Source: Mycobacteriales bacterium (GTDB taxonomy: Bacteria > Actinomycetota > Actinomycetes > Mycobacteriales > SCTD01). From it: a stretch of 52,546 nucleotides of DNA. The translations under genes were made by a program, and so were the position numbers. The stretch's first letter is position 1; each line of letters opens with the position of its first letter. Location of the stretch: assembly GCA_040902655.1 (NCBI GenBank), contig JBBDWV010000045.1, forward strand, positions 37,369 to 89,914. The letters run 5' to 3'. Shown here piece after piece: positions 1-52,546 of this stretch. The notes under the pieces are model-generated. The model saw only the letters and a list, made by a program, of their open reading frames with translations. It had not been told where the DNA came from and made no database searches.

Positions 1-12
1 CCCCCCGGGCCG

Positions 13-58
13 GGAACGGCGTGTCGCACGGCGCTCTGCGCCGGTGGCACGCCGTTCC
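13..58. terminator. Large hairpin, probable terminator of an upstream gene
   Basis: An 11-base perfect inverted repeat (GGAACGGCGTG at 13-23 and its complement at 48-58) encloses a second perfect 6-bp stem (29-34 with 38-43, loop TCT). No T-tract follows, as is usual in very GC-rich actinomycetes. It most likely ends a gene lying left of the window, possibly the missing solute-binding protein of the peptide transporter. That assignment is inference. Confidence 0.5.
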
Positions 59-113
59 TGTGCGCCGCGGCGCGTCGTCGTGGTCGGGCTGCCCGTCGGC
101 GGCGTTCGTGACC

Positions 114-119
114 TAGGCT
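114..119 (+). promoter_or_regulatory. Candidate -10 element for the dpp operon
   Basis: TAGGCT, the same hexamer found upstream of several other genes in this window, lies in the 190-base gap between the left-edge hairpin and dppB. It would give a leader of roughly 120 bases before the ATG at 248. No convincing -35 hexamer is visible, so this is a weak call. Confidence 0.3.
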
Positions 120-247
120 TCCGGCGGTCTGCCCGGGGGCTGCCGCTGCTCGTCCGAGCCGAACGCCACCGCGCTCGGTGTCTGCTCGTCCTAGCTGGTC
201 CGGCCACCCGCCGGGGGCAGGTAGGGGTCCCGGGAATCTGGAGGGTC

Positions 248-1171
248 ATGGCCCGCTACATCGTGCGCCGCCTGCTGCTGGCGATACCGGTCCTGATCGG
301 CGCGTCGTTCCTCATCTTCGCGATGGTGTTCGCGCTGCCCGGCGACCCGATCCGGGCGCTGGGCGGGGACCGCCCGATCTCGCCGGCGGTGCAGCAGGAG
401 CTGCGGGACCGCTACAACCTCGACGACCCGCTGCTGGTGCAGTACGGCAAATACGTCGGGAACCTCGCCCAGGGCGACCTCGGCACCGACTTCAGCGGCC
501 GACCGGTCTCCGACATCCTCGAGCGCAGCGCCCTCGTGACGGTGAAGCTCGCGTTGGTGGCGCTGGCGTTCGAGGCGATCTTCGGGCTGCTGGCCGGCGT
601 GCTGGCCGGCATCCGGCAGAAGTCGTTCTTCGACAACCTGGTGCTCGTCACCACCACCCTCATCGTGTCGATCCCGGTCTTCGTGCTGGGCTTCCTGGCG
701 CAGTACGCGCTGGGCCTGCGGCTCGGGATCTTCCCCATCGCCGGTGTCGCCGACGGCTTCAAGGGCTATATCCTGCCGGGCTTCGTCCTGGCCGCCCTGT
801 CACTGGCCTATGTCGCCCGCCTGACCCGCACGTCGCTCGTCGAGAACCTACGGAACGACTACGTGCGCACCGCCAGGGCCAAGGGACTGAGCCCGGCGAC
901 GGTGGTCGGCAAGCACACCCTGCGCAACAGCCTCATCCCGGTGGTCACCTTCCTCGGGGCCGATCTGGGCACGCTGCTGTCCGGCGCGGTCGTCACCGAG
1001 GGCATCTTCAACATCCCGGGTCTCGGTCGCGCGGTCTTCCAGGCGATCCAGACGCAAGAGGGCACCGTCGTCGTCGGCATCGTGACGCTGTTCGTCTTCG
1101 TCTACATCTTCTTCAACCTCGTGGTCGACGTCCTCTACGCGGCCCTCGACCCCCGGATCCGCTATGAGTGA
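248..1171 (+). CDS. dppB: Peptide/nickel-type ABC transporter permease, DppB/OppB family
   Basis: This 307-residue membrane permease forms half of the channel of a peptide-type ABC importer. Hydrophobic segments are visible at about residues 10-30, 98-121, 131-155, 174-192, 228-250 and 273-298. The cytoplasmic EAA loop that contacts the ATPases lies at about 204-234 (YVRTARAKGLSP then a GKHTLRNSLIP stretch). I chose the ATG at 248 because GGAGGG sits just upstream and the protein then begins with the usual short basic N-terminus and first helix; the frame is open further upstream but encodes low-complexity arginine-rich sequence. It overlaps dppC by 8 bases. Substrate is unknown: peptides, nickel or other small molecules are all possible for the family. 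Confidence 0.93.
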   Translation: MARYIVRRLLLAIPVLIGASFLIFAMVFALPGDPIRALGGDRPISPAVQQELRDRYNLDDPLLVQYGKYVGNLAQGDLGTDFSGRPVSDILERSALVTVKLALVALAFEAIFGLLAGVLAGIRQKSFFDNLVLVTTTLIVSIPVFVLGFLAQYALGLRLGIFPIAGVADGFKGYILPGFVLAALSLAYVARLTRTSLVENLRNDYVRTARAKGLSPATVVGKHTLRNSLIPVVTFLGADLGTLLSGAVVTEGIFNIPGLGRAVFQAIQTQEGTVVVGIVTLFVFVYIFFNLVVDVLYAALDPRIRYE

Positions 1172-2174
1172 CCGGTACCGCAAGGACGAGGAGGCCACCG
1201 AGCACGGCCTGATCGTCGACGACGAGTCCGGCCAGCGCCGCAGCGTCGGCGTGGGCGACGAGACCATCCCGCCGAGCTCGGTCAGTCGCGACTCGGAGCT
1301 GCCGAAGACGACCGAGAACCTGCGACAGGCCAGCCTGTGGTCCGACGCATGGCGGGAGCTGCGGCGCAACAAGCTCTTCCTGATCGCCGCCTTCCTGCTG
1401 AGCATCCTGACCGTGATGGCTGCCTTCCCGGGGCTGTTCACGAGCGTCGGCCCCATCGAGAACTGCCAGCTGTCGAACTCCAAGCAGGGTCCCGGCACCA
1501 ACGGTGCCTGGTTCGGCTACGACATCTTCGGCTGCGACTACTACTCCAACGTCATCCACGGTGCGCGCGTCTCGATGATCATCGGCGTGTTCGTCATGGG
1601 AGGCGCGATGGTCATCGGCGTCGTCCTGGGCGGCCTGGCCGGCTACTTCGGCGGCTGGTTCGACACGCTCATCGCGCGCATCACCGACGTCGTCTACGGC
1701 CTCCCGCTGATCCTCGGCGCGATCCTGATCCTCAACGTCTTCGCCGACCGTGGACTGCTGCAGGTGGGTCTCGCGCTCATCGCGCTGTCGTGGATGACCT
1801 TCCTGCGCCTGTTCCGGTCGACGGTCATCTCGATCAGGGAGACCGACTACGTCTTAGCGGCGCGTGCGATGGGCGCCGGTGACGCCCGCATCCTGCTGCG
1901 GCACATCCTGCCCAACGCGATCGCCCCGGTCCTCGTCTACGCGACGATCTTCATCGGCGGTGTGATCGCCGCCGAGGCGACGCTGTCCTTCCTCGGCATA
2001 GGCCTGCAGCTGCCCGCGATCTCCTGGGGGCTGCAGATCGGCTCGGGACAGCGGCTCATCCGCACCGCACCGCACATCATCTTCTTCCCCAGCATCTTCC
2101 TGTCCGTGACCGTGCTGTCCTTCATCCTGCTCGGTGACGCGCTGCGCGACGCCCTCGACCCGAAGCTGCGGTGA
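1164..2174 (+). CDS. dppC: Peptide/nickel-type ABC transporter permease, DppC/OppC family
   Basis: The 336-residue partner permease of DppB. The first 65 or so residues are hydrophilic and acidic, then a first transmembrane helix (about 72-92) precedes the OppC-type N-terminal domain, followed by four to five more helices. The EAA loop is visible at about 224-258 (YVLAARAMGAGDARIL, then RHILPNAIAP). The start overlaps the end of dppB and the stop is separated by one base from dppD, so the four genes are surely one transcript. A Cys pair in the extracytoplasmic loop (near residues 97 and 117) could form a disulfide, which is an inference from position only. Confidence 0.93.
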   Translation: MSDRYRKDEEATEHGLIVDDESGQRRSVGVGDETIPPSSVSRDSELPKTTENLRQASLWSDAWRELRRNKLFLIAAFLLSILTVMAAFPGLFTSVGPIENCQLSNSKQGPGTNGAWFGYDIFGCDYYSNVIHGARVSMIIGVFVMGGAMVIGVVLGGLAGYFGGWFDTLIARITDVVYGLPLILGAILILNVFADRGLLQVGLALIALSWMTFLRLFRSTVISIRETDYVLAARAMGAGDARILLRHILPNAIAPVLVYATIFIGGVIAAEATLSFLGIGLQLPAISWGLQIGSGQRLIRTAPHIIFFPSIFLSVTVLSFILLGDALRDALDPKLR

Positions 2175-2175
2175 C

Positions 2176-3201
2176 ATGACGAGTGCTCTGGCCGTTCCCG
2201 AGGGCGCCCCCGACAGCGGCGCACCGCTGCTCGAGGTGGACGACCTCTCTGTCGAGTTCCGCACCGACTACGGCGTGGTGAACGCCGTCAACGGCATCAG
2301 CTACACCCTCGCCGCCGGCGAGACGCTCGCGATCCTCGGCGAGTCCGGCTGCGGCAAGTCCGTCAGCGCCCAGGCGATCATGGGCATCCTCGACTCGCCG
2401 CCCGGCTTCGTCACCGGCGGGCAGATCCGCTACAAGGGTCGCAACCTGCTGACCATGGGCGCCAGGGAGCAGCGCGACATCCGGGGCGAGGAGATCTCCA
2501 TCGTCTTCCAGGACGCGCTGTCCTCGCTCAACCCGGTCTTCACCGTCGGCGCCCAGATCGGCGAGATGTTCCGCCGGCACCGGGGCGCCTCCCGGGCCGA
2601 CGCGAAGAAGGCCGCGATCGAGCTGATGGACCGGGTGCGCATCCCGTCGGCCAAAGAACGGGTCGGAGACTACCCGCACCAGTTCTCCGGTGGCATGCGC
2701 CAGCGCGTCATGATCGCCATGGCGATCGCGCTGGACCCGGCGGTGCTGATCGCCGACGAGCCGACCACCGCGCTCGACGTGACCGTCCAGGCGCAGATCA
2801 TGGACCTGCTCACCGGCCTCCAGCAGGAGACCGGGATGGGCCTGATCCTCATCACGCACGACCTCGGTGTCGTCGGCGAGATCGCCGACCGGGTCGCGGT
2901 GATGTACGCGGGGCGGATCGTCGAGACCGGCCTTACCGACGCGGTGTTCGCGGCGCCCGCGATGCCGTACACCGAGGGCCTGATGGCGTCGATCGCCCGG
3001 GTGGACCAGAAGGGCCAGCGGCTCAACCCGATCGTCGGTGCGCCGCCGAACCTGGCGGATTTGCCCGCGGGCTGTCCGTTCCATCCACGCTGCCCGCGCG
3101 CCACCGACTACTGCCCGACGGCGCTGCCCCCGCTGCTCGAGGTCGTCCCCGGCCGCCGCAGCGCCTGCCACTACGCCGAAGAGGTGCTGGGTGACCACTG
3201 A
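2176..3201 (+). CDS. dppD: Peptide-type ABC transporter ATPase, DppD/OppD family
   Basis: The first of two ATPases that power the importer, 341 residues. Walker A is GESGCGKS (55-62), the signature is FSGGMRQR (170-177), and Walker B is LIADE (191-195) followed by the typical [12 protein letters not shown]. The C-terminal oligopeptide-transporter extension carries the cysteine-bearing GCPFHPRCP motif, which in several family members binds an Fe-S cluster. The ATG at 2176 is preferred over an upstream in-frame start because it follows the dppC stop by one base and avoids a 14-residue unrelated extension. The gene overlaps dppF. Confidence 0.93.
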
Positions 3202-4234
3202 GACAGCGACGACGACCGTGCCGGGCGCGGCCGGCGGTGAGCCGCTGCTGCGGGTCGAGGGCCTGGTCAAGCACTTTCCGTTGACGCAGGGCATCGTCTT
3301 CAAGAAGACGGTCGGCCAGGTGCGCGCCGTCGACGGCGTGAGCTTCACGCTGGACGCCGGCGAGACACTCGGCCTGGTGGGCGAGTCGGGCTGCGGCAAG
3401 TCCACCGTCTCCAAGCTGATCATGCAGCTCGAGAAGCCGACCGCCGGCAGGATCTTCTACAAGGGCACCGACGTCACGAGCCTGTCCGGCAAGGAGCTGC
3501 GCCGGCTCCGCCGCAACATCCAGATCATCTTCCAGGACCCGTACTCCTCGCTGAACCCGCGGATGACCGTCGGTGACATCGTCGGCGAGCCGTGGGAGAT
3601 CCACCCCGACGTGGTCCGCAAGGCCGACCGGCAGAGGCAGGTCCGCGAGCTGCTGGCCCGGGTCGGCCTCAACCCCGACTTCGTCAACCGCTATCCGCAC
3701 CAGTTCTCCGGAGGACAGCGTCAGCGCATCGGCATCGCCCGGGCCCTGGCGCTGCAACCCGAGATCATCGTCTGCGACGAGCCGGTCTCCGCTCTCGACG
3801 TGTCGGTGCAGGCGCAGGTGGTCAACCTGCTCGAGGAGCTCCAGCGCGACTTCGGGTTGGCGTACGTCTTCATCGCCCACGACCTGTCGGTCGTCCGGCA
3901 CATCAGCGACCGGGTCGCCGTGATGTACCTCGGCAGCATCGTCGAGATCGGCACGGAGGACGACATCTACGAGAAGTCGGCCCACCCGTACACCCAGGCC
4001 CTGCTGTCGGCGGTGCCGGTGCTCGACCCGGTGGCGCGGGCGCACAAGACGCGGATCATGCTGACCGGCGACGTACCCAGCCCCGCGAACCCGCCGTCCG
4101 GCTGCCGCTTCCGGACCCGCTGCTGGAAGGCGCAGGAGCTGTGCGCCACAGACCCGCCGGAGCTGACCGACCGCGGTCAGGGCCACCCGGCCGCCTGCCA
4201 CTTCGCCGAGGCCGTCCAGGTGGTCGGCGGATAG
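3191..4234 (+). CDS. dppF: Peptide-type ABC transporter ATPase, DppF/OppF family
   Basis: The second ATPase, 347 residues from a GTG at 3191 that lies 6 bases after a GAGG-containing stretch and inside the end of dppD. Walker A is GESGCGKS (64-71), signature FSGGQRQR (172-179), Walker B IIVCDE (192-197), and the C-terminal GCRFRTRCW-type cysteine motif ends the domain. The extra loop after strand 3 (about 32-45, [10 protein letters not shown]) is typical for DppF/OppF. An apparent start further upstream in the same frame would overlap dppD by over 150 bases and encodes no family sequence. No solute-binding protein follows; secG comes next, so the binding protein should be left of the window. 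Confidence 0.93.
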
Positions 4235-4323
4235 CTGAACCGACCCGCCGGGAGGGCCCGCCCGGCTATCCTGAGTGCTCCCCCCTCGACCTGCCTACGC
4301 ACCGCCCCGAACGGAGCCAGACC

Positions 4324-4575
4324 GTGGTGACCTTCCTGTCCATCCTCCTGACGATCACGAGCATCCTGCTCATCGTGCTCGTCCTGCTGCACAAGGGGAA
4401 GGGCGGCGGCCTGTCCACCATGTTCGGCGGTGGCGTCTCCTCCTCGCTCGGCGGCAGCGCCGTCGTGGAGAAGAACCTGGATCGGCTGACCATCGTGTGC
4501 GGGCTGGTCTGGGTGGTCTGCATCATCGCCCTGGGCCTGCTGCTCAAGGAGACACCGGCCGCCGCGCCCCTGTAG
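4324..4575 (+). CDS. secG: Preprotein translocase subunit SecG
   Basis: An 83-residue two-helix membrane protein of the SecYEG channel. Helices are at about residues 3-22 and 55-74, joined by the characteristic glycine-rich loop with KGKGGGLS and the MFGGG motif. Start is GTG 4324 or the adjacent GTG 4327. In many actinomycetes secG follows gap-pgk-tpiA and precedes rbpA and the pentose phosphate genes. Here the right side of that order is kept, but a peptide transporter operon sits on the left. Confidence 0.92.
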   Translation: MVTFLSILLTITSILLIVLVLLHKGKGGGLSTMFGGGVSSSLGGSAVVEKNLDRLTIVCGLVWVVCIIALGLLLKETPAAAPL

Positions 4576-4621
4576 AGCGGCAACCCCACCAGCAGCATCA
4601 ATTTCGAGCGAGGAGCAGTCC

Positions 4622-4957
4622 GTGGCAGGTGGCAACGCGATCAGGGGCAGCCGGGTGGGCGCCGGTCCGATGGGCGAGGCGGAGCGCGGCGAGGCCGCGC
4701 CCCGGCGGCGCATCGCCTTCTACTGTGCCAATGCGCACGAGACGCGCCCCTCGTTCGCCGACGACGCGTCCGTTCCCGACACCTGGGACTGCCGGCGGTG
4801 TGGCTTTCCGGCCGGCCAGGACAAGGACAACCCGCCGGCCCAGACGAAGGTCGAGCCCTACAAGACGCACCTGGCCTACGTGCGCGAGCGCCGCAACGTC
4901 GAGGACGGCGAGGCGATCCTGGCCGAGGCCCTCGCCAAGCTCCGCGGCAACCGCTGA
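4622..4957 (+). CDS. rbpA: RNA polymerase-binding protein RbpA
   Basis: This 111-residue actinomycete-specific transcription factor binds the beta subunit region and the principal sigma factor and stabilises open complexes. The disordered N-terminal tail (1-30) is followed by a zinc-ribbon-like core with Cys35, His39, Cys57 and Cys60, and a C-terminal basic linker plus sigma-interacting helix (about 82-108, THLAYVRERRNVEDGEAIL). GTG start with GAGGAG 7 bases upstream. Because RbpA is confined to Actinomycetota, the gene also supports the assignment of the DNA. The stop codon lies within a hairpin shared with the convergent pgl gene. Confidence 0.95.
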   Translation: MAGGNAIRGSRVGAGPMGEAERGEAAPRRRIAFYCANAHETRPSFADDASVPDTWDCRRCGFPAGQDKDNPPAQTKVEPYKTHLAYVRERRNVEDGEAILAEALAKLRGNR

Positions 4958-4970
4958 CCCTGGTCAGCGG
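4951..4970. terminator. Bidirectional hairpin containing both stop codons of rbpA and pgl
   Basis: CCGCTGACC (4951-4959) is perfectly repeated in inverted form (4962-4970) with two bases between, effectively an 8-bp stem with a 4-base loop. The rbpA TGA (4955-4957) lies in one arm and the pgl TGA (complement at 4964-4966) in the other. Only six bases separate the two genes, so this is the only place for a terminator. Confidence 0.55.
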
Positions 4971-5731
4971 CGGCGCAGCTCCCGCGGCAGGTCGGCCGCC
5001 GCGGCCTCGTCCAGCAGCCACAGCGTCGCTGCGCGGCCGGTCACGCCGGCGGCCGGCACCCCCACCCGCCCCGCGCCACCCAGCGCCATCCTGACCATCG
5101 GGGCCTTCTCCGCGCCCGCCACCACCATCCAGACCTCCCGCGCGGCCCCGAGCGCGGAGAAGCCCAGGGTGATCCGGGTCGGGGGCGGCTTCGGGCAGCC
5201 GTGCACGCCGACGACGAGCCGGTCGTCGTGGGCCGCCGGCGACTCCGGGAAGATGGAGGCGGTGTGACCCTCCGCACCCATCCCGAGCAGCAGCACGTCG
5301 AACGGCGGGATCTCGTGGTCCGGCGGCGCGGCCCGGCGCAGCTCGTCGGCGTAACGCGCCGCCGCGGCGTCGGCGTCCTGCCCGTCCGGCCCGCCCAGCG
5401 CTCCCATCGGGTGCACGCGCGCCGGGTCCAGGTCGAGCGCGTCGAGCAGGGCCTCCCACGCCTGCCGTTCGTTGCGCTCGGGGTCGTCGGCCGACACGTA
5501 CCTTTCGTCACCCCACCAGATGTCGACCCGGCGCCAGTCCACCGCCTGCCGTGCCCCGGAACGGCGCACGGCGTCGAGCGCGGCGATCCCCACACCGCCG
5601 CCGGTCAGCACGACCGAGGCCGAGCCGCGTAGCGCTTGCGCGTCGACCAGCCGGGTGAGCAGCCGGGCGGCCACCGCCGCCGCCAGCACCTGCGGGTCGG
5701 CGACCACCACCACGGTGGGGGCGGACGTCAC
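4964..5731 (-). CDS. pgl: 6-phosphogluconolactonase
   Basis: Hydrolyses 6-phosphogluconolactone, the second step of the oxidative pentose phosphate pathway. 255 residues of the glucosamine-6-phosphate isomerase-like fold: the substrate-phosphate loop LTGGGVG is at 42-48, WWGDERYV at 72-79, and the catalytic-region motif LGMGAEGHTASIFP at 149-162. It is the last gene of the minus-strand operon and its start codon overlaps the opcA stop (ATGA). Length and motifs are normal for the family. Confidence 0.95.
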   Translation of the reverse strand: MTSAPTVVVVADPQVLAAAVAARLLTRLVDAQALRGSASVVLTGGGVGIAALDAVRRSGARQAVDWRRVDIWWGDERYVSADDPERNERQAWEALLDALDLDPARVHPMGALGGPDGQDADAAAARYADELRRAAPPDHEIPPFDVLLLGMGAEGHTASIFPESPAAHDDRLVVGVHGCPKPPPTRITLGFSALGAAREVWMVVAGAEKAPMVRMALGGAGRVGVPAAGVTGRAATLWLLDEAAAADLPRELRRR

Positions 5732-6720
5732 GAGGTCGTCAGCGCCGGGTCCGGATCACCCGCGTCGCTGGGGTCGTGCCAGACGTGGGTGCGGATCGCC
5801 GGCCGGTCCGACAGCCCGCCGACACCGGTCGCTGCAGCCAGCGCCGCGGCGTAGGTCTCGTCGGCGTCGAGCCGCCGCAGCTCCTCGGCCAGCAGGTCAC
5901 CGAGCCCGCGGCGCTCCAGCGGCAGCGTCCGATCGGGCTGGTCGCTGCGGCGCAGCGTCACCGTCTGCCCGTCACCCGCACTCAACCGGACCTCGCAGTC
6001 CTCGAGCGCGAGGGACACACCGGTGATGCCGGGGCCGTCGCTGTCGACCAGCGAGGCCTGCACCCCCAGCCGCGACGCCAGCCAGCCCGCCAGCAGCGCC
6101 CGCGTGGGGTCCTCCGGCTCCCCGTGCACCTCTGCCCGCTGCGCGGCCGAGGTCACCGAGTCGAAGGCGGCGGCGCACAGCGCCCGCCAGAGTGTCGCGC
6201 GGGTCCAGGCCAGATCGGTGTCACCCGGGGCGTAGTCCTGGGCCCGCTGGGCCAGCGAGGCGAGGGGATCCGCCGCCAGCGAGGTGTCCGTCACACGCCG
6301 ATCGGCCAGCACGCCCAGCGGGTCGTGGGCGATGCGGTGCGGCGGCTGGCCGTACCACCACGTGACGACGGGGGCGTCCGGCGCGAGCAGCGGCAGCACG
6401 ACGGACTCGGCATGCAGGGCCAGCCGTCCGTACATCCGCAGCACGGCCGCCTCGCCGGGCCCGAGGCGGCCGCCGATGAGGACCTCGGCGTCGAGCCGGG
6501 CCTCCAGCGCGTCCGGCCGGCGCCGCACCACGATGATCAGCCGACACGGGTGCGCGGCGGCGGCCCGCGTGGCCGCCTGCTCGGCCTGCTCGACCTTGCT
6601 CTCCTCGACGACGACGACGAGGGTCAGCGCCAGCCCACTCGAGACCGAGCCGGCCTGCCGCCGCTCGGCCGCGAGCGCCTTGACCACGGCCGTGCCGGTG
6701 GTGTCCCAGAGCGTCGTCAT
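5728..6720 (-). CDS. opcA: Glucose-6-phosphate dehydrogenase assembly protein OpcA
   Basis: 330 residues. OpcA partners with and is needed for full activity of glucose-6-phosphate dehydrogenase in cyanobacteria and actinomycetes, and the gene sits directly after zwf as expected. The recognisable start [20 protein letters not shown] is at 6720, behind a CGGAGG ribosome-binding site. An in-frame ATG 15 bases further upstream falls inside a tandem duplication and is not preferred. The gene is translationally coupled to pgl by a 4-base overlap. The duplicated start region creates a short upstream reading frame ending on the opcA ATG (see the separate entry). Confidence 0.93.
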
Positions 6721-6777
6721 GCGTGCCTCCGGCACGACGCAGTCGTCATGTGTGCCTCCGGCACGACGCAGTCGTCA
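6713..6777. repeat. 29-bp tandem repeat duplicating the opcA translation start region
   Basis: Two 29-base units (6713-6741 and 6742-6770) differ at one position and are followed by a partial third unit of 7 bases (6771-6777). Each full unit carries the minus-strand sequence CGGAGG, a short spacer, ATG and ACGAC, so the ribosome-binding site and start codon of opcA are duplicated. Each unit also contains a small perfect inverted repeat (CGTGCC-TCC-GGCACG). The array fills the whole zwf-opcA junction. Confidence 0.9.
6717..6749 (-). other. Possible 10-codon upstream reading frame overlapping the opcA start
   Basis: The second copy of the duplicated start signal gives an ATG at 6749 with its own CGGAGG-like site. 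It encodes [10 protein letters not shown] and then TGA, and that stop overlaps the opcA ATG as ATGA. This is the same coupling geometry used elsewhere in the operon. Whether it is translated is not known; it may be a passive by-product of the duplication. Confidence 0.35.
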
Positions 6778-8319
6778 AGGTCGCCTCCAGACCCGGCCGT
6801 CGCGGGCCAACATCTGCTCGGCGGCCCGCGGCCCCCACTCGCCGGCGCGGTAGAGGTGGGGCTCGCCGCCCTGCGCGTTCTGCTCAGCCCAGAACTGCTC
6901 GATCGGGTCGATGACCTGCCAGCTCTGTTCGACCTCCTCGTTGCGCGGGAACAGCGACGCGTCGCCGAGCAGCACGTCCAGCAGCAGCCGTTCGTACGCC
7001 TCCGGGCTGGCCTCGGTGAAGGCCTCGCCGTACTGGAAGTCCATCGCCACGTCGCGCACCTCCATCGTGGTGCCGGGCACCTTGGAACCGAAGCGCAGCG
7101 TCACGCCCTCGTCCGGCTGGACCCGCACGACCAGTTGATTGGCGCCGAGCTTCTCGGTGTCGGTCTTGGCGAACGGCAGGTGCGGTGCCCGGTGGAAGAC
7201 GACGGCGATCTCGGTGACCCGCCTCGGGAGCCGCTTGCCGGTACGCAGGTAGAACGGCACGCCCGCCCAGCGCCGCGTCTCCACCTCCAGCCGGACCGCG
7301 GCATAGGTCTCGGTGCGGCTGTCCCCGGCGACCCCCTCCTCGGCGCGGTAGCCCTTGACCCGCTCGCCCGCCAGCCACCCCTGGTCGTACTGACCGCGGA
7401 CGGTGTAGGCCGCCAGGTCGGCCGGTGGCTTGAGCGCGCCGAGCACCTTGCGCTTCTCGGTGCGCAGGCTCTCGGCGTCGAAGCCGACCGGCTCCTCCAT
7501 CGCGGTGAGCGCGAGCAGCTGCAGCAGGTGGTTCTGCAGGACGTCGCGGGCCGCACCGGTCTGCTCGTAGAAGCCGGCGCGGCCGCCGATGCCGCCGTCC
7601 TCGGCCATCGTGATCTGGACCGAGTCGACGAAGTGGCTGCCCCAGATCGGCTCGAACAGGGTGTTGGCGAAGCGCAGCGCCAGCAGGTTCTGGACTGTCT
7701 CCTTGCCCAGGTAGTGGTCGATGCGGAAGACGTCCTGGGCGGTGAAGACGTCGTCCACCAGGCCGTTGAGGGCCTGGCTCGACGGCAGGTCGTACCCGAA
7801 CGGCTTCTCCACGACGACCCGCCGCCAGCCGCCTGACTGCCGGTTGTCGGACATGCCGGTGCGCTGCATCTGTTTGAGCACCGTCGGGAACGCCGCCGGC
7901 GGGATCGACAGGTAGAACGCCGCGTTGCCCTGCGTCCCGTGAGTGGCGTCCAGCTCCCGCAGCGTGCGGGCGAGCAGGTCGAACGCCGCATCGTCGTCGA
8001 AGCTGCCCGGCAGGAACCTGATGGCGTCCTGCAGTCGGTGCCAGGTCGATTCGCGGAATTCGGTACGGGCGCCCTTCTCGGCCGCCGAGCGGGCCAGCTG
8101 CTCGAAGTCGCCGTCACCCCAGTCGCGGCGGGCGAAGCCGAGCAGCACGAAGCCCGGCGGCAGCAGTCCGCGGTTGGCCAGGTCGTAGACAGCCGGGATC
8201 AGCTTTTTCCTGGCCAGGTCGCCGGTCACCCCGAAGACGACCAGGACGCACGGCCCCGGGACGCGTGGCAGCCGCCGGTCGCCGGGGGAGCGCAGCGGGT
8301 TCGGCCCGGTGGAGGTCAT
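6775..8319 (-). CDS. zwf: Glucose-6-phosphate 1-dehydrogenase
   Basis: Oxidises glucose-6-phosphate to 6-phosphogluconolactone with NAD(P)+. 514 residues, normal length. The N-terminal dinucleotide-binding loop reads GVTGDLARKK (30-39), EKPFG is at 171-175 and the active-site signature RIDHYLGKE at 199-207, with its catalytic histidine and lysine. The start overlaps the pgi stop (ATGA). The operon partners opcA and pgl complete the oxidative branch down to 6-phosphogluconate; no gnd gene is in the window. Confidence 0.97.
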   Translation of the reverse strand: MTSTGPNPLRSPGDRRLPRVPGPCVLVVFGVTGDLARKKLIPAVYDLANRGLLPPGFVLLGFARRDWGDGDFEQLARSAAEKGARTEFRESTWHRLQDAIRFLPGSFDDDAAFDLLARTLRELDATHGTQGNAAFYLSIPPAAFPTVLKQMQRTGMSDNRQSGGWRRVVVEKPFGYDLPSSQALNGLVDDVFTAQDVFRIDHYLGKETVQNLLALRFANTLFEPIWGSHFVDSVQITMAEDGGIGGRAGFYEQTGAARDVLQNHLLQLLALTAMEEPVGFDAESLRTEKRKVLGALKPPADLAAYTVRGQYDQGWLAGERVKGYRAEEGVAGDSRTETYAAVRLEVETRRWAGVPFYLRTGKRLPRRVTEIAVVFHRAPHLPFAKTDTEKLGANQLVVRVQPDEGVTLRFGSKVPGTTMEVRDVAMDFQYGEAFTEASPEAYERLLLDVLLGDASLFPRNEEVEQSWQVIDPIEQFWAEQNAQGGEPHLYRAGEWGPRAAEQMLARDGRVWRRP

Positions 8320-9944
8320 CGGCCGCCGGCCGCCGCCAGCAGCGCGCGGAGCCCCTGCGCACGGTCGGTCAGGTGCAGCGCCAGCACCGGCCGGCCGCGG
8401 GAGTCCAGGGCCCGCAGGTCGCCGAGCGCCTGGGCGGCCTGCAGGCCGCCGAACGTGAACGGCCGGCCGGGCACCTCGAGGTCGTGGGCCACGGCTCCGG
8501 TGATCTGCAGGAAGACCCCGGTCTGCGGCCCGCCCTTGTGGAACTGCCCGGTCGAGTGCAGGAAACGAGGGGCCCAGCCGAAGGTGACCGGATGCGCCAG
8601 CCGCCGGGCCAGGACCGCCCGCAACTGCGCTGCCGAGGCGTCGGCCTGCCGGTCCAGGTAGGCCATCGCGGCGAGGTAGCCGCGTTCGGGCACAGCTGCC
8701 AGCAGCGCGGCGAGCGCCCCCGAGAGGGTGTCGACGCCGGCCAGCAGGTCGCCCGTCGCGAACACGTTTACGCCGTCCGCACTGAACAGCGGCGGGCGTA
8801 CGGCCGACGGCGCACCGTCCAGGATCGCGCCGGTGTTGTCCTTGCTCTCCTGGACGTTCGGCTGGTCGAACGGGTTGATGCGCAACGCCCAGCCGGCTAC
8901 CGCTGTCGCGTACTCCCAGGCAAGGAACTGCGCGCCCAGCGGCCCGGTGACCGTGCTCCCGACAGCAGGTCCCTGCGTCTTTGCCGCTCCGGCGACGACC
9001 AGCTGGCTGTCGGCGGACGGCTCGGTCCCCGGCGCGTCCGGCGCCTCGACGACGACGGGCAGCAGCCCTTTGCCCTCCTTGCCGGTCGACTCGGCCACCA
9101 ACTGCTCCACCCAGTCACCGAAGCCGACCAGCCCGGGCGCCGGCGCGAGCACCAGCTTGTCCCGGCCGGCGACGGCGCCGCCGCCGAGCACGGCGCCGAG
9201 CGACAGCGCGGGGGAGTCGGCGGACAGGGCCGGCTGCAGGGCGGCGGCTTCGTCGAGCAGGCCGGCGAGGTCGGCCCCGGCCAGGCCGGCGGGCACCAGG
9301 CCGAAGGCCGTCAGGGCGGAGTAGCGGCCACCGACGTCGGGGTCGGCGAGGAACACCGCCCGGGTCCCCTCCTGCTTCGAGGCCTGCTCGAACGGCGAGC
9401 CCGGATCGGTCACGACGACGATCCGCTGCGACGGGTCCAGCCCGGCCGCTTCGAAAGCCGCCCGCGCAGCCCGCCGGTGACTGTCGGTCTCGATCGTCCC
9501 GCCGGACTTCGAGGACACGACGACGACGGTGCGCTCGAGCTCCACGAAGGCCGACCGGACCTGCCCCGGATCAGTGGTGTCGACCACGACCAGCGGCACG
9601 CCGGCCGTGCTGCAGATCACTTCGGGGGCCAGGGAGGACCCGCCCATGCCGCAGAGCACGACCCGGTCGACACCCTCCGCGCGCAGCTCGTCGCGCAGGG
9701 CCAGCACCCTCGGCACCAGCGCCCGGCCGGGCTCGACGACCTCCAGCCAGCCGAGCCGCACGCTGGCCTCGGGCGTGGCCTCAGGACCCCACAGGGTGGC
9801 GTCCTTGTCGACCAGCGCCTGCGCCAGGCCCGCGTCGTGCGCCTGTGCCAGCACCCGGCCGGCCGCCTCCAGCAGGGACGCGCCGGACGTACGGACCGTG
9901 AACCCGGCTGCGGTGACCGGCTCGCCGGCACGCGGCTGGCTCAC
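8316..9944 (-). CDS. pgi: Glucose-6-phosphate isomerase
   Basis: Interconverts glucose-6-phosphate and fructose-6-phosphate, linking glycolysis to the pentose phosphate genes around it. 542 residues from a GTG at 9944 that overlaps the tal stop. Two sugar-isomerase (SIS) domains are expected; the first carries the phosphate-binding [13 protein letters not shown] motif (about 140-152). An open frame continues about 36 codons further upstream but encodes arginine-rich sequence antisense to the real tal reading frame, so the GTG is preferred. In some actinomycetes pgi is fused to tal; here they are separate but overlapping. Confidence 0.94.
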
Positions 9945-11107
9945 TCGCTGCCGCTCTGCGTCGAACCCGCGGCGGGTCCGCTGCCGGCGGGAACGGTCCC
10001 GCCGTCGGCCGCCACGTCCGCACCCGCCTGCTCCAGCTGCTCGGTGACGCACTCGATCAGCGCGTTCCAGGCGTCCTCGAACTTCGCGACGCCCTCCTCC
10101 TCCAGCTGTCGCACGACCTCGTCGTAGTCGATCCCGGCGCTCTTGAGGTCATCGAGCACCTGCTGCGCCTCGGGATAGGCCGTCGTGACGGTGTCGCCGC
10201 GCACGACTCCGTGGTCGGCGACCGCCTCGAGCGTCGCCTCCGGCATCGTGTTGACCGTGCCGGGAGCCACCAGCTCGACGACGTACCGCGTGTCGTCGTA
10301 GGCCGGGTCCTTCACCCCGGTGGACGCCCACAGCGGGCGCTGCGGCCGGGCGCCGGCCTGCTCGAGCGCCCTCCACCGGTCGCTGCTGAACACCTGCTCG
10401 TAGTGCGCGTACGCCAGCCGGGCGTTGGCGATGGCCGCCGTGCCGCGGAGCGCGGCCCCGTCGTCGAGCTGTCCGTCGATCGCGCTGTCCACCCGTGACA
10501 CGAAGAAGGACGCCACGGACCCGAGCCGCGACAGGTCGTGCCCGGCGGCCTTCGCCTGTTCCAGGCCGTCGAGGAACGCCTGCATCACGGCGTCGTAGCG
10601 CTCCAGCGAGAAGATGAGGGTCACGTTGACACTGATGCCCTGCGCCAGGACCTGCGTGATCGCCGGGAGGCCCGGCCGGGTGGCCGGGATCTTGATGTAG
10701 AGGTTCGGCCGGTCCACCAGCCACCACAGGGCTTTCGCCTCCGCGACGGTGCGGGCGGTGTCCTGCGCGATCCTCGGGTCCACCTCGATCGACACCCGGC
10801 CGTCGACCCCGTCGGTGCGGTCGTAGACCTCGCGCAGCACGTCGCAGGCCCACCGCACGTCGTAGCTGGTCAGCATCCGCACCGCCTCGCCCACGTCGGT
10901 GCCGCGCAGCGCGAGGTCACGCACCTGGTCGTCGTACGCCGCGCCGTCCGAGAGCGCCTTCTGGAAGATGGAGGGGTTGGTCGTGACGCCGACGACCTCC
11001 TTCTCCCGGACCAGGTCCGCGAGATTCCCCGTGCGCAGCCGGTCGCGGGACAGGTCGTCGAGCCAGACGGCGACGCCCGCCGAGGTCAGGTCGGTCAGAG
11101 CAGACAT
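9941..11107 (-). CDS. tal: Transaldolase
   Basis: Transfers a dihydroxyacetone unit between sugar phosphates in the non-oxidative pentose phosphate branch. 388 residues of the longer actinomycete type. [12 protein letters not shown] (41-52) and [12 protein letters not shown] (135-146) are conserved, and Lys139 is the expected Schiff-base residue. The last 25 or so residues are a Gly/Ser/Ala-rich tail without obvious function. It follows tkt by 16 bases and overlaps pgi, so translation of the pair is probably coupled. Confidence 0.96.
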
Positions 11108-11123
11108 CAGGGCAGCTCCAGAG

Positions 11124-13217
11124 CTAGTCGGTGTTGGTCGTCCTGCCCAACTTCGACAGCGACGATCGCGCTGCAGCGACGACGCGCTCGGCGGTCATCC
11201 CGAACTGCTCGAAGAGCACCGTGTAGGGCGCGCTCGCCCCGAAGTGCTCGAGCGCCACGCACTCACCGGCCTCGCCCACCCACTCGTGCCAGCCCTGCGA
11301 CACCGCCGCCTCGACCGAGACACGGGCCTTCACGTCGGCGGGGAACACGCCGCGCTGGTAGGCCTCGTCCTGGGCCCGGAACCACTCGACGCACGGCATC
11401 GACACGACGCGGGTCGGGACGCCCTCGGCCTCCAGTATCTCCTGTGCGGCGACGCAGATCTGCACCTCCGAGCCGGTGCCGACGAGCAGCACCTCCGGGG
11501 CGCCGTTGCTCGCATCCCGCAGGACGTACGCGCCCTTCGCCGTGCCCTCGGCGGACGCGAACACGCTCCGGTCGAAGGTGGGGACGTTCTGCCGGGTCAG
11601 GCAGATACCGGCCGGCCGGTCGGTCGTCTCGAGGATCGTCCGCCAGGCCACGGCGGTCTCGTTGCCGTCGGCGGGCCGCACCACGTCCAGCCCCGGTAGC
11701 GCGCGCAGCGAGGCAAGCTGCTCGATCGGCTGGTGCGTCGGCCCGTCCTCGCCGAGCCCGATCGAGTCGTGCGTCCAGACGTAGGTGACCGGCAGCTTCA
11801 TGAGCGCGGCCAGACGGACGGCGCCGCGCATGTAGTCGCTGAAGATCAGGAAGGTGCCGCCGTAGACGCGGGTGCCGCCGTGCAGCGTGATGCCGTTCAT
11901 CACCGCACCCATGGCGTGCTCACGGACGCCGAAGTGCAGTGTCCGGCCGTACGGGTCGGCACCCTTCAGCGGGTTGCCCTCCGGCAGGAACGACGCCGCC
12001 CCCTCGATGGTGGTGTTGTTGCTCTCCGCCAGGTCGGCGGAGCCCCCCCACAGCTCGGGGACGACCTCGCCCAGCGCGGCCAGCACCGCGCCACTGGCCT
12101 TGCGGGTGGCGATCCCCTTCTGGTCGGCGTCGAACGACGGCAGTGCTGCGGCCCAGCCGTCGGGCAGCCGGCGGGCCTGCATCCGCTCGTGCAGCGCCTT
12201 GCGCTGCGGGTTCGCCGCGGCCCAGGCGTCGTACTGCTCCTGCCAGGAGGCACGGGCGGCACGGCCGCGTTCGACCACCTGACGGGCGTGCTGCACGATC
12301 TCGTCGGGCGCGTGGAACTTGGCGTCCACCGGGAAGCCGATCGCCTGCTTGGTCAGCCGCACCTCCTCCTCGCCCAGCGCCGCGCCGTGCGCCTTGCCGG
12401 TGTTCTGCAGGTTCGGCGCGGGCCAGCCGATGATCGTGCGCATCGAGACGAAGGACGGCCGGTCGGTCTCCGCCCGGGCCGCGGTGAGCGCGGCGTACAC
12501 CTCCTGGACGTCGTTGCCGTCCTCGACCCGATGCGTGTGCCAGCCGTAGGCGGCGTAGCGGGCCACGACGTCCTCGCTGAACGCGGTCTGCGTGTCGCCC
12601 TCGATGGAGATGTGGTTGTCGTCGTAGAGGACCACGAGGTTGCCGAGGCGCTGGTGGCCGGCCAGCGACGAGGCCTCCGCACTGACGCCCTCCTCGAGGT
12701 CGCCGTCCGAGGCGATGCACCAGATCGTGTGGTCGAACGGGCTCTGACCGGCCGGCGCCTCGGGATCGAGCAGTCCGCGCTCGTAGCGCGCCGCCATCGC
12801 CATGCCGACGGCGTTCCCGACGCCCTGCCCGAGCGGCCCGGTGGTGACCTCCACGCCTGGCGTGTGACCGTGCTCCGGGTGGCCCGGGGTGAGCGAGCCC
12901 CACTGCCTCAGGTGGGCGATGTCGTCGACCGTCAGGCCGTATCCGGACAGGAACAGCTGGACGTAGAGCGTCAGGCTCGTGTGGCCGCAGGACAGCAGGA
13001 GCCGGTCGCGGCCGGTCCAGTCCGGGTCGCTCGGGTCGTGCCGCAGCAGCCGCTGGTAGATCAGGTAGGCAGACGGCGCGAGGCTCATGGCTGTTCCGGG
13101 ATGGCCGGAACCGGCGGCCTCCACGGCGTCCATCGCGAGAGCGCGCGAGACCTCCACGGCGGCGCGGTCGAGGTCGGTCCACTCGAGCTGGCGGGCATCG
13201 GTCTGAGAAGCGGTCAT
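11124..13217 (-). CDS. tkt: Transketolase
   Basis: Thiamine diphosphate enzyme that moves two-carbon units between sugar phosphates. 697 residues with the classical layout. [10 protein letters not shown] is at 37-46. The cofactor-binding stretch starts with DGDLEEG (171-177) and ends near N201. A pyrimidine domain contains the catalytic-Glu motif FGVREHAMG near 430, and the C-terminal domain follows. It is the first gene of the minus-strand operon and is divergent from ctaB, with 150 bases between the two start codons. No Shine-Dalgarno match is obvious. Confidence 0.97.
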
Positions 13218-13354
13218 ATGGCTGCTGTCGCCTTCGTCGGTGGGGCGGGCGGCGGGAACGGTGATCCACGGACCCTAGACCCAGCGGTTCCCCGGCGGGT
13301 AGCCGTCAACCCGCTGCCGCCCCGGCCCGGCAGGCTGGGCCGCGGGCCCGTCGG

Positions 13355-13360
13355 TAGACT
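13355..13360 (+). promoter_or_regulatory. -10 element of a leaderless ctaB promoter
   Basis: TAGACT ends 7 bases before the ctaB GTG at 13368 and no ribosome-binding site is present. This spacing puts the transcription start on or next to the start codon. Confidence 0.55.
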
Positions 13361-13367
13361 CGGCGCC

Positions 13368-14303
13368 GTGACGACCCTCGCGGACCAGACCGCCGCCACG
13401 GCGGTCCCGGGCCGCGGACGTGAGGCCGGACTGCGGGCCACCGTGGGCGCCTACGTCGCCCTCACCAAGCCGCGCATCATCGAACTGCTGCTGGTCACGA
13501 CCGTCCCGACCATGGTGCTGGCCGAGCAGGGCATGCCCTCCCTGGGGCTGGTGCTCGCGACCCTGACCGGCGGCTCGCTCGCGGCCGGCAGCGCGAACGC
13601 CCTGAACTGCTACTACGACCGCGACATCGACGTGGTCATGGACCGCACCTCCAGCCGGCCGCTCGCGCAGCGCACGGTGCCGCCGTTCAACGCCTTCGTG
13701 TTCGGCCTGGTGCTCGGCGTCCTGTCGTTCGTCGGATTGGCCGTGACGACCAACCTGCTGTCCGCGGTGCTCGCCGTCACGGCCATCGCCTTCTACGTCG
13801 TCGTCTACACGATGCTGCTCAAGCGGCGGACCTCACAGAACATCGTGTGGGGCGGGGCCGCAGGCTGCATGCCGGTGCTGATCGGCTGGTCCGCCGTCAC
13901 CGGCACCGTCGCCTGGCCGGCGCTCGTGCTGTTCCTGGTCATCTTCTTCTGGACCCCGCCGCACTTCTGGGCGCTGGCGATGCGCTTCCGCGAGGACTAC
14001 GCCGCCGCGGCCGTGCCGATGCTGCCGGTGGTCGCCTCCGCGTCCGTCGTCGCCGGCCGGATCGTCGCCTACTCCTGGGCGATGGTCGGCACGTCGCTGC
14101 TCCTGGTGGCCCCGCTCGGTCCCTCCGGCCCCGTCTACGCCGTCGGCGCCGTACTCCTGGGCGCGGTCTTCCTGCGCGAGGCGCACCTGCTGCGCAGCAG
14201 GGTCCGCAGCGGCGGCGAGGCCAATCCGATGCGGCTGTTCCACTGGTCCATCAGCTACCTGGCCCTGCTGTTCGTCGCCGTGGCGGTCGACGCGCTGCTC
14301 TGA
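13368..14303 (+). CDS. ctaB: Protoheme IX farnesyltransferase (heme O synthase)
   Basis: UbiA-family prenyltransferase that attaches farnesyl to heme B, the first step to heme A for cytochrome c oxidase. 311 residues with about eight to nine membrane helices. The prenyl-diphosphate motif N80-x3-D84-x3-D88 lies in [14 protein letters not shown], and [10 protein letters not shown] marks the second conserved loop near residue 200. The frame stays open for over 1.6 kb upstream, but that part is antisense to tkt. The GTG at 13368 was chosen because the family begins with a short hydrophilic tail before [11 protein letters not shown] and because a -10 box is correctly placed. It is convergent with ctaA, the next enzyme of the pathway. 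Confidence 0.95.
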
Positions 14304-14342
14304 CCGATATGTCGGTGCCTGCCCGGAGCACCCCGCCATGAG

Positions 14343-14398
14343 CAAGATCTTCGGAAGATCCCCAAGACCAGGGGGCTGTGGATGTTCCGAAGATCTTG
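14343..14398. terminator. Strong inverted repeat between convergent ctaB and ctaA
   Basis: A perfect 14-base inverted repeat (CAAGATCTTCGGAA at 14343-14356 and its complement at 14385-14398) surrounds a 28-base centre. The repeat is far more AT-rich than the surrounding DNA. It lies between two gene ends, so it can end both transcripts. The unusual base composition also fits a dispersed palindromic element of the REP type. Confidence 0.6.
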
Positions 14399-14405
14399 AA
14401 CCTGT

Positions 14406-15398
14406 CTACCTCGTGCCGACCCTGCCGGTGGCCTTCGCCGTCGCGGGAGTGTCGGCCGTACGACGCGCCGACGGGGGACCACCGTCCACCTGGCCGCGCG
14501 CAGGATCCGTTGAAGGTGGTCCGACCGGTCGGCCCCGGTCCCGCAGCGCGAGCACCGCATGGACGGCCGCGACGACGACCGCGCAGGCCCCGACCAGGTG
14601 CAGCGCCACCAGCACGACCGGCAGGCCCGTGAGGTACTGCACGAAGCCGAGCAGGCCCTGCGCGAGTTCCACCGCGAGCAGGATGCCCATCGGCCGGGAC
14701 GGAGCGCCGGTGGCCCTGAGCGCGGCCCAGAAGGCGGCGGTGAGCCCGACCAGCAGGAAGACGAGATGGGCGTGCAGCTGGCTGACCGCCTCGGGGTCCA
14801 GCCCGGTACGGCCCGCGGCCGCGTCGCCGGAATGGGGGCCGCTGCCGGTGACGACGGTGCCGGCCACCAGGGTGGCGGCGACGACCACGAGCAGGGCCCA
14901 GCCGAGCCGTCGCAGCGGCGGGCCGACCAGGGACCGGGGCGGCAGGTCACCCTCGCGGGCGCGTTGGTGCAGCACGACGGCCAGCGCGATGAGCACCGTG
15001 GACAGCAGGAAGTGGCCCATCACGGTCCACGGGTTGAGCCCGGTGAGGACCGTGATGCCACCGAGAAGTGCCTGCGCCGGGATGCCGAGCAGGACGAGCA
15101 CCGCCAGGCGGCGCATCCCGGGCCGCACCGGGCGCTGCCGCCACACCGCGACGGTGGTCGCCAGCACGACGGCCAGCAGGACGAAGGTCAGCAACCGGTT
15201 GCCGAACTCGATGACGCCGTGCAGGGCGTACTCGGCCGTCGGCGTGTAGCTGTCGGCCGTGCAGCGCGGCCAGGTCGGGCAGCCCAGGCCGCTGGAGGTC
15301 AGCCGGACGGCTCCGCCGGTGACGACGATCGCGCTGTTGGCCAGCACGCTCGCGAGGGCGAGCCGGCGCACCGTGCGCGGGGCCGGGCGGGGAGGCAC
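14406..15398 (-). CDS. ctaA: Heme A synthase (COX15/CtaA family)
   Basis: Oxidises the methyl group of heme O to the formyl group of heme A. 330 residues with eight hydrophobic segments. The first periplasmic loop has the cysteine pair of the family (Cys40 and Cys46 in SGLGCPTWPRC), followed by His60 (ALHGVIEFGNRL). Further helix histidines are seen in the MGHFLLS and QLHAHLVF segments. The C-terminal 45 residues are hydrophilic and variable. The start is GTG 15398 with a TAGGCT box 6 bases upstream and no ribosome-binding site, so the mRNA is probably leaderless. Confidence 0.94.
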   Translation of the reverse strand: MPPRPAPRTVRRLALASVLANSAIVVTGGAVRLTSSGLGCPTWPRCTADSYTPTAEYALHGVIEFGNRLLTFVLLAVVLATTVAVWRQRPVRPGMRRLAVLVLLGIPAQALLGGITVLTGLNPWTVMGHFLLSTVLIALAVVLHQRAREGDLPPRSLVGPPLRRLGWALLVVVAATLVAGTVVTGSGPHSGDAAAGRTGLDPEAVSQLHAHLVFLLVGLTAAFWAALRATGAPSRPMGILLAVELAQGLLGFVQYLTGLPVVLVALHLVGACAVVVAAVHAVLALRDRGRPVGPPSTDPARGQVDGGPPSARRTADTPATAKATGRVGTR

Positions 15399-15404
15399 GG
15401 GACA

Positions 15405-15410
15405 AGCCTA
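15405..15410 (-). promoter_or_regulatory. -10 element of a leaderless ctaA promoter
   Basis: Read on the minus strand, TAGGCT is followed by six bases and then the ctaA GTG. The same hexamer and spacing precede nagZ, and nearly the same spacing precedes mobA. Confidence 0.5.
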
Positions 15411-15432
15411 GGACGCGGTGACGTTCAGCCGC

Positions 15433-16200
15433 CTACTCCCAGCGGAACAGCCGGCTGGCCGCGGCCAGCGAGACGACCGCCCAGCCGGTCAGCACCGTGA
15501 GCGACAGCAGCGGCAGCGCCGCACCGTCGACCAGCACGTCGCGCAGCCCGGTCGACAGCGCCGCCGTCGGCAGCAGCGACAGCAGCGGCGCGGCTGCGCC
15601 GAAGGCCGAGACCGGGAACAGCACCCCGCCGAGGACGAGCAGGACGAACCAGAGCAGGTTGGCCACGGCCAGCGTGGTGAGGCCGGGCAGGGTCCCGCCG
15701 AGCAGCAGCCCCAGGCCGCTGAAGGCGGCAGTGCCGAGGACGACCAGGGCCAGCACTGCCAGCACCGACCCGGCGGGATCCCAGCCCAGCGCCAGCCCGA
15801 CGCCGCAGAGCAGCGTGACCTGGAGCAGCTCGATCGCGAGCACCGTCAGCGTCTTGGCGACCAGCAACACCGGTCGTGGGAGGGCAGTGGCGCCCAGCCG
15901 CTTGAGCACGCCGTACTGCCGTTCGAAGCCGACGCCGATCGCCTGGCCGGTGAAGGCGGTCGACATCACCGCCAGCGCCAGCACGCCCGGGACGAAGAAG
16001 TTCGCCCGCGGGCCCTCCACCGGGATGAACGGCACCGTGACCAGCACGACGAGCAGCCCGAGCGGGACGACCAGGCTCAGCAGCACCTGCTCGCCGTTGC
16101 GCAGGACGAGCTTGAGCTCGGCCGCCGTCTGGGCCGCGAGCATCCGGGCAAGGGATGCCGCGCCCGGGCGCGGGGCGAACTCACCGGTCTGCCAGGTCAC
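15433..16200 (-). CDS. ABC-2 type transporter permease
   Basis: 255-residue membrane component of an efflux-type ABC transporter, paired with the ATPase just upstream. After a short hydrophilic N-terminus there are six hydrophobic segments, with the ABC-2 pattern of a large first loop (about 56-70) and C-terminal helices. The start is GTG 16200, 11 bases after the ATPase stop. A nearer ATG at 16215 leads to a stop after five codons and can be excluded. The pair resembles DrrAB-like drug or lipid exporters; the substrate cannot be read from sequence. Its position between ctaA and the SUF operon recurs in actinomycetes, as far as I recall. Confidence 0.88.
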
Positions 16201-16210
16201 CTGTCCACGC

Positions 16211-17140
16211 TCATGTCCGCAGCGCCGTCCCGGTGAGCTCGAGGAAGACGTCCTCGAGGCTGCGTTGCTCGACCCGCAGGTCGGCGGCCATGGCGCCGTG
16301 GGTGGCACACCACGCGGTCACGGTGGCCAGCAGCTGCGGATCGATGGCGCCGCCGTGCGGCCCCTCGACGAGGTACTGCCCCGCCGGCGACTCCTTCGCG
16401 GCGCAGCCGGGAGGCAGCGCCAGCAGCAGCTGGTCGAGGTCGAGCCCGGGGACGCTGCGGAAGCGCAGCTGACCGGTCGTGCCCCGCGAGGTGAGCTCTG
16501 TGACGGTCCCGGCCGCGACGACGCGTCCGTGGTCGACGACCACCACGTCGTCGGCCAGCCGCTCGGCCTCGTCGAGCAGGTGGGTGGTGAGGACGACCGT
16601 GGCGCCGTCCGCACGCAGCGCCTCGACCAGCTCCCAGGTGCTCCGGCGGGCCTGCGGGTCCAGCCCTGCCGTCGGCTCGTCGAGGAAGACCAGCTCGGGC
16701 CGGCCGACGATGGCCAGCCCGAGCGACAGCCGCTGCTGCTGGCCGCCGGACAGTCGGCGGTAGGGCGTGCGGGCCACCTCGAGCAGCCCCAGCCGGGCCA
16801 GCAGGTCGTCCGGGTCGAGCGGGTGGGCCGCGTAGGCGGCGACGAGGCGGAGCATCTCGGCGCAGCGCAGCCCCGGATAGGCGCCGCCGATCTGTGGCAT
16901 GACGCCCACCCGGGGCCGCAGCGACGGGTCCCGGGGCGGGAGGCCGAGCACCCGCACGCTGCCGGCGTCCGGGCTGCGGAAGCCCTGGCAGATCTCGACG
17001 GTGGTGGTCTTGCCGGCGCCGTTGGGGCCCAGCAGCGCGAGCACGCTGCCGGCCCGCACGCGGAACGACAGGTCGTCCACAACCGCTCGCCCGGAGTAGC
17101 TCTTTCCCAGCCCGACGACGTCGAGAGCGGGCGTGGTCAC
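16211..17140 (-). CDS. ABC transporter ATPase, efflux (ABC-2) type
   Basis: 309-residue ATPase of the exporter. Walker A is GPNGAGKT (38-45), then the LSGGQQQR signature (about 137-144) and Walker B LVFLDEP (about 157-163), with the AGLDPQAR D-loop and a switch histidine in [14 protein letters not shown]. The C-terminal 90 residues form the extension usual for DrrA/CcmA-type subunits. GTG 17140 was preferred to upstream in-frame starts because it gives the normal N-terminus ([14 protein letters not shown]). It is divergent from sufR, with about 130 bases between them. Confidence 0.92.
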
Positions 17141-17237
17141 ACCTGCAAGGGTACGGGCGGGTGCGCCGGTCCGCGCCGCGGCGGGCCTCCGGAAGGGCCC
17201 GCCGTGGCACTCCGCACGCCGGTCAGCGGCGACCCGG

Positions 17238-17277
17238 TTCGACGTGGGGACGTATTTACGCGACACTGGCGTTGTGG
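17238..17277 (+). promoter_or_regulatory. Candidate suf promoter with a SufR-operator-like site
   Basis: TTCGAC (17238-17243) and GACACT (17262-17267) are 18 bases apart and could be the -35 and -10 elements. The -10 ends 6 bases before the GTG at 17274. Overlapping it is ACACT-N5-TGTGG (17263-17277), close to the ACACT-N5-TGTGA type sequence I recall for the mycobacterial SufR operator. A repressor there would block the promoter and its own start codon. Confidence 0.4.
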
Positions 17278-17978
17278 AAACAGAGAGCAGGCAGAGGGAC
17301 GAGGTGATGACGCAGGTGATGACCCAGGTCGCCGGCACCCGCGAGCGGGTCCGGTCGCTGCTGCTCGCCCTCGGACCGTCGACCGCCGCCACTCTGGGCG
17401 ACCGGCTCGGCCTGAGCCCGGCGGCCGTCCGCAAGCACCTCGACGCGCTGCTGCTCGATGGCATCGTGACGACTCGTGCGCCCCGCGTCCGCGGCCTGCG
17501 CGGTCGTGGTCGTCCCGCGCGGCTCTACGCCCTCACGGACGCCGGCCATGCCACCGGTCCCGCGGCCTACGACGATCTGGCCACCAGCGCCCTGCGCTTC
17601 CTGGCCGACGCGGCGGGGGAGTCGGCTGTGGAGCACTTCGCGCAGGCGCGGGTGGCCGAGCTCGAGTCGCGCTACGCCGAGCAGATGCGCGGCACCGCGC
17701 CGCAGGACCGGCCGGCCGTGCTCGCCGCTGCCCTGTCCGCCGACGGCTATGCCGCCACGGCGTCCGGGCACGGGGTCGGCGTGCAGCTGTGCCAGCACCA
17801 CTGTCCCGTTCAGCACGTGGCTGCGGAGTTCCCGCAGCTGTGCGACGCCGAGACGGCGGCCCTCGGGCGGCTGCTCGACGTGCACGTCCAGAGACTCGCG
17901 ACGATCGCCCACGGCGACGGCGTGTGCACCACCTTCATCCCGGCAGTCCCCCATGTGGAAGCGAAGGCAAAGCGATGA
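17274..17978 (+). CDS. sufR: SufR-type iron-sulfur-dependent transcriptional repressor
   Basis: Represses the SUF operon when its Fe-S cluster is present. 234 residues from GTG 17274; an ATG at 17307 behind AGAGGG is the main alternative (223 residues). An N-terminal winged helix (about 19-90) reads [27 protein letters not shown] in part, followed by an arginine-rich wing with [13 protein letters not shown]. The C-terminal domain holds the cluster ligands of the family in [14 protein letters not shown] and the later FPQLCDAE. The gene overlaps sufB (ATGA) and heads the operon, as expected for autoregulation. Confidence 0.9.
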
Positions 17979-19387
17979 CGACCACGCAGGACCAGCAGCT
18001 CGAGGGCCTCGGCACCTACAAGTTCGGCTGGGCCGACTCCGACGTCGCAGGCTCCACGGCGAAGCGCGGCATCAACGACGAGGTCGTGCGCAACATCTCG
18101 GCCCTCAAGTCCGAGCCGCAGTGGATGCTGGACATGCGGCTGAAGGGGCTGAAGCTGTTCGAGAAGAAGCCCATGCCGACCTGGGGCTCGGACCTGTCCG
18201 GCATCCACTTCGACAACATCAAGTACTTCGTGCGGTCGACGGAGAAGCAGGCGACCTCCTGGGAGGACCTGCCCGAGGACATCAAGAGCACCTACGACAA
18301 GCTCGGCATCCCGGAGGCGGAGAAGCAGCGGCTGGTCGCCGGCGTCGCCGCGCAGTACGAGTCGGAGGTCGTCTACCACCAGATCCGCGAGGACCTGGAG
18401 GAGAAGGGCGTCATCTTCGTCGACACCGACACCGGCCTGCGCGAGCACGAGGAGCTGTTCCGCGAGTACTTCGGCTCGGTGATCCCGGTCGGTGACAACA
18501 AGTTCGCCGCCCTGAACACCGCGGTCTGGTCCGGCGGGTCGTTCATCTACGTGCCCAAGGGCGTCACGGTCGACATCCCCCTGCAGGCCTACTTCCGCAT
18601 CAACACCGAGAACATGGGCCAGTTCGAGCGGACCCTGATCATCGCCGACGAGGGCTCCTCGGTGCACTACGTCGAGGGCTGCACCGCCCCGATCTACAGC
18701 AGCGACTCCCTGCACTCCGCCGTGGTCGAGATCATCGTGAAGAAGGACGCCCACGTCCGCTACACGACGATCCAGAACTGGTCGAACAACGTCTACAACC
18801 TGGTCACCAAGCGGACCGCCGTGCACGAGGGCGGCCGGATGGAGTGGATCGACGGCAACATCGGGTCCAAGGTGACGATGAAGTACCCCGCCTGCTACCT
18901 GCTCGGGGAGCGCGCCTCCGGCGAGACGCTGTCGATCGCGTTCGCCGGAGAGGGCCAGCACCAGGATGCGGGCGCGAAGATGGTGCACGCCGCCCCACGT
19001 ACGACGAGCAACATCGTGAGCAAGTCGGTCGCCCGCGGCGGTGGCCGCACGTCCTACCGCGGGCTGATCCAGGTCCAGGAGGGCGCGACCGGCTCCCGGA
19101 GCAATGTCGTCTGTGACGCCCTGCTGGTCGACACGATCAGCCGCTCGGACACCTACCCGTACGTCGACGTCCGCGAGGACGACGTGTCCCTCGGGCACGA
19201 GGCGACGGTCAGCCGGGTCGGGGAGGACCAGCTGTTCTACCTGCGGAGCCGCGGCCTGACCGAGCAGGAGGCGATGGCGATGGTCGTGCGCGGCTTCGTC
19301 GAGCCGATCGCCCGAGAGCTGCCGATGGAGTACGCCCTCGAGCTCAACCGGCTCATCGAGCTGCAGATGGAGGGTTCCGTTGGCTAG
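17975..19387 (+). CDS. sufB: Fe-S cluster assembly scaffold subunit SufB
   Basis: Core scaffold subunit of the SufBCD complex on which clusters are built, 470 residues, the usual size. The N-terminal helical part is followed by a long right-handed beta-helix core with conserved stretches such as [25 protein letters not shown] and [15 protein letters not shown]. The ATG at 17975 overlaps the sufR stop. The frame is open for 2.5 kb upstream, but that is antisense to other genes and unrelated. The end overlaps the sufD start by 8 bases. Confidence 0.97.
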
Positions 19388-20645
19388 CAGCACCGTCCCC
19401 GCCGGCACCGTCCCCGCCGGCACCGCTCCGTCGGCCATGGACGCCGCCCTCGGCACCGAGCGCGCCGCGCTCAAGGAGACCGGCGGCATCGTCGACGGTT
19501 CCGTCGCGGTCGGGGTCGACCCCTCGACGCCGCGCAGTCCGGCCGACGTGCGGCCCGAGCGGGTCCGCTCGCGCGACCCGGAGGCCTTCGGCCACCCGAC
19601 CGGCCGCGAGGAGGAGTGGCGCTTCACGCCGCTCGACCGCCTTCGGGTGCTGCTCGACGGCGCGCCCTCCGACGCCCGGCTGCAGGTCGAGAGCGAGCTG
19701 CCCGCGGGCGTCGAGCTGATCGAGATGGACGGCGCAGAGCTGGACGTCCCGGCGCCCGTCGACCGGGTGGCCGCCCTGGCGCTGCAGCGGTGTGACCGGG
19801 CGCTGGTCGTCCGCGTGCCCAAGGGCCTGGAGCCGTCCGAGCCGGTCGTGCTGCGGCTGACCGGAACCGGCACCGGCGAGGTCGTGTGGGGCCACGTCGT
19901 GCTCGAGGTCGCCGAGCAGGCATCCGCCACCGTCGTGCTCGAGCACACCGGCAGCGCCCGCTACGCATCGGTCGTGTCCGTGCTCGTCGGCGACGCGGCC
20001 AGCCTGCGGCTCGTGCAGGTCCAGGGCTGGGAGCCCGATGCGGTGCACAGCGCGCACGTCGCCACCCGCGTGGGCCGCGATGCGACGCTGACCTCGACGC
20101 AAGTGACCCTCGGCGGGGATCTCGTCCGGGTGCACGAGACCGTCGACTTCACCGGCCCCGGCGGGCAGGTCGACCTGCGCGGCGTCTCCTTCGCCGACGG
20201 AGGTCAGCACCTCGAGCACCGCCTGCTCGTCGACCACAGCGCGCCGCAGTGCCGCAGTCGGGTGGTCTACAAGTCGGCGCTGCACGGCGACGACGCACAC
20301 ACCGTGTGGGTGGGCGACGTGCTGATCCGGGCGGGAGCCACCGGCACCGACACCTACGAGCTCAACCGCAACCTGTTGCTGACCCCGGAGGCGCGGGCCG
20401 ACTCGGTGCCGAATCTCGAGATCGAGACCGGCGAGATCGCCGGCGCCGGTCACGCCAGCACCACCGGCCGCTTCGACGACGAGCAGTTGTTCTACCTGCA
20501 GTCCCGCGGCATACCGACCGACGTCGCGCGCCGCATGGTGGTGCGGGGCTTCTTCGCCGATGTGGTCGAGGACATCGGCGTGCCGGCCCTGCAGGAACGG
20601 CTGATGACCACTATCGACGCCGAGCTGGGGAGGGCGTTCGCGTGA
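19380..20645 (+). CDS. sufD: Fe-S cluster assembly subunit SufD
   Basis: 421-residue paralogue of SufB that forms the SufBC2D complex. The start is TTG 19380, five bases after GGAGGG within the end of sufB; a later ATG at 19437 is possible. The first 20 residues contain a repeated TVPAG, encoded by a 15-base direct repeat (19392-19406 and 19407-19421), and look dispensable. The conserved core begins near residue 62 ([14 protein letters not shown]) and ends with [25 protein letters not shown], matching the equivalent segment of SufB. Confidence 0.95.
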
Positions 20646-20968
20646 GTGCCGAGACCGCCCGCCGGGCCCGCGCCTGCGCCGTGTCCGAGGTGCCGGAGGA
20701 GGGCGCCATCCGGGTCGAGCTGGCCGGCCGCCCGGTCTGCGTCGCGCGTTCCGGCGGCGAGATCTACGCGATCGCCGACATCTGTTCGCACGCCAACGTC
20801 GCGCTGTCCGAGGGCGACGTCGAGAACGGCAGGATCGAGTGCTGGCTGCACGGCTCGCTGTTCGACCTGCGCACCGGCGCCCCGACCGGGCTGCCCGCCA
20901 CCAAGCCCGTTGCGACCTATCCCGTGACCGTCGAGGGCGATGACGTCCTCGTGCAGATGGAGCCCTGA
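20642..20968 (+). CDS. Rieske-type [2Fe-2S] ferredoxin of the SUF operon
   Basis: 108-residue soluble Rieske protein. The cluster ligands are Cys48 and His50 (CSHAN) and Cys67 and His70 (CWLHG), with the usual 16-residue spacing. There is no membrane helix or signal. It resembles the ferredoxin component of ring-hydroxylating dioxygenases, but in actinomycete SUF operons a gene like this regularly sits between sufD and sufC. An electron-donor role in cluster assembly is therefore an attractive inference that the sequence alone does not prove. The GTG start overlaps the sufD stop. Confidence 0.93.
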   Translation: MSAETARRARACAVSEVPEEGAIRVELAGRPVCVARSGGEIYAIADICSHANVALSEGDVENGRIECWLHGSLFDLRTGAPTGLPATKPVATYPVTVEGDDVLVQMEP

Positions 20969-20970
20969 CG

Positions 20971-21780
20971 ATGAGCACTCTGGAAATCCGTGGCCTGACC
21001 GTCTCGGTGGAAGACATGCAGATCCTGACCGGTGTCGACCTGACGATCCGGGCCGGTGAGACCCACGCGATCATGGGCCCGAACGGCTCGGGCAAGTCCA
21101 CCCTGGCCTACGCCATCGCCGGTCACCCGAAGTACACCGTCACCGGTGGCACCGTCACCCTCGACGGCGAGGACGTCCTCGCGATGTCGGTCGACGAGCG
21201 CGCCCGCGCCGGTGTCTTCCTCGCGATGCAGTACCCGGTCGAGGTTCCTGGCGTCTCAGTCTCGAACTTCCTGCGGTCCGCGGCCACAGCCGTCCGCGGG
21301 GAGGCGCCCAAGCTCCGGCTGTGGGTCAAGGAGCAGAAGGAGGCCATGAGCCGGCTGAAGATGGATCCCTCCTTCGCCGAGCGCAGCGTCAACGAAGGCT
21401 TTTCCGGCGGCGAGAAGAAGCGGCACGAGATCCTGCAGCTGGAGCTGCTCGCACCCCGGATCGCCGTCCTCGACGAGACCGACTCGGGCCTGGACGTCGA
21501 CGCGCTGCGGGTCGTGTCCGAGGGCGTCAACCGGGTCCGTGAGAGCGGCCGGACCGGGGTGCTGCTCATCACGCACTACACCCGGATCCTCAACTACATC
21601 CGCCCCGACTACGTGCACGTCTTCGTCGCCGGCCGGATCGTGGAGCAGGGTGGCCCGGAGCTGGCCGACGAGCTCGAGGCCCATGGCTACACGAAGTATC
21701 TCGGTGCCGATGGCGGCGCAGCGGGTGGGCGCGCGTTGCCGACTGGTCCGCTCGTCCCCGGTGCGGTGACCACGGCATGA
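20971..21780 (+). CDS. sufC: Fe-S cluster assembly ATPase SufC
   Basis: ABC-type ATPase that drives the SufBCD scaffold, 269 residues. Walker A is GPNGSGKS (36-43), the signature FSGGEKKR (144-151) and the Walker B region AVLDETDSGLD (165-175), the last being specific for SufC. About 20 extra residues (Gly/Ala/Pro-rich) extend the C-terminus beyond the usual end. It begins two bases after the Rieske gene and overlaps sufS. Confidence 0.97.
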   Translation: MSTLEIRGLTVSVEDMQILTGVDLTIRAGETHAIMGPNGSGKSTLAYAIAGHPKYTVTGGTVTLDGEDVLAMSVDERARAGVFLAMQYPVEVPGVSVSNFLRSAATAVRGEAPKLRLWVKEQKEAMSRLKMDPSFAERSVNEGFSGGEKKRHEILQLELLAPRIAVLDETDSGLDVDALRVVSEGVNRVRESGRTGVLLITHYTRILNYIRPDYVHVFVAGRIVEQGGPELADELEAHGYTKYLGADGGAAGGRALPTGPLVPGAVTTA

Positions 21781-23069
21781 CCTCGCTGCTTCCCGCGGCC
21801 GCCGCCCAGGCCCCAGAGGCGGCTCCCTACGACGTCCAAGCGGTGCGCTCGGACTTCCCTGTGCTGTCCCGGCAGGTCGGTGGACGGCCGCTGGTCTACC
21901 TCGACAACGCGTCGAGCTCGCACAAGCCGCGGCAGGTGCTCGACGCCGAGCGGGCCTTCGTCGAGCAGCACTACAGCAACGTGCACCGGGGTGTGCACAC
22001 CCTCTCGCAGGAGGCCACCGACGCCTACGAAGCGGCCCGGACCCGGGTGGCGAGCTTCCTCGGTGCACGTGACGAGCGCGAGGTCGTCTTCACCAAGAAC
22101 GCCACGGAGGCCTACAACCTGGTCGCCTACTCCTTCGGCAACGCCGCCACGGGCTCGCGCTGCGCGCTCGGCCCCGGCGACGAGGTCTGTGTCACCGAGA
22201 TGGAGCACCACTCCAACCTCGTGCCGTGGCAGATGCTCTGCCAGCGCACCGGGGCCACGCTGCGCTGGCTCCCGCTCACCGACGAGGGCCGGCTCGACCT
22301 GAGCGAGCTCGACACGCTGGTGAACGAGCGCACGAAGGTGCTCGCCTTCGTCCACGTCAGCAACATCCTGGGCACCGCCAACCCGGTCGAGACGCTCGTG
22401 GCCCGGGCCCGCGAGGTCGGTGCCTACACCCTGCTCGACGGTGCGCAGTCGGCACCGCACCAGCCGGTCGACGTCACCGCACTCGGGGTGGACTTCTTCG
22501 TCGCCACGGGGCACAAGATGCTTGCGCCGTCCGGCATCGGCGTGCTGTGGGGCCGGAAGGAGCTGCTCGACGCGATGCCGCCGTTCATGGGGGGCGGGTC
22601 GATGATCGAGGCCGTCGCGATGAGCGGCTCCACCTACGCGCCGGCGCCCGAGCGGTTCGAGGCCGGGACGCCCGTCATCAGCCAGGCCGTGGCGCTGGCC
22701 GCCGCCTGTGACTACCTCGACGACCTCGGCCTGGACCGGGTGCTCGCGCACGAGCAGGCGCTCACCGCACGGCTGATCGACGGCATCCGCGGCCTGTCCG
22801 GAGTCCGCGTCATCGGACCGGACACGATGCAGCTGCGCGGTGCCGCCGTCAGCTTCGCCATCGACGGGGTCCACCCGCACGACGTCGGCCAGTCCCTGGA
22901 CGAGCTCGGCATCGCCGTCCGGGTCGGTCACCACTGCGCGGCGCCGGTGTGCCGCCGCTACGGCGTGGCGGCGACCACGCGTGCTTCGTCGTACCTCTAC
23001 AACACCGAGGCGGAGATCGACGCGCTGCTCGCGGGCATCGTGCAGGTCCAGCAGTTCTGGTCGCGGTGA
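21777..23069 (+). CDS. sufS: Cysteine desulfurase SufS
   Basis: PLP enzyme that takes sulfur from cysteine for cluster assembly. 430 residues of the group II (CsdB/SufS) type. The PLP lysine is Lys247 in VATGHKMLAPSG, and the catalytic cysteine is Cys387 in RVGHHCAAP. The N-terminal 20 residues are variable; conserved sequence starts at VRSDFPVLSRQVGGRPLVYLD. It overlaps sufC (ATGA) and sufU (TGATG). Confidence 0.97.
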   Translation: MTSLLPAAAAQAPEAAPYDVQAVRSDFPVLSRQVGGRPLVYLDNASSSHKPRQVLDAERAFVEQHYSNVHRGVHTLSQEATDAYEAARTRVASFLGARDEREVVFTKNATEAYNLVAYSFGNAATGSRCALGPGDEVCVTEMEHHSNLVPWQMLCQRTGATLRWLPLTDEGRLDLSELDTLVNERTKVLAFVHVSNILGTANPVETLVARAREVGAYTLLDGAQSAPHQPVDVTALGVDFFVATGHKMLAPSGIGVLWGRKELLDAMPPFMGGGSMIEAVAMSGSTYAPAPERFEAGTPVISQAVALAAACDYLDDLGLDRVLAHEQALTARLIDGIRGLSGVRVIGPDTMQLRGAAVSFAIDGVHPHDVGQSLDELGIAVRVGHHCAAPVCRRYGVAATTRASSYLYNTEAEIDALLAGIVQVQQFWSR

Positions 23070-23521
23070 TGAGCGAGTCGATGTACCAGGAGATCATCCT
23101 GGACCACTACCGGAACCCGCACCACAAGGGGCTGCGCGACCCGTACGACGTCGAGGTCCACCACGTCAACCCGACCTGCGGCGACGAGGTGACGCTGCGC
23201 GTGCGCGTCGCGGACGGTGTCGTCGAGGACGTGTCCTACGACGGGCAGGGCTGCTCGATCAGCCAGGCCAGCACGTCGGTCATGGCCGTCCTGGTGATCG
23301 GCAAGGCCGTCGACGAGGCGCTGAAGACGTCCGAGGCGTTCCTGGAGCTCATGCAGAGCCGTGGGCGGCTCGAGCCCGACGAGGACGTGCTGGAGGATGG
23401 CATCGCCTTTGCGGGCGTGTCGCGCTACCCGGCTCGGGTGAAGTGCGCGCTGCTCGGCTGGATGGCGTGGAAGGACGCGACCGCGCAGGCGGTCGACACC
23501 GACAGACAGGGAGTGTCATGA
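23069..23521 (+). CDS. sufU: SufU, zinc-dependent sulfurtransferase partner of SufS
   Basis: 150 residues of the IscU-like SufU family, which accepts persulfide sulfur from SufS in Gram-positive bacteria. The expected metal/sulfur residues are present: Cys37 and Asp39 (NPTCGDE), Cys62 (GQGCSIS) and Cys126 (RVKCALLGW). The SufU-specific insertion between the second and third cysteine is visible (about 90-115). The ATG at 23069 overlaps the sufS stop; an upstream open frame only repeats antisense-like sequence. Confidence 0.95.
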   Translation: MSESMYQEIILDHYRNPHHKGLRDPYDVEVHHVNPTCGDEVTLRVRVADGVVEDVSYDGQGCSISQASTSVMAVLVIGKAVDEALKTSEAFLELMQSRGRLEPDEDVLEDGIAFAGVSRYPARVKCALLGWMAWKDATAQAVDTDRQGVS

Positions 23522-23898
23522 GCGAGACCACCAGCACACCGGCCGAGACCGTCCTGCAGACACCGACCGCCGCGGATGCGCCCCGGCCGCGGGCCAGCGA
23601 GGACGACGTCACCGAGGCGATGAAGGACGTGGTCGACCCCGAGCTCGGCATCAACGTCGTCGACCTCGGGCTGCTCTACGGCAACCAGGTGCACGAGGAC
23701 AACACCGTCACGCTCGACATGACGCTCACCTCGGCGGCCTGTCCGCTGACCGATGTCATCGAGGACCAGACCCGCAGCGCGCTCGCGCCGCTGGTCGACG
23801 ACGTGCGGATCAACTGGGTGTGGATGCCGCCGTGGGGACCGGACAAGATCACCGACGACGGCCGCGACCAGTTGAGGGCGCTCGGCTTCAACGTCTGA
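23518..23898 (+). CDS. sufT: SufT-like MIP18/DUF59 protein
   Basis: 126 residues. After a 28-residue Thr/Pro-rich tail, the DUF59 domain starts and shows DVVDPELGINVVDLGLLY and the reactive-cysteine motif TSAACPLTD. SufT-type proteins assist maturation of Fe-S enzymes and close the SUF operon in many actinomycetes. The start overlaps the sufU stop. A gap of about 80 bases and a convergent toxin-antitoxin pair follow; I see no classical terminator there. Confidence 0.93.
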   Translation: MSETTSTPAETVLQTPTAADAPRPRASEDDVTEAMKDVVDPELGINVVDLGLLYGNQVHEDNTVTLDMTLTSAACPLTDVIEDQTRSALAPLVDDVRINWVWMPPWGPDKITDDGRDQLRALGFNV

Positions 23899-23979
23899 GC
23901 TGCGCAGGTGGCGGTCACCGGCGTGCCGGCAGCCGTCAGAACGGTGGCGATCTGGCCGGCCCGATCGGGTTGTACAGGC

Positions 23980-24353
23980 TCAGCGGGCCGTGATGGGCAG
24001 CGTCCGCACGCGGATGCGCTCGGGGGTCACGCTGGCGACAGCCCCGGCGGCGAGTTCGTTCCCGACTTGTGCCAGTGTGGCGAGGATCAGTTCCGCCTGC
24101 TGATCGGGGGTGAGGCGGTCGGAGGACCGCAGCATCAGCACCGAGGGGGACGGTCGCCGCGCAGCGCCAGCAAGGCGCCGAAGTCCGCGTCGGCGGTCAC
24201 GATGATGCGCCCATCGTCTGCGGCCGAACGGAGAATCACGTCGTCCTCGGTGTTCGCCAGCCCAAAGGATGTCACATGGACTGTGTCGTGCCCAGCGTCT
24301 CTCAGCGCGCTCGCGACCCGCACGGAGAGGTTCTCGTCGACGAGCAGCTTCAT
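23980..24353 (-). pseudogene. DUF5615 PIN-like toxin gene, frameshifted by one base
   Basis: The first part reads MKLLVDENLSVRVASALRDA through IIVTADADFGALLALRGDRP, the normal start of the DUF5615 PIN-like family with its acidic metal-ligand residues, but then stops at codon 73. Adding one C to the run of five (plus-strand G run 24145-24149) restores GDRPPSVLMLRSS and a continuous frame to the stop at 23980. That gives a product of about 124 residues, the normal family size. The gene overlaps its DUF433 partner (ATGA). The homopolymer location means a sequencing error is as likely as a genuine mutation, and slippage expression is a third option. Confidence 0.85.
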
Positions 24354-24580
24354 CCGGCCGCGGTGAGCGGGACTTCCCGCTCGCGGGTGTAGGCAGCGGC
24401 GTACTCGAGCGCCGCGTACACATCAGATGGCTTGAGCTGGGGGTAGTCCCCGATCACCTGCTCGACCGTCCGACCTGCGGCGAGCTGTCCCAGGACAGCG
24501 CTCACCGTGATCCGCGTGCCCCGGATGCAGGGCAGCCCTTGCATCCGCCCCGGGTTTACGCAGATGCGCTCGAAACTCAT
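24350..24580 (-). CDS. DUF433 antitoxin
   Basis: 76 residues with the complete DUF433 pattern: RICVNPGRMQGLPCIRGTRITV, then the helix-turn-helix-like segment VLGQLAAGRTVEQVIGDYP and LKPSDVYAALEYAA. DUF433 proteins occur as antitoxins with DUF5615 PIN-like partners, exactly the pair seen here. Their role is mostly inferred from gene pairing and the VapBC-like fold. A TACAGT box lies seven bases before the ATG, so transcription is probably leaderless and the antitoxin is made first, as usual for such modules. Confidence 0.9.
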   Translation of the reverse strand: MSFERICVNPGRMQGLPCIRGTRITVSAVLGQLAAGRTVEQVIGDYPQLKPSDVYAALEYAAAYTREREVPLTAAG

Positions 24581-24587
24581 GGCGACA

Positions 24588-24593
24588 ACTGTA
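24588..24593 (-). promoter_or_regulatory. -10 element of the toxin-antitoxin promoter
   Basis: On the minus strand TACAGT is followed by seven bases (TGTCGCC) and the DUF433 ATG; no ribosome-binding site is present. Confidence 0.55.
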
Positions 24594-24869
24594 GATCATG
24601 GGCCGCTCCTACACACGCGGCTCAGCCGAGGTCGACGCGGACGCTGCCCGGGCCTCGCGGCCGCAGCATCGTTGTCGACATCAGTTCTGGGGCTGTGCGG
24701 AGGCGTCCGCCCGTGTCCACAGCAGGTCGGCCAACCCGAGGTCAGTCTTACCTGTGAGCGATCGAGACGGGCGCGGTCGCGGAAGTCCACGCAGGCTTCT
24801 TGCCACCGCATGCTGCCGGCTACGCCTGCCGGCACTGCGGGCGGACAGCGCCACCAGTACGCGAGGGCG

Positions 24870-24902
24870 TAGGCTGCTCGTGTGCCTCTGACGACCCCGT
24901 GA
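24870..24902 (+). promoter_or_regulatory. ABC-F promoter and possible leaderless 6-codon upstream reading frame
   Basis: TAGGCT (24870-24875) is followed six bases later by GTG at 24882, which opens MPLTTP and then TGA (24900-24902). The ABC-F start lies 60 bases further on. The spacing equals that of other leaderless starts in this window. Short upstream frames often control ABC-F genes in other bacteria, but here function is inference only. Confidence 0.35.
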
Positions 24903-24962
24903 GCCGACGCGCGTCGCTGTCGACCCGTGTCCGCCCCGTCGTCCCCTGAGGAGCCCACCCGC

Positions 24963-26555
24963 ATGATCACCGTCCAGGACGTCGAGCTGCGCGCCGGCGC
25001 CCGCCTGCTGCTGTCCGAGGTCACCTTCCGGGTCCAGCCGGGGGACCGGATCGGGCTGGTGGGTCGCAACGGCGCCGGCAAGACGACGCTCACCAGGACG
25101 CTGGCCCAGCAGACGCTGCCGGCCGCCGGCTCCGTCACGCACAGCGCGCCGGTCGGCTACCTGCCGCAGGACCCGCGCACCGGCGACCTCGACGTGCTGG
25201 CCCGGGACCGGGTCCTGTCGGCCCGCGGCCTCGACGAGATCATGCGCAAGCTGGAGAAGTCGCAGGTGGAGCTCGGCGAGCGGCCCGACGACGCGGCGCT
25301 GCTCGAGCGCTACGGCCGGCTCGAGGAGCGCTTCACCGCCCTCGGGGGCTACACCGCCGAGGCCGAGGCCGCCCGGATCTGCTCCAACCTGGGCCTGCCC
25401 GAACGCGCGCTCGGCCAGCAGCTCGGCACCCTGTCGGGCGGGCAACGCCGGCGCATCGAGCTGGCCCGGATCCTGTTCAGCGACGCGACCACCTTGTTGC
25501 TGGACGAGCCGACCAACCACCTCGATGCCGACTCGATCACCTGGCTGCGCGGCTTCCTGGCCAAGCACGCCGGCGGGCTCATCGTCATCAGCCACGACGT
25601 CGAGTTGCTCGACGCAGTCGTGAACAAGGTCTTCCACCTCGATGCCAACCGGGCCGCGCTGGATCAGTACAACGTCGGCTGGAAGACCTACCTGCAGCAG
25701 CGGGAGACCGATGAGAAGCGGCGCAGGCGGGAGCGCCTCAACGCCGAGAAGCAGGCCGGTGTGCTCAACGCCCAGGCCGAGAAGATGCGGGCCAAGGCCA
25801 CCAAGGCCAAGGCGGCGCAGGGCATGTTCAAGCGGGCGGAGAAGCTGCTCGCCGGCGTCGAGGGGGAGCGCACGCAGGATCGGGTCGCCAAGCTGCGATT
25901 CCCGGAGCCGGCCCCCTGCGGCAAGACGCCGCTCACCGCAGCCGGGTTGTCCAAATCGTACGGCTCGCTGGAGATCTTCACCGACGTCGACCTGGCGATC
26001 GACCGCGGCGCGCGGGTCGTCGTGCTGGGGCTGAACGGCGCCGGCAAGACGACGCTGCTGCGGGTGCTGTCCGGCACCGAACTGCCGGATACCGGCGAGG
26101 TCGTCCCCGGGCACGGGCTGCGGCTCGGCTACTACGCCCAGGAGCACGACACGCTGGACACCGACCGCACGGTGCTGGAGAACATGCGGACCTCGAGCCC
26201 GGACCTGCCCGAGCCGGAGGCCCGCCGGGTGCTCGGGTCCTTCCTGTTCAGTGGCGACGTCGTGCACCAGAAGGCCGGCACGCTGTCCGGCGGCGAGAAG
26301 ACCCGGCTCGCGCTCGCCACCCTGGTGGTCAGCGGTGCCAACGTGCTGCTGCTCGACGAGCCGACGAACAACCTCGACCCGGCCAGTCGCGCGGAGATCC
26401 TGTCCGCGCTGGCCGGCTACAAGGGGGCGGTCGTGCTGGTGACGCACGACGAGGGAGCCGTCATGGCGCTGTCGCCGGAGAAGGTGCTGCTGCTCCCCGA
26501 CGGGGTCGAGGACCAGTGGAGCGACGACTTCGCCGACCTGGTCGCGCTGGCCTGA
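24963..26555 (+). CDS. ABC-F family ATPase
   Basis: 530 residues with two ABC domains and no membrane helices, the layout of ribosome-acting ABC-F proteins. The first domain has GRNGAGKTT (about 36-44) and LSGGQRRR; the second has GLNGAGKTT and LSGGEKTR. Between them is a long, highly basic coiled-coil linker (about 240-305, rich in Arg, Lys, Glu) that would reach into the ribosomal exit-site region. Members either tune translation (EttA-like) or protect ribosomes from antibiotics; the sequence does not tell which. The ATG at 24963 follows GAGGAG at a rather long distance of about 10 bases; a GTG at 24927 is an alternative. Confidence 0.92.
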   Translation: MITVQDVELRAGARLLLSEVTFRVQPGDRIGLVGRNGAGKTTLTRTLAQQTLPAAGSVTHSAPVGYLPQDPRTGDLDVLARDRVLSARGLDEIMRKLEKSQVELGERPDDAALLERYGRLEERFTALGGYTAEAEAARICSNLGLPERALGQQLGTLSGGQRRRIELARILFSDATTLLLDEPTNHLDADSITWLRGFLAKHAGGLIVISHDVELLDAVVNKVFHLDANRAALDQYNVGWKTYLQQRETDEKRRRRERLNAEKQAGVLNAQAEKMRAKATKAKAAQGMFKRAEKLLAGVEGERTQDRVAKLRFPEPAPCGKTPLTAAGLSKSYGSLEIFTDVDLAIDRGARVVVLGLNGAGKTTLLRVLSGTELPDTGEVVPGHGLRLGYYAQEHDTLDTDRTVLENMRTSSPDLPEPEARRVLGSFLFSGDVVHQKAGTLSGGEKTRLALATLVVSGANVLLLDEPTNNLDPASRAEILSALAGYKGAVVLVTHDEGAVMALSPEKVLLLPDGVEDQWSDDFADLVALA

Positions 26556-26582
26556 CCGGCCCGGTCCGTCACGCCCGCTCCC

Positions 26583-27623
26583 TCACGCTCGGTCGTTGTC
26601 GGCCGGGAAGGTGCGCACCGGATGGCCGGGTGCGACGTCGACGGCGACCTGCGCACCGACCGGCACGTCGACGGTGTGCGGCTGCAGCGACCGGAGCACG
26701 GCGCCAGAGGTCAGCCGCAGGGTGTAGAGGTAGCTCGCGCCGCGGTACTCCCGGCGCACGACCTCGGCACCACCACCCGCAGCCGCGCGGAAGCAGACCT
26801 CGTGTGGCCGGAGCATGACGTCTACGCGTCCCGACGACTGTGGGGCCGCCGGCAGCCGGCCGACCTCCGTGTCGACCCAGCCGCTCTCCTGCCTCCCGGG
26901 CAGGAAGTCGGCCTCTCCGAGCAGCGTGGCGACATAGCGGGTGGCCGGCGCATGGAAGGCCTCGGCCGGCTCGCCGACATGCTCGAGCCGGCCCTCGCGC
27001 ATCACCGCGACCCGGTCGCCGACGGCCAGCGCCTCGTCCTGATCGTGCGTGACGAAGACCCCCGCCGCCCCGGTTCTGCGCAGCGCCTCGACGGTCTGCT
27101 CCCGGACCGTGGTGCGCAGCCCGGCATCCAGCGTGCCGAAGGCTTCGTCGAAGAGCACGACGCGGGGGCGCGGCGCCAGGGCGCGGGCCAGGGCCACCCG
27201 CTGCTGCTGGCCGCCGGACAGCTCGTGCGGGTAGCGCCGGCCGAGGTCGGGCAGGTCGACCAGCTCGAGCAGCTCAGCGACCCGCGCGACCCGATCACGG
27301 CTGCGCGGGATGCCGAAGGCGATGTTGTCCTGGACCCGCAGGTGCGGAAAGAGTGCTGCGTCCTGGAAGACGACCCCCACGTGCCGGTCCTCCGGGGGCA
27401 CCCAGGTCCCGGAGCCGGCCACCGGCCGGCCAGCCACCTCGACCGCCCCCGCGTCCGGCTCGAGCAGGCCGGCGACGAGCATGAGCAACGTCGACTTGCC
27501 GCAACCGCTCGGGCCGACGAGGGCGACCAGCTCGCCGTCGCCCACCGCGAACGACACGTCCACGACTGCAGGAGTGTGCCCGAAGTGCTTGCCGACACCG
27601 CGCACCTCGACGGCCGGTGTCAC
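26583..27623 (-). CDS. fbpC: Ferric iron ABC transporter ATPase, FbpC-like
   Basis: 346-residue ATPase of an iron(III)-type importer. Walker A is GPSGCGKS (37-44), the signature LSGGQQQR (about 136-143) and Walker B RVVLFDEAFGTLD, with switch histidine FVTHDQDEAL. The C-terminal region (about 235-346) is the TOBE-type regulatory domain. GTG 27623 overlaps the fbpB stop. A longer frame upstream is antisense-like arginine/proline-rich sequence. Sulfate, thiosulfate or polyamine importers have similar ATPases, but the binding protein in this operon argues for iron. Confidence 0.92.
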   Translation of the reverse strand: MTPAVEVRGVGKHFGHTPAVVDVSFAVGDGELVALVGPSGCGKSTLLMLVAGLLEPDAGAVEVAGRPVAGSGTWVPPEDRHVGVVFQDAALFPHLRVQDNIAFGIPRSRDRVARVAELLELVDLPDLGRRYPHELSGGQQQRVALARALAPRPRVVLFDEAFGTLDAGLRTTVREQTVEALRRTGAAGVFVTHDQDEALAVGDRVAVMREGRLEHVGEPAEAFHAPATRYVATLLGEADFLPGRQESGWVDTEVGRLPAAPQSSGRVDVMLRPHEVCFRAAAGGGAEVVRREYRGASYLYTLRLTSGAVLRSLQPHTVDVPVGAQVAVDVAPGHPVRTFPADNDRA

Positions 27624-29311
27624 CTGGCCACGCCCACCAGGACCGCGTCCGGCTCGCTCGTCCGGAGCGGCCGTACGGGGCCTGCGGTCAGCTCGGTGTC
27701 GTCGTCGACCCGGAACAGCAGCACGACGGGGACCATCGCCACGACGACGATGGCCAGGGCCGGCAGGCCCGCCATCTCGTACCGCGAGTCGGCGGCCAGC
27801 TGCCAGACGCGCACCGCCAGCGTGTCGAAGCCGAACGGCCGCAGGAGCAACACGATCGGCAACTCCTTGAGCGCGTCCACCGCAACCAGGACAGCGGCGA
27901 CAGCGACGCCCGAGCGGGCGAGCGGCAGGTGGACGCCGGTCAGCACCCGTCGCGGCCGGGCCCCGAGGGAGAGCGCCGCACCGGTCAGGGCGGGGGAGAC
28001 GGCGGTCAGCCGGGCCTCGGTACTGGTGTAGCCCAGCGCGAGGAATCGGGCGGTGTAGACGACGACGAGCGCGGCGACCGAGCCGGTGACCAGGGGCCCG
28101 CCACCCGGCAGCCCGAGACGGTCGAGGCCGGTGCGGGCGGCTGCGAGCACGAGCAGCGCACCGACGGCCAGCACCGGCGCGGGCACCGCGTAGCCCGAGA
28201 CCGTGGCCGACACGGCCAGCTGCACCCGCCGGCGAGCGTCGACGCGGGCTGCGTGCACCAGCAGCATCGCCAGGACGACGACCGCTACCGCGACCTGGCC
28301 GGCCAGCAGCACACTGTTGGCGGCGGCGGTGAGGAAGGCCGGGTCGAAGCTGCCGCCGGAACCACGCAGGGGGGTCGTCGTCGACCAGAGCAGCAGGGTG
28401 ACCAGGGGGACGCCGACGGCCGCCAGCAGGACGACCGAGCAGACGCCGGTCGCCGCCCAGCCGGCCGCGCCGGACAACCGGACAGGACTCATCGGGGTGG
28501 TGTCGCGCACCGACGGGCTGAACCGCGCCCCCCGGCGCAACCAGCGCTCGCCGGCCAGCAGGGCGAGCGCGAGCAGGAGCACCAGCAGGGCCAGCACGGT
28601 GGCCGCGGGCCGGTCGAACTGGCCCCGCCAGACCTGGTAGATGCCGACCGACAGGGTGTCGACGCCGAAGTACTGCACCGTGGCGAAGTCGGACAGTGTC
28701 TCGAGGGCGACCAGCAGCCCGCCCGCGGCGAGGGCCGGCCGCGACAGCGGCAGGACGACCCGGCGGGCGGCCTGCAGCGGCCGCAGGCCGAGCGTGCGGG
28801 CGGCGCCGTACGGCGTGGCGGCCTGGTTGCGGAAGGAGACCCGTGCGAGCAGGTAGACGTACGGGTAGAGCGTCAGGGTGAGCACCGCCGCCGCGACGGG
28901 CAGGGTCCGGACGGGCGGGAACGGCGCCTGCTCGCCCAGCAGCGCGCGCCAGCCGGTCTGCACCGGCCCCGGATAGGCCAGCAGCGAGGACCAGACCAGT
29001 CCGAGGATGTAGCCGGGGACGGCGGTCGGGAGCACCAGCAGCCACGACAGAGCCCGCCGGCCCGGGAAGCGGTAGGCGGTCGTCAGCCAGGCCAGGCCGG
29101 TCCCGAGGACCACCGAACCGAGCAGGGTCAGGGCCAGCAACTGCAGCGTCGTGATGGTCAGCGGCAGCCAGCCGGAGCCGGCGACCCGGGACCAGGGGGC
29201 CGTCCCCGCGGCGGCGACGCCGAGGGTCACGGCCAGCACCGGCAGCAGGACGAGCGACGCGGCCGCGCCCGCGACGGCCGCGGCGCTGCGCCGTCCGGCC
29301 CGCGACCTCAC
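27620..29311 (-). CDS. fbpB: Ferric iron ABC transporter permease, FbpB-like (fused double permease)
   Basis: 563 residues containing two permease units in one chain, as in FbpB/SfuB. Each unit has about six membrane helices and an EAA loop: YGAARTLGLRPLQAARRVVLP near 220-240 and LTGAALSLGARPRRVL near 462-480. The GTG start at 29311 overlaps the fbpA stop. Additional upstream codons in the same frame are arginine-rich and not membrane-like. The operon order fbpA-fbpB-fbpC is classical. Confidence 0.92.
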   Translation of the reverse strand: MRSRAGRRSAAAVAGAAASLVLLPVLAVTLGVAAAGTAPWSRVAGSGWLPLTITTLQLLALTLLGSVVLGTGLAWLTTAYRFPGRRALSWLLVLPTAVPGYILGLVWSSLLAYPGPVQTGWRALLGEQAPFPPVRTLPVAAAVLTLTLYPYVYLLARVSFRNQAATPYGAARTLGLRPLQAARRVVLPLSRPALAAGGLLVALETLSDFATVQYFGVDTLSVGIYQVWRGQFDRPAATVLALLVLLLALALLAGERWLRRGARFSPSVRDTTPMSPVRLSGAAGWAATGVCSVVLLAAVGVPLVTLLLWSTTTPLRGSGGSFDPAFLTAAANSVLLAGQVAVAVVVLAMLLVHAARVDARRRVQLAVSATVSGYAVPAPVLAVGALLVLAAARTGLDRLGLPGGGPLVTGSVAALVVVYTARFLALGYTSTEARLTAVSPALTGAALSLGARPRRVLTGVHLPLARSGVAVAAVLVAVDALKELPIVLLLRPFGFDTLAVRVWQLAADSRYEMAGLPALAIVVVAMVPVVLLFRVDDDTELTAGPVRPLRTSEPDAVLVGVAR

Positions 29312-30321
29312 CGGTAGCCGGCGTCCGCGAGCAGTCGTACGGCCACGTCGTTGTGCCCGCCGAGCTCGCCGACGTTGAGCTGGTCGCGCTCGAAGCTGCC
29401 GAAGTCGCGTACCAGCTCGACCGGCTGCACGTCCGGGTTCACGGGGTACTCGAAGTTGCCGTCCACCAGCGGCGACTGCCCCGTCGTCGCGAGCCATTCG
29501 AGGAAGCGCGTGGCGGAGGGCAGGTCGTCGGCGCTCGTCGTGACGCCGGCACCGCTGATGTTGACGTGCGTCCCGGTGGTCGCCTGGTTCGGGAAGAAGA
29601 CGCCGACGCCGAGCTCGGGGTCCTTGGCCAGCTCACGGGCGACGTAGTAGTGGTTGGTGATCCCGACTGCGCAGCCGCCCGCGCCGACGGTGCGCACGAT
29701 CTCGACGTCGTTGGCCAGGATCTGCGGCTCGTTGGCCATCCAGCCCTGCAGCAGCCGCGCCGCCCCCTCCTCGCCGTGATGCGCGACGAAGGACGAGACC
29801 AGCGACTGTGTGTAGGCGCTGGTGGCGGTCCGGAAGCACAGCCGGCCCTTCCACTCCGGGTCCCCGAGCGCGGCATAGCTCGACAGCTCGTCCGGCTTCA
29901 CCTGGTCCGGGTCGTAGATGAGCACGCGGGCACGCTGGGCCAGGCCGAACCACCGGTCCTGCGGGTCACGCAGGTTGGCCGGGACAGCCTGCTCCAGGGC
30001 GGGGGAGGAGACGGGCTGCAGGAGCCCCTGCTCGGCCGCCAGAGCGAGATTGGCCGCGTCAACGGTGAGGAAGACGTCGGCCTTGCTGTCCGCGCCCTCC
30101 GCAGCGAGCCGCTCCCGCAGCTCGGCGTCGCTGCCGTTGAGGAACTCGACCTTGATCCCGGTCTCCTCGGTGAACCGGTCGTAGGCCTTCTCGCCGCCGT
30201 AGGTACGCGCGGAGTAGACCTGGATGCTCGGACCGTCGCTGCCCGGCGTCAGCCCGCAGGAGGCCAGCAGGGGGAGGACCGCCACGGTCGCGACGAACAG
30301 GCGGGGGGACAGAGGTGTCAA
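29308..30321 (-). CDS. fbpA: Iron(III)-binding lipoprotein, FbpA-like
   Basis: Extracellular solute-binding lipoprotein of the importer, 337 residues. A TTG at 30321 behind CTGGAG gives a 21-residue lipoprotein signal with the lipobox LASC (Cys22), which supports this unusual start. After it come IQVYSARTYGGEKAYDRF and, near residue 220, the adjacent tyrosines of GITNHYYVAREL that coordinate ferric iron in FbpA proteins. The upstream region contains a DtxR/IdeR-like site, consistent with iron control. Confidence 0.9.
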   Translation of the reverse strand: MTPLSPRLFVATVAVLPLLASCGLTPGSDGPSIQVYSARTYGGEKAYDRFTEETGIKVEFLNGSDAELRERLAAEGADSKADVFLTVDAANLALAAEQGLLQPVSSPALEQAVPANLRDPQDRWFGLAQRARVLIYDPDQVKPDELSSYAALGDPEWKGRLCFRTATSAYTQSLVSSFVAHHGEEGAARLLQGWMANEPQILANDVEIVRTVGAGGCAVGITNHYYVARELAKDPELGVGVFFPNQATTGTHVNISGAGVTTSADDLPSATRFLEWLATTGQSPLVDGNFEYPVNPDVQPVELVRDFGSFERDQLNVGELGGHNDVAVRLLADAGYR

Positions 30322-30348
30322 GGGAGTGCTCCAGGGCCGAGGTGTGAC

Positions 30349-30367
30349 TAAAGGAAACCTCACCAAA
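30349..30367 (-). promoter_or_regulatory. Candidate DtxR/IdeR-type iron box upstream of fbpA
   Basis: On the minus strand TTTGGTGAGGTTTCCTTTA matches the 19-bp consensus TTAGGTTAGGCTAACCTAA that I recall for iron-dependent repressors at 12 of 19 positions. It lies 28 bases before the fbpA start, in a locally AT-rich patch. The match is moderate. Confidence 0.35.
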
Positions 30368-30484
30368 GAGCTGACAGAAAGGCAAACCCACGAGCCGGTC
30401 ACCACGGTTGGGATTGGTAACGATCATGCTGGGGCACAGCCCTTGCGACCGGCAGGACCAGCGGACGGAAGAAGAGGACACCTC

Positions 30485-30694
30485 GTGGCAGAGCTCAAGA
30501 AGGGCAGCAGGGTCACCGGCGGCGAACGCGACAGACTGGCCGCCGACCTCAAGAAGCGGTACGAGGCGGGGGAGAGCATCCGGCTGCTCGCAGAGTCGTC
30601 GGGCCGGTCCTACGGCTTCGTCCACCGCATTCTCAACGAGTCCGGCGCCACGTTGCGCGGGCGGGGCGGGGCGACCCGGAAGAAGAGCGCCTAA
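30485..30694 (+). CDS. Small helix-turn-helix protein conserved in actinomycetes
   Basis: 69 residues, highly basic, from GTG 30485. The centre reads LKKRYEAGESIRLLAESSGRSYGFVHRILNESG (in parts), a resolvase/MerR-like helix-turn-helix, and the end is the Arg/Gly-rich LRGRGGATRKKSA. Similar very short HTH proteins are widespread in actinomycetes, but I know of no assigned target. It is divergent from fbpA and directly upstream of an acyl-CoA dehydrogenase gene (11 bases). Calling it a regulator of either neighbour would be speculative. Confidence 0.82.
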   Translation: MAELKKGSRVTGGERDRLAADLKKRYEAGESIRLLAESSGRSYGFVHRILNESGATLRGRGGATRKKSA

Positions 30695-30705
30695 CGTTCC
30701 CGCGC

Positions 30706-31860
30706 ATGGACCTGTCGCTGAGCGCCGAGCAGGACGCTGTCCGCAAGGCGGCCAAGGAGTGGGTGGACGACGTCGTCACGCCGCGCGCCCTCGAGAACGA
30801 CCGCACGGAGCGCTTCCCGCAGGAGGCGCTCGACGGCCTGCGGCAGACCGGCTTCATCGGCCTGTCGATCGCCGAGGAGTTCGGCGGCGGTGGCGGCGAC
30901 CCGCTGTCCTATGTCCTGACCATCGAGGAACTCGGCCGCGGCGACGCCAACGTCCGCTCGATCGTCAGCGTCCACCTGGGCCTGGTCGCCGGCTCCATCG
31001 ACCGGTGGGGCACCACGGAGCAGAAGGCGCAGTGGCTGCCACCGATGGCGACCGGCGAGGTGCTCGGCTGTTTCGGCCTGACCGAGCCGGACCACGGCAG
31101 CAACCCCGCCGACCTGCAGGCGACGGCGGTCAGACAGGCCGATGGCGGCTACGTCCTGAACGGCAACAAGATGTTCATCACGAACGGCACGATCGCCGGC
31201 GTCACGCTGTTCCTGGCCCGCACCGGCGGCCCTGGCGCGAAGGGCGTGAGCGCCTTCCTCGTCCCGAACGGCAGTGCAGGCTTCGGGGCCAGGCCTGTGC
31301 ACGGCAAGCTCGGCCTGCGATCCTGCGACACCGCCGAGCTCGTCCTGCGTGACGTCAAGGTGGGTCCGGAGGCGCTGCTCGGCGGCGAGGAGGGCACGGG
31401 CATCCGGGTCGCGCTGACGGCGCTGAACGACGGCCGGATGTCGCTCGGCGCCTCGTGCACCGGGTTGGCGCAGGCGGCGCTGGACACCATGGTCGCCTAC
31501 ACCAGGGACCGGGTGCAGTTCGGCAAGCCGATCGCGGCGCACCAACTGGTCCAGGCGCTGATCGCCGACACCGCGGTCGAGGTGGACTGCTCCCGGCTGC
31601 TGACCTGGCGCGTCGCCGATCTCAAGACCCGCGGGGAGGACTACTCCCTCGCGGCGTCCAAGGCGAAGTACTACGCCTCCGAGGCGTCGGTACGCGCGGC
31701 CAACGCCTGCGTGCAGGCGCACGGCGGCTACGGCTACATCGACGAGTACGCCGCGGGGAAGTACCTGCGTGACGCACGGGTTACCACGCTGTACGAAGGC
31801 ACCTCGCAGATCCAGCAGCTGATCATCGGCCGGGCGCTCACGGGGCTGTCAGCGTTCTGA
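30706..31860 (+). CDS. Acyl-CoA dehydrogenase
   Basis: 384-residue FAD enzyme that oxidises acyl-CoA at the alpha-beta bond. The N-terminal helical domain is followed by the FAD-binding motif GCFGLTEPDHGSNPAD and WITN-like FITNG. The C-terminal helical domain includes RVQFGKPIAAHQLVQ and ends with the catalytic-glutamate segment LYEGTSQIQQLIIGRAL. The exact chain-length class (short-chain, glutaryl or branched) cannot be fixed. A TAACGT box overlaps the stop of the HTH gene eight bases before this ATG, and no ribosome-binding site is visible, so it may have its own leaderless promoter. Confidence 0.95.
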   Translation: MDLSLSAEQDAVRKAAKEWVDDVVTPRALENDRTERFPQEALDGLRQTGFIGLSIAEEFGGGGGDPLSYVLTIEELGRGDANVRSIVSVHLGLVAGSIDRWGTTEQKAQWLPPMATGEVLGCFGLTEPDHGSNPADLQATAVRQADGGYVLNGNKMFITNGTIAGVTLFLARTGGPGAKGVSAFLVPNGSAGFGARPVHGKLGLRSCDTAELVLRDVKVGPEALLGGEEGTGIRVALTALNDGRMSLGASCTGLAQAALDTMVAYTRDRVQFGKPIAAHQLVQALIADTAVEVDCSRLLTWRVADLKTRGEDYSLAASKAKYYASEASVRAANACVQAHGGYGYIDEYAAGKYLRDARVTTLYEGTSQIQQLIIGRALTGLSAF

Positions 31861-31910
31861 GGGCGATGGCCGCCTTTTGAGAGCACGTCCCGAGGCGGAG
31901 GGGGTGGCCT

Positions 31911-33818
31911 GTGCACGACGTCGCCCACTACTCGATGATGCGGTCGTTCCGGCGCGACCCGGCGGTCGCCGACCAGAAGCTGGCGCCCGGCACCGCGCGG
32001 CGGATCGCCCGCTTCGCGGTGCCGTACCGCCGTGAACTCACCTTCTTCCTGGTCCTGATCGTGCTCGCGGCCTTCCTGAGCGTGCTGAACCCGCTGATCT
32101 TCAAGAAGATCATCGATGACGGCATCGGCACGAACCCGCCCCTGACCGCGGACCGGGACCTCGTGGTCGGCCTCGCGCTGGTCGTGGCCGGGTTGGCCCT
32201 GGCCGACGCCGGCCTGCAGCTGTGGTCGAAGTGGTTCTCGATCCGGGTCGGCGAGGGCCTGATCTACGACATGCGGTCCGCCGTGTTCACGCACGTCTCG
32301 CAGATGCCCCTCGCCTTCTTCACCCGTACGCAGACCGGGGCGCTGATCAGCCGGCTCAACCACGACGTGCTGGGCGCCCAGTCCGCCTTCACCGGAACGC
32401 TGGCCGGGGTCGTGAGCAACGTCATCGGCGTGGTCCTGACGCTGATCGCGATGTTGCTGCTGTCCTGGCAGATCACGCTGCTGTCGCTCGTGCTGCTCCC
32501 GGTGTTCCTCGTCCCGGCCAAGCTCGTCGGCCGCCGGCTCCAGGCGCTGACCCGGGAGTCCTACGCGATCGACGCGCAGATGACCAACACGATGACCGAA
32601 CGCTTCAACGTGTCCGGCGCACTGCTGGTGAAGCTGTTCGGCCGGCCCGACCTCGAGGACTCCGCTTTCCGGGCCAAGGCCGGCCGGGTGCGGGACATCG
32701 GCATCACGCGGGCGATGTACGGCCGGGTGTTCTTCGTCTCGCTGACCGCCGTCGCCGCGCTGGCCACCGCAATGGTCTACGGCGTCGGCGGCACGCTGGC
32801 GGCCAGCGGCTCGCTGGGTGTCGGCACCGTCGTCGCGCTCGCGGCCTACCTCAGCCGGCTCTATGGGCCGCTCACCGCGCTGAGCAACGTCCGGGTGGAC
32901 GTGATGACCGCGCTGGTCAGCTTCGAGCGGGTCTTCGAGGTGCTCGACCTCGAGCCGATGGTGGCGGAGAAACCGGATGCCGTGGCGCTGCCGCCGGACG
33001 CGGCGTCGGTCGAGTACGACGACGTGCTCTTCCGCTACCCCAGCGCCGAGCAGGTCTCGCTGGCCTCGCTGGAGTCGGTGGCGGTGCTCGACCAGTCGCC
33101 GTCCTCGGTGGTGCTGCACGGGCTGTCCTTCCGGGCCGAACCCGGCGAGCTGATCGCGCTGGTCGGTCCCAGCGGGGCCGGCAAGACGACCGTCAGCCAG
33201 CTGGTGACCCGGATGTACGACGTGGACGCGGGCGCGGTGCGCATCGGCGGGGTCGACGTGCGCGACGTGACGATGCGGTCGCTGCGCGACGCCGTGGGCG
33301 TCGTGACGCAGGACGCCCACATGTTCCACGACACCATCCGGGCGAACCTGCTCTTCGCCGCGCCGGCCGCCGACGAGGACCGGCTCTGGCAGGCGCTGGA
33401 GGCCGCGCAGGTGGGGGCACTCGTCCGGTCGCTGCCGGACGGGCTGGACACGCTGGTGGGTGACCGCGGCTACCGGCTGTCCGGTGGCGAGAAACAGCGG
33501 ATGGCCATCGCCCGGCTGCTGCTCAAGGCCCCCCGGATCGTGGTGCTGGACGAAGCGACCGCCCACCTGGACAGCGAGTCCGAGGCCGCGGTCCAACGGG
33601 CCCTGTCGGCCGCACTGGCCGGCCGGACGTCCCTGGTCATCGCGCACCGGCTGTCGACGGTGCGCGAGGCCGACCAGATCCTCGTGATGGACGAGGGCCG
33701 GATCGTCGACCGCGGCCGGCACGAGGAGTTGCTCGAACGAGATGGGCTCTACACGGAGCTGTATCGCCGGCAGTTCGCCGCGCAGGAGAAGGCAGTGGTG
33801 CCGGTGCCCGTCGACTGA
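31911..33818 (+). CDS. ABC transporter with fused membrane and ATPase domains (exporter type)
   Basis: 635 residues. A six-helix ABC exporter membrane domain (about 35-345) is followed by an ATPase with GPSGAGKTT (about 420-428), LSGGEKQR (about 522-529) and Walker B RIVVLDEATAHLD. A half-transporter like this must dimerise. Between membrane and ATPase domain there is an unusual stretch of about 20 residues (VSLASLESVAVLDQSPSS) that enlarges the first ATPase strand region. GTG start with GGAGGGGG 6-7 bases upstream. Substrate unknown; lipids, drugs and peptides are all carried by relatives. Confidence 0.93.
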   Translation: MHDVAHYSMMRSFRRDPAVADQKLAPGTARRIARFAVPYRRELTFFLVLIVLAAFLSVLNPLIFKKIIDDGIGTNPPLTADRDLVVGLALVVAGLALADAGLQLWSKWFSIRVGEGLIYDMRSAVFTHVSQMPLAFFTRTQTGALISRLNHDVLGAQSAFTGTLAGVVSNVIGVVLTLIAMLLLSWQITLLSLVLLPVFLVPAKLVGRRLQALTRESYAIDAQMTNTMTERFNVSGALLVKLFGRPDLEDSAFRAKAGRVRDIGITRAMYGRVFFVSLTAVAALATAMVYGVGGTLAASGSLGVGTVVALAAYLSRLYGPLTALSNVRVDVMTALVSFERVFEVLDLEPMVAEKPDAVALPPDAASVEYDDVLFRYPSAEQVSLASLESVAVLDQSPSSVVLHGLSFRAEPGELIALVGPSGAGKTTVSQLVTRMYDVDAGAVRIGGVDVRDVTMRSLRDAVGVVTQDAHMFHDTIRANLLFAAPAADEDRLWQALEAAQVGALVRSLPDGLDTLVGDRGYRLSGGEKQRMAIARLLLKAPRIVVLDEATAHLDSESEAAVQRALSAALAGRTSLVIAHRLSTVREADQILVMDEGRIVDRGRHEELLERDGLYTELYRRQFAAQEKAVVPVPVD

Positions 33819-33822
33819 CGGG
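33807..33822. terminator. Small hairpin at the end of the ABC exporter gene
   Basis: CCCGTC (33807-33812), loop GACT, GACGGG (33817-33822). The stop codon of the exporter gene lies at the loop/3' arm boundary, and the convergent small gene ends ten bases further on. Confidence 0.4.
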
Positions 33823-33831
33823 AGCGGTCCC

Positions 33832-33993
33832 TCAGCCCGCGCCGCCCGTACCGGCGACGCCGCCGAGCCGGCCGTCGTCGGTCAGCTGCTCGGGATCGGT
33901 GCTGGCGGGCCTGTCCTCGGTCTCCAGGTTGTCGGGGTCGGCCGTGATGTCGGTGCCCTCGGACACCTGCGGCGTGCTGTCCGGCTGTGTCAT
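33832..33993 (-). CDS. Small acidic unknown protein (53 residues)
   Basis: Reads MTQPDSTPQVSEGTD and continues with Asp, Glu and Thr-rich sequence to LGGVAGTGGAG. No cysteine, no membrane segment, no domain I recognise. Evidence that it is real: it fills the convergent gap between the ABC exporter and the alcohol dehydrogenase gene, its third-position GC is as high as in the neighbours, and its two ends resemble the 71-residue protein at 36999-37214. No good ribosome-binding site is visible. Confidence 0.5.
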   Translation of the reverse strand: MTQPDSTPQVSEGTDITADPDNLETEDRPASTDPEQLTDDGRLGGVAGTGGAG

Positions 33994-34034
33994 TCCGCTG
34001 GCCTACCCCACCCGTCGCGCCCCGGAACGGTCGG

Positions 34035-35111
34035 TCAGGGGAGAACGAGAGTGCGGGCGCCCCGACCTGCGGCCATCTGTGCGAAGGCGCCGTCGATCCC
34101 GTCCAGGCCGACGGTGCCGCTGATGAGCGCCCCGAGGTCGAGCCGGCCCTGCGCGGCGTGGTCCAGGATCGTCGGGAGATCGGTCAGCGGATCGGTCGAG
34201 CCGTAGACGCAGCCCTGGATCGTCCGCGCGAAGTGGAACAGCTCGAGCGCGGTGAAGGTGACCTGCTGCTCCTTCCCGCCGATACCGACGATCGTCGTCA
34301 TGCCGCCGCGCCGGGTCGCGGACCAGGACGACCGGATGGTCTCGGCGAGACCGACGCAGTCGAAGGCGTGGTCCGCGCCGCGCCCGTCGGTGAGACCGCG
34401 CACCTGCCTGGCCAGCTCCCCGCCGGCCTCCAGCGCATCGGTCGCACCCATGCTCTTCGCCAGCGCGAGCTTGTCGGGGGAGCGGTCCACCACGATCAAC
34501 CGACCGGCTCCGGCCAGCCGCGCGCCCTGCACGACGGACAGCCCGACGCCGCCGAGACCCACGACCAGGACCGACTGCCCCGCACGCACCCGTGCGGTGT
34601 TCAGGACGGCACCGACGCCGGTCATCACGGCGCAGCCGACCAGCGCGGCGTGCTCGAGCGGTACGTCGTCGGGCACCGGCAGCACCGCGCGTGCAGAGAC
34701 CACCGTCTCCTCGGCGAAGCCACCGGTCGACAGGCCGGGGAAGACGTCGACGCCGTCGAGCGTGGCGTACGGCGAGCTCGCGGCGTTGCTGGACGTCTCG
34801 CACAGCCAGGGCTCGCCCTGCCGGCAGAACCAGCAGGTGCCGTCCGGCGGCGCCCAGCACAGGACGACCCGGTCACCGGGCGACGCGCTGGTGACGCCGT
34901 CACCGACCGACACGACCGTGCCCGCCGACTCGTGGCCGAGCACGACCGGCATGGCCTGCCGGAGTGTCCCGCGGGCGAACGACAGGTCGCTGTGGCAGAC
35001 ACCGGTCGCCGCGATCTTCACCCGCACCTGACCCGGCCCCGGCTCGGGCAGCGCGATCTCGGCGACCCGCAGGCGCTCACCGGGGGCGGACAGGACGGCG
35101 GCGCGGACCAC
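34035..35111 (-). CDS. Zinc-dependent alcohol dehydrogenase
   Basis: 358-residue medium-chain dehydrogenase that oxidises alcohols (or formaldehyde adducts in some relatives) with NAD+. Catalytic zinc residues: Cys38 (GVCHSD) and the GHESAG histidine. The nucleotide loop is VVGLGGVGLS, followed by the acidic IVVDRS motif. In the structural-zinc loop the first of the usual four cysteines is replaced: DGTCWFCRQGEPWLC has Asp then three cysteines. Start GTG 35111 with GAGGAG four bases upstream; TAGGCT at 35145-35150 is a likely -10. The class III-like loop length suggests broad or factor-linked substrates, but this is uncertain. Confidence 0.92.
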   Translation of the reverse strand: MVRAAVLSAPGERLRVAEIALPEPGPGQVRVKIAATGVCHSDLSFARGTLRQAMPVVLGHESAGTVVSVGDGVTSASPGDRVVLCWAPPDGTCWFCRQGEPWLCETSSNAASSPYATLDGVDVFPGLSTGGFAEETVVSARAVLPVPDDVPLEHAALVGCAVMTGVGAVLNTARVRAGQSVLVVGLGGVGLSVVQGARLAGAGRLIVVDRSPDKLALAKSMGATDALEAGGELARQVRGLTDGRGADHAFDCVGLAETIRSSWSATRRGGMTTIVGIGGKEQQVTFTALELFHFARTIQGCVYGSTDPLTDLPTILDHAAQGRLDLGALISGTVGLDGIDGAFAQMAAGRGARTLVLP

Positions 35112-35144
35112 GGGGCTCCTCGGACTGACGGGGTGGCTGCGGCA

Positions 35145-35150
35145 AGCCTA
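35145..35150 (-). promoter_or_regulatory. -10 element of the alcohol dehydrogenase gene
   Basis: TAGGCT on the minus strand lies 33 bases before the start codon. In contrast to the leaderless genes here, this start has a clear ribosome-binding site (GAGGAG). Confidence 0.4.
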
Positions 35151-35158
35151 CGAGCCGG

Positions 35159-35920
35159 TTACGGCACGGGCGCCCTCCGCTCCTGCTCCGAGCGCTGGGC
35201 GTCGAAGAAGTAGGCGCCGAGCGTGCCGGCCAGGGCGGCGAACACCGCGACGGAGTAGATCACCAGCGCCACCTCCACGAGCCGGGCCAGCCCCTGCTCG
35301 AGGCCGAGCGGCTGGCCGGCGATCGTGGCCAGGGCAGCCGCGTGCAGGGCGTCGGCATAGGCGTCGTAGAACCCCAGCGTGAACAACAGCTGGCTGCCGG
35401 CGAGCACCACGATGGCGCTCAGCGCGGCCACCCACCCGATCCGGGTGGTCAGGATGCGGCCGGCCGACCGGGACGAGCGGACGGCGGAGCTGACGACCCC
35501 GCCGGCGCGGACGAACCTCAGGACGCGGCCTGCGCGCACGACGCGCACGAGCGCCAGGGCGCGCAGGAATCGGAGCATCGGCAGCAGCAGGAAGAGCACC
35601 TGCCACCAGTTCCGACGCAGGAAGCGCCCCCGGGACGGAGCGAGCCACAGCCGCAGCAGGAACTCCGCCACGAAGACCACCCACAGCGCCCACCCGACGA
35701 GGGTGAAGCCCTGCTGCACCGCCGGGGAGTTCGACACCGTCTGCCCCAGCACCACGAGCAGGAAGAGCACGCCCAGCACGCTCATCGGCCGGTCCAGCCG
35801 GGCGGCCAGCAGCTCGATGCCACGCTCACGCTCGTCCGGCGGCCTGCGCGCGAGCTTGCGGACGCCGTCAGCGGCCAGGTCGGCGTCGCCGGCTGTCCGG
35901 ACCGGACCCTCGGATGCCAT
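35159..35920 (-). CDS. Voltage-sensor-type ion channel family protein with atypical pore
   Basis: 253 residues with the six-helix layout of voltage-gated cation channels. S1-S3 lie at about 46-130. S4 is at about 112-140 with regularly spaced arginines (FLRALALVRVVRAGRVLRFV), and S5 and S6 at about 165-185 and 210-240. The pore loop reads ALHAAALATIAGQPLG, where a potassium channel would have TVGYG, so the selectivity filter is not canonical. It may be a non-selective or otherwise specialised channel, or a non-conducting sensor. It ends 47 bases before the alcohol dehydrogenase start; the genes are probably co-transcribed or simply adjacent. Confidence 0.85.
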   Translation of the reverse strand: MASEGPVRTAGDADLAADGVRKLARRPPDERERGIELLAARLDRPMSVLGVLFLLVVLGQTVSNSPAVQQGFTLVGWALWVVFVAEFLLRLWLAPSRGRFLRRNWWQVLFLLLPMLRFLRALALVRVVRAGRVLRFVRAGGVVSSAVRSSRSAGRILTTRIGWVAALSAIVVLAGSQLLFTLGFYDAYADALHAAALATIAGQPLGLEQGLARLVEVALVIYSVAVFAALAGTLGAYFFDAQRSEQERRAPVP

Positions 35921-35978
35921 GACCGTGCCCTACCCGGTGGCAGCCGGGGGCCCCGCGAGCCGCCGTCCAGGATCGTCC

Positions 35979-35984
35979 TACGGT
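35979..35984 (+). promoter_or_regulatory. -10 element of a leaderless eamA promoter
   Basis: TACGGT is followed by seven bases and then the ATG at 35992. No ribosome-binding site precedes the start. Confidence 0.5.
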
Positions 35985-35991
35985 GTCGCCC

Positions 35992-36888
35992 ATGACGCGG
36001 CGGGGCTGGGTGCTGTTCGCGTCGATGTGCCTCCTGTGGGGGATGCCGTACCTGCTGATCAAAATCGCCGTGGAGGAGTTGAGCCCGCCGCAGCTCGTCC
36101 TGCTGCGCACCGGGATCGCCGCGCTGCTGCTGCTCCCGTACGCCGCGGTGCGCGGTGAGCTGACGCCGCTGCTGCCGTACTGGCGGCCGCTGGTGGCCTT
36201 CACCGCCCTGGAGCTCGCCGTACCGTGGCTGCTGCTGGCCACCGCGGAGCAGCAGCTCAGCAGCTCGCTGACCGGCCTGCTGGTCGCGGTGGTGCCGCTG
36301 GTGGCGGCCTTCGCCGGCCGGCTCGCCGGACACGGCGACCGGCTCGACCGACGCCGGCTGCTCGGCCTGGGCATCGGCTTCGCCGGCGTGGGCGCGCTGG
36401 TCGGTCTCGACGTGCGCGGGGGCGACCTGCTGTCGGTGGCCGAGGTCGGCACTGTCGTCGTCTGCTACGCGGTGGCGCCGTTGATCGTCAGCCGTTGGCT
36501 GGGCGGCCTGCCCGCCGCCGGCATCACGGCTGCGGCATTGGCGCTCACCGCGACGGTTTACCTGCCGTTCGGCGCCCGGGGACTCGAGATCCCGAGCGGC
36601 CGGGTGGCGATGGCCGTGGTCGTGCTCGCCGTGGCCTGCACAGCGGCTGCGCTGCTCATCTTCTTCGCCCTCATCGCCGAGGTGGGCCCGCAGCGGGCGC
36701 TGGTCTTCACCTTCGTCAATCCGGCGGTGGCCCTGCTGCTGGGGGTCGTCGTGCTCAGTGAACCGTTCACGCTCGGAGCTCTGGTGGGCTTCCCGCTGAT
36801 CCTGGTCGGCTGCGTGCTCGCCACCCGCGCCTCCAGGGCGGCCACCGTGGACGAGGAGACCCTGGCCGAGCCGGTGGCGCGGCCGTAG
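35992..36888 (+). CDS. EamA-family drug/metabolite transporter
   Basis: 298 residues with ten hydrophobic segments arranged as two EamA repeats. The first repeat begins GWVLFASMCLLWGMPYLLIKIA and the second near residue 150 (VAEVGTVVVCYAVAPLI). Such proteins export amino acids, nucleobases or other metabolites; no substrate can be assigned. The ATG at 35992 is preferred over a GTG nine bases upstream because of the correctly spaced -10 element. The last 20 residues are acidic and cytoplasmic. Confidence 0.9.
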   Translation: MTRRGWVLFASMCLLWGMPYLLIKIAVEELSPPQLVLLRTGIAALLLLPYAAVRGELTPLLPYWRPLVAFTALELAVPWLLLATAEQQLSSSLTGLLVAVVPLVAAFAGRLAGHGDRLDRRRLLGLGIGFAGVGALVGLDVRGGDLLSVAEVGTVVVCYAVAPLIVSRWLGGLPAAGITAAALALTATVYLPFGARGLEIPSGRVAMAVVVLAVACTAAALLIFFALIAEVGPQRALVFTFVNPAVALLLGVVVLSEPFTLGALVGFPLILVGCVLATRASRAATVDEETLAEPVARP

Positions 36889-36908
36889 CTCATGGTCGTC
36901 GGCCCAGC

Positions 36909-36924
36909 GGCCGGCGCACCGGCC
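36909..36924. terminator. Hairpin downstream of the EamA gene
   Basis: GGCCGG (36909-36914), loop CGCA, CCGGCC (36919-36924), 20 bases after the stop codon. There is no T-tract. Confidence 0.4.
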
Positions 36925-36998
36925 TCGGTGCAGCGGCTCGCCGACAGGTCACCGGCGTGGCCTGGTGTGCCCGGCAGCGGCGCGGGCACGCTCGGGGC

Positions 36999-37214
36999 AT
37001 GACGTCGCCCGACAACACGACAAGCAGCGGTCCGCAGCCATCGACGGGCGAGGAGTCCGCCGTCCGCGGCGGCAGCCCCGACCGGATGGACCCACCGGAC
37101 CCCGGATCCGGCGGCGTGGCCGGGGGCGGCGCCGACGGCGAGACCGCGGCGCGCGAGCAGCTGCGCAAGGACCTCGGTGAGCGCTCCGACGACGCAGGCA
37201 CCGAGGCGCCGTGA
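36999..37214 (+). CDS. Small acidic unknown protein (71 residues)
   Basis: Starts MTSPDNTTSSGPQPS, is rich in Asp, Gly, Pro and Glu, and has a charged helical end (ETAAREQLRKDLGERSDD). No known domain. Its N-terminus (MTSPDNT) and the central GGVAGGGADG resemble the MTQPDST start and GGVAGTGGAG end of the 53-residue protein 3 kb upstream. The two may therefore belong to one family of disordered proteins. The ATG lacks a strong ribosome-binding site. Confidence 0.5.
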   Translation: MTSPDNTTSSGPQPSTGEESAVRGGSPDRMDPPDPGSGGVAGGGADGETAAREQLRKDLGERSDDAGTEAP

Positions 37215-37289
37215 CCTCCTGGACCAGGCGACTGCGCTGTCATGCACTGGCGGCTGGGAGCGCCAGGCAGGTGGGTCTGCTCCCTCCCC

Positions 37290-37379
37290 GGTGATCCACG
37301 CGAGGTTTGAGGTGGAAGCTCGCGGCGCATCCGCGTCAAAGTCCCCGTGGATCACTCAGCGAAGTCCCCGTGGATCACC
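37290..37379. repeat. Cluster of direct and inverted GTGATCCACG repeats
   Basis: AAGTCCCCGTGGATCAC occurs twice (37339-37355 and 37362-37378), 23 bases from start to start. An inverted copy of its core, GGTGATCCACG, is at 37290-37300. The inverted copy can pair with either direct copy in a 10-11 bp stem. The cluster lies between convergent genes and ends nine bases before the nagZ stop codon. Confidence 0.8.
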
Positions 37380-37387
37380 CCGGCGTC

Positions 37388-38578
37388 TCAGCCCGCCGGC
37401 GTCGCGACCGTCGACGGCACCGACAGCTCCGGCATCTCCACGGGCGTGCAGGACATCGCGACGGGGTCCCCGCCGGCCAGCGCCGTCACCCGCGCCGCCG
37501 CCTCCGTCAGGCGCTCCTCCGGCAGCCGACCCGAGCGCACCGCCGCCACCAGTGCGTCCCGCATCCGCTCCGCCTGGTTCCCGTCGGTGGCCAGCACGGC
37601 GTCGGCGCCGGCCTCCACCGCCCGCACCGCCGCCTCCGGGAAGTCCCAGCGCAGGTTGACCGCGCCCATCCCGAGGCTGTCGGTCATCGCCACCCCCTGG
37701 AAGCCCATCGCACGCAGCAGCGCGTACGCCTTCGGGCTCAGCGACGCCGGCAGGTCCGGGTCCAGAGCGCTGTAGCCGAGGTGATTGAGCATCACGACGG
37801 GCGCGCCGGCGTCGACGGCCCGCTGGAACGGCAGCAGGTCGGTCGTCCGGAGCTCCTCGACCGTCGCGTCGACGACGTCGGCCTCGGCGTGCGTGTCGGT
37901 CCTGGACCGTCCCTGCCCCGGGAAGTGCTTCACCGTGGGAGTCACTCCGGCATCGGCCAGACCGGCGGAGAAGGCCAGGCCGTACTCCGCGGCCTTCTGC
38001 GGGTCGGCGCTGAAGGAGCGGTCCCCGATGATGCCGCTGTACGGGCCGTCGTCGAGGTCGAGCAGCGGCGCCAGGTCCACGTCGATGCCCACGTCGGCGA
38101 GCCGGCCGCCGATCTCGGCGGCGTACTCCCGCACCTGCTCGGGCGTGCCCTGCCGGGCCAACCGGCGCGGGGACGGGCCGGCGCCGACGATCTTCCGGGT
38201 GACCGCGACCCGGCCGGACTCCTCGTCGGTCGAGACGATCAGCGGCCGCCCGGCCCGCTCGCGCAGTCCGGCGACGAGGACACGCACCTGCTGGGCGGTC
38301 TCGACGTTCGGTTCGGACAGGAACAGGCCGCCCACCCCCAGGTCCACGACCGCCCGACCGAGCGCGTCAGCCGGCGTCGTGACCCCCGGAATTCCCACCA
38401 CGAGCACCGCCGCAGCCCGGCGCTCGAGCGGTGCGGGCAGGCACGAGGGAGAGGGCGACGCAACCGTCTCACCGTTCGTCGACCGCTGCGCGCCGCCGCC
38501 GGCGATGGAGGTACCGCAGCCGGCGAGCAGGAGGGCCGACACCAGGACCGGCAAGGATCGCGAGGGGGAGCGGAGCAC
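37388..38578 (-). CDS. NagZ-like beta-N-acetylhexosaminidase lipoprotein (GH3)
   Basis: 396 residues. The lipoprotein signal has the lipobox LLAGC (Cys21). The GH3 catalytic barrel follows, with STDEESGRVA (about 114-123), the family motif KHFPGQGRSRTDTH (about 218-231) and the nucleophile in AMTDSLGMG (about 296). The usual KHFPGHG appears as KHFPGQG, while the catalytic Asp-Thr-His is intact. It would remove N-acetylglucosamine units from cell-wall fragments outside the membrane. GTG start with a TAGGCT box 6 bases upstream. Confidence 0.88.
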   Translation of the reverse strand: MLRSPSRSLPVLVSALLLAGCGTSIAGGGAQRSTNGETVASPSPSCLPAPLERRAAAVLVVGIPGVTTPADALGRAVVDLGVGGLFLSEPNVETAQQVRVLVAGLRERAGRPLIVSTDEESGRVAVTRKIVGAGPSPRRLARQGTPEQVREYAAEIGGRLADVGIDVDLAPLLDLDDGPYSGIIGDRSFSADPQKAAEYGLAFSAGLADAGVTPTVKHFPGQGRSRTDTHAEADVVDATVEELRTTDLLPFQRAVDAGAPVVMLNHLGYSALDPDLPASLSPKAYALLRAMGFQGVAMTDSLGMGAVNLRWDFPEAAVRAVEAGADAVLATDGNQAERMRDALVAAVRSGRLPEERLTEAAARVTALAGGDPVAMSCTPVEMPELSVPSTVATPAG

Positions 38579-38584
38579 CTGCCG

Positions 38585-38590
38585 AGCCTA
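38585..38590 (-). promoter_or_regulatory. -10 element of nagZ inside the upstream gene's stop
   Basis: TAGGCT on the minus strand begins with the TAG stop codon of the upstream PH-domain gene (38588-38590) and ends six bases before the nagZ GTG. Confidence 0.45.
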
Positions 38591-39901
38591 CGTGCGGGGG
38601 GCGCGTTCCCTGGCCACCCGCGCACGGACGGTCAGCTCCTCGAGCAACGCGGCCGCCTCACCCGACGAACGGTGGCGCAGCACGGCGCCGGGCAGTTGCC
38701 GGCCAGCCGTGTCGACGTGCAGGGAGGCCAGCCCGAGCCGCCTCTCGTAGGGCCCCTGCGTGACCCGCAGGCTCTGCACCTTGGCCAGCGGCGCCACGTC
38801 GGTGGTCGTCGTGACCACCCCTGAGGTAGCGACGACGTGCCGGTCGTCGAGGCCGACGGCCAGCCGGCCGAACTGCAGCGGCGTCCGCCACCGGGCGGCA
38901 GCCGGCACCCGTCGGTCCGGCACGGGAAGCGGACCCCCGAGGACGTGGGCCATCAGGTCCTGCGCGAGCTGCCGGGGCGCCACCGGGAGCAGCGCACCGG
39001 AGGCCGACTGCTCCTCGCCGCCGCTGTAGCCGGCGACGTCGACCTCGACCCGCACCCAGCCGAACCGCCGCCACAGCAGCGGCTCGCGCAGCCGCATCGC
39101 CTGGACCCGTCCGGGTGGGATGGTCTGGCTGCGGGTGTCGAGCAGGCCGTGCCGCAGCCGCAGCCCGTCCGGGCTCTGGGCCACGGTGAAGCCGTACTCC
39201 GCCAGCACCCGCCGTACGGCGAACGAGCCGACGCCGAACAGCAGGGGCAGCGCGGCGAACAGCACTCCGCCGGTCATGGACGGCGCGGCCAGCAGCGTGG
39301 CGAGCAGCGCCAGCGTGAAGGCCATGAGGGTCACCACCGGCGGCCCGAGCAGCGTCGACCAGACCAGCGGCCCCGTGGGCACCCGTACCAGCACCCGGTC
39401 GGGCTCGGGTCCGGACGCGCCCTCGACCGCGGCCTCGCGCCCGGCGGCCAGATCGAGCAACTGGGTGCGCAGCAGGCGGGCGCGGTCGTCGGCGAGGAAG
39501 GACAGCGGCGCCTCGGCGTCGCCGGCCCCGACCACCTCGAGCCGCAGCTCGGCCAGGCCGAGCACCCGGGCGTAGAGCGGCCGGACCACGTCGACCGCCT
39601 GCACGCGCGCGAGCGGCACCCGGCGGCTGCGCTTGGTGACAACGCCGCTCTCGACCTGCAGCTCGGTGGCGGTGACCCGGTAGCGCATCGCGCGCCAGGA
39701 CAGCCAGCCGACGAACAGGCCAGCCGGCACCCCGGCACCCAGCACGGCGGCCATCGCCTCGGGCGGCGAGTTCCGCAGCCCCTGCTGGCCGGCGAGGGCG
39801 AGCAGCAGCAGGCCGAAGCGCCCGCCGCGCAGCAGCGGGGTCAGCGGGTGCAGCCGGACCCAGCCCTGCTCGCCCGCCGACTCCGTCGCGGGTGCGGTCA
39901 C
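38588..39901 (-). CDS. YdbT-like membrane protein with PH-like (bPH_2) domains
   Basis: 437 residues. Pairs of membrane helices (about 24-62 and 180-225) are followed by bacterial PH-like segments. Three repeats of the type RYRVTATELQVESGVVTKRSRRVPLARVQ, EYGFTVAQSPDGLRLRHGLL and LDDRHVVATSGVVTTTTDVAPLAKVQ are recognisable. Function of the family is unknown; some members take part in membrane stress. GTG 39901 overlaps the stop of the smaller partner gene. The frame is open far upstream but encodes unrelated sequence antisense to it. Confidence 0.87.
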   Translation of the reverse strand: MTAPATESAGEQGWVRLHPLTPLLRGGRFGLLLLALAGQQGLRNSPPEAMAAVLGAGVPAGLFVGWLSWRAMRYRVTATELQVESGVVTKRSRRVPLARVQAVDVVRPLYARVLGLAELRLEVVGAGDAEAPLSFLADDRARLLRTQLLDLAAGREAAVEGASGPEPDRVLVRVPTGPLVWSTLLGPPVVTLMAFTLALLATLLAAPSMTGGVLFAALPLLFGVGSFAVRRVLAEYGFTVAQSPDGLRLRHGLLDTRSQTIPPGRVQAMRLREPLLWRRFGWVRVEVDVAGYSGGEEQSASGALLPVAPRQLAQDLMAHVLGGPLPVPDRRVPAAARWRTPLQFGRLAVGLDDRHVVATSGVVTTTTDVAPLAKVQSLRVTQGPYERRLGLASLHVDTAGRQLPGAVLRHRSSGEAAALLEELTVRARVARERAPRT

Positions 39902-40377
39902 ACCCCCGCCTGCCGGGCCTCGCCCAGCGCTGCCAGCCGGTCGCGCAGCCGGGACGCCTCCTCGGCGAGCAGGCCGGGCACCGAGGCGTCCGTCGCGGCG
40001 GCGGCCGTGTGCAGGGTGACCGTCGCCAGGCCGAAGGAGCGGGCCAGCGGCCCGGCGGTGACGTCGACGTACTGCATCCGGCCGTACGGCACGACGGACG
40101 TGCGGCGGATCAGCACGCCCCGGCGGACCAGCAGGTCGTCTGCGCGCTCGAGGTAGCCCCAGGCGGCGAAGCGGCGCTCCACGGCCACCAGCACCAGCCC
40201 CGTCAGCACCGCGCTGGTGACGAGGGCGGCGGCTCCCTCGGCCGATCCGGCGAGGACCGCGAGCGCTCCGGAGACCAGCAGCCCCGGTGCGGTGACCAGT
40301 CCGAGAGTGAGCAGCCGGCGCAGCCGCAGCAGGCCCGCGTCCGGCCGCCGCCAGACGACGTCGGGCTGCTCGCTCAC
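39898..40377 (-). CDS. YdbS-like membrane protein with one PH-like domain
   Basis: 159 residues: two adjacent helices (about 20-65) and then a single bPH_2 domain with WGYLERADDLLVRRGVLIRRTSVVPYGRMQYVDV. The YdbS-YdbT pair in this order and with overlapping genes is common in Gram-positive bacteria. The gene begins at GTG 40377, six bases after a TACGCT box, so the transcript is probably leaderless. Confidence 0.88.
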   Translation of the reverse strand: MSEQPDVVWRRPDAGLLRLRRLLTLGLVTAPGLLVSGALAVLAGSAEGAAALVTSAVLTGLVLVAVERRFAAWGYLERADDLLVRRGVLIRRTSVVPYGRMQYVDVTAGPLARSFGLATVTLHTAAAATDASVPGLLAEEASRLRDRLAALGEARQAGV

Positions 40378-40383
40378 CCGGCG

Positions 40384-40389
40384 AGCGTA
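40384..40389 (-). promoter_or_regulatory. -10 element of the ydbS-ydbT promoter
   Basis: TACGCT on the minus strand, six bases before the GTG at 40377. It is divergent from the candidate box of the next gene. Confidence 0.45.
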
Positions 40390-40435
40390 GTGAGCAACGG
40401 CCGGGCCCGCCGCGCGGGCAGCCGGGAGCGCGGCG

Positions 40436-40441
40436 GATACT
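40436..40441 (+). promoter_or_regulatory. -10 element of the 128-residue unknown gene
   Basis: GATACT ends seven bases before the ATG at 40449; no ribosome-binding site is seen. Confidence 0.4.
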
Positions 40442-40448
40442 GCTGCGC

Positions 40449-40835
40449 ATGCAGGAGAGAGGACAGCCGTGGTGGCGCGACGCCCGCCGCCGCTCGCGCG
40501 CCGTGCTCGGCGTGTTCGGAGCGCTCGCGCTGGGCGGGATCCTGTTCCCCGCCTTCACCAACTACCTGTTCGCCGGCGACCAGCGGGTGCTGGTCGTGAC
40601 GATGGCGGCCGACGCCGGGCAGGAGGGCCGGGAGGCGCTCAAGGCGGCCTGTGGGAGCCTGCCGGGCGTGTCGGTGGTCGCGGACCGCGGCAATCCCGAG
40701 CCGCATATCCAGGGGCGCTTCCCGGTCCGGTTCGACATCGCCGACATCACCGACCGGCAGTACGCGGCGCTGACCAGCTGCATCAACCGCCAGCCCGGTG
40801 TACGCGGGCTGCTCGCCGAGCGGGACGGCAACTAG
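40449..40835 (+). CDS. Unknown protein with one N-terminal membrane anchor
   Basis: 128 residues. A basic start (MQERGQPWWRDARRRSRA) precedes one hydrophobic helix (about 18-40). An extracytoplasmic domain of about 85 residues follows, with two cysteines (CGSLPG and SCINRQPG) that could form a disulfide. It shows no family I recognise. The gene ends 59 bases before the formate dehydrogenase operon on the same strand, so it could be co-transcribed, but nothing links it functionally. Confidence 0.75.
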   Translation: MQERGQPWWRDARRRSRAVLGVFGALALGGILFPAFTNYLFAGDQRVLVVTMAADAGQEGREALKAACGSLPGVSVVADRGNPEPHIQGRFPVRFDIADITDRQYAALTSCINRQPGVRGLLAERDGN

Positions 40836-40894
40836 CGTCTGAGGCCCGAGGTGTTGGGTAGTGCCGGGGAAACCGCTGCTCCAGGAGGTCGTAC

Positions 40895-43800
40895 GTGGGG
40901 ATGAAGGACGTGCTGCTCGGCTGGCCGGTCTACCGGCAGCTGACGGGCGAGGACCCGCTGGGGCGCGGGGCCGCCGCCCGGTCCGGCCGCACCGCCGGTG
41001 TGCAGCCGCGGACCGCGACGGCGGACCGCGTCGTGCAGAGCGTCTGTCCCTACTGCGCCGTCGGCTGCGGTCAGAAGGTCTTCGTGAAGGACGAGAAGGT
41101 CGTCCAGATCGAGGGCGACCCGGACTCACCGGTCAGCCGCGGCCGGCTCTGCCCGAAAGGCTCGGCCAGCGAGCAACTCGTCAACAGCCCCAGCCGCGTC
41201 ACCACGGTGAAGTACCGGGCGCCCTACGCCACCGAGTTCGTCGACATCCCGCTCCAGCAGGCCATGGAGATGGTCGCCGACCGCGTGCAGGCGACCCGGG
41301 ACAGCACCTGGCAGGACGCGGATGACCAGGGGCACACGCTGCGGCGGACCCTCGGCTTCGCCTCACTCGGCGGGGCGACCCTCGACAACGAGGAGAACTA
41401 CCTCATCAAGAAGCTGTTCACGGCTCTGGGTGCGATCCAGGTCGAGAACCAGGCGCGTATTTGACACAGCGCCACCGTCCCCAGTCTGGGGGCCTCGTTC
41501 GGCCGTGGCGGCGCCACGAACTTCCAGCAGGACCTGCAGCACAGCGACTGCATCGTCATCCAGGGCTCCAACATGGCCGAGTGCCACCCGGTCGGGTTCC
41601 AGTGGGTGATGGAGGCGAAGGCGCGCGGTGCCAATATCATCCACATCGATCCGCGATTCACCCGCACGTCTGCGCTCGCGGACACACACGTCCCGCTGAG
41701 AGCCGGCAGCGACATCGCCTTCCTCGGCGGGATCATCAACTACATCCTGGGCGAGGAGAAGTTCTTCCGGGACTACGTCGTCTCCTACACCAACGCCGCG
41801 AGTCTGGTCTCCGAGGACTTCCAGGACGTCGACGAGCTCGACGGCCTGTTCTCCGGCTACGACCCGGAGACCGGGACCTACGACACCGCGAGCTGGGGGT
41901 ACGAGGGGCACGAGGTCAACGCGGCGGCAGGCAACGCCCGCGCACCGATGACCGGCTCCGAGGACGACCAGAGCGGCCAGCAGAGCAGCGCCAGCAGCGA
42001 GAGCGACGAGCAGTCCGAGAAGAGCAGCGCCAGCGGCCACGAGCTGGGCGGCCGCGGGGCCAACCTGGAGCACAGCCGGGTCCGGCGCGACGAGACGCTG
42101 CAGCACCCCAGGACGGTCTTCCAGGTGCTCAAGCGGCACTACGCCCGCTACACGCCGGAGCTGGTGGAGCAGGTGTGCGGGGTCCCGCAGGAGCTGTTCC
42201 TGCAGGTCTGCGAGGCGGTGACCGCCAACAGCGGTCGCGACCGCACCACCGCCTGGGTCTACTCCGTCGGCTGGACGCACCACTCGGTGGGCGTGCAGTA
42301 CATCCGCGGTTCGGCGATCATCCAGCTGCTGCTCGGCAACATGGGCCGGCCCGGCGGCGGCATCCTCGCCCTGCGCGGCCATGCCAGTATCCAGGGCTCG
42401 ACCGACATCCCGACGCTGTTCAACATCCTGCCCGGCTACCTGCCGATGCCCAAAGCCGGACGGCAGGACAGGTACGCCCACTACCTGCGTAACATCGCCA
42501 CCCCCGGCCAGAAGGGGTTCTGGTCGCAGGCCGACGCCTACACCGCCAGCCTGCTCAAGTCCTGGTGGGGAGACGCGGCCACGCCGCAGAACGACTTCTG
42601 CTTCGACTACCTGCCACGGCTGACCGGCGACCACGGCACCTACCAGACCGTCTTCGACATGCACGACGGCCGGGTCGAGGGCTACTTCCTCGTCGGCCAG
42701 AACCCTGCCGTCGGATCCGCCCACGGCAAGCTCCAGCGGCTGGCCCTGGCCAAGCTGAAGTGGCTGGTGGTGCGCGACCTGCAGCTGATCGAGTCCGCGA
42801 CGTTCTGGAAGGACGGGCCGGAGATCGCGTCGGGGGAGTTGACGACCGAGCAGATCGGCACCGAGGTGTTCTTCTTCCCCGCGGCGACGCACGTGGAGAA
42901 GGAGGGCAGCTTCACCCAGACGCAGCGGATGCTGCAGTGGCGGCACAAGGCGGTGGAGCCGCCGGGCGATGCCCGCAGCGAGCTGCATTTCTACTACCAC
43001 CTGGGCAGGCTGCTCCGGCAGCGTTACGCCGGCTCCACGCAGGACAAGGACCGCCCGCTGCTGGACCTGACCTGGGACTACCCGACCCACGGGGTGACGC
43101 AGGATCCGGACGCCGACGCGGTGCTGCAGGAGATCAACGGTCGTTACCTGACCGGCGACAAGGCCGGGCAGCACCTGCCGGGCTTCACGGAGATGAAGGC
43201 CGACGGGTCGACCTCGGGCGGCTGCTGGATCTACTGCGGCGTGTATGCCGACGGCGTGAACCAGGCCGCCCGCCGCCGGCCGGGACGGGAGCAGAGCTGG
43301 GTGGCGCCCGAGTGGGGCTGGGCCTGGCCGATGAACCGCCGCACGCTCTACAACCGGGCCTCCGCCGACCCGGAGGGGCGGCCGTGGAGCGAGCGCAAGG
43401 CCTACGTCTGGTGGGACGAGCAGGCCCGGCGGTGGACCGGCCACGACGTCCCGGACTTCCAGCTGACCAAGCCCCCGGACCACCGCCCCGAGCCGGGCGC
43501 GAGCGGTCCGGACGGCATCGCGGGCGATGACCCGTTCATCATGCAGGCCGACGGCAAGGGCTGGCTCTACGCGCCGGTCGGGCTGCTCGACGGGCCGCTG
43601 CCGGCGCACTACGAGCCGGCCGAGTCACCGGTCCGCAACCCGCTCTACACCCAGCAGGCCAGCCCCACCCGGCAGGTGTTCAAGCGGCAGGACAATCTGC
43701 AGAACCCGTCCGGCCACGAGCCCGGCGGCGAGGTCTTCCCGTACGTCTTCACCACCTACCGGCTGACCGAGCACCACACGGCCGGTGGCATGAGCAGATG

Positions 43801-44245
43801 GCTGCCGTACCTGTCCGAGCTGCAGCCGGAGATGTTCTGCGAGGTCTCGCCCGAGCTGGCCCGCGAGCGTGGGCTGGAGCACCTGGGCTACGCGACGATC
43901 GTCACGGCGCGCGCCGCCATCGAGGCGCGCGTGCTGGTCACCGACCGGGTCGTGCCGCTGACGGTGGGCGGCCACACGATTCACCAGATCGGGCTGCCCT
44001 ACCACTGGGGCGTCGGCGGCGACGCCGTCGTCAGCGGCGACTCCGCGAACGACCTGTTCGGCCTGGCCCTCGACCCGAACGTGCACATCCAGGAGTCCAA
44101 GGCGGCCTCCTGCGACATCCGCCCGGGACGACGTCCCACGGGGCCGGCGCTGGTGCGTTTCGTCGAGGACTACGTCACCCGTGCCGGGATCACCACGGAC
44201 ACGGGCAACACGCGGCTGACGCCGCACGAGGGGGCGCAGCAGTGA
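40895..44245 (+). CDS. fdhA: Formate dehydrogenase catalytic subunit, selenocysteine-containing
   Basis: Oxidises formate to CO2 at a Mo- or W-bis-pterin centre. Read through the UGA at codon 190 it has 1116 residues. The N-terminal [4Fe-4S] site is Cys51, Cys54, Cys58 and Cys86 (CPYCAVGC and RLCPKG). The active site is ENQARI-Sec-HSATV, the typical sequence of FDH-N/O-type enzymes. The molybdopterin domains follow, with ending motifs GLPYHWG and ESKAASCDIRPG. GTG 40895 lies 6 bases after AGGAGG. No twin-arginine signal is present at the N-terminus. Residues about 338-396 form a Ser/Asp/Glu-rich insertion compared with the E. coli enzymes as I remember them. Without selenocysteine the protein would end after 189 residues. 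Confidence 0.95.
41462..41464 (+). other. In-frame UGA selenocysteine codon of the formate dehydrogenase
   Basis: TGA stands exactly where FDH-N/O proteins carry Sec or Cys, between ENQARI and HSATVPSLGASFGRGG, and the frame continues without interruption for another 926 codons. The presence of a tRNA-Sec gene 10 kb downstream supports recoding rather than a nonsense mutation. Confidence 0.93.
41470..41510 (+). promoter_or_regulatory. Candidate SECIS element after the UGA codon
   Basis: An outer 6-bp stem (41470-41475 with 41505-41510) and an apical stem (41477-41482 with 41488-41493, including four C-G pairs) enclose the loop AGTCT. The loop begins 18 bases after the UGA. Bacterial SECIS hairpins have a similar distance and a G and U exposed in a short apical loop (AGGUCU in the E. 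coli fdhF element, as I recall). A large bulge on the 3' side is unusual. Confidence 0.6.
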
Positions 44246-45270
44246 GCAACTCCTTCTCTGGCCCGCTGGCCGACCCGGCGGCCGACGCCGGTTGGGTCGA
44301 CGGCGAGCGCCAGCCCCGCAAGGGCTTCTTCACCGACACGTCGATCTGCATCGGTTGCAAGGCCTGCGAGGTGGCCTGCAAGGAGTGGAACGCCATCCCC
44401 GACGACGGGATGAACTTCCTGGGCTCGTCCTACGACAACACCGGTGCACTGGGTGCGAGCACGTGGCGGCACGTCGCGTTCATCGAGCAGCCCAAATCCT
44501 TCGGCACCCAGGAGCCCGGCATCGCCGGCACGCCGGTCGGGCCGCCGGCCAGCGACGTGCTCAACAAGACCTCCGACAGTGCGCTGTCAGGGGACCGGAG
44601 CAGCCTGGGCACGTCGAACAAGGTCGACCTCGGCCTCCCGAGCACCACCCTGCCCGGGGACGCCGAGGGCGCGCAACGCACCGAGTTCCGGTGGTTGATG
44701 GAGTCTGACGTCTGCAAGCACTGCACCCACGCCGCCTGCCTGGACGTCTGCCCCACCGGCGCGTTGTTCCGTACCGAGTTCGGAACCGTCGTCGTGCAGG
44801 ACGACATCTGCAACGGCTGCGGCTACTGCGTTCCCGCCTGCCCGTTCGGGGTGATCGACCGCCGGGTCGGCGAGAAGGGCGTGACGAAGAACGAGGGGCT
44901 GGCCCAGAAGTGCACCCTGTGCTACGACCGGATCGGCACGGGCCTGCAGCCGGCCTGCGCCACCGCCTGCCCCACCGAGTCGATCCAGTACGGCGACGTG
45001 GACGAGCTGCGTGAGCGGGCGCAGCGACGGGTCGACGCGCTGCACGCGGAGGGGGTGCACGACGCCCGGCTCTACGGCGAGAACAGCCACGACGGCGTCG
45101 GGGGGCTCGGCGCGTTCTTCCTGCTGCTCGACGAGCCGGAGGTCTACGGCCTGCCGCCGGACGCGGTCGTGACCACGAAGGACCTCCCCGAGATGTGGCG
45201 CAGGGCAGGCCTCGCTGCGGTGACGATGCTCGCCGGTGCGATCGCGGTCTTCACGGGGGGTGGCCGATGA
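44242..45270 (+). CDS. fdhB: Formate dehydrogenase iron-sulfur subunit
   Basis: 342 residues. Four [4Fe-4S] clusters are expected from four cysteine groups: CIGCKACEVACKEW (38-51), CKHCTHAACLDVCP (155-168), CNGCGYCVPACP (191-202) and CTLCYDRIG with PACATACP (223-246). It carries electrons from the catalytic subunit to the membrane anchor. The C-terminal hydrophobic stretch (AAVTMLAGAIAVF) may be a membrane helix, as in FdnH/FdoH. An insertion of about 60 residues between the first two cysteine groups is Ser/Thr/Gly-rich. The GTG start overlaps the fdhA stop. Confidence 0.94.
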   Translation: MSNSFSGPLADPAADAGWVDGERQPRKGFFTDTSICIGCKACEVACKEWNAIPDDGMNFLGSSYDNTGALGASTWRHVAFIEQPKSFGTQEPGIAGTPVGPPASDVLNKTSDSALSGDRSSLGTSNKVDLGLPSTTLPGDAEGAQRTEFRWLMESDVCKHCTHAACLDVCPTGALFRTEFGTVVVQDDICNGCGYCVPACPFGVIDRRVGEKGVTKNEGLAQKCTLCYDRIGTGLQPACATACPTESIQYGDVDELRERAQRRVDALHAEGVHDARLYGENSHDGVGGLGAFFLLLDEPEVYGLPPDAVVTTKDLPEMWRRAGLAAVTMLAGAIAVFTGGGR

Positions 45271-46313
45271 GCCGGGCCGGACACCGGTCCGGGCGGCGCG
45301 GTGACAAGAACGCCGTCGTCCCGGATGCCGAGTTCACCTCCTACTACGGCCGGCCGATCGTCAAGGCGGCGCCGTGGGAGGTGGACATCCCGGCCTACCT
45401 GTTCCTCGGCGGCGTCGCGGCCGGTTCCTCACTGCTGTCGGCCGGGGCCGACCTGACGCAACGGCCGGCCCTGCGCCGCACCGGCAGGCTGGGAGCGCTC
45501 GTCGGGTTGGCCCTCAGCATGGTGGCGCTGGTCCACGACCTGGGCCGGCCCGCCCGCTTCCACCACATGCTGCGGGTCGCCAAGCCCACCTCGCCGATGT
45601 CGGTCGGCACGTGGATCCTGACCGCGTACGGGCCGTTCGCGGGGCTGGCCGCCGCGGCCGAGCTGCGGCGGTTCATGCCGCGGCGGGTCCGTGAGGGAGC
45701 TCTCGGCAGGCTGCTGGGCGCCTCGGCGCGCCCGGCCGGGCTGGTCGCCGCGGGCCTCGCTCCCGCCGTCGCCTCCTACACCGCCGTGCTGCTGTCGGAC
45801 ACCGCGACACCCACCTGGCACGACGCCCACCGTCAGTTGCCGTTCGTCTTCGTCGGCTCGGCCTGCGCCGCCTCCGGCGGGCTCGGCCTGATCGGCGCAC
45901 CTGTCGCCGAAGCCGGCCCGGCCCGCCGGCTGGCCGTCGGGGGAGCGCTGCTCGAGCTGGCCGTCGAGCAGCAGATGGAGCGGTCGATGGGCATCACCGC
46001 CGAGCCGCTGCACGCCGGCCATGCCGGGACGCTGATGCGGACCAGTACGCTGCTCACCGCGGCCGGTGCGCTGGGCGCCGTCGTCGGCCGCCGCAGCCGT
46101 GCCGCCTCCGCCCTGTCGGGAGCGGCGCTGCTCGCCGGCTCGGCCTGTCTGCGCTTCGGCGTGTTCGAGGCGGGGCAGGAGTCGGCGCGCGACCCGAAAT
46201 ACACCGTCGTGCCACAGCGCGAGCGCCTCGACCGCCGCCGGCAGGACGACCATCCGGGCGGCAGATCCGCTGCCCGCAGCAACCCAGGAGGAGTAACGAC
46301 GTGGCAGCCCTGA
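45267..46313 (+). CDS. nrfD: NrfD-type membrane anchor subunit
   Basis: 348 residues with about eight hydrophobic segments. YLFLGGVAAGSSLLS and the VHDLGRPARFHHMLRV motif are typical of NrfD/PsrC proteins, which pass electrons to quinone without heme. It replaces the cytochrome b subunit (FdoI type) of the enterobacterial enzyme. The C-terminal 35 residues are hydrophilic and variable. The start overlaps fdhB and the end overlaps the MFS gene by 13 bases, so the operon is translationally coupled. Confidence 0.92.
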   Translation: MSRAGHRSGRRGDKNAVVPDAEFTSYYGRPIVKAAPWEVDIPAYLFLGGVAAGSSLLSAGADLTQRPALRRTGRLGALVGLALSMVALVHDLGRPARFHHMLRVAKPTSPMSVGTWILTAYGPFAGLAAAAELRRFMPRRVREGALGRLLGASARPAGLVAAGLAPAVASYTAVLLSDTATPTWHDAHRQLPFVFVGSACAASGGLGLIGAPVAEAGPARRLAVGGALLELAVEQQMERSMGITAEPLHAGHAGTLMRTSTLLTAAGALGAVVGRRSRAASALSGAALLAGSACLRFGVFEAGQESARDPKYTVVPQRERLDRRRQDDHPGGRSAARSNPGGVTTWQP

Positions 46314-47737
46314 GCTTCCTGGACCGCGAGCACTCGTGTGCCAGGCCCGGCTACAGCCGGTGGCTGGTGCCGCCGGCCGCCCTGGCGATCCACCTGTCGA
46401 TCGGCTCGGTTTACGCGTTCAGCGTCTTCAAGAACCCGCTCGTCGAGCACTTCGCCGTCAGCGACACCGCCATCGCCATCGTCTTCTCCATCGCCATCGT
46501 GATGCTCGGTCTGGCCGCGGCCTTCGGCGGGACGTGGATGGAGCGCAACGGTCCGCGCAAGACCATGGCGCTGTCCACTGTCTGCTTCACCGGAGGTTTG
46601 GTCGTCGGTTCGCTCGGCATCGCGACCGAGCAGTTGTGGCTGCTCTACCTGGGCTACGGCGTCCTCGGCGGGATCGGCCTGGGGATGGGCTACATCTCCC
46701 CGGTGTCGACGCTGATCAAGTGGTTCCCGGACCGGCCGGGCCTGGCGACCGGGCTGGCCATCATGGGCTTCGGCGGCGGTGCCTTCATCGCCTCCGCCCT
46801 GTCGAACGAGCTGCTGCAGGCCTACACCTCCCGCCCGGCCGGCGAACAGCCGACGGACGCGCTCGTCCCGACCTTCCTCACCCTTGCCCTGCTCTACGCC
46901 GCCTTCATGACGTTCGGCGTCCTGACCGTCCGCATCCCTCCGGACGGCTGGCGGCCGCAGGGGTGGGTGCCGAGGACGGAGACGGCCGGCGGCATGCGCA
47001 CCACCGCGAACGTCTCGGCCAAGCAGTCGCTGCACACGCCGCAGTTCTGGTTCCTGTGGACGGTGCTGTTCTGCAACGTGACCGCGGGCATCGGGATCCT
47101 CGAGCAGGCTTCGCCGATGATCCAGGACTTCTTCCCGGACGAGGTGTCGCCTGCGGCGGCCGCAGGCTTCGTCGGGCTGCTGTCACTGTTCAACATGGCC
47201 GGCCGGATCGTGTGGTCCTCGACCTCCGACGTCATCGGGCGCCGACCGACCTACATGCTCTACCTCGGCGTCGGCGCGGTCGCCTTCTTCTTCCTGGCCA
47301 CGGCCGGATCCACCAGCGTGCTGCTGTTCATCGTGCTGTCCGCGATCATCCTGTCCTTCTACGGCGGAGGCTTCGCCACGATCCCGGCCTACCTCAAGGA
47401 CATGTTCGGCACCTTCCAGGTCGGCGCGATCCACGGCCGCCTGCTCACCGCCTGGTCGGCTGCCGGCGTCGCCGGACCGCTGATCGTGAACGTCATCCGG
47501 GAGCGGGCCGAAGATGCCGGTCTGGAGGGCGCCGCGACCTACCGGCCGTCGCTGCTGGTCATGGTCGGCCTGCTCGTCGTCGGCTTCGTCGCGAACCTGC
47601 TCATGCGCCCGGTGGCCGCCAAGCACCACGTCGCGGAGGACGGCGCGGCGCCCTACTCGAACGAGCTCGAGGGAGCGGCCGCCGCCACCCCCGGCGCCTC
47701 CCCGACCGACCGACCCACCTCCGGAGGTACGCAGTGA
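46301..47737 (+). CDS. MFS transporter of the oxalate/formate antiporter (OxlT) type
   Basis: 478 residues with twelve hydrophobic segments. The N-terminal signature SIGSVYAFSVFKNPL, the RNGPRKTM loop between helices 2 and 3, and GMGYISPVSTLIKWFPDRPGLATG match the OxlT family. Next to a formate dehydrogenase, formate (or oxalate/formate exchange) is a sensible substrate guess, but the family also carries other carboxylates. The last 50 residues are a hydrophilic tail. The GTG at 46301 follows GGAGGAG at seven bases. Confidence 0.92.
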   Translation: MAALSFLDREHSCARPGYSRWLVPPAALAIHLSIGSVYAFSVFKNPLVEHFAVSDTAIAIVFSIAIVMLGLAAAFGGTWMERNGPRKTMALSTVCFTGGLVVGSLGIATEQLWLLYLGYGVLGGIGLGMGYISPVSTLIKWFPDRPGLATGLAIMGFGGGAFIASALSNELLQAYTSRPAGEQPTDALVPTFLTLALLYAAFMTFGVLTVRIPPDGWRPQGWVPRTETAGGMRTTANVSAKQSLHTPQFWFLWTVLFCNVTAGIGILEQASPMIQDFFPDEVSPAAAAGFVGLLSLFNMAGRIVWSSTSDVIGRRPTYMLYLGVGAVAFFFLATAGSTSVLLFIVLSAIILSFYGGGFATIPAYLKDMFGTFQVGAIHGRLLTAWSAAGVAGPLIVNVIRERAEDAGLEGAATYRPSLLVMVGLLVVGFVANLLMRPVAAKHHVAEDGAAPYSNELEGAAAATPGASPTDRPTSGGTQ

Positions 47738-47868
47738 ACAGCTCGTCGGCAGAGGACATGACCGGACTGAAGGCACGTCTGATCGGCGCCTGGCTGTTCG
47801 TAGGCGTGCCGCTCGCCTACGGCGTCGTCATGACGGTGAAGAAGGCCCTGCCGCTGTTCACCGGCTGA
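47734..47868 (+). CDS. MFS transporter small subunit (44 residues)
   Basis: A single-helix mini-protein: 13 polar residues, then LIGAWLFVGVPLAYGVVMTV as membrane span, and a short basic end (KKALPLFTG). Its GTG overlaps the MFS stop, behind CCGGAGG. Genes for similar 40-60 residue proteins follow OxlT-type carriers in other bacteria and are annotated as small MFS subunits, as I recall. The stop codon lies within the hairpin shared with the convergent AOR gene. Confidence 0.8.
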   Translation: MNSSSAEDMTGLKARLIGAWLFVGVPLAYGVVMTVKKALPLFTG

Positions 47869-47894
47869 GGCTGTTCGGTCCGCTCCTCAGCCGG
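47861..47894. terminator. Bidirectional hairpin containing both stop codons (MFS subunit and AOR)
   Basis: CCGGCTGAGG (47861-47870) is perfectly repeated in inverted form (47885-47894) around a 14-base loop. The TGA of the small MFS subunit (47866-47868) and the TGA of the convergent AOR gene (complement at 47887-47889) occupy matching positions in the two arms. Confidence 0.6.
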
Positions 47895-49659
47895 CAGGCG
47901 GTCTTCCGTGCCCGTCCAGGCCGCGGGCGCTCCAGTAGGCGTCGACCATCGCACGCAGCCGCGCGGGCGTCAGCGTCGCCGTGCGACCCGAGGTCAGCTG
48001 CAGGTCCTGTGACAGGAAGCGGTCGGGGAGCCAGTCGTCCTCGGGCTGCCAGCCCTCGCGCAGGTTGAACGCGCGCTTGAGCAGCACGATCCGCTGGGCG
48101 GTGGCGCGAAGTTCCGCCTCGTCGACGTCCCAGCCGGTCACCGACGCCAGCAGGGCCGCCCACTCGGCGAACGGCTCCTCGAACACGCCCCGCAGGAACT
48201 TGCAGAGGATCAGCGAGTCCATCACGGCGCTGCGGTCCTCGGCCTCGATCGCGCCGCGCACGTGCGCCTCGCCGCCGGAGAGCCGGTCGAGGTCGCCCGA
48301 CAGGTCGGCTTCGTACGCGCCGGATCGGTTGTGGTCCGCGCCGCGCGCGTTCACGGCCATCCCGAGGGCCATCGCCTGCATCGTCCGGGGCTCGTAGCCC
48401 GGCAGCTCGAGGCCCTTGACGTGCGCCGCGAACGCCGCCGATCCCTGCCCCACCACCTGTGCCGCGGCACGGCTGCCGAGCGAAAGCAGCGGACCCAGTC
48501 CCTGTCCGGAGCCGATCTCGTCGAGGGCGCGCAGCAGCGCGGCGCCGTCGCCGAACCGGAGCCAGGGTGCGTCGATCAGCCCGCGCTCCGCGCACTCCAT
48601 CGCCCAGGCGATCGTGCCGCCGGCCGAGATGGTGTCGATGCCGAGGTCGTCGCAGCGGGCGCTGGCCGCGAGCACGTCGTCGGGGTCGGACACGCCGCAC
48701 ATCGGCCCGAGCGCGCTGACGTTCTGGTACTCCATCCGCACGGTGCGGCCGCCCTTGCCGCGGTAGATGTGCTCGCAGCCGATGGCGCACGAGGCGCACG
48801 AGCTCTTGGTCACCGACCGCGCCTGCGCGAGCTCCTCCGCCGCGAGCTGCGGCGCGCCGTCGAAGCTCGCCTGCTGGAAGTTGCGCGTCGGCAGGGTGTT
48901 CAGGGCGTTGAAGGCCAGTACGTTGGCAAGAGTGCCCACCTCCCGGTACTTCTGGGTCGCACGGCCGAGGGACTTCTCGCGCAGGTCCCGGGCGGCGGCC
49001 AGCACGGCGGCCGGGTCGGCCGGCGCCACCTTCGTGGTCGCATGAACAGCGAGCGCCTTGACGTTCTTGGCCCCCATCACGGCGCCGAGGCCGCCCCGGC
49101 CGGCGTGCCGCCCGTCGTGGGAGATGGTGGCGTAGCGGACGCCGCGCTCGCCGGCGCTGCCGATGGACGCGACCTGCCAGCCGCGTCCGAGTTGCTCGCG
49201 AACCGCCGCCTCCGCTTCAGCCGCCGACCGGCCCCATTGTGCGCGGGCATCGAGCAGCCGCACCTGGCCGCCGTCGACGACGACCGTGACCGGCGCCGAC
49301 CCGGCCCCGACCAGGATGATCGCGTCATGGCCGGTGAGCTTGCCGGCGATCGCGAAGTGGCTGCTGGCCAGGGCGTCGGTGAGCATGCCGGTCAGCGGTG
49401 ACTTGGCGACCACGGCGAACTTCGCGCTCGTGGTCAGTGGGGTGCCGACCAGGGGGGAGAAGACGAAGGCCAGCGGCGCCTCCGGGGCCATGGGGTCGAC
49501 GCCCGGGGGGGCGAGCTCGAGCAGCAGCCAGGCGCCGAGGCCGGCGCCGCCGAGGTGGTCGCGCAGCACCTGTTCGGGCAGCGGCAGGACCGACGTCGAC
49601 CCGTCGCCGACGTCGACGACGAGGGCGCGACCGAAGTAGCCGCCCGGCGTGTCAGCCAC
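47887..49659 (-). CDS. Aldehyde ferredoxin oxidoreductase family protein (tungsten-type)
   Basis: 590 residues of the AOR family, enzymes that oxidise aldehydes to acids with a bis-pterin tungsten (rarely molybdenum) cofactor and one [4Fe-4S] cluster. Cluster ligands are Cys288, Cys291 and Cys295 (CASCAIGC) and Cys486 (DSLILCKF). The N-terminal pterin-binding part shows GGYFGRALVVDV, HLGGAGLGAW and GRGGLGAVMGAKNVKALAV; the second pterin region has ARGADHNRSGAY. Start GTG 49659 lies inside the end of the mobA-like gene. Its ferredoxin partner is not encoded next to it. Substrate unknown. Confidence 0.93.
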   Translation of the reverse strand: MADTPGGYFGRALVVDVGDGSTSVLPLPEQVLRDHLGGAGLGAWLLLELAPPGVDPMAPEAPLAFVFSPLVGTPLTTSAKFAVVAKSPLTGMLTDALASSHFAIAGKLTGHDAIILVGAGSAPVTVVVDGGQVRLLDARAQWGRSAAEAEAAVREQLGRGWQVASIGSAGERGVRYATISHDGRHAGRGGLGAVMGAKNVKALAVHATTKVAPADPAAVLAAARDLREKSLGRATQKYREVGTLANVLAFNALNTLPTRNFQQASFDGAPQLAAEELAQARSVTKSSCASCAIGCEHIYRGKGGRTVRMEYQNVSALGPMCGVSDPDDVLAASARCDDLGIDTISAGGTIAWAMECAERGLIDAPWLRFGDGAALLRALDEIGSGQGLGPLLSLGSRAAAQVVGQGSAAFAAHVKGLELPGYEPRTMQAMALGMAVNARGADHNRSGAYEADLSGDLDRLSGGEAHVRGAIEAEDRSAVMDSLILCKFLRGVFEEPFAEWAALLASVTGWDVDEAELRATAQRIVLLKRAFNLREGWQPEDDWLPDRFLSQDLQLTSGRTATLTPARLRAMVDAYWSARGLDGHGRPPAG

Positions 49660-50494
49660 CGGCGTCGGCCGACAGGAAGGTCACGACGTCACCCTGCACC
49701 AGCGGCGTCTCGACGTCGCGGACCACCTGGTCGCCGTCGACGGCCGCCAGCAGGTGGCGGTCGAGCACGAGCCCGACGGCCTGGGCGGCGGCGCCCAGGG
49801 TGGCGGCGCGCACCGTCGTCGTACCCGTGCCGCCGGCCGCGGCCAGCACCCCGATCCGCTGGACCACCACCTCCGGGGCGGGTCGGGCGCGCGCCTGCGC
49901 GTACGCCGTCCGGTCGTTGACACCGGTGACGGAGGCCAGGTCGGGGTCGCCGGCCCGCAGTCGGGCGTCCTCCAGCAGGACGGCGTCGTCCAGGACCCGC
50001 ACGGCGGCGTGCTCGAGCAGGAACGCCGGCCGGGCCCGGTCCTGCGCGAGCAGGTCCAGCGCGGCCTGGGCGAGGGTGGTGCGGTAGGCCGCGGCCAGCG
50101 GCTGGCGGAAGCCGTGGACGACGGGCAGCGCGATGTCGGCGGAGTCGAGGGCGCCGGTGACGCGGCGCACGAACGCGGGATGCAGGAACGGCAGGTCGGT
50201 CGAGCAGACGAAGGCGGCCTCCGCCTGGCCGGCGAGCGCGCCGAGGCCGGCGGCGAGACCCTGCAACGGCCCGCGTCCCTGCTCGGCGTCGTCGATCACC
50301 TCGACGGACGGGGGGATCGGCGGCAGCTGCTGGCCGGCCGCCCGCACCACCAGCACGGGACCGTCGACGCCACGCGCCAGCACACCGACCACGCGGCGCA
50401 GCAGGGTCGAGCCGTGCCACTCGAGACCGGCCTTGGAGCTGCCCATACGCGAGGAGCGACCCCCCGCCAGGACGACCGCGCCGACCACTGGCAT
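49652..50494 (-). CDS. mobA: MobA-like nucleotidyltransferase fused to a MoaD/ThiS-like domain
   Basis: 280 residues. The first 200 are MobA-like (molybdenum cofactor guanylyltransferase): nucleotide loop VVLAGGRSSRMGSSKAGL (7-24), CSTDLPFL with the metal-binding aspartate (97-104), FRQPLAAAYR (129-138) and the end motif VTGVND (189-194). Residues 208-280 look like a complete ubiquitin-like MoaD/ThiS domain with DGDQVVRDVETPLVQGDVV and the terminal SADAGG. A di-glycine end is needed for sulfur transfer in molybdopterin synthesis. It is the first gene of an operon with AOR. The ATG at 50494 is supported by a TAGGCT box seven bases upstream. Confidence 0.85.
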   Translation of the reverse strand: MPVVGAVVLAGGRSSRMGSSKAGLEWHGSTLLRRVVGVLARGVDGPVLVVRAAGQQLPPIPPSVEVIDDAEQGRGPLQGLAAGLGALAGQAEAAFVCSTDLPFLHPAFVRRVTGALDSADIALPVVHGFRQPLAAAYRTTLAQAALDLLAQDRARPAFLLEHAAVRVLDDAVLLEDARLRAGDPDLASVTGVNDRTAYAQARARPAPEVVVQRIGVLAAAGGTGTTTVRAATLGAAAQAVGLVLDRHLLAAVDGDQVVRDVETPLVQGDVVTFLSADAGG

Positions 50495-50501
50495 ACCGGT
50501 G

Positions 50502-50507
50502 AGCCTA
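50502..50507 (-). promoter_or_regulatory. -10 element of a leaderless mobA-AOR promoter
   Basis: On the minus strand TAGGCT is followed by CACCGGT and then ATG at 50494. There is no ribosome-binding site. It supports the start chosen for the fusion gene over an upstream in-frame one. Confidence 0.55.
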
Positions 50508-50559
50508 CGTCCGGTGCTACCTGATGCAATGGCCGCCACCGACAACGAAGGAGCCTTCC

Positions 50560-51342
50560 TTGCTCGACCTCACCGGTACCTCGTCTCTCGTCACGGGCGG
50601 CGCGTCCGGCCTGGGTGAAGCCACCGCGCGTGCGCTCGCCGCCCGCGGCGCCTCCGTGGTCGTCGTCGACCTGAACGACGAGAAGGGGGCGGCGGTAGCC
50701 GGGAGCATCGGCGGCGGATACGTGCGGGCGGACGTCACCGACCCCGGGCAGGTCGCGGCCGCCGTCGCCGCGGCCGAGGAACACGGGCCGCTGCGCACGC
50801 TGGTCTGCGCCGCCGGCATCGCCTGGGCCAGCCGCACCGTCGGCCGCGACGGCACCTTCGACTCGGCCCACGACCTGGGCGCCTTCACCAAGGTGGTGAC
50901 GGTCAACCTGATCGGCGCGTTCAACTGCATCCGCCTCGCCGCGACCGCCATGGGCCGCACCGAGCCGGTGGACGCCGACGGCAGTCGCGGCGCGATCGTC
51001 ACGCTGGCCTCCGTGGCGGCCTTCGACGGCCAGATCGGCCAGGCCGCCTACTCCGCCAGCAAGGGCGGCATCGTGGGCATGACCCTGCCGGTGGCCCGCG
51101 ACCTGGCCGCCGTCGGCGTCCGGCTGAACTGCGTGGCACCCGGGTTGTTCGACACACCGATCTACGGCGAGGGGGCGGCAGCCGAGGAGTTCAAGGACAA
51201 GCTCAAGCGCGACGTGCTGTTCCCCAAGCGGCTGGGCGCCGCCGACGAGCTGGCGTCGATGGTCGTGGAGTTGCTCGTGAACTCCTACGCCAACGGCGAG
51301 GTGGTGCGCATCGACGGCGGCGCCCGGCTGCAGCCGAAGTAG
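50560..51342 (+). CDS. Short-chain dehydrogenase, 3-hydroxyacyl-CoA dehydrogenase type II-like
   Basis: 260 residues from TTG 50560, six bases after AAGGAG. The NAD-binding loop is TGGASGLG (11-18), acidic residue DLND follows, and CAAGIA replaces the NNAG motif. The catalytic set is Ser (LASVAAFDG), Tyr and Lys (YSASKGG). The segments DLGAFTKVVTVNLIGAFNCIRLAA and VAPGLFDTP resemble human HSD10-type enzymes that act on 3-hydroxyacyl-CoA, but substrate is not proven. The gene is divergent from mobA and upstream of tRNA-Sec. Confidence 0.92.
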   Translation: MLDLTGTSSLVTGGASGLGEATARALAARGASVVVVDLNDEKGAAVAGSIGGGYVRADVTDPGQVAAAVAAAEEHGPLRTLVCAAGIAWASRTVGRDGTFDSAHDLGAFTKVVTVNLIGAFNCIRLAATAMGRTEPVDADGSRGAIVTLASVAAFDGQIGQAAYSASKGGIVGMTLPVARDLAAVGVRLNCVAPGLFDTPIYGEGAAAEEFKDKLKRDVLFPKRLGAADELASMVVELLVNSYANGEVVRIDGGARLQPK

Positions 51343-51378
51343 CCTGTCGGTCTCGCGGCGGCTCCGGCCACCGACGAG

Positions 51379-51471
51379 GGAGGCGTACGCGTTCCTGGTG
51401 GGCGCCCCGGTCTTCAAAACCGGTGAGGGTCGGTATCCGGTCCTGGTGGGTTCGATTCCCATCCGCCTCCG
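51379..51471 (+). tRNA. selC: tRNA-Sec (anticodon TCA)
   Basis: 93 bases, without encoded CCA. The anticodon loop CTTCAAA carries TCA, complementary to UGA, on a CCGGT/ACCGG stem. Features specific for selenocysteine tRNA are present. The D stem is six base pairs with a 5-base loop. The variable arm is long (8 bp with loop TAT, including two G-T pairs). The acceptor stem GGAGGCGT faces CCGCCTCC and so could be 8 bp, but the eighth pair is T-C. The T arm is GTGGG-TTCGATT-CCCAT and the discriminator base is G. selA, selB and selD are not in the window. Confidence 0.95.
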
Positions 51472-51588
51472 CTCTGCCTGCTGACCTGCGGCAGCGGGGC
51501 TACGAGGACCGCTCGCCGCGGAGGTGCTCGCAGCGAGGTGGGTCCGCGAAACCTCGAGTGCGCCGAGGCAGGCGCGTCGCCGGTCCGG

Positions 51589-52350
51589 TCAACTCCGGCC
51601 GGGGGCTCGCCGGGCCTGATACATGGCCGCGTCGGCGCGCGCGATCAGCTCCGCGAGCGAGTCGTCGGGGCCGAGTTCCGCGAGACCGACGGTGATCGAC
51701 GCGTCCCGGGTGGCCGTGAGGTTGGCGTTGGCCACCTCGAACCGCAACGCAGCTTCGGCCGCCGGCAAACCCATCACACCGCACAGGAACTCATCTCCGC
51801 CGTACCGCACGATCAAGTCGTACTCACGCAGCACACCGCGGACGGTCTCGACGACGCGGCTCAACAGCTCGTCACCGGCGGCATGCCCCTGGGTGTCGTT
51901 CGTGTTCTTGAGTCCGTCCACGTCGAGAAAGCCGAGCACGAAGCATTGCCCGGTCCGCTGCGCCTTCACGATCTCCCGTTCGAGCTCCACCAGGCCAGGT
52001 TCGCGGCGATGCACCCCGGTCAGCCCGTCGACGAGCAGGGCGTCCCGTTCCCGCGCGGACAGGGCCCGGTCCGTGGCGGCAGCCACCCGGTCGTGTTCCG
52101 CATGTTGACGGTCGCTCGCGCTGCCCTGCCGGTCCCGTTTGGCCCCGGCCCGGTCCGCAGCCGCCGTCGGGTCGTACCGCTGGCCCTGCTCACGCTCGTC
52201 AGCCCGCACGTCGCGTGCGTCGGATCGCTCGTCCCGGGCCAGAGAGGCCCGATCGTGCGCCTCCGCGGTCCGATCCCGGTCGTCCGCGGTCTGGTCCCGG
52301 TCGTGGACGTGCGTGTCGGCCGGGAGCGTCTCGTCATCCGGGGGGTTCAC
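51589..52350 (-). CDS. Diguanylate cyclase (GGDEF) with Asp/Arg-rich N-terminus
   Basis: 253 residues. The C-terminal GGDEF domain (about 105-245) makes cyclic di-GMP. Active-site GGDEF is at 184-188, and the inhibitory RxxD site (REYD) at 175-178 is intact. The catalytic metal-binding LDVDGLKNTND is at 142-152. The first 100 residues have no sensory domain but a repetitive, highly charged sequence of the type DRDQTADDRDRTAEAHDR with Asp-Arg pairs roughly every seven residues, probably a coiled coil. There is no membrane helix, so the enzyme should be cytoplasmic. GTG start without a clear ribosome-binding site. Confidence 0.9.
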   Translation of the reverse strand: MNPPDDETLPADTHVHDRDQTADDRDRTAEAHDRASLARDERSDARDVRADEREQGQRYDPTAAADRAGAKRDRQGSASDRQHAEHDRVAAATDRALSARERDALLVDGLTGVHRREPGLVELEREIVKAQRTGQCFVLGFLDVDGLKNTNDTQGHAAGDELLSRVVETVRGVLREYDLIVRYGGDEFLCGVMGLPAAEAALRFEVANANLTATRDASITVGLAELGPDDSLAELIARADAAMYQARRAPGRS

Positions 52351-52387
52351 CGGCCCAGCATGCCATCAGGACGACTCCGTGCCGGGC

Positions 52388-52403
52388 GTGGTCGATCGAC
52401 CAC
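52388..52403. promoter_or_regulatory. Perfect 16-bp palindrome upstream of the GGDEF gene
   Basis: GTGGTCGATCGACCAC is self-complementary over its whole length and lies 38 bases before the GGDEF start, a reasonable place for an operator. Confidence 0.35.
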
Positions 52404-52456
52404 CTTCCGTCGCTGCGGCACTGGGGCTGGCACTGCCCGCGACCGGTTCCGGGCTC

Positions 52457-52498
52457 GGCCACGACCTGCGCCACACGTACGCGTCGCTCATGGTAACC
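52457..52498 (+). pseudogene. Remnant of a tyrosine recombinase (integrase)
   Basis: One frame reads GHDLRHTYASLMV, the box II HxxR motif (H-D-L-R-H-T) of phage-type tyrosine integrases. The similarity covers only about 14 codons; upstream and downstream codons in the frame are unrelated. It lies about 1 kb after the tRNA-Sec gene, and tRNA genes are typical integration targets. No copy of the tRNA 3' end was found nearby. A chance match is unlikely but not excluded. Confidence 0.5.
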
Positions 52499-52503
52499 CG
52501 CAG

Positions 52504-52522
52504 AGTTGCATCAGATGCAACT
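52504..52522. promoter_or_regulatory. 19-bp palindrome near the right edge, operator-like
   Basis: AGTTGCATCAGATGCAACT is a perfect 9-bp inverted repeat around a single A. Allowing two extra bases in the left arm, pairing extends to CGCAG/CTGCG. The sequence is AT-rich for this DNA and looks like a MarR-type operator, perhaps for a gene beyond the edge. Confidence 0.45.
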
Positions 52523-52546
52523 GCGGGGGACATTCGACGTGTTGTG

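Follow-up and report, generated by a model that had tools for sequence, protein, structure and literature searches.

A selenocysteine formate dehydrogenase operon beside a glutamine-type aldehyde oxidoreductase homologue in a Mycobacteriales bacterium

Genes for a formate dehydrogenase (FDH) and for a member of the aldehyde oxidoreductase (AOR) family lie side by side in a 52,546-nucleotide stretch of DNA from a soil-type actinomycete, a Mycobacteriales bacterium (hereafter the window), raising the question of whether they act together. An earlier note proposed one module for the oxidation of formate and aldehydes, and all of the genes it named are present: FDH alpha, a 4Fe-4S beta subunit, NrfD, an MFS carrier, an AOR (PF02730 and PF01314) and a MobA-type gene. 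They form two units, a five-gene plus-strand operon (fdhA-fdhB-nrfD-MFS-MFS small subunit) and a convergent minus-strand unit (mobA-moaD/AOR). Neighbouring plus-strand genes overlap by 4-13 bases, making this a translationally overlapping operon. The units are not arranged head-to-head, as had been described, but tail-to-tail, with 18 bp between the stops of the MFS small subunit and the AOR. A 10-bp perfect inverted repeat (47861-47894; arms 47861-47870 and 47885-47894) covers both stop codons; on either strand its fold is more stable than that of almost every shuffled sequence (z = -2.9 and -2.4). The suggestion that it serves as a terminator common to both units is plausible from these letters; it has no T tract and is absent from the terminator scan output, and the promoter/terminator scan gave no signal beyond shuffles. 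Four features had escaped the earlier reading: the UGA/selenocysteine (Sec) of fdhA, the fusion of MobA to MoaD, the loss of the AOR glutamate and the 44-aa MFS small subunit.

We consider it probable that the locus combines formate respiration with a formerly FDH-coupled AOR whose chemistry has changed.

The selenium formate dehydrogenase unit

The first gene, fdhA (40895-44245, plus strand), is a selenoprotein gene encoding a 1116-aa alpha subunit, with an in-frame UGA at 41462-41464 read as Sec190. The list of open reading frames splits it into two frames, an interpretation that we rejected in favour of a single gene with UGA readthrough. The segment past the UGA alone scores 1532.4 bits against the formate_DH_Act model (NF041513; cut-off 1400), and in the translation with TGA read as U, the Sec of the motif ARI-U-HSATV aligns opposite the X of the Desulfovibrio gigas tungsten FDH (1h0h), itself a Sec enzyme at that position, i.e. 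at the metal ligand. The fdhA genes of relatives carry the same UGA. The UGA is directly followed by a SECIS-like hairpin (the two together at 41459-41520, plus strand; CCCCAGUCUGGGG), which matches Rfam SECIS_3 below threshold (28.4 bits, E = 0.0075, gathering score 63) and as a single strand folds no better than shuffled sequences (z = -0.41); Rfam models found no match at the SelD or SelAB loci. The genome encodes Sec machinery: a tRNA-Sec (UCA) inside the window (51379-51472, plus strand; ARAGORN, and 76.3 bits against an Rfam threshold of 47), and SelA, SelB and SelD outside it. In another actinomycete, formate removal was shown to depend on selenium (excerpts of PMC7176365).

The remaining genes of the operon encode a 4Fe-4S electron-transfer subunit (fdhB, 44242-45270; TIGR01582 161 bits, below the cut-off of 334.7), a membrane quinone-reacting subunit (nrfD, 45267-46313; PF03916 69.4 bits, cut-off 25.8), an MFS carrier (46301-47737) and a 44-aa MFS transporter small subunit (47734-47868; NF047966 47.3 bits, cut-off 24), all on the plus strand. 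The carrier had been called OxlT-type and thought able to import formate or oxalate. We rejected an oxalate carrier, since both oxalate/formate antiporter models remain under cut-off (TIGR00890, 186.5 against 374.85; TIGR04259, 132.6 against 335). The carrier passes the SfMCT L-lactate MFS transporter model (NF049980; 347.8, cut-off 320), and we predict a monocarboxylate-type, small-carboxylate carrier. A related MFS gene stands upstream of mobA-aor-FDH in two other loci (L042 and L085). The carrier slot of one relative, G009, is taken by a formate/nitrite-channel protein (L137:7338-8237), and a gene for the formaldehyde dehydrogenase MscR adjoins SelA-SelB; these two observations suggest a formate theme for the locus.

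The first unit would be a cytoplasm-facing, quinone-linked Sec-FDH with its own small-carboxylate carrier. Formate, imported or made inside the cell, would be oxidized to CO2, its electrons passing through FdhB and NrfD to quinone. The pairing of an alpha with an Fe-S beta chain is shared with E. coli FdnGHI and the D. gigas enzyme. FdnI is a cytochrome b; the window has NrfD in its place and, unlike these enzymes, an FdhA with no twin-arginine leader visible in the sequence read by eye. The region of the membrane-bound FDH1 of Actinomycetospora chiangmaiensis likewise brings together an actinobacterial Sec-FdhA, FdhB, a gamma subunit, a permease and Sec genes, but it has SelA-SelB inside the cluster, and the excerpts of that report mention no AOR (PMC7176365). 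One candidate for a second, NAD-type FDH in the genome, a 36% match on contig C58, was rejected, as it scores best as the assimilatory nitrate reductase NasC, itself below the NasC cut-off.

The AOR-family protein and its MobA-MoaD partner

The second unit ends in a 590-aa AOR/WOR-family protein (47887-49659, minus strand) with both AOR domains (AFOR_N 200.5 bits, AFOR_C 338.6 bits) and a clear match to 1aor (E = 3.3e-92). Its [4Fe-4S] cysteines (CxxCxxxC...C; C288, C291, C295, C486) are kept. At the position of the catalytic Glu313 of P. furiosus AOR (PfAOR), it has Gln312, encoded by CAG (48724-48726, minus strand). Among 99 aligned AORs, 92 have Glu here and seven Gln; a further AOR, of G019, is a fragment that does not reach this residue and stands outside these counts. 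The seven belong to the window genus and to one unrelated lineage (L041). In the genus a nearby Phe has become Ser, and the Phe at 315 is replaced in both lineages. The tree places the change from Glu to Gln at two separate origins (p-AU 0.035, for a clade chosen after the tree was seen); it excludes partial or broken AORs (L074, L093, L095, L109) and distant ones (L096-L104, L112-L133); L105 and L051 are identical. A role for Glu313 in the AOR mechanism has been described (excerpts of PMC12096430 and PMC13328260), and a 2025 review, as excerpted, rests AOR mechanisms on this residue and calls it universally conserved in known AORs. Because the catalytic Glu is absent, the aldehyde oxidation previously ascribed to the window protein cannot be assumed. 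We infer rather than observe its substrate, metal and electron partners, and any altered chemistry brought by the Gln.

Immediately upstream, and overlapping the AOR start by 8 bp, is the MobA-type gene (49652-50494, minus strand; PF12804). The earlier note was right that such a cofactor gene exists; it lies outside the segment credited with the module and encodes a MobA-MoaD fusion. Its C-terminal domain (49655-49915, minus strand) scores under cut-off with Pfam ThiS (E = 0.0064; 17.5, cut-off 22.5). The structure model (pLDDT 83) has its best Foldseek matches in MoaD (6jbz_B and 1fm0_D), and the domain ends in ..AGG, with a Gly-Gly terminus in 41 of the 42 cluster members. This beta-grasp fold and terminus point to a predicted sulfur carrier of MoaD/ThiS type. 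Divergent from the fusion is an SDR oxidoreductase gene (50560-51342, plus strand; PF00106), a conserved neighbour in the genus (83-88% identity in L036-L039).

The class I WORs with WorX (for example PfAOR and BmWOR, the latter likewise from an aerobe) resemble this unit in their single large subunit, one [4Fe-4S] motif and ThiS/MoaD-like partner, as set out in excerpts of PMC13328260 and PMC9424855. They differ from it in that the window MoaD is fused to MobA, Gln stands at Glu313, and sister lineages have an NAD-linked FDH as neighbour.

An NAD-linked formate dehydrogenase in other actinomycetes

In 34/36 assessable Glu-type actinobacterial loci, an NAD-FDH lies directly downstream of the AOR, usually accompanied by a NuoEF-type gene and by MoeA, the latter behind the NAD-FDH; loci L039 and L065 stop just past the AOR and are excluded from the downstream counts. 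Across a 396-genome phylum sample, the AOR clade and NAD-FDH turn up together in five genomes, each time sharing a contig, these counts being lower bounds since two or three candidates were scored per genome. Bacteria-wide, this clade adjoins an FDH much more frequently than expected of a random gene, and the next-closest AOR group has an FDH-type gene within 5 kb in 8/17 loci, in two of them (L079, L080) a Sec-FDH. MeFDH1 of Methylorubrum extorquens has an alpha subunit with a Nuo-type N-terminus and a NuoEF-type beta subunit. It is similar to the sister lineages' NAD-FDH, being a heterodimer without Sec; it has no counterpart in the window genus, and the excerpts of PMC13197769 mention no AOR with it.

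NAD-FDH is not directly downstream of the window AOR. An ortholog is found in 0/24 family genomes, and none of the six genomes L036-L041 has the enzyme. Comparison of L041 with L043 reveals a clean deletion, and L040 retains a MoeA remnant after the AOR. The change from Glu to Gln seems to have arisen twice upon loss of the formate-oxidizing partner, judging from these sequences. Loss does not always bring Gln, as L071 lacks NAD-FDH and keeps Glu, and a paired test of the two has only two Gln events, so that significance was unreachable by design.

We propose that the second unit derives from an operon pairing AOR with NAD-FDH and MoeA genes. In other actinomycetes, the AOR would most likely yield an acid for the FDH to oxidize, formate from formaldehyde fitting best, and a single pool of pterin cofactor would serve both enzymes. 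The genus of the window has lost the NAD-FDH block on this reading; its AOR-mobA-moaD lies in the ancestral Sec-FDH/SelD neighbourhood, and its AOR has exchanged the catalytic Glu for Gln and a nearby Phe for Ser.

Weighing the readings of the locus

It is possible, if doubtful, that AOR and FDH cluster only through a common, scarce W/Mo pterin chain (MobA, MoaD, MoeA, sometimes TupABC) and not through substrate hand-over. MobA-MoaD adjoins the AOR in 36/36 assessable actinobacterial loci, MoeA has its place behind NAD-FDH, tungstate transporter genes lie near 6/37 Glu-type loci, and M. extorquens is known to supply a W-FDH by way of a W-specific MoeA (excerpts of PMC13197769). The tungstate uptake marker TupA is absent from all six searched genus genomes with AOR and from several NAD-FDH-bearing genomes; found in 3/19 genomes, it is uninformative as proof of tungsten use. 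Against a cofactor-only link, MGD could also come from another MobA-like gene elsewhere in the genome and not from the fusion alone, and the recurrent carrier genes are not explained by cofactors alone. To our knowledge, AOR cofactors carry no guanylate, so MobA would serve FDH-type enzymes.

An AOR dispensable after losing its FDH partner, with Glu to Gln as an early inactivating change, is an unlikely explanation. Relaxed constraint is possible because Gln-type AORs depart more often from the consensus in columns conserved elsewhere (12-27 changes in the genus and 14 in L041, against 2-9 in five comparison rows); dN/dS is somewhat high in some genus pairs, and only 7/298 genomes of the order carry the AOR. 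The genus AOR is nevertheless under purifying selection (dN/dS 0.20-0.32, near the 0.12-0.30 of nine comparison pairs), and no internal stop occurs in any genus copy found. The Fe-S cysteines and second-shell Thr243, Tyr427 and His448 (T243, Y422 and H443) are intact in 7/7 Gln-type rows, the MoaD tail is kept, and decay fits poorly with the same residue fixed twice and Phe 315 replaced twice.

A common FDH-AOR theme, as first proposed, is supported in part, by NAD-FDH and by the conserved arrangement in the genus, but Sec-FDH is distributed independently of AOR among relatives, the very pattern that the earlier note had named as refuting the link: 17/24 family genomes have Sec-FDH and 7/24, all in one genus, have AOR, and of the five phylum genomes outside the family in which the AOR clade occurs, only one (a lower bound) has a close Sec-FDH. 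We therefore rejected a specific tie of AOR to Sec-FDH, and their adjacency in the genus may reflect a shared neighbourhood only. That AOR-mobA-moaD landed there by chance, with no functional link, is improbable: the units are separate and convergent, and sister genera (L136, L137) have Sec-FDH and SelD without AOR, but every genus member with adequate contigs keeps the arrangement (L036, L037, L038, L040), and unrelated phyla likewise place this AOR group beside a Sec-FDH that comes with genes for a beta and an NrfD-type subunit (L079, L080). G021, with FDH and no AOR found, does not bear on this, as its contig ends inside SelD.

Taking the favoured reading one step further, we tentatively suggest that AORs of the Gln type represent a novel functional class in the tungsten oxidoreductase family: twice, on loss of the NAD-FDH operon, Glu may have given way to Gln and a neighbouring aromatic been lost, leaving a selected enzyme without the standard aldehyde-to-acid oxidation, perhaps with Mo for W, or acting on a different carbonyl or C1 compound whose product is passed to the Sec-FDH. 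A search of the open-licence literature, which does not include subscription papers, turned up no report of a Gln-type AOR or of an actinomycete AOR and NAD-FDH operon. Such an operon would extend AOR biology beyond the one aerobic species that the excerpted 2025 review names as sole known AOR producer, and a natural Gln-type AOR, arisen twice and under purifying selection, offers a direct test of the Glu313-based mechanism.

The selenocysteine formate dehydrogenase operon

The window (G000:C45:37369-89914) belongs to a 3.56-Mb draft actinomycete genome. Among named genomes, its closest relatives come from metagenomes and bear the labels Frankiales, Frankineae or Mycobacteriales. On the plus strand, fdhA (40895-44245), fdhB (44242-45270), nrfD (45267-46313), an MFS carrier (46301-47737) and a 44-aa MFS small subunit (47734-47868) are read as a single operon because every neighbour pair overlaps. 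A minus-strand unit, made up of mobA-moaD (49652-50494) and an AOR/WOR gene (47887-49659) whose first 8 bases it overlaps, converges on this operon; the stop codons lie 18 bp apart and are both spanned by a perfect 10-bp stem. A GGDEF-like reading frame was seen by eye at the contig end (51589-52350).

The sole interruption of the fdhA frame is a UGA (41462-41464) that aligns with the selenocysteine of the D. gigas FDH, and the post-UGA stretch of FdhA alone scores 1532 bits against the actinobacterial FDH model, above 1400. A tRNA-Sec lies at 51379-51472, and an Rfam SECIS match near the UGA is weak (28.4 bits; gathering threshold 63). SelA and SelB are encoded on contig C58, adjoining an enzyme that oxidises formaldehyde, S-(hydroxymethyl)mycothiol dehydrogenase, and SelD on contig C5. 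Judged from its sequence, the window FDH is a selenoprotein. SelD (L146:1471-2424) is itself a predicted selenoprotein: an in-frame UGA stands for residue 21 of the stretch read. In relatives, the SelD next to FDH is of the Cys type. MscR, a mycothiol-dependent formaldehyde dehydrogenase, and an MBL-fold hydrolase immediately follow SelA-SelB on C58 (L142:1-1751) and in genome G022 (L135:2690-4443). Upstream of SelA on C58 (L144:1510-3966), two paralogous 66-67-aa peptides adjoin a 581-aa protein, a possible modified-peptide cluster. The FDH alpha gene of G019 (L020) has a TAG in addition to the Sec UGA, reflecting a pseudogene or an assembly error.

No twin-arginine leader was seen by eye in the FdhA translation, and a cytoplasmic orientation of the enzyme is therefore probable. 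NrfD would then hand electrons to quinone. The carrier, previously taken to be of OxlT type, fails the oxalate/formate models and exceeds the cut-off of the SfMCT L-lactate model. In G009, a formate/nitrite-channel protein (L137:7338-8237; 219.4 bits, just below the cut-off of 232.3) occupies the MFS slot after NrfD, which would favour formate as cargo. The formate half of the locus, with Sec-FDH, NrfD, a small-acid carrier, Sec genes and formaldehyde oxidation nearby, is solid.

Glu313 replacement and the MobA-MoaD fusion

Gln312 of the window AOR aligns with Glu313 of P. furiosus AOR, which the reviews PMC12096430 and PMC13328260 describe as a conserved residue of the second shell with a proposed role in acid-base catalysis. 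Because this defining catalytic residue is replaced, we do not class the protein as an aldehyde oxidoreductase, though it is an AOR/WOR family member. Among 99 AORs, seven carry Gln (the window and L036-L041) and 92 Glu. All seven retain the equivalents of Thr243, Tyr427 and His448; at the position of Tyr312, L038 has His and L040 has Asn. Phe315 is conserved in 40 of the 42 remaining actinobacterial AORs; Ser takes its place in the genus and Val in L041.

With the Glu313 column left out of the alignment, the tree places L041 as sister to the Glu-type L043 (support 100/99) and the genus AORs in a separate clade. Forcing the seven Gln-type AORs together, a group picked once the tree was known, costs 42.9 log-likelihood units (p-AU 0.035), and the change from Glu to Gln would thus have two origins. 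The overlap between the two Gln lineages in their changed conserved columns has a probability of about 0.024 by a post hoc calculation, in which the genus set of six columns was read by eye. Purifying selection acts on the genus AOR, with dN/dS of 0.20-0.32 as against 0.12-0.30 in nine comparison pairs.

The last 87 residues of MobA-MoaD match ThiS weakly (E 0.0064), and their predicted structure (pLDDT 83) has molybdopterin-synthase MoaD as top PDB matches (6jbz_B, 1fm0_D). A terminal Gly-Gly is found in 41 of 42 members of this MoaD-domain cluster, free-standing representatives of which precede AOR in L082, L086, L089, L092 and L095; in L095, MobA and MoaD are adjacent, not fused.

AOR and its probable ancestral NAD-FDH partner

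Scanning genome contigs for AOR gave 69 loci: 43 at ≥68% identity (six Gln-type, 37 Glu-type), 17 at 45-68% and nine more distant. Downstream sequence extends 1.5 kb or more in 36 Glu-type loci, and 34 of these have an NAD-FDH alpha gene (TIGR01591 above cut-off in L049) on the AOR strand no more than 2 kb away; of the exceptions, L054 carries NAD-FDH elsewhere in the genome and L071 lacks a close copy. Where the downstream sequence reaches 5.5 kb or more, a NuoE-NuoF-type gene occurs in 26 of 28 and MoeA in 27 of 28; MoeA-PBP occurs in 22 of 24 with at least 8.5 kb, and TupA in 6/37. Of the 17 intermediate loci, which come from other phyla, eight carry an FDH-type gene no more than 5 kb away; in L079 and L080 this gene encodes a Sec-FDH (ARI-UGA-HSS) and is accompanied by a beta gene and an NrfD-type match. 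In a phylum sample of 396 genomes, where counts are lower bounds, the AOR clade (68-76% identity) was found in five genomes beyond G000, and close NAD-FDH (77-84%) in exactly those five, on the AOR contigs.

The FDH-AOR link proposed in the earlier note does not extend to the window's Sec-FDH, which is present in 17 of 24 family genomes, as against seven with AOR. These seven all belong to one genus and all carry Sec-FDH; the order sample likewise confines AOR to this genus (7/298). Sister genera (L136, L137) hold FDH-NrfD-carrier-SelD without AOR, so this neighbourhood probably predates its arrival. In L036, L037, L038 and L040, SelD separates AOR from the FDH operon; the window genome has no SelD at this place. 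One genus member has a GGDEF/EAL cyclic-di-GMP protein inserted between SelD and AOR (L036:5990-9052). Directly after the L040 AOR, a 378-aa MoeA of MoeA-PBP type lacks the PBP part and reads as a remnant of the lost NAD-FDH operon.

L041 has flanking genes in common with L043 and lacks the block that runs from NAD-FDH to MoeA-PBP. No NAD-FDH ortholog was found in the six named Gln-type genomes searched, nor in G000 or its family, where matches (33-37%) are of another type. Both Gln events fall where NAD-FDH is missing and a further loss, L071, keeps Glu; three losses are too few for significance.

Gene neighbourhood and co-occurrence give strong evidence of a functional tie between AOR and FDH in the ancestors of this AOR. 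This tie may rest on a shared substrate, with formaldehyde converted to formate and then to CO2, on a shared cofactor supply, or on both.

Follow-up and report, generated by a model that had tools for sequence, protein, structure and literature searches.

A MobA–MoaD fusion protein of Actinomycetota and the tie between its Gly-Gly end and a neighbouring aldehyde:ferredoxin oxidoreductase gene

We describe a protein in which a MobA guanylyltransferase domain is followed by a MoaD/ThiS beta-grasp domain with a free Gly-Gly, an arrangement confirmed for a gene in the window, that is, in the whole 52,546-nucleotide stretch of Mycobacteriales DNA analysed (Table 1). Comparison of sequences across loci ties conservation of the Gly-Gly to a neighbouring aldehyde:ferredoxin oxidoreductase (AOR) gene and would thereby link the tail to that enzyme. 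The best reading, which we hold to be probable, is that a general MobA carries a MoaD-type sulfur carrier dedicated to AOR.

The fusion gene and its surroundings

The initial annotation had placed here a MobA–MoaD fusion with a free di-glycine, in an operon with AOR. The open reading frame lies where it was reported, and both domains are confirmed. Its translation ends in ...VVTFLSADAGG*, and there is a possible alternative upstream start, a TTG at 50545. The operon stands as well, with the AOR gene overlapping the end of the fusion by 8 nt and its GTG start lying inside GGTGGCTGA. The AOR carries CxxCxxxC and DDLGID/DSLILC motifs. A chance origin of the fusion frame is ruled out by the 80 homologous loci retrieved from public genomes. 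The fusion occurs widely among Actinomycetota and is kept in many of their orders, and within the window's genus its Gly-Gly is invariant.

Table 1. Coordinates of the fusion gene, its parts and its neighbours in the window
Feature	Position	Strand	Basis or detail
MobA–MoaD fusion CDS	49652..50494	−	280 aa + stop; relatives' alignment
MobA domain, residues 1–204	49883..50494	−	LAGGRSSRMG, K21, TDLP (D100), GVN (N193)
MoaD/ThiS-like beta-grasp tail, residues 209–280 (approx.)	49655..49870	−	profile + predicted fold
C-terminal Gly-Gly codons (GGT GGC)	49655..49660	−	sequence
Aldehyde:ferredoxin oxidoreductase (AOR)	47887..49659	−	PF01314 6.8e-101, PF02730 3.2e-59; GTG start
Selenocysteine-type formate dehydrogenase alpha subunit	40895..44245	+	NCBIfam formate_DH_Act above cut-off for 41573–44242
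tRNA-Sec	51379..51472	+	ARAGORN

Pfam NTP_transf_3 matches residues 6–156 of the fusion (E 5e-31). A PDB profile search with the head finds MobA as the nearest solved structures, and the best Foldseek matches of the domain are the MobA structures 3ngw and 1h4d. Residues of the LAGG-x-S-x-RMG, Lys, DxP and NVN motifs are invariant or nearly so among 62 relatives. The window protein misses the NCBIfam MobA equivalog cut-off (72.6 bits vs 151.85), a cut-off that the model exceeds in just 1 of 14 control genomes. By profile, then, the head is a divergent MobA, its equivalog status not proven and GMP transfer its predicted activity.

In a search with the entire protein, Pfam ThiS matches the tail with an E-value of 0.051; searched by itself, the tail reaches 0.0039, still under the curated cut-off (18.2 bits of a gathering score of 22.5). 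Among relatives, 30 of 31 tails match ThiS (E up to 1; best 1e-6). A profile built from the tails, run against the PDB, retrieves E. coli MoaD and aligns its Gly-Gly with that of the tails. The AlphaFold2 model of the tail (pLDDT 84.8; 92.3 for the full-length model) is a beta-grasp, and MoaD, the protein with which the initial annotation had proposed to compare it, is its top Foldseek match (1fm0_D, at a modest E-value of 2e-3). VIA Z scores are about 9–10 against MoaD, a MoaD-related protein and SAMP1 (9.4 for the last). Though the single-sequence searches are weak, family profile, predicted fold and gene context agree in indicating a MoaD-type tail. A random or degenerate extension is excluded by conservation, profile and fold. 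A tail of another fold, or a separate moaD in combination with an unconserved Gly-Gly in the fusion, would have spoken against the annotation; the tail is modelled as a beta-grasp, and the separate MoaD-like protein that does exist in the genome (C1:28484, ending PPFAGG) is found together with a conserved Gly-Gly in the fusion. CysO-like and ThiS-like genes, recognised by their neighbours, are also present, as are MoeZ (MoeB-rhodanese) and a single MoaE.

The gene for the formate dehydrogenase alpha subunit has an in-frame TGA at 41462–41464, seen by read-through of the frames. Like that gene, an MFS carrier lies upstream on the plus strand; it scores above the cut-off of the NCBI L-lactate transporter model. 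An SDR gene and tRNA-Sec lie on the other side of the fusion/AOR pair; one window holds both the selenocysteine-type enzyme and tRNA-Sec. The usual order in other actinobacteria is mobA-moaD, aor, NAD-type formate dehydrogenase (FdhA with a NuoG-like N-terminus, plus a NuoEF-like subunit) and moeA. TupA/TupB-like genes occur near AOR in several relatives' loci and point to tungsten; a search of the window's genome for a TupA-like gene, run without a positive control, found none. At L200 and L202, TupA/TupB-like tungstate transporter genes adjoin an AOR with a standalone MoaD.

The Gly-Gly end with and without AOR

The locus set consisted of the 80 public-genome loci, the genomes of the window's relatives and 395 genomes of its class, the last sample being drawn without regard to Gly-Gly or AOR. 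Counts are of distinct genes with a known stop, and a locus entered the AOR-less class only if 2.5 kb or more of sequence followed the gene. All 70 distinct loci that have AOR directly downstream keep the Gly-Gly terminus. It is gone in 19 of 23 AOR-less loci (Fisher 3e-16, a value inflated by relatedness). In the class sample alone, Gly-Gly is kept in 8/8 cases with adjacent AOR and in 0/10 without, an outcome expected once in 43,758 under random assignment.

The end is lost in several ways: by truncation (L122, L093), by substitution (GD in L087, RG in L120, SG in L131), by extension (L107, L135, L137) or with the whole tail (G005, G207, G123). A genome-wide search found no AOR in the genomes of L093, L107, L120, L122, L131, L135, L137 and L138. 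The genome of L087 does contain AOR, beside its other copy of the fusion. That is, Pseudonocardia alaniniphila has two copies, L092 with AOR, ending AGG, and L087 without, ending AGD. AOR-less cases in isolate or single-contig genomes comprise Pseudonocardia eucalypti, Trebonia kvetii, Parafrankia colletiae, G210 and G239, so genome incompleteness is not the general cause of AOR absence. Two of the four exceptions, L061 and L076, keep Gly-Gly and have AOR remnants directly after the fusion. The other two, L077 and L129, speak against the reading proposed below: a free Gly-Gly is kept, yet AOR was not found in the genome.

Some of these loci have further features. The remnants, at about 10905–11278 in L061 and about 8062–8193 in L076, apparently reflect recent AOR loss. 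In a genome of the window's own genus (G005; L042, 2645–3719), a tailless MobA of 203 aa has selD directly after it and no AOR was found; selD comes after AOR in L040 and L041. At L137 (348–1898), the MobA-MoaD-like protein continues into a methyltransferase-like domain, named by eye, to a length of 522 aa, an extension that buries the former Gly-Gly site; AOR was not found in that genome.

In a tree computed from the MobA core alone, five independent pairs on well-supported (starred) branches differ in Gly-Gly, and AOR differs in the same way in each, never in the opposite one. By themselves they give a sign test p of 0.0625. Since five pairs cannot reach p 0.05, our argument draws as well on how varied the losses are and on genomes in which the parts are split. 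G127 and G149 each have a complete standalone carrier (78 aa in G127), with the ending ADAGG, directly upstream of AOR; in G181, a carrier with the same ending and position has its start cut by the contig end, so that standalone and fused forms are both compatible with it. In all three genomes the fusion occupies its own separate locus and is without Gly-Gly, ending NVGV or NVPR. In G217, too, AOR is preceded by an ADAGG-ending carrier that the contig end truncates. Altogether, an ADAGG-type carrier is directly upstream of 12/12 close AORs of the class sample: 8 are fused beyond doubt, 3 have the carrier beside AOR and the fusion elsewhere, and in the remaining one the contig stops too early to tell. 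Without AOR the tail as a whole also changes faster than the core: the median tail/core dN ratio is 2.15 without AOR vs 1.12 with it, in pairs that are not fully independent.

Roles of the two halves and rival explanations

The MobA motifs are intact both with and without AOR. AOR-less genomes retain the MobA half, several of them with a formate dehydrogenase alongside. The best match to a MobA profile is the fusion or its tailless form in 21/21 genomes tested, and the fusion is the sole MobA-type gene found in the window's genome. Because the half persists without AOR, is the best MobA match throughout and stands alone here, it is most likely general, presumably serving all bis-MGD enzymes and not dedicated to AOR. 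The formate dehydrogenase and the NasC-like reductase encoded in this genome are enzymes that we take, by family, to be of the bis-MGD type, and the former is a likely client of the MobA half. A MobA-like gene on C52 was considered as a second MobA and is probably not one; it has an XdhC-like neighbour, and nicotine-blue-oxidoreductase/MocA-type models score best on it, all below their respective cut-offs. The remaining NTP_transf_3 matches in the genome resemble GlmU, sugar nucleotidyltransferases, IspD and CofC (named by eye).

We propose that the head is the genome's MobA, which, to judge from family, motifs and persistence, would add GMP to Mo/W-molybdopterin whether AOR is present or not, providing bis-MGD for enzymes such as formate dehydrogenase and the NasC-like reductase. 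The tail would act as a MoaD-type sulfur carrier whose free Gly-Gly may be adenylated by MoeZ and then converted to a thiocarboxylate; together with MoaE, its putative partner, the thiocarboxylated tail would form the pterin's dithiolene. The importance of the carrier would be specific to the AOR next door, for which it probably secures a delivery of pterin under coupled expression, and in several relatives with adjacent tungstate transporters the product would be a tungsten pterin. Sulfur transfer by the tail is something we infer. Several points count against this reading: the weak MoaD match of the single sequence, a signature, SADAGG, that is unlike the PPVTGG found in E. coli MoaD, and possible redundancy of a second carrier, given another MoaD-like protein and only one MoaE. 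It is tempting, if rather speculative, to see in the fusion a branch-point device: the tail would feed fresh pterin to MobA, where bis-MPT would be assembled and leave either nucleotide-free, for AOR, or GMP-bearing, for formate dehydrogenase, so that Gly-Gly would be kept only with a nucleotide-free client. We consider this elaboration unlikely.

The initial annotation had gone further and suggested a cofactor factory dedicated in both halves to one W- or Mo-enzyme. Part of that proposal stands, as the genes are adjacent and overlapping and the sulfur carrier is linked to AOR through a Gly-Gly that is kept with it and mostly lost without it. It does not hold for the whole protein: AOR-less genomes keep MobA with intact motifs, several beside formate dehydrogenase, the window's genome offers no other MobA-type gene, and YdhV of E. 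coli, an AOR-family protein, contains bis-MPT and failed to accept the MobA product bis-MGD (PMC9103625). Dedication of both halves is thus highly improbable. A more serious competitor, to which we give appreciable though lesser weight than to the general MobA with an AOR-dedicated carrier, is that the fusion has no mechanistic meaning: a neighbouring mobA and an AOR-linked moaD in a formate dehydrogenase/AOR cluster would have fused for co-expression, the tail acting as any MoaD would. The two are compatible. Related genomes with a standalone AOR-linked MoaD, the AOR-linked MoaD genes known elsewhere (PMC1779556) and the ease with which the tail is lost while MobA is retained all suit it, and retention of the fusion across many actinobacterial orders, and on 8/12 close AORs in the class sample, speaks against it without implying that a covalent link is needed.

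The tail might instead be a ubiquitin-like modifier or regulator, its Gly-Gly conjugated to or docked on AOR or MobA so as to control pterin guanylylation. SAMP1 structures are among its best fold matches, the Ubls of Thermococcus kodakarensis double as sulfur carriers and protein modifiers (PMC11323500), and SAMP1, which is linked to MPT synthase in Haloferax, inhibits that enzyme when conjugated (PMC4443979). Against this, the carrier adjoining AOR in G127 and G149 is standalone, so that MobA need not be controlled in cis, and the setting in which AOR-linked MoaD is known speaks rather for cofactor synthesis; we think a modifier role quite unlikely. Hardly any credence is left for the idea that Gly-Gly is conserved merely as a by-product of an overlap between its codons and the start of AOR, as the overlapping start in the window could suggest. 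By estimate, about 51 of the 70 AOR starts lie clear of the fusion, some by more than 100 nt, and Gly-Gly is encoded by 12 different codon pairs among the 70 loci. These two facts refute the overlap as the cause and place the conservation at the protein level; the standalone carrier keeps Gly-Gly too.

Significance and comparison with known systems

Iyer, Burroughs and Aravind noted MoaD beside AOR in 2006 and proposed that it serves the tungsten cofactor of AOR (PMC1779556). The repeated co-loss of di-glycine and AOR, with the remaining protein kept, amounts to a natural mutagenesis experiment that supports their conjecture, and culturable actinobacteria (Pseudonocardia, Nonomuraea, Kribbella) offer a ready genetic test. 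It also raises the question of why a GMP-adding enzyme should be joined to a carrier serving AOR, whose family has members holding a nucleotide-free cofactor. In the open literature searched we found no description of a MobA–MoaD fusion or of the co-loss of Gly-Gly and AOR.

Known AOR-linked MoaD genes, such as aorD/aorE (AorD/AorE) of Aromatoleum (PMC6365974) and tk1065 of Thermococcus kodakarensis (PMC11323500), likewise place a MoaD-like carrier directly adjacent to AOR. They are described as standalone, or as C-terminal on AOR in Azoarcus, whereas here, in Actinomycetota, MobA bears the carrier as a C-terminal domain, and the carrier's Gly-Gly is kept or lost with AOR. With MobA itself (E. 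coli 1e5k, A. fulgidus 3ngw) the window protein has in common the fold, the nucleotide-binding motif and the DxP and NVN motifs; it differs in its extra linker and MoaD tail and in falling under the NCBIfam MobA cut-offs. The tail resembles MoaD, the small subunit of MPT synthase (E. coli 1fm0_D), in its predicted beta-grasp fold and free C-terminal Gly-Gly, and differs in the divergent end mentioned above and in an N-terminus fused to MobA.

Other fusions also join domains of cofactor synthesis, namely MobA-MobB, MoaC-MobA and MobB-MoeA, known to us as NCBIfam model names, and MoaD-MoaE and MoaD-MoeB (PMC11237513). A combination of MobA with MoaD is not among them. MoaD lacks a free C-terminus in the MoaD-MoaE fusion, where cleavage is presumed to be necessary (PMC11237513), whereas the end of the window's tail is free.
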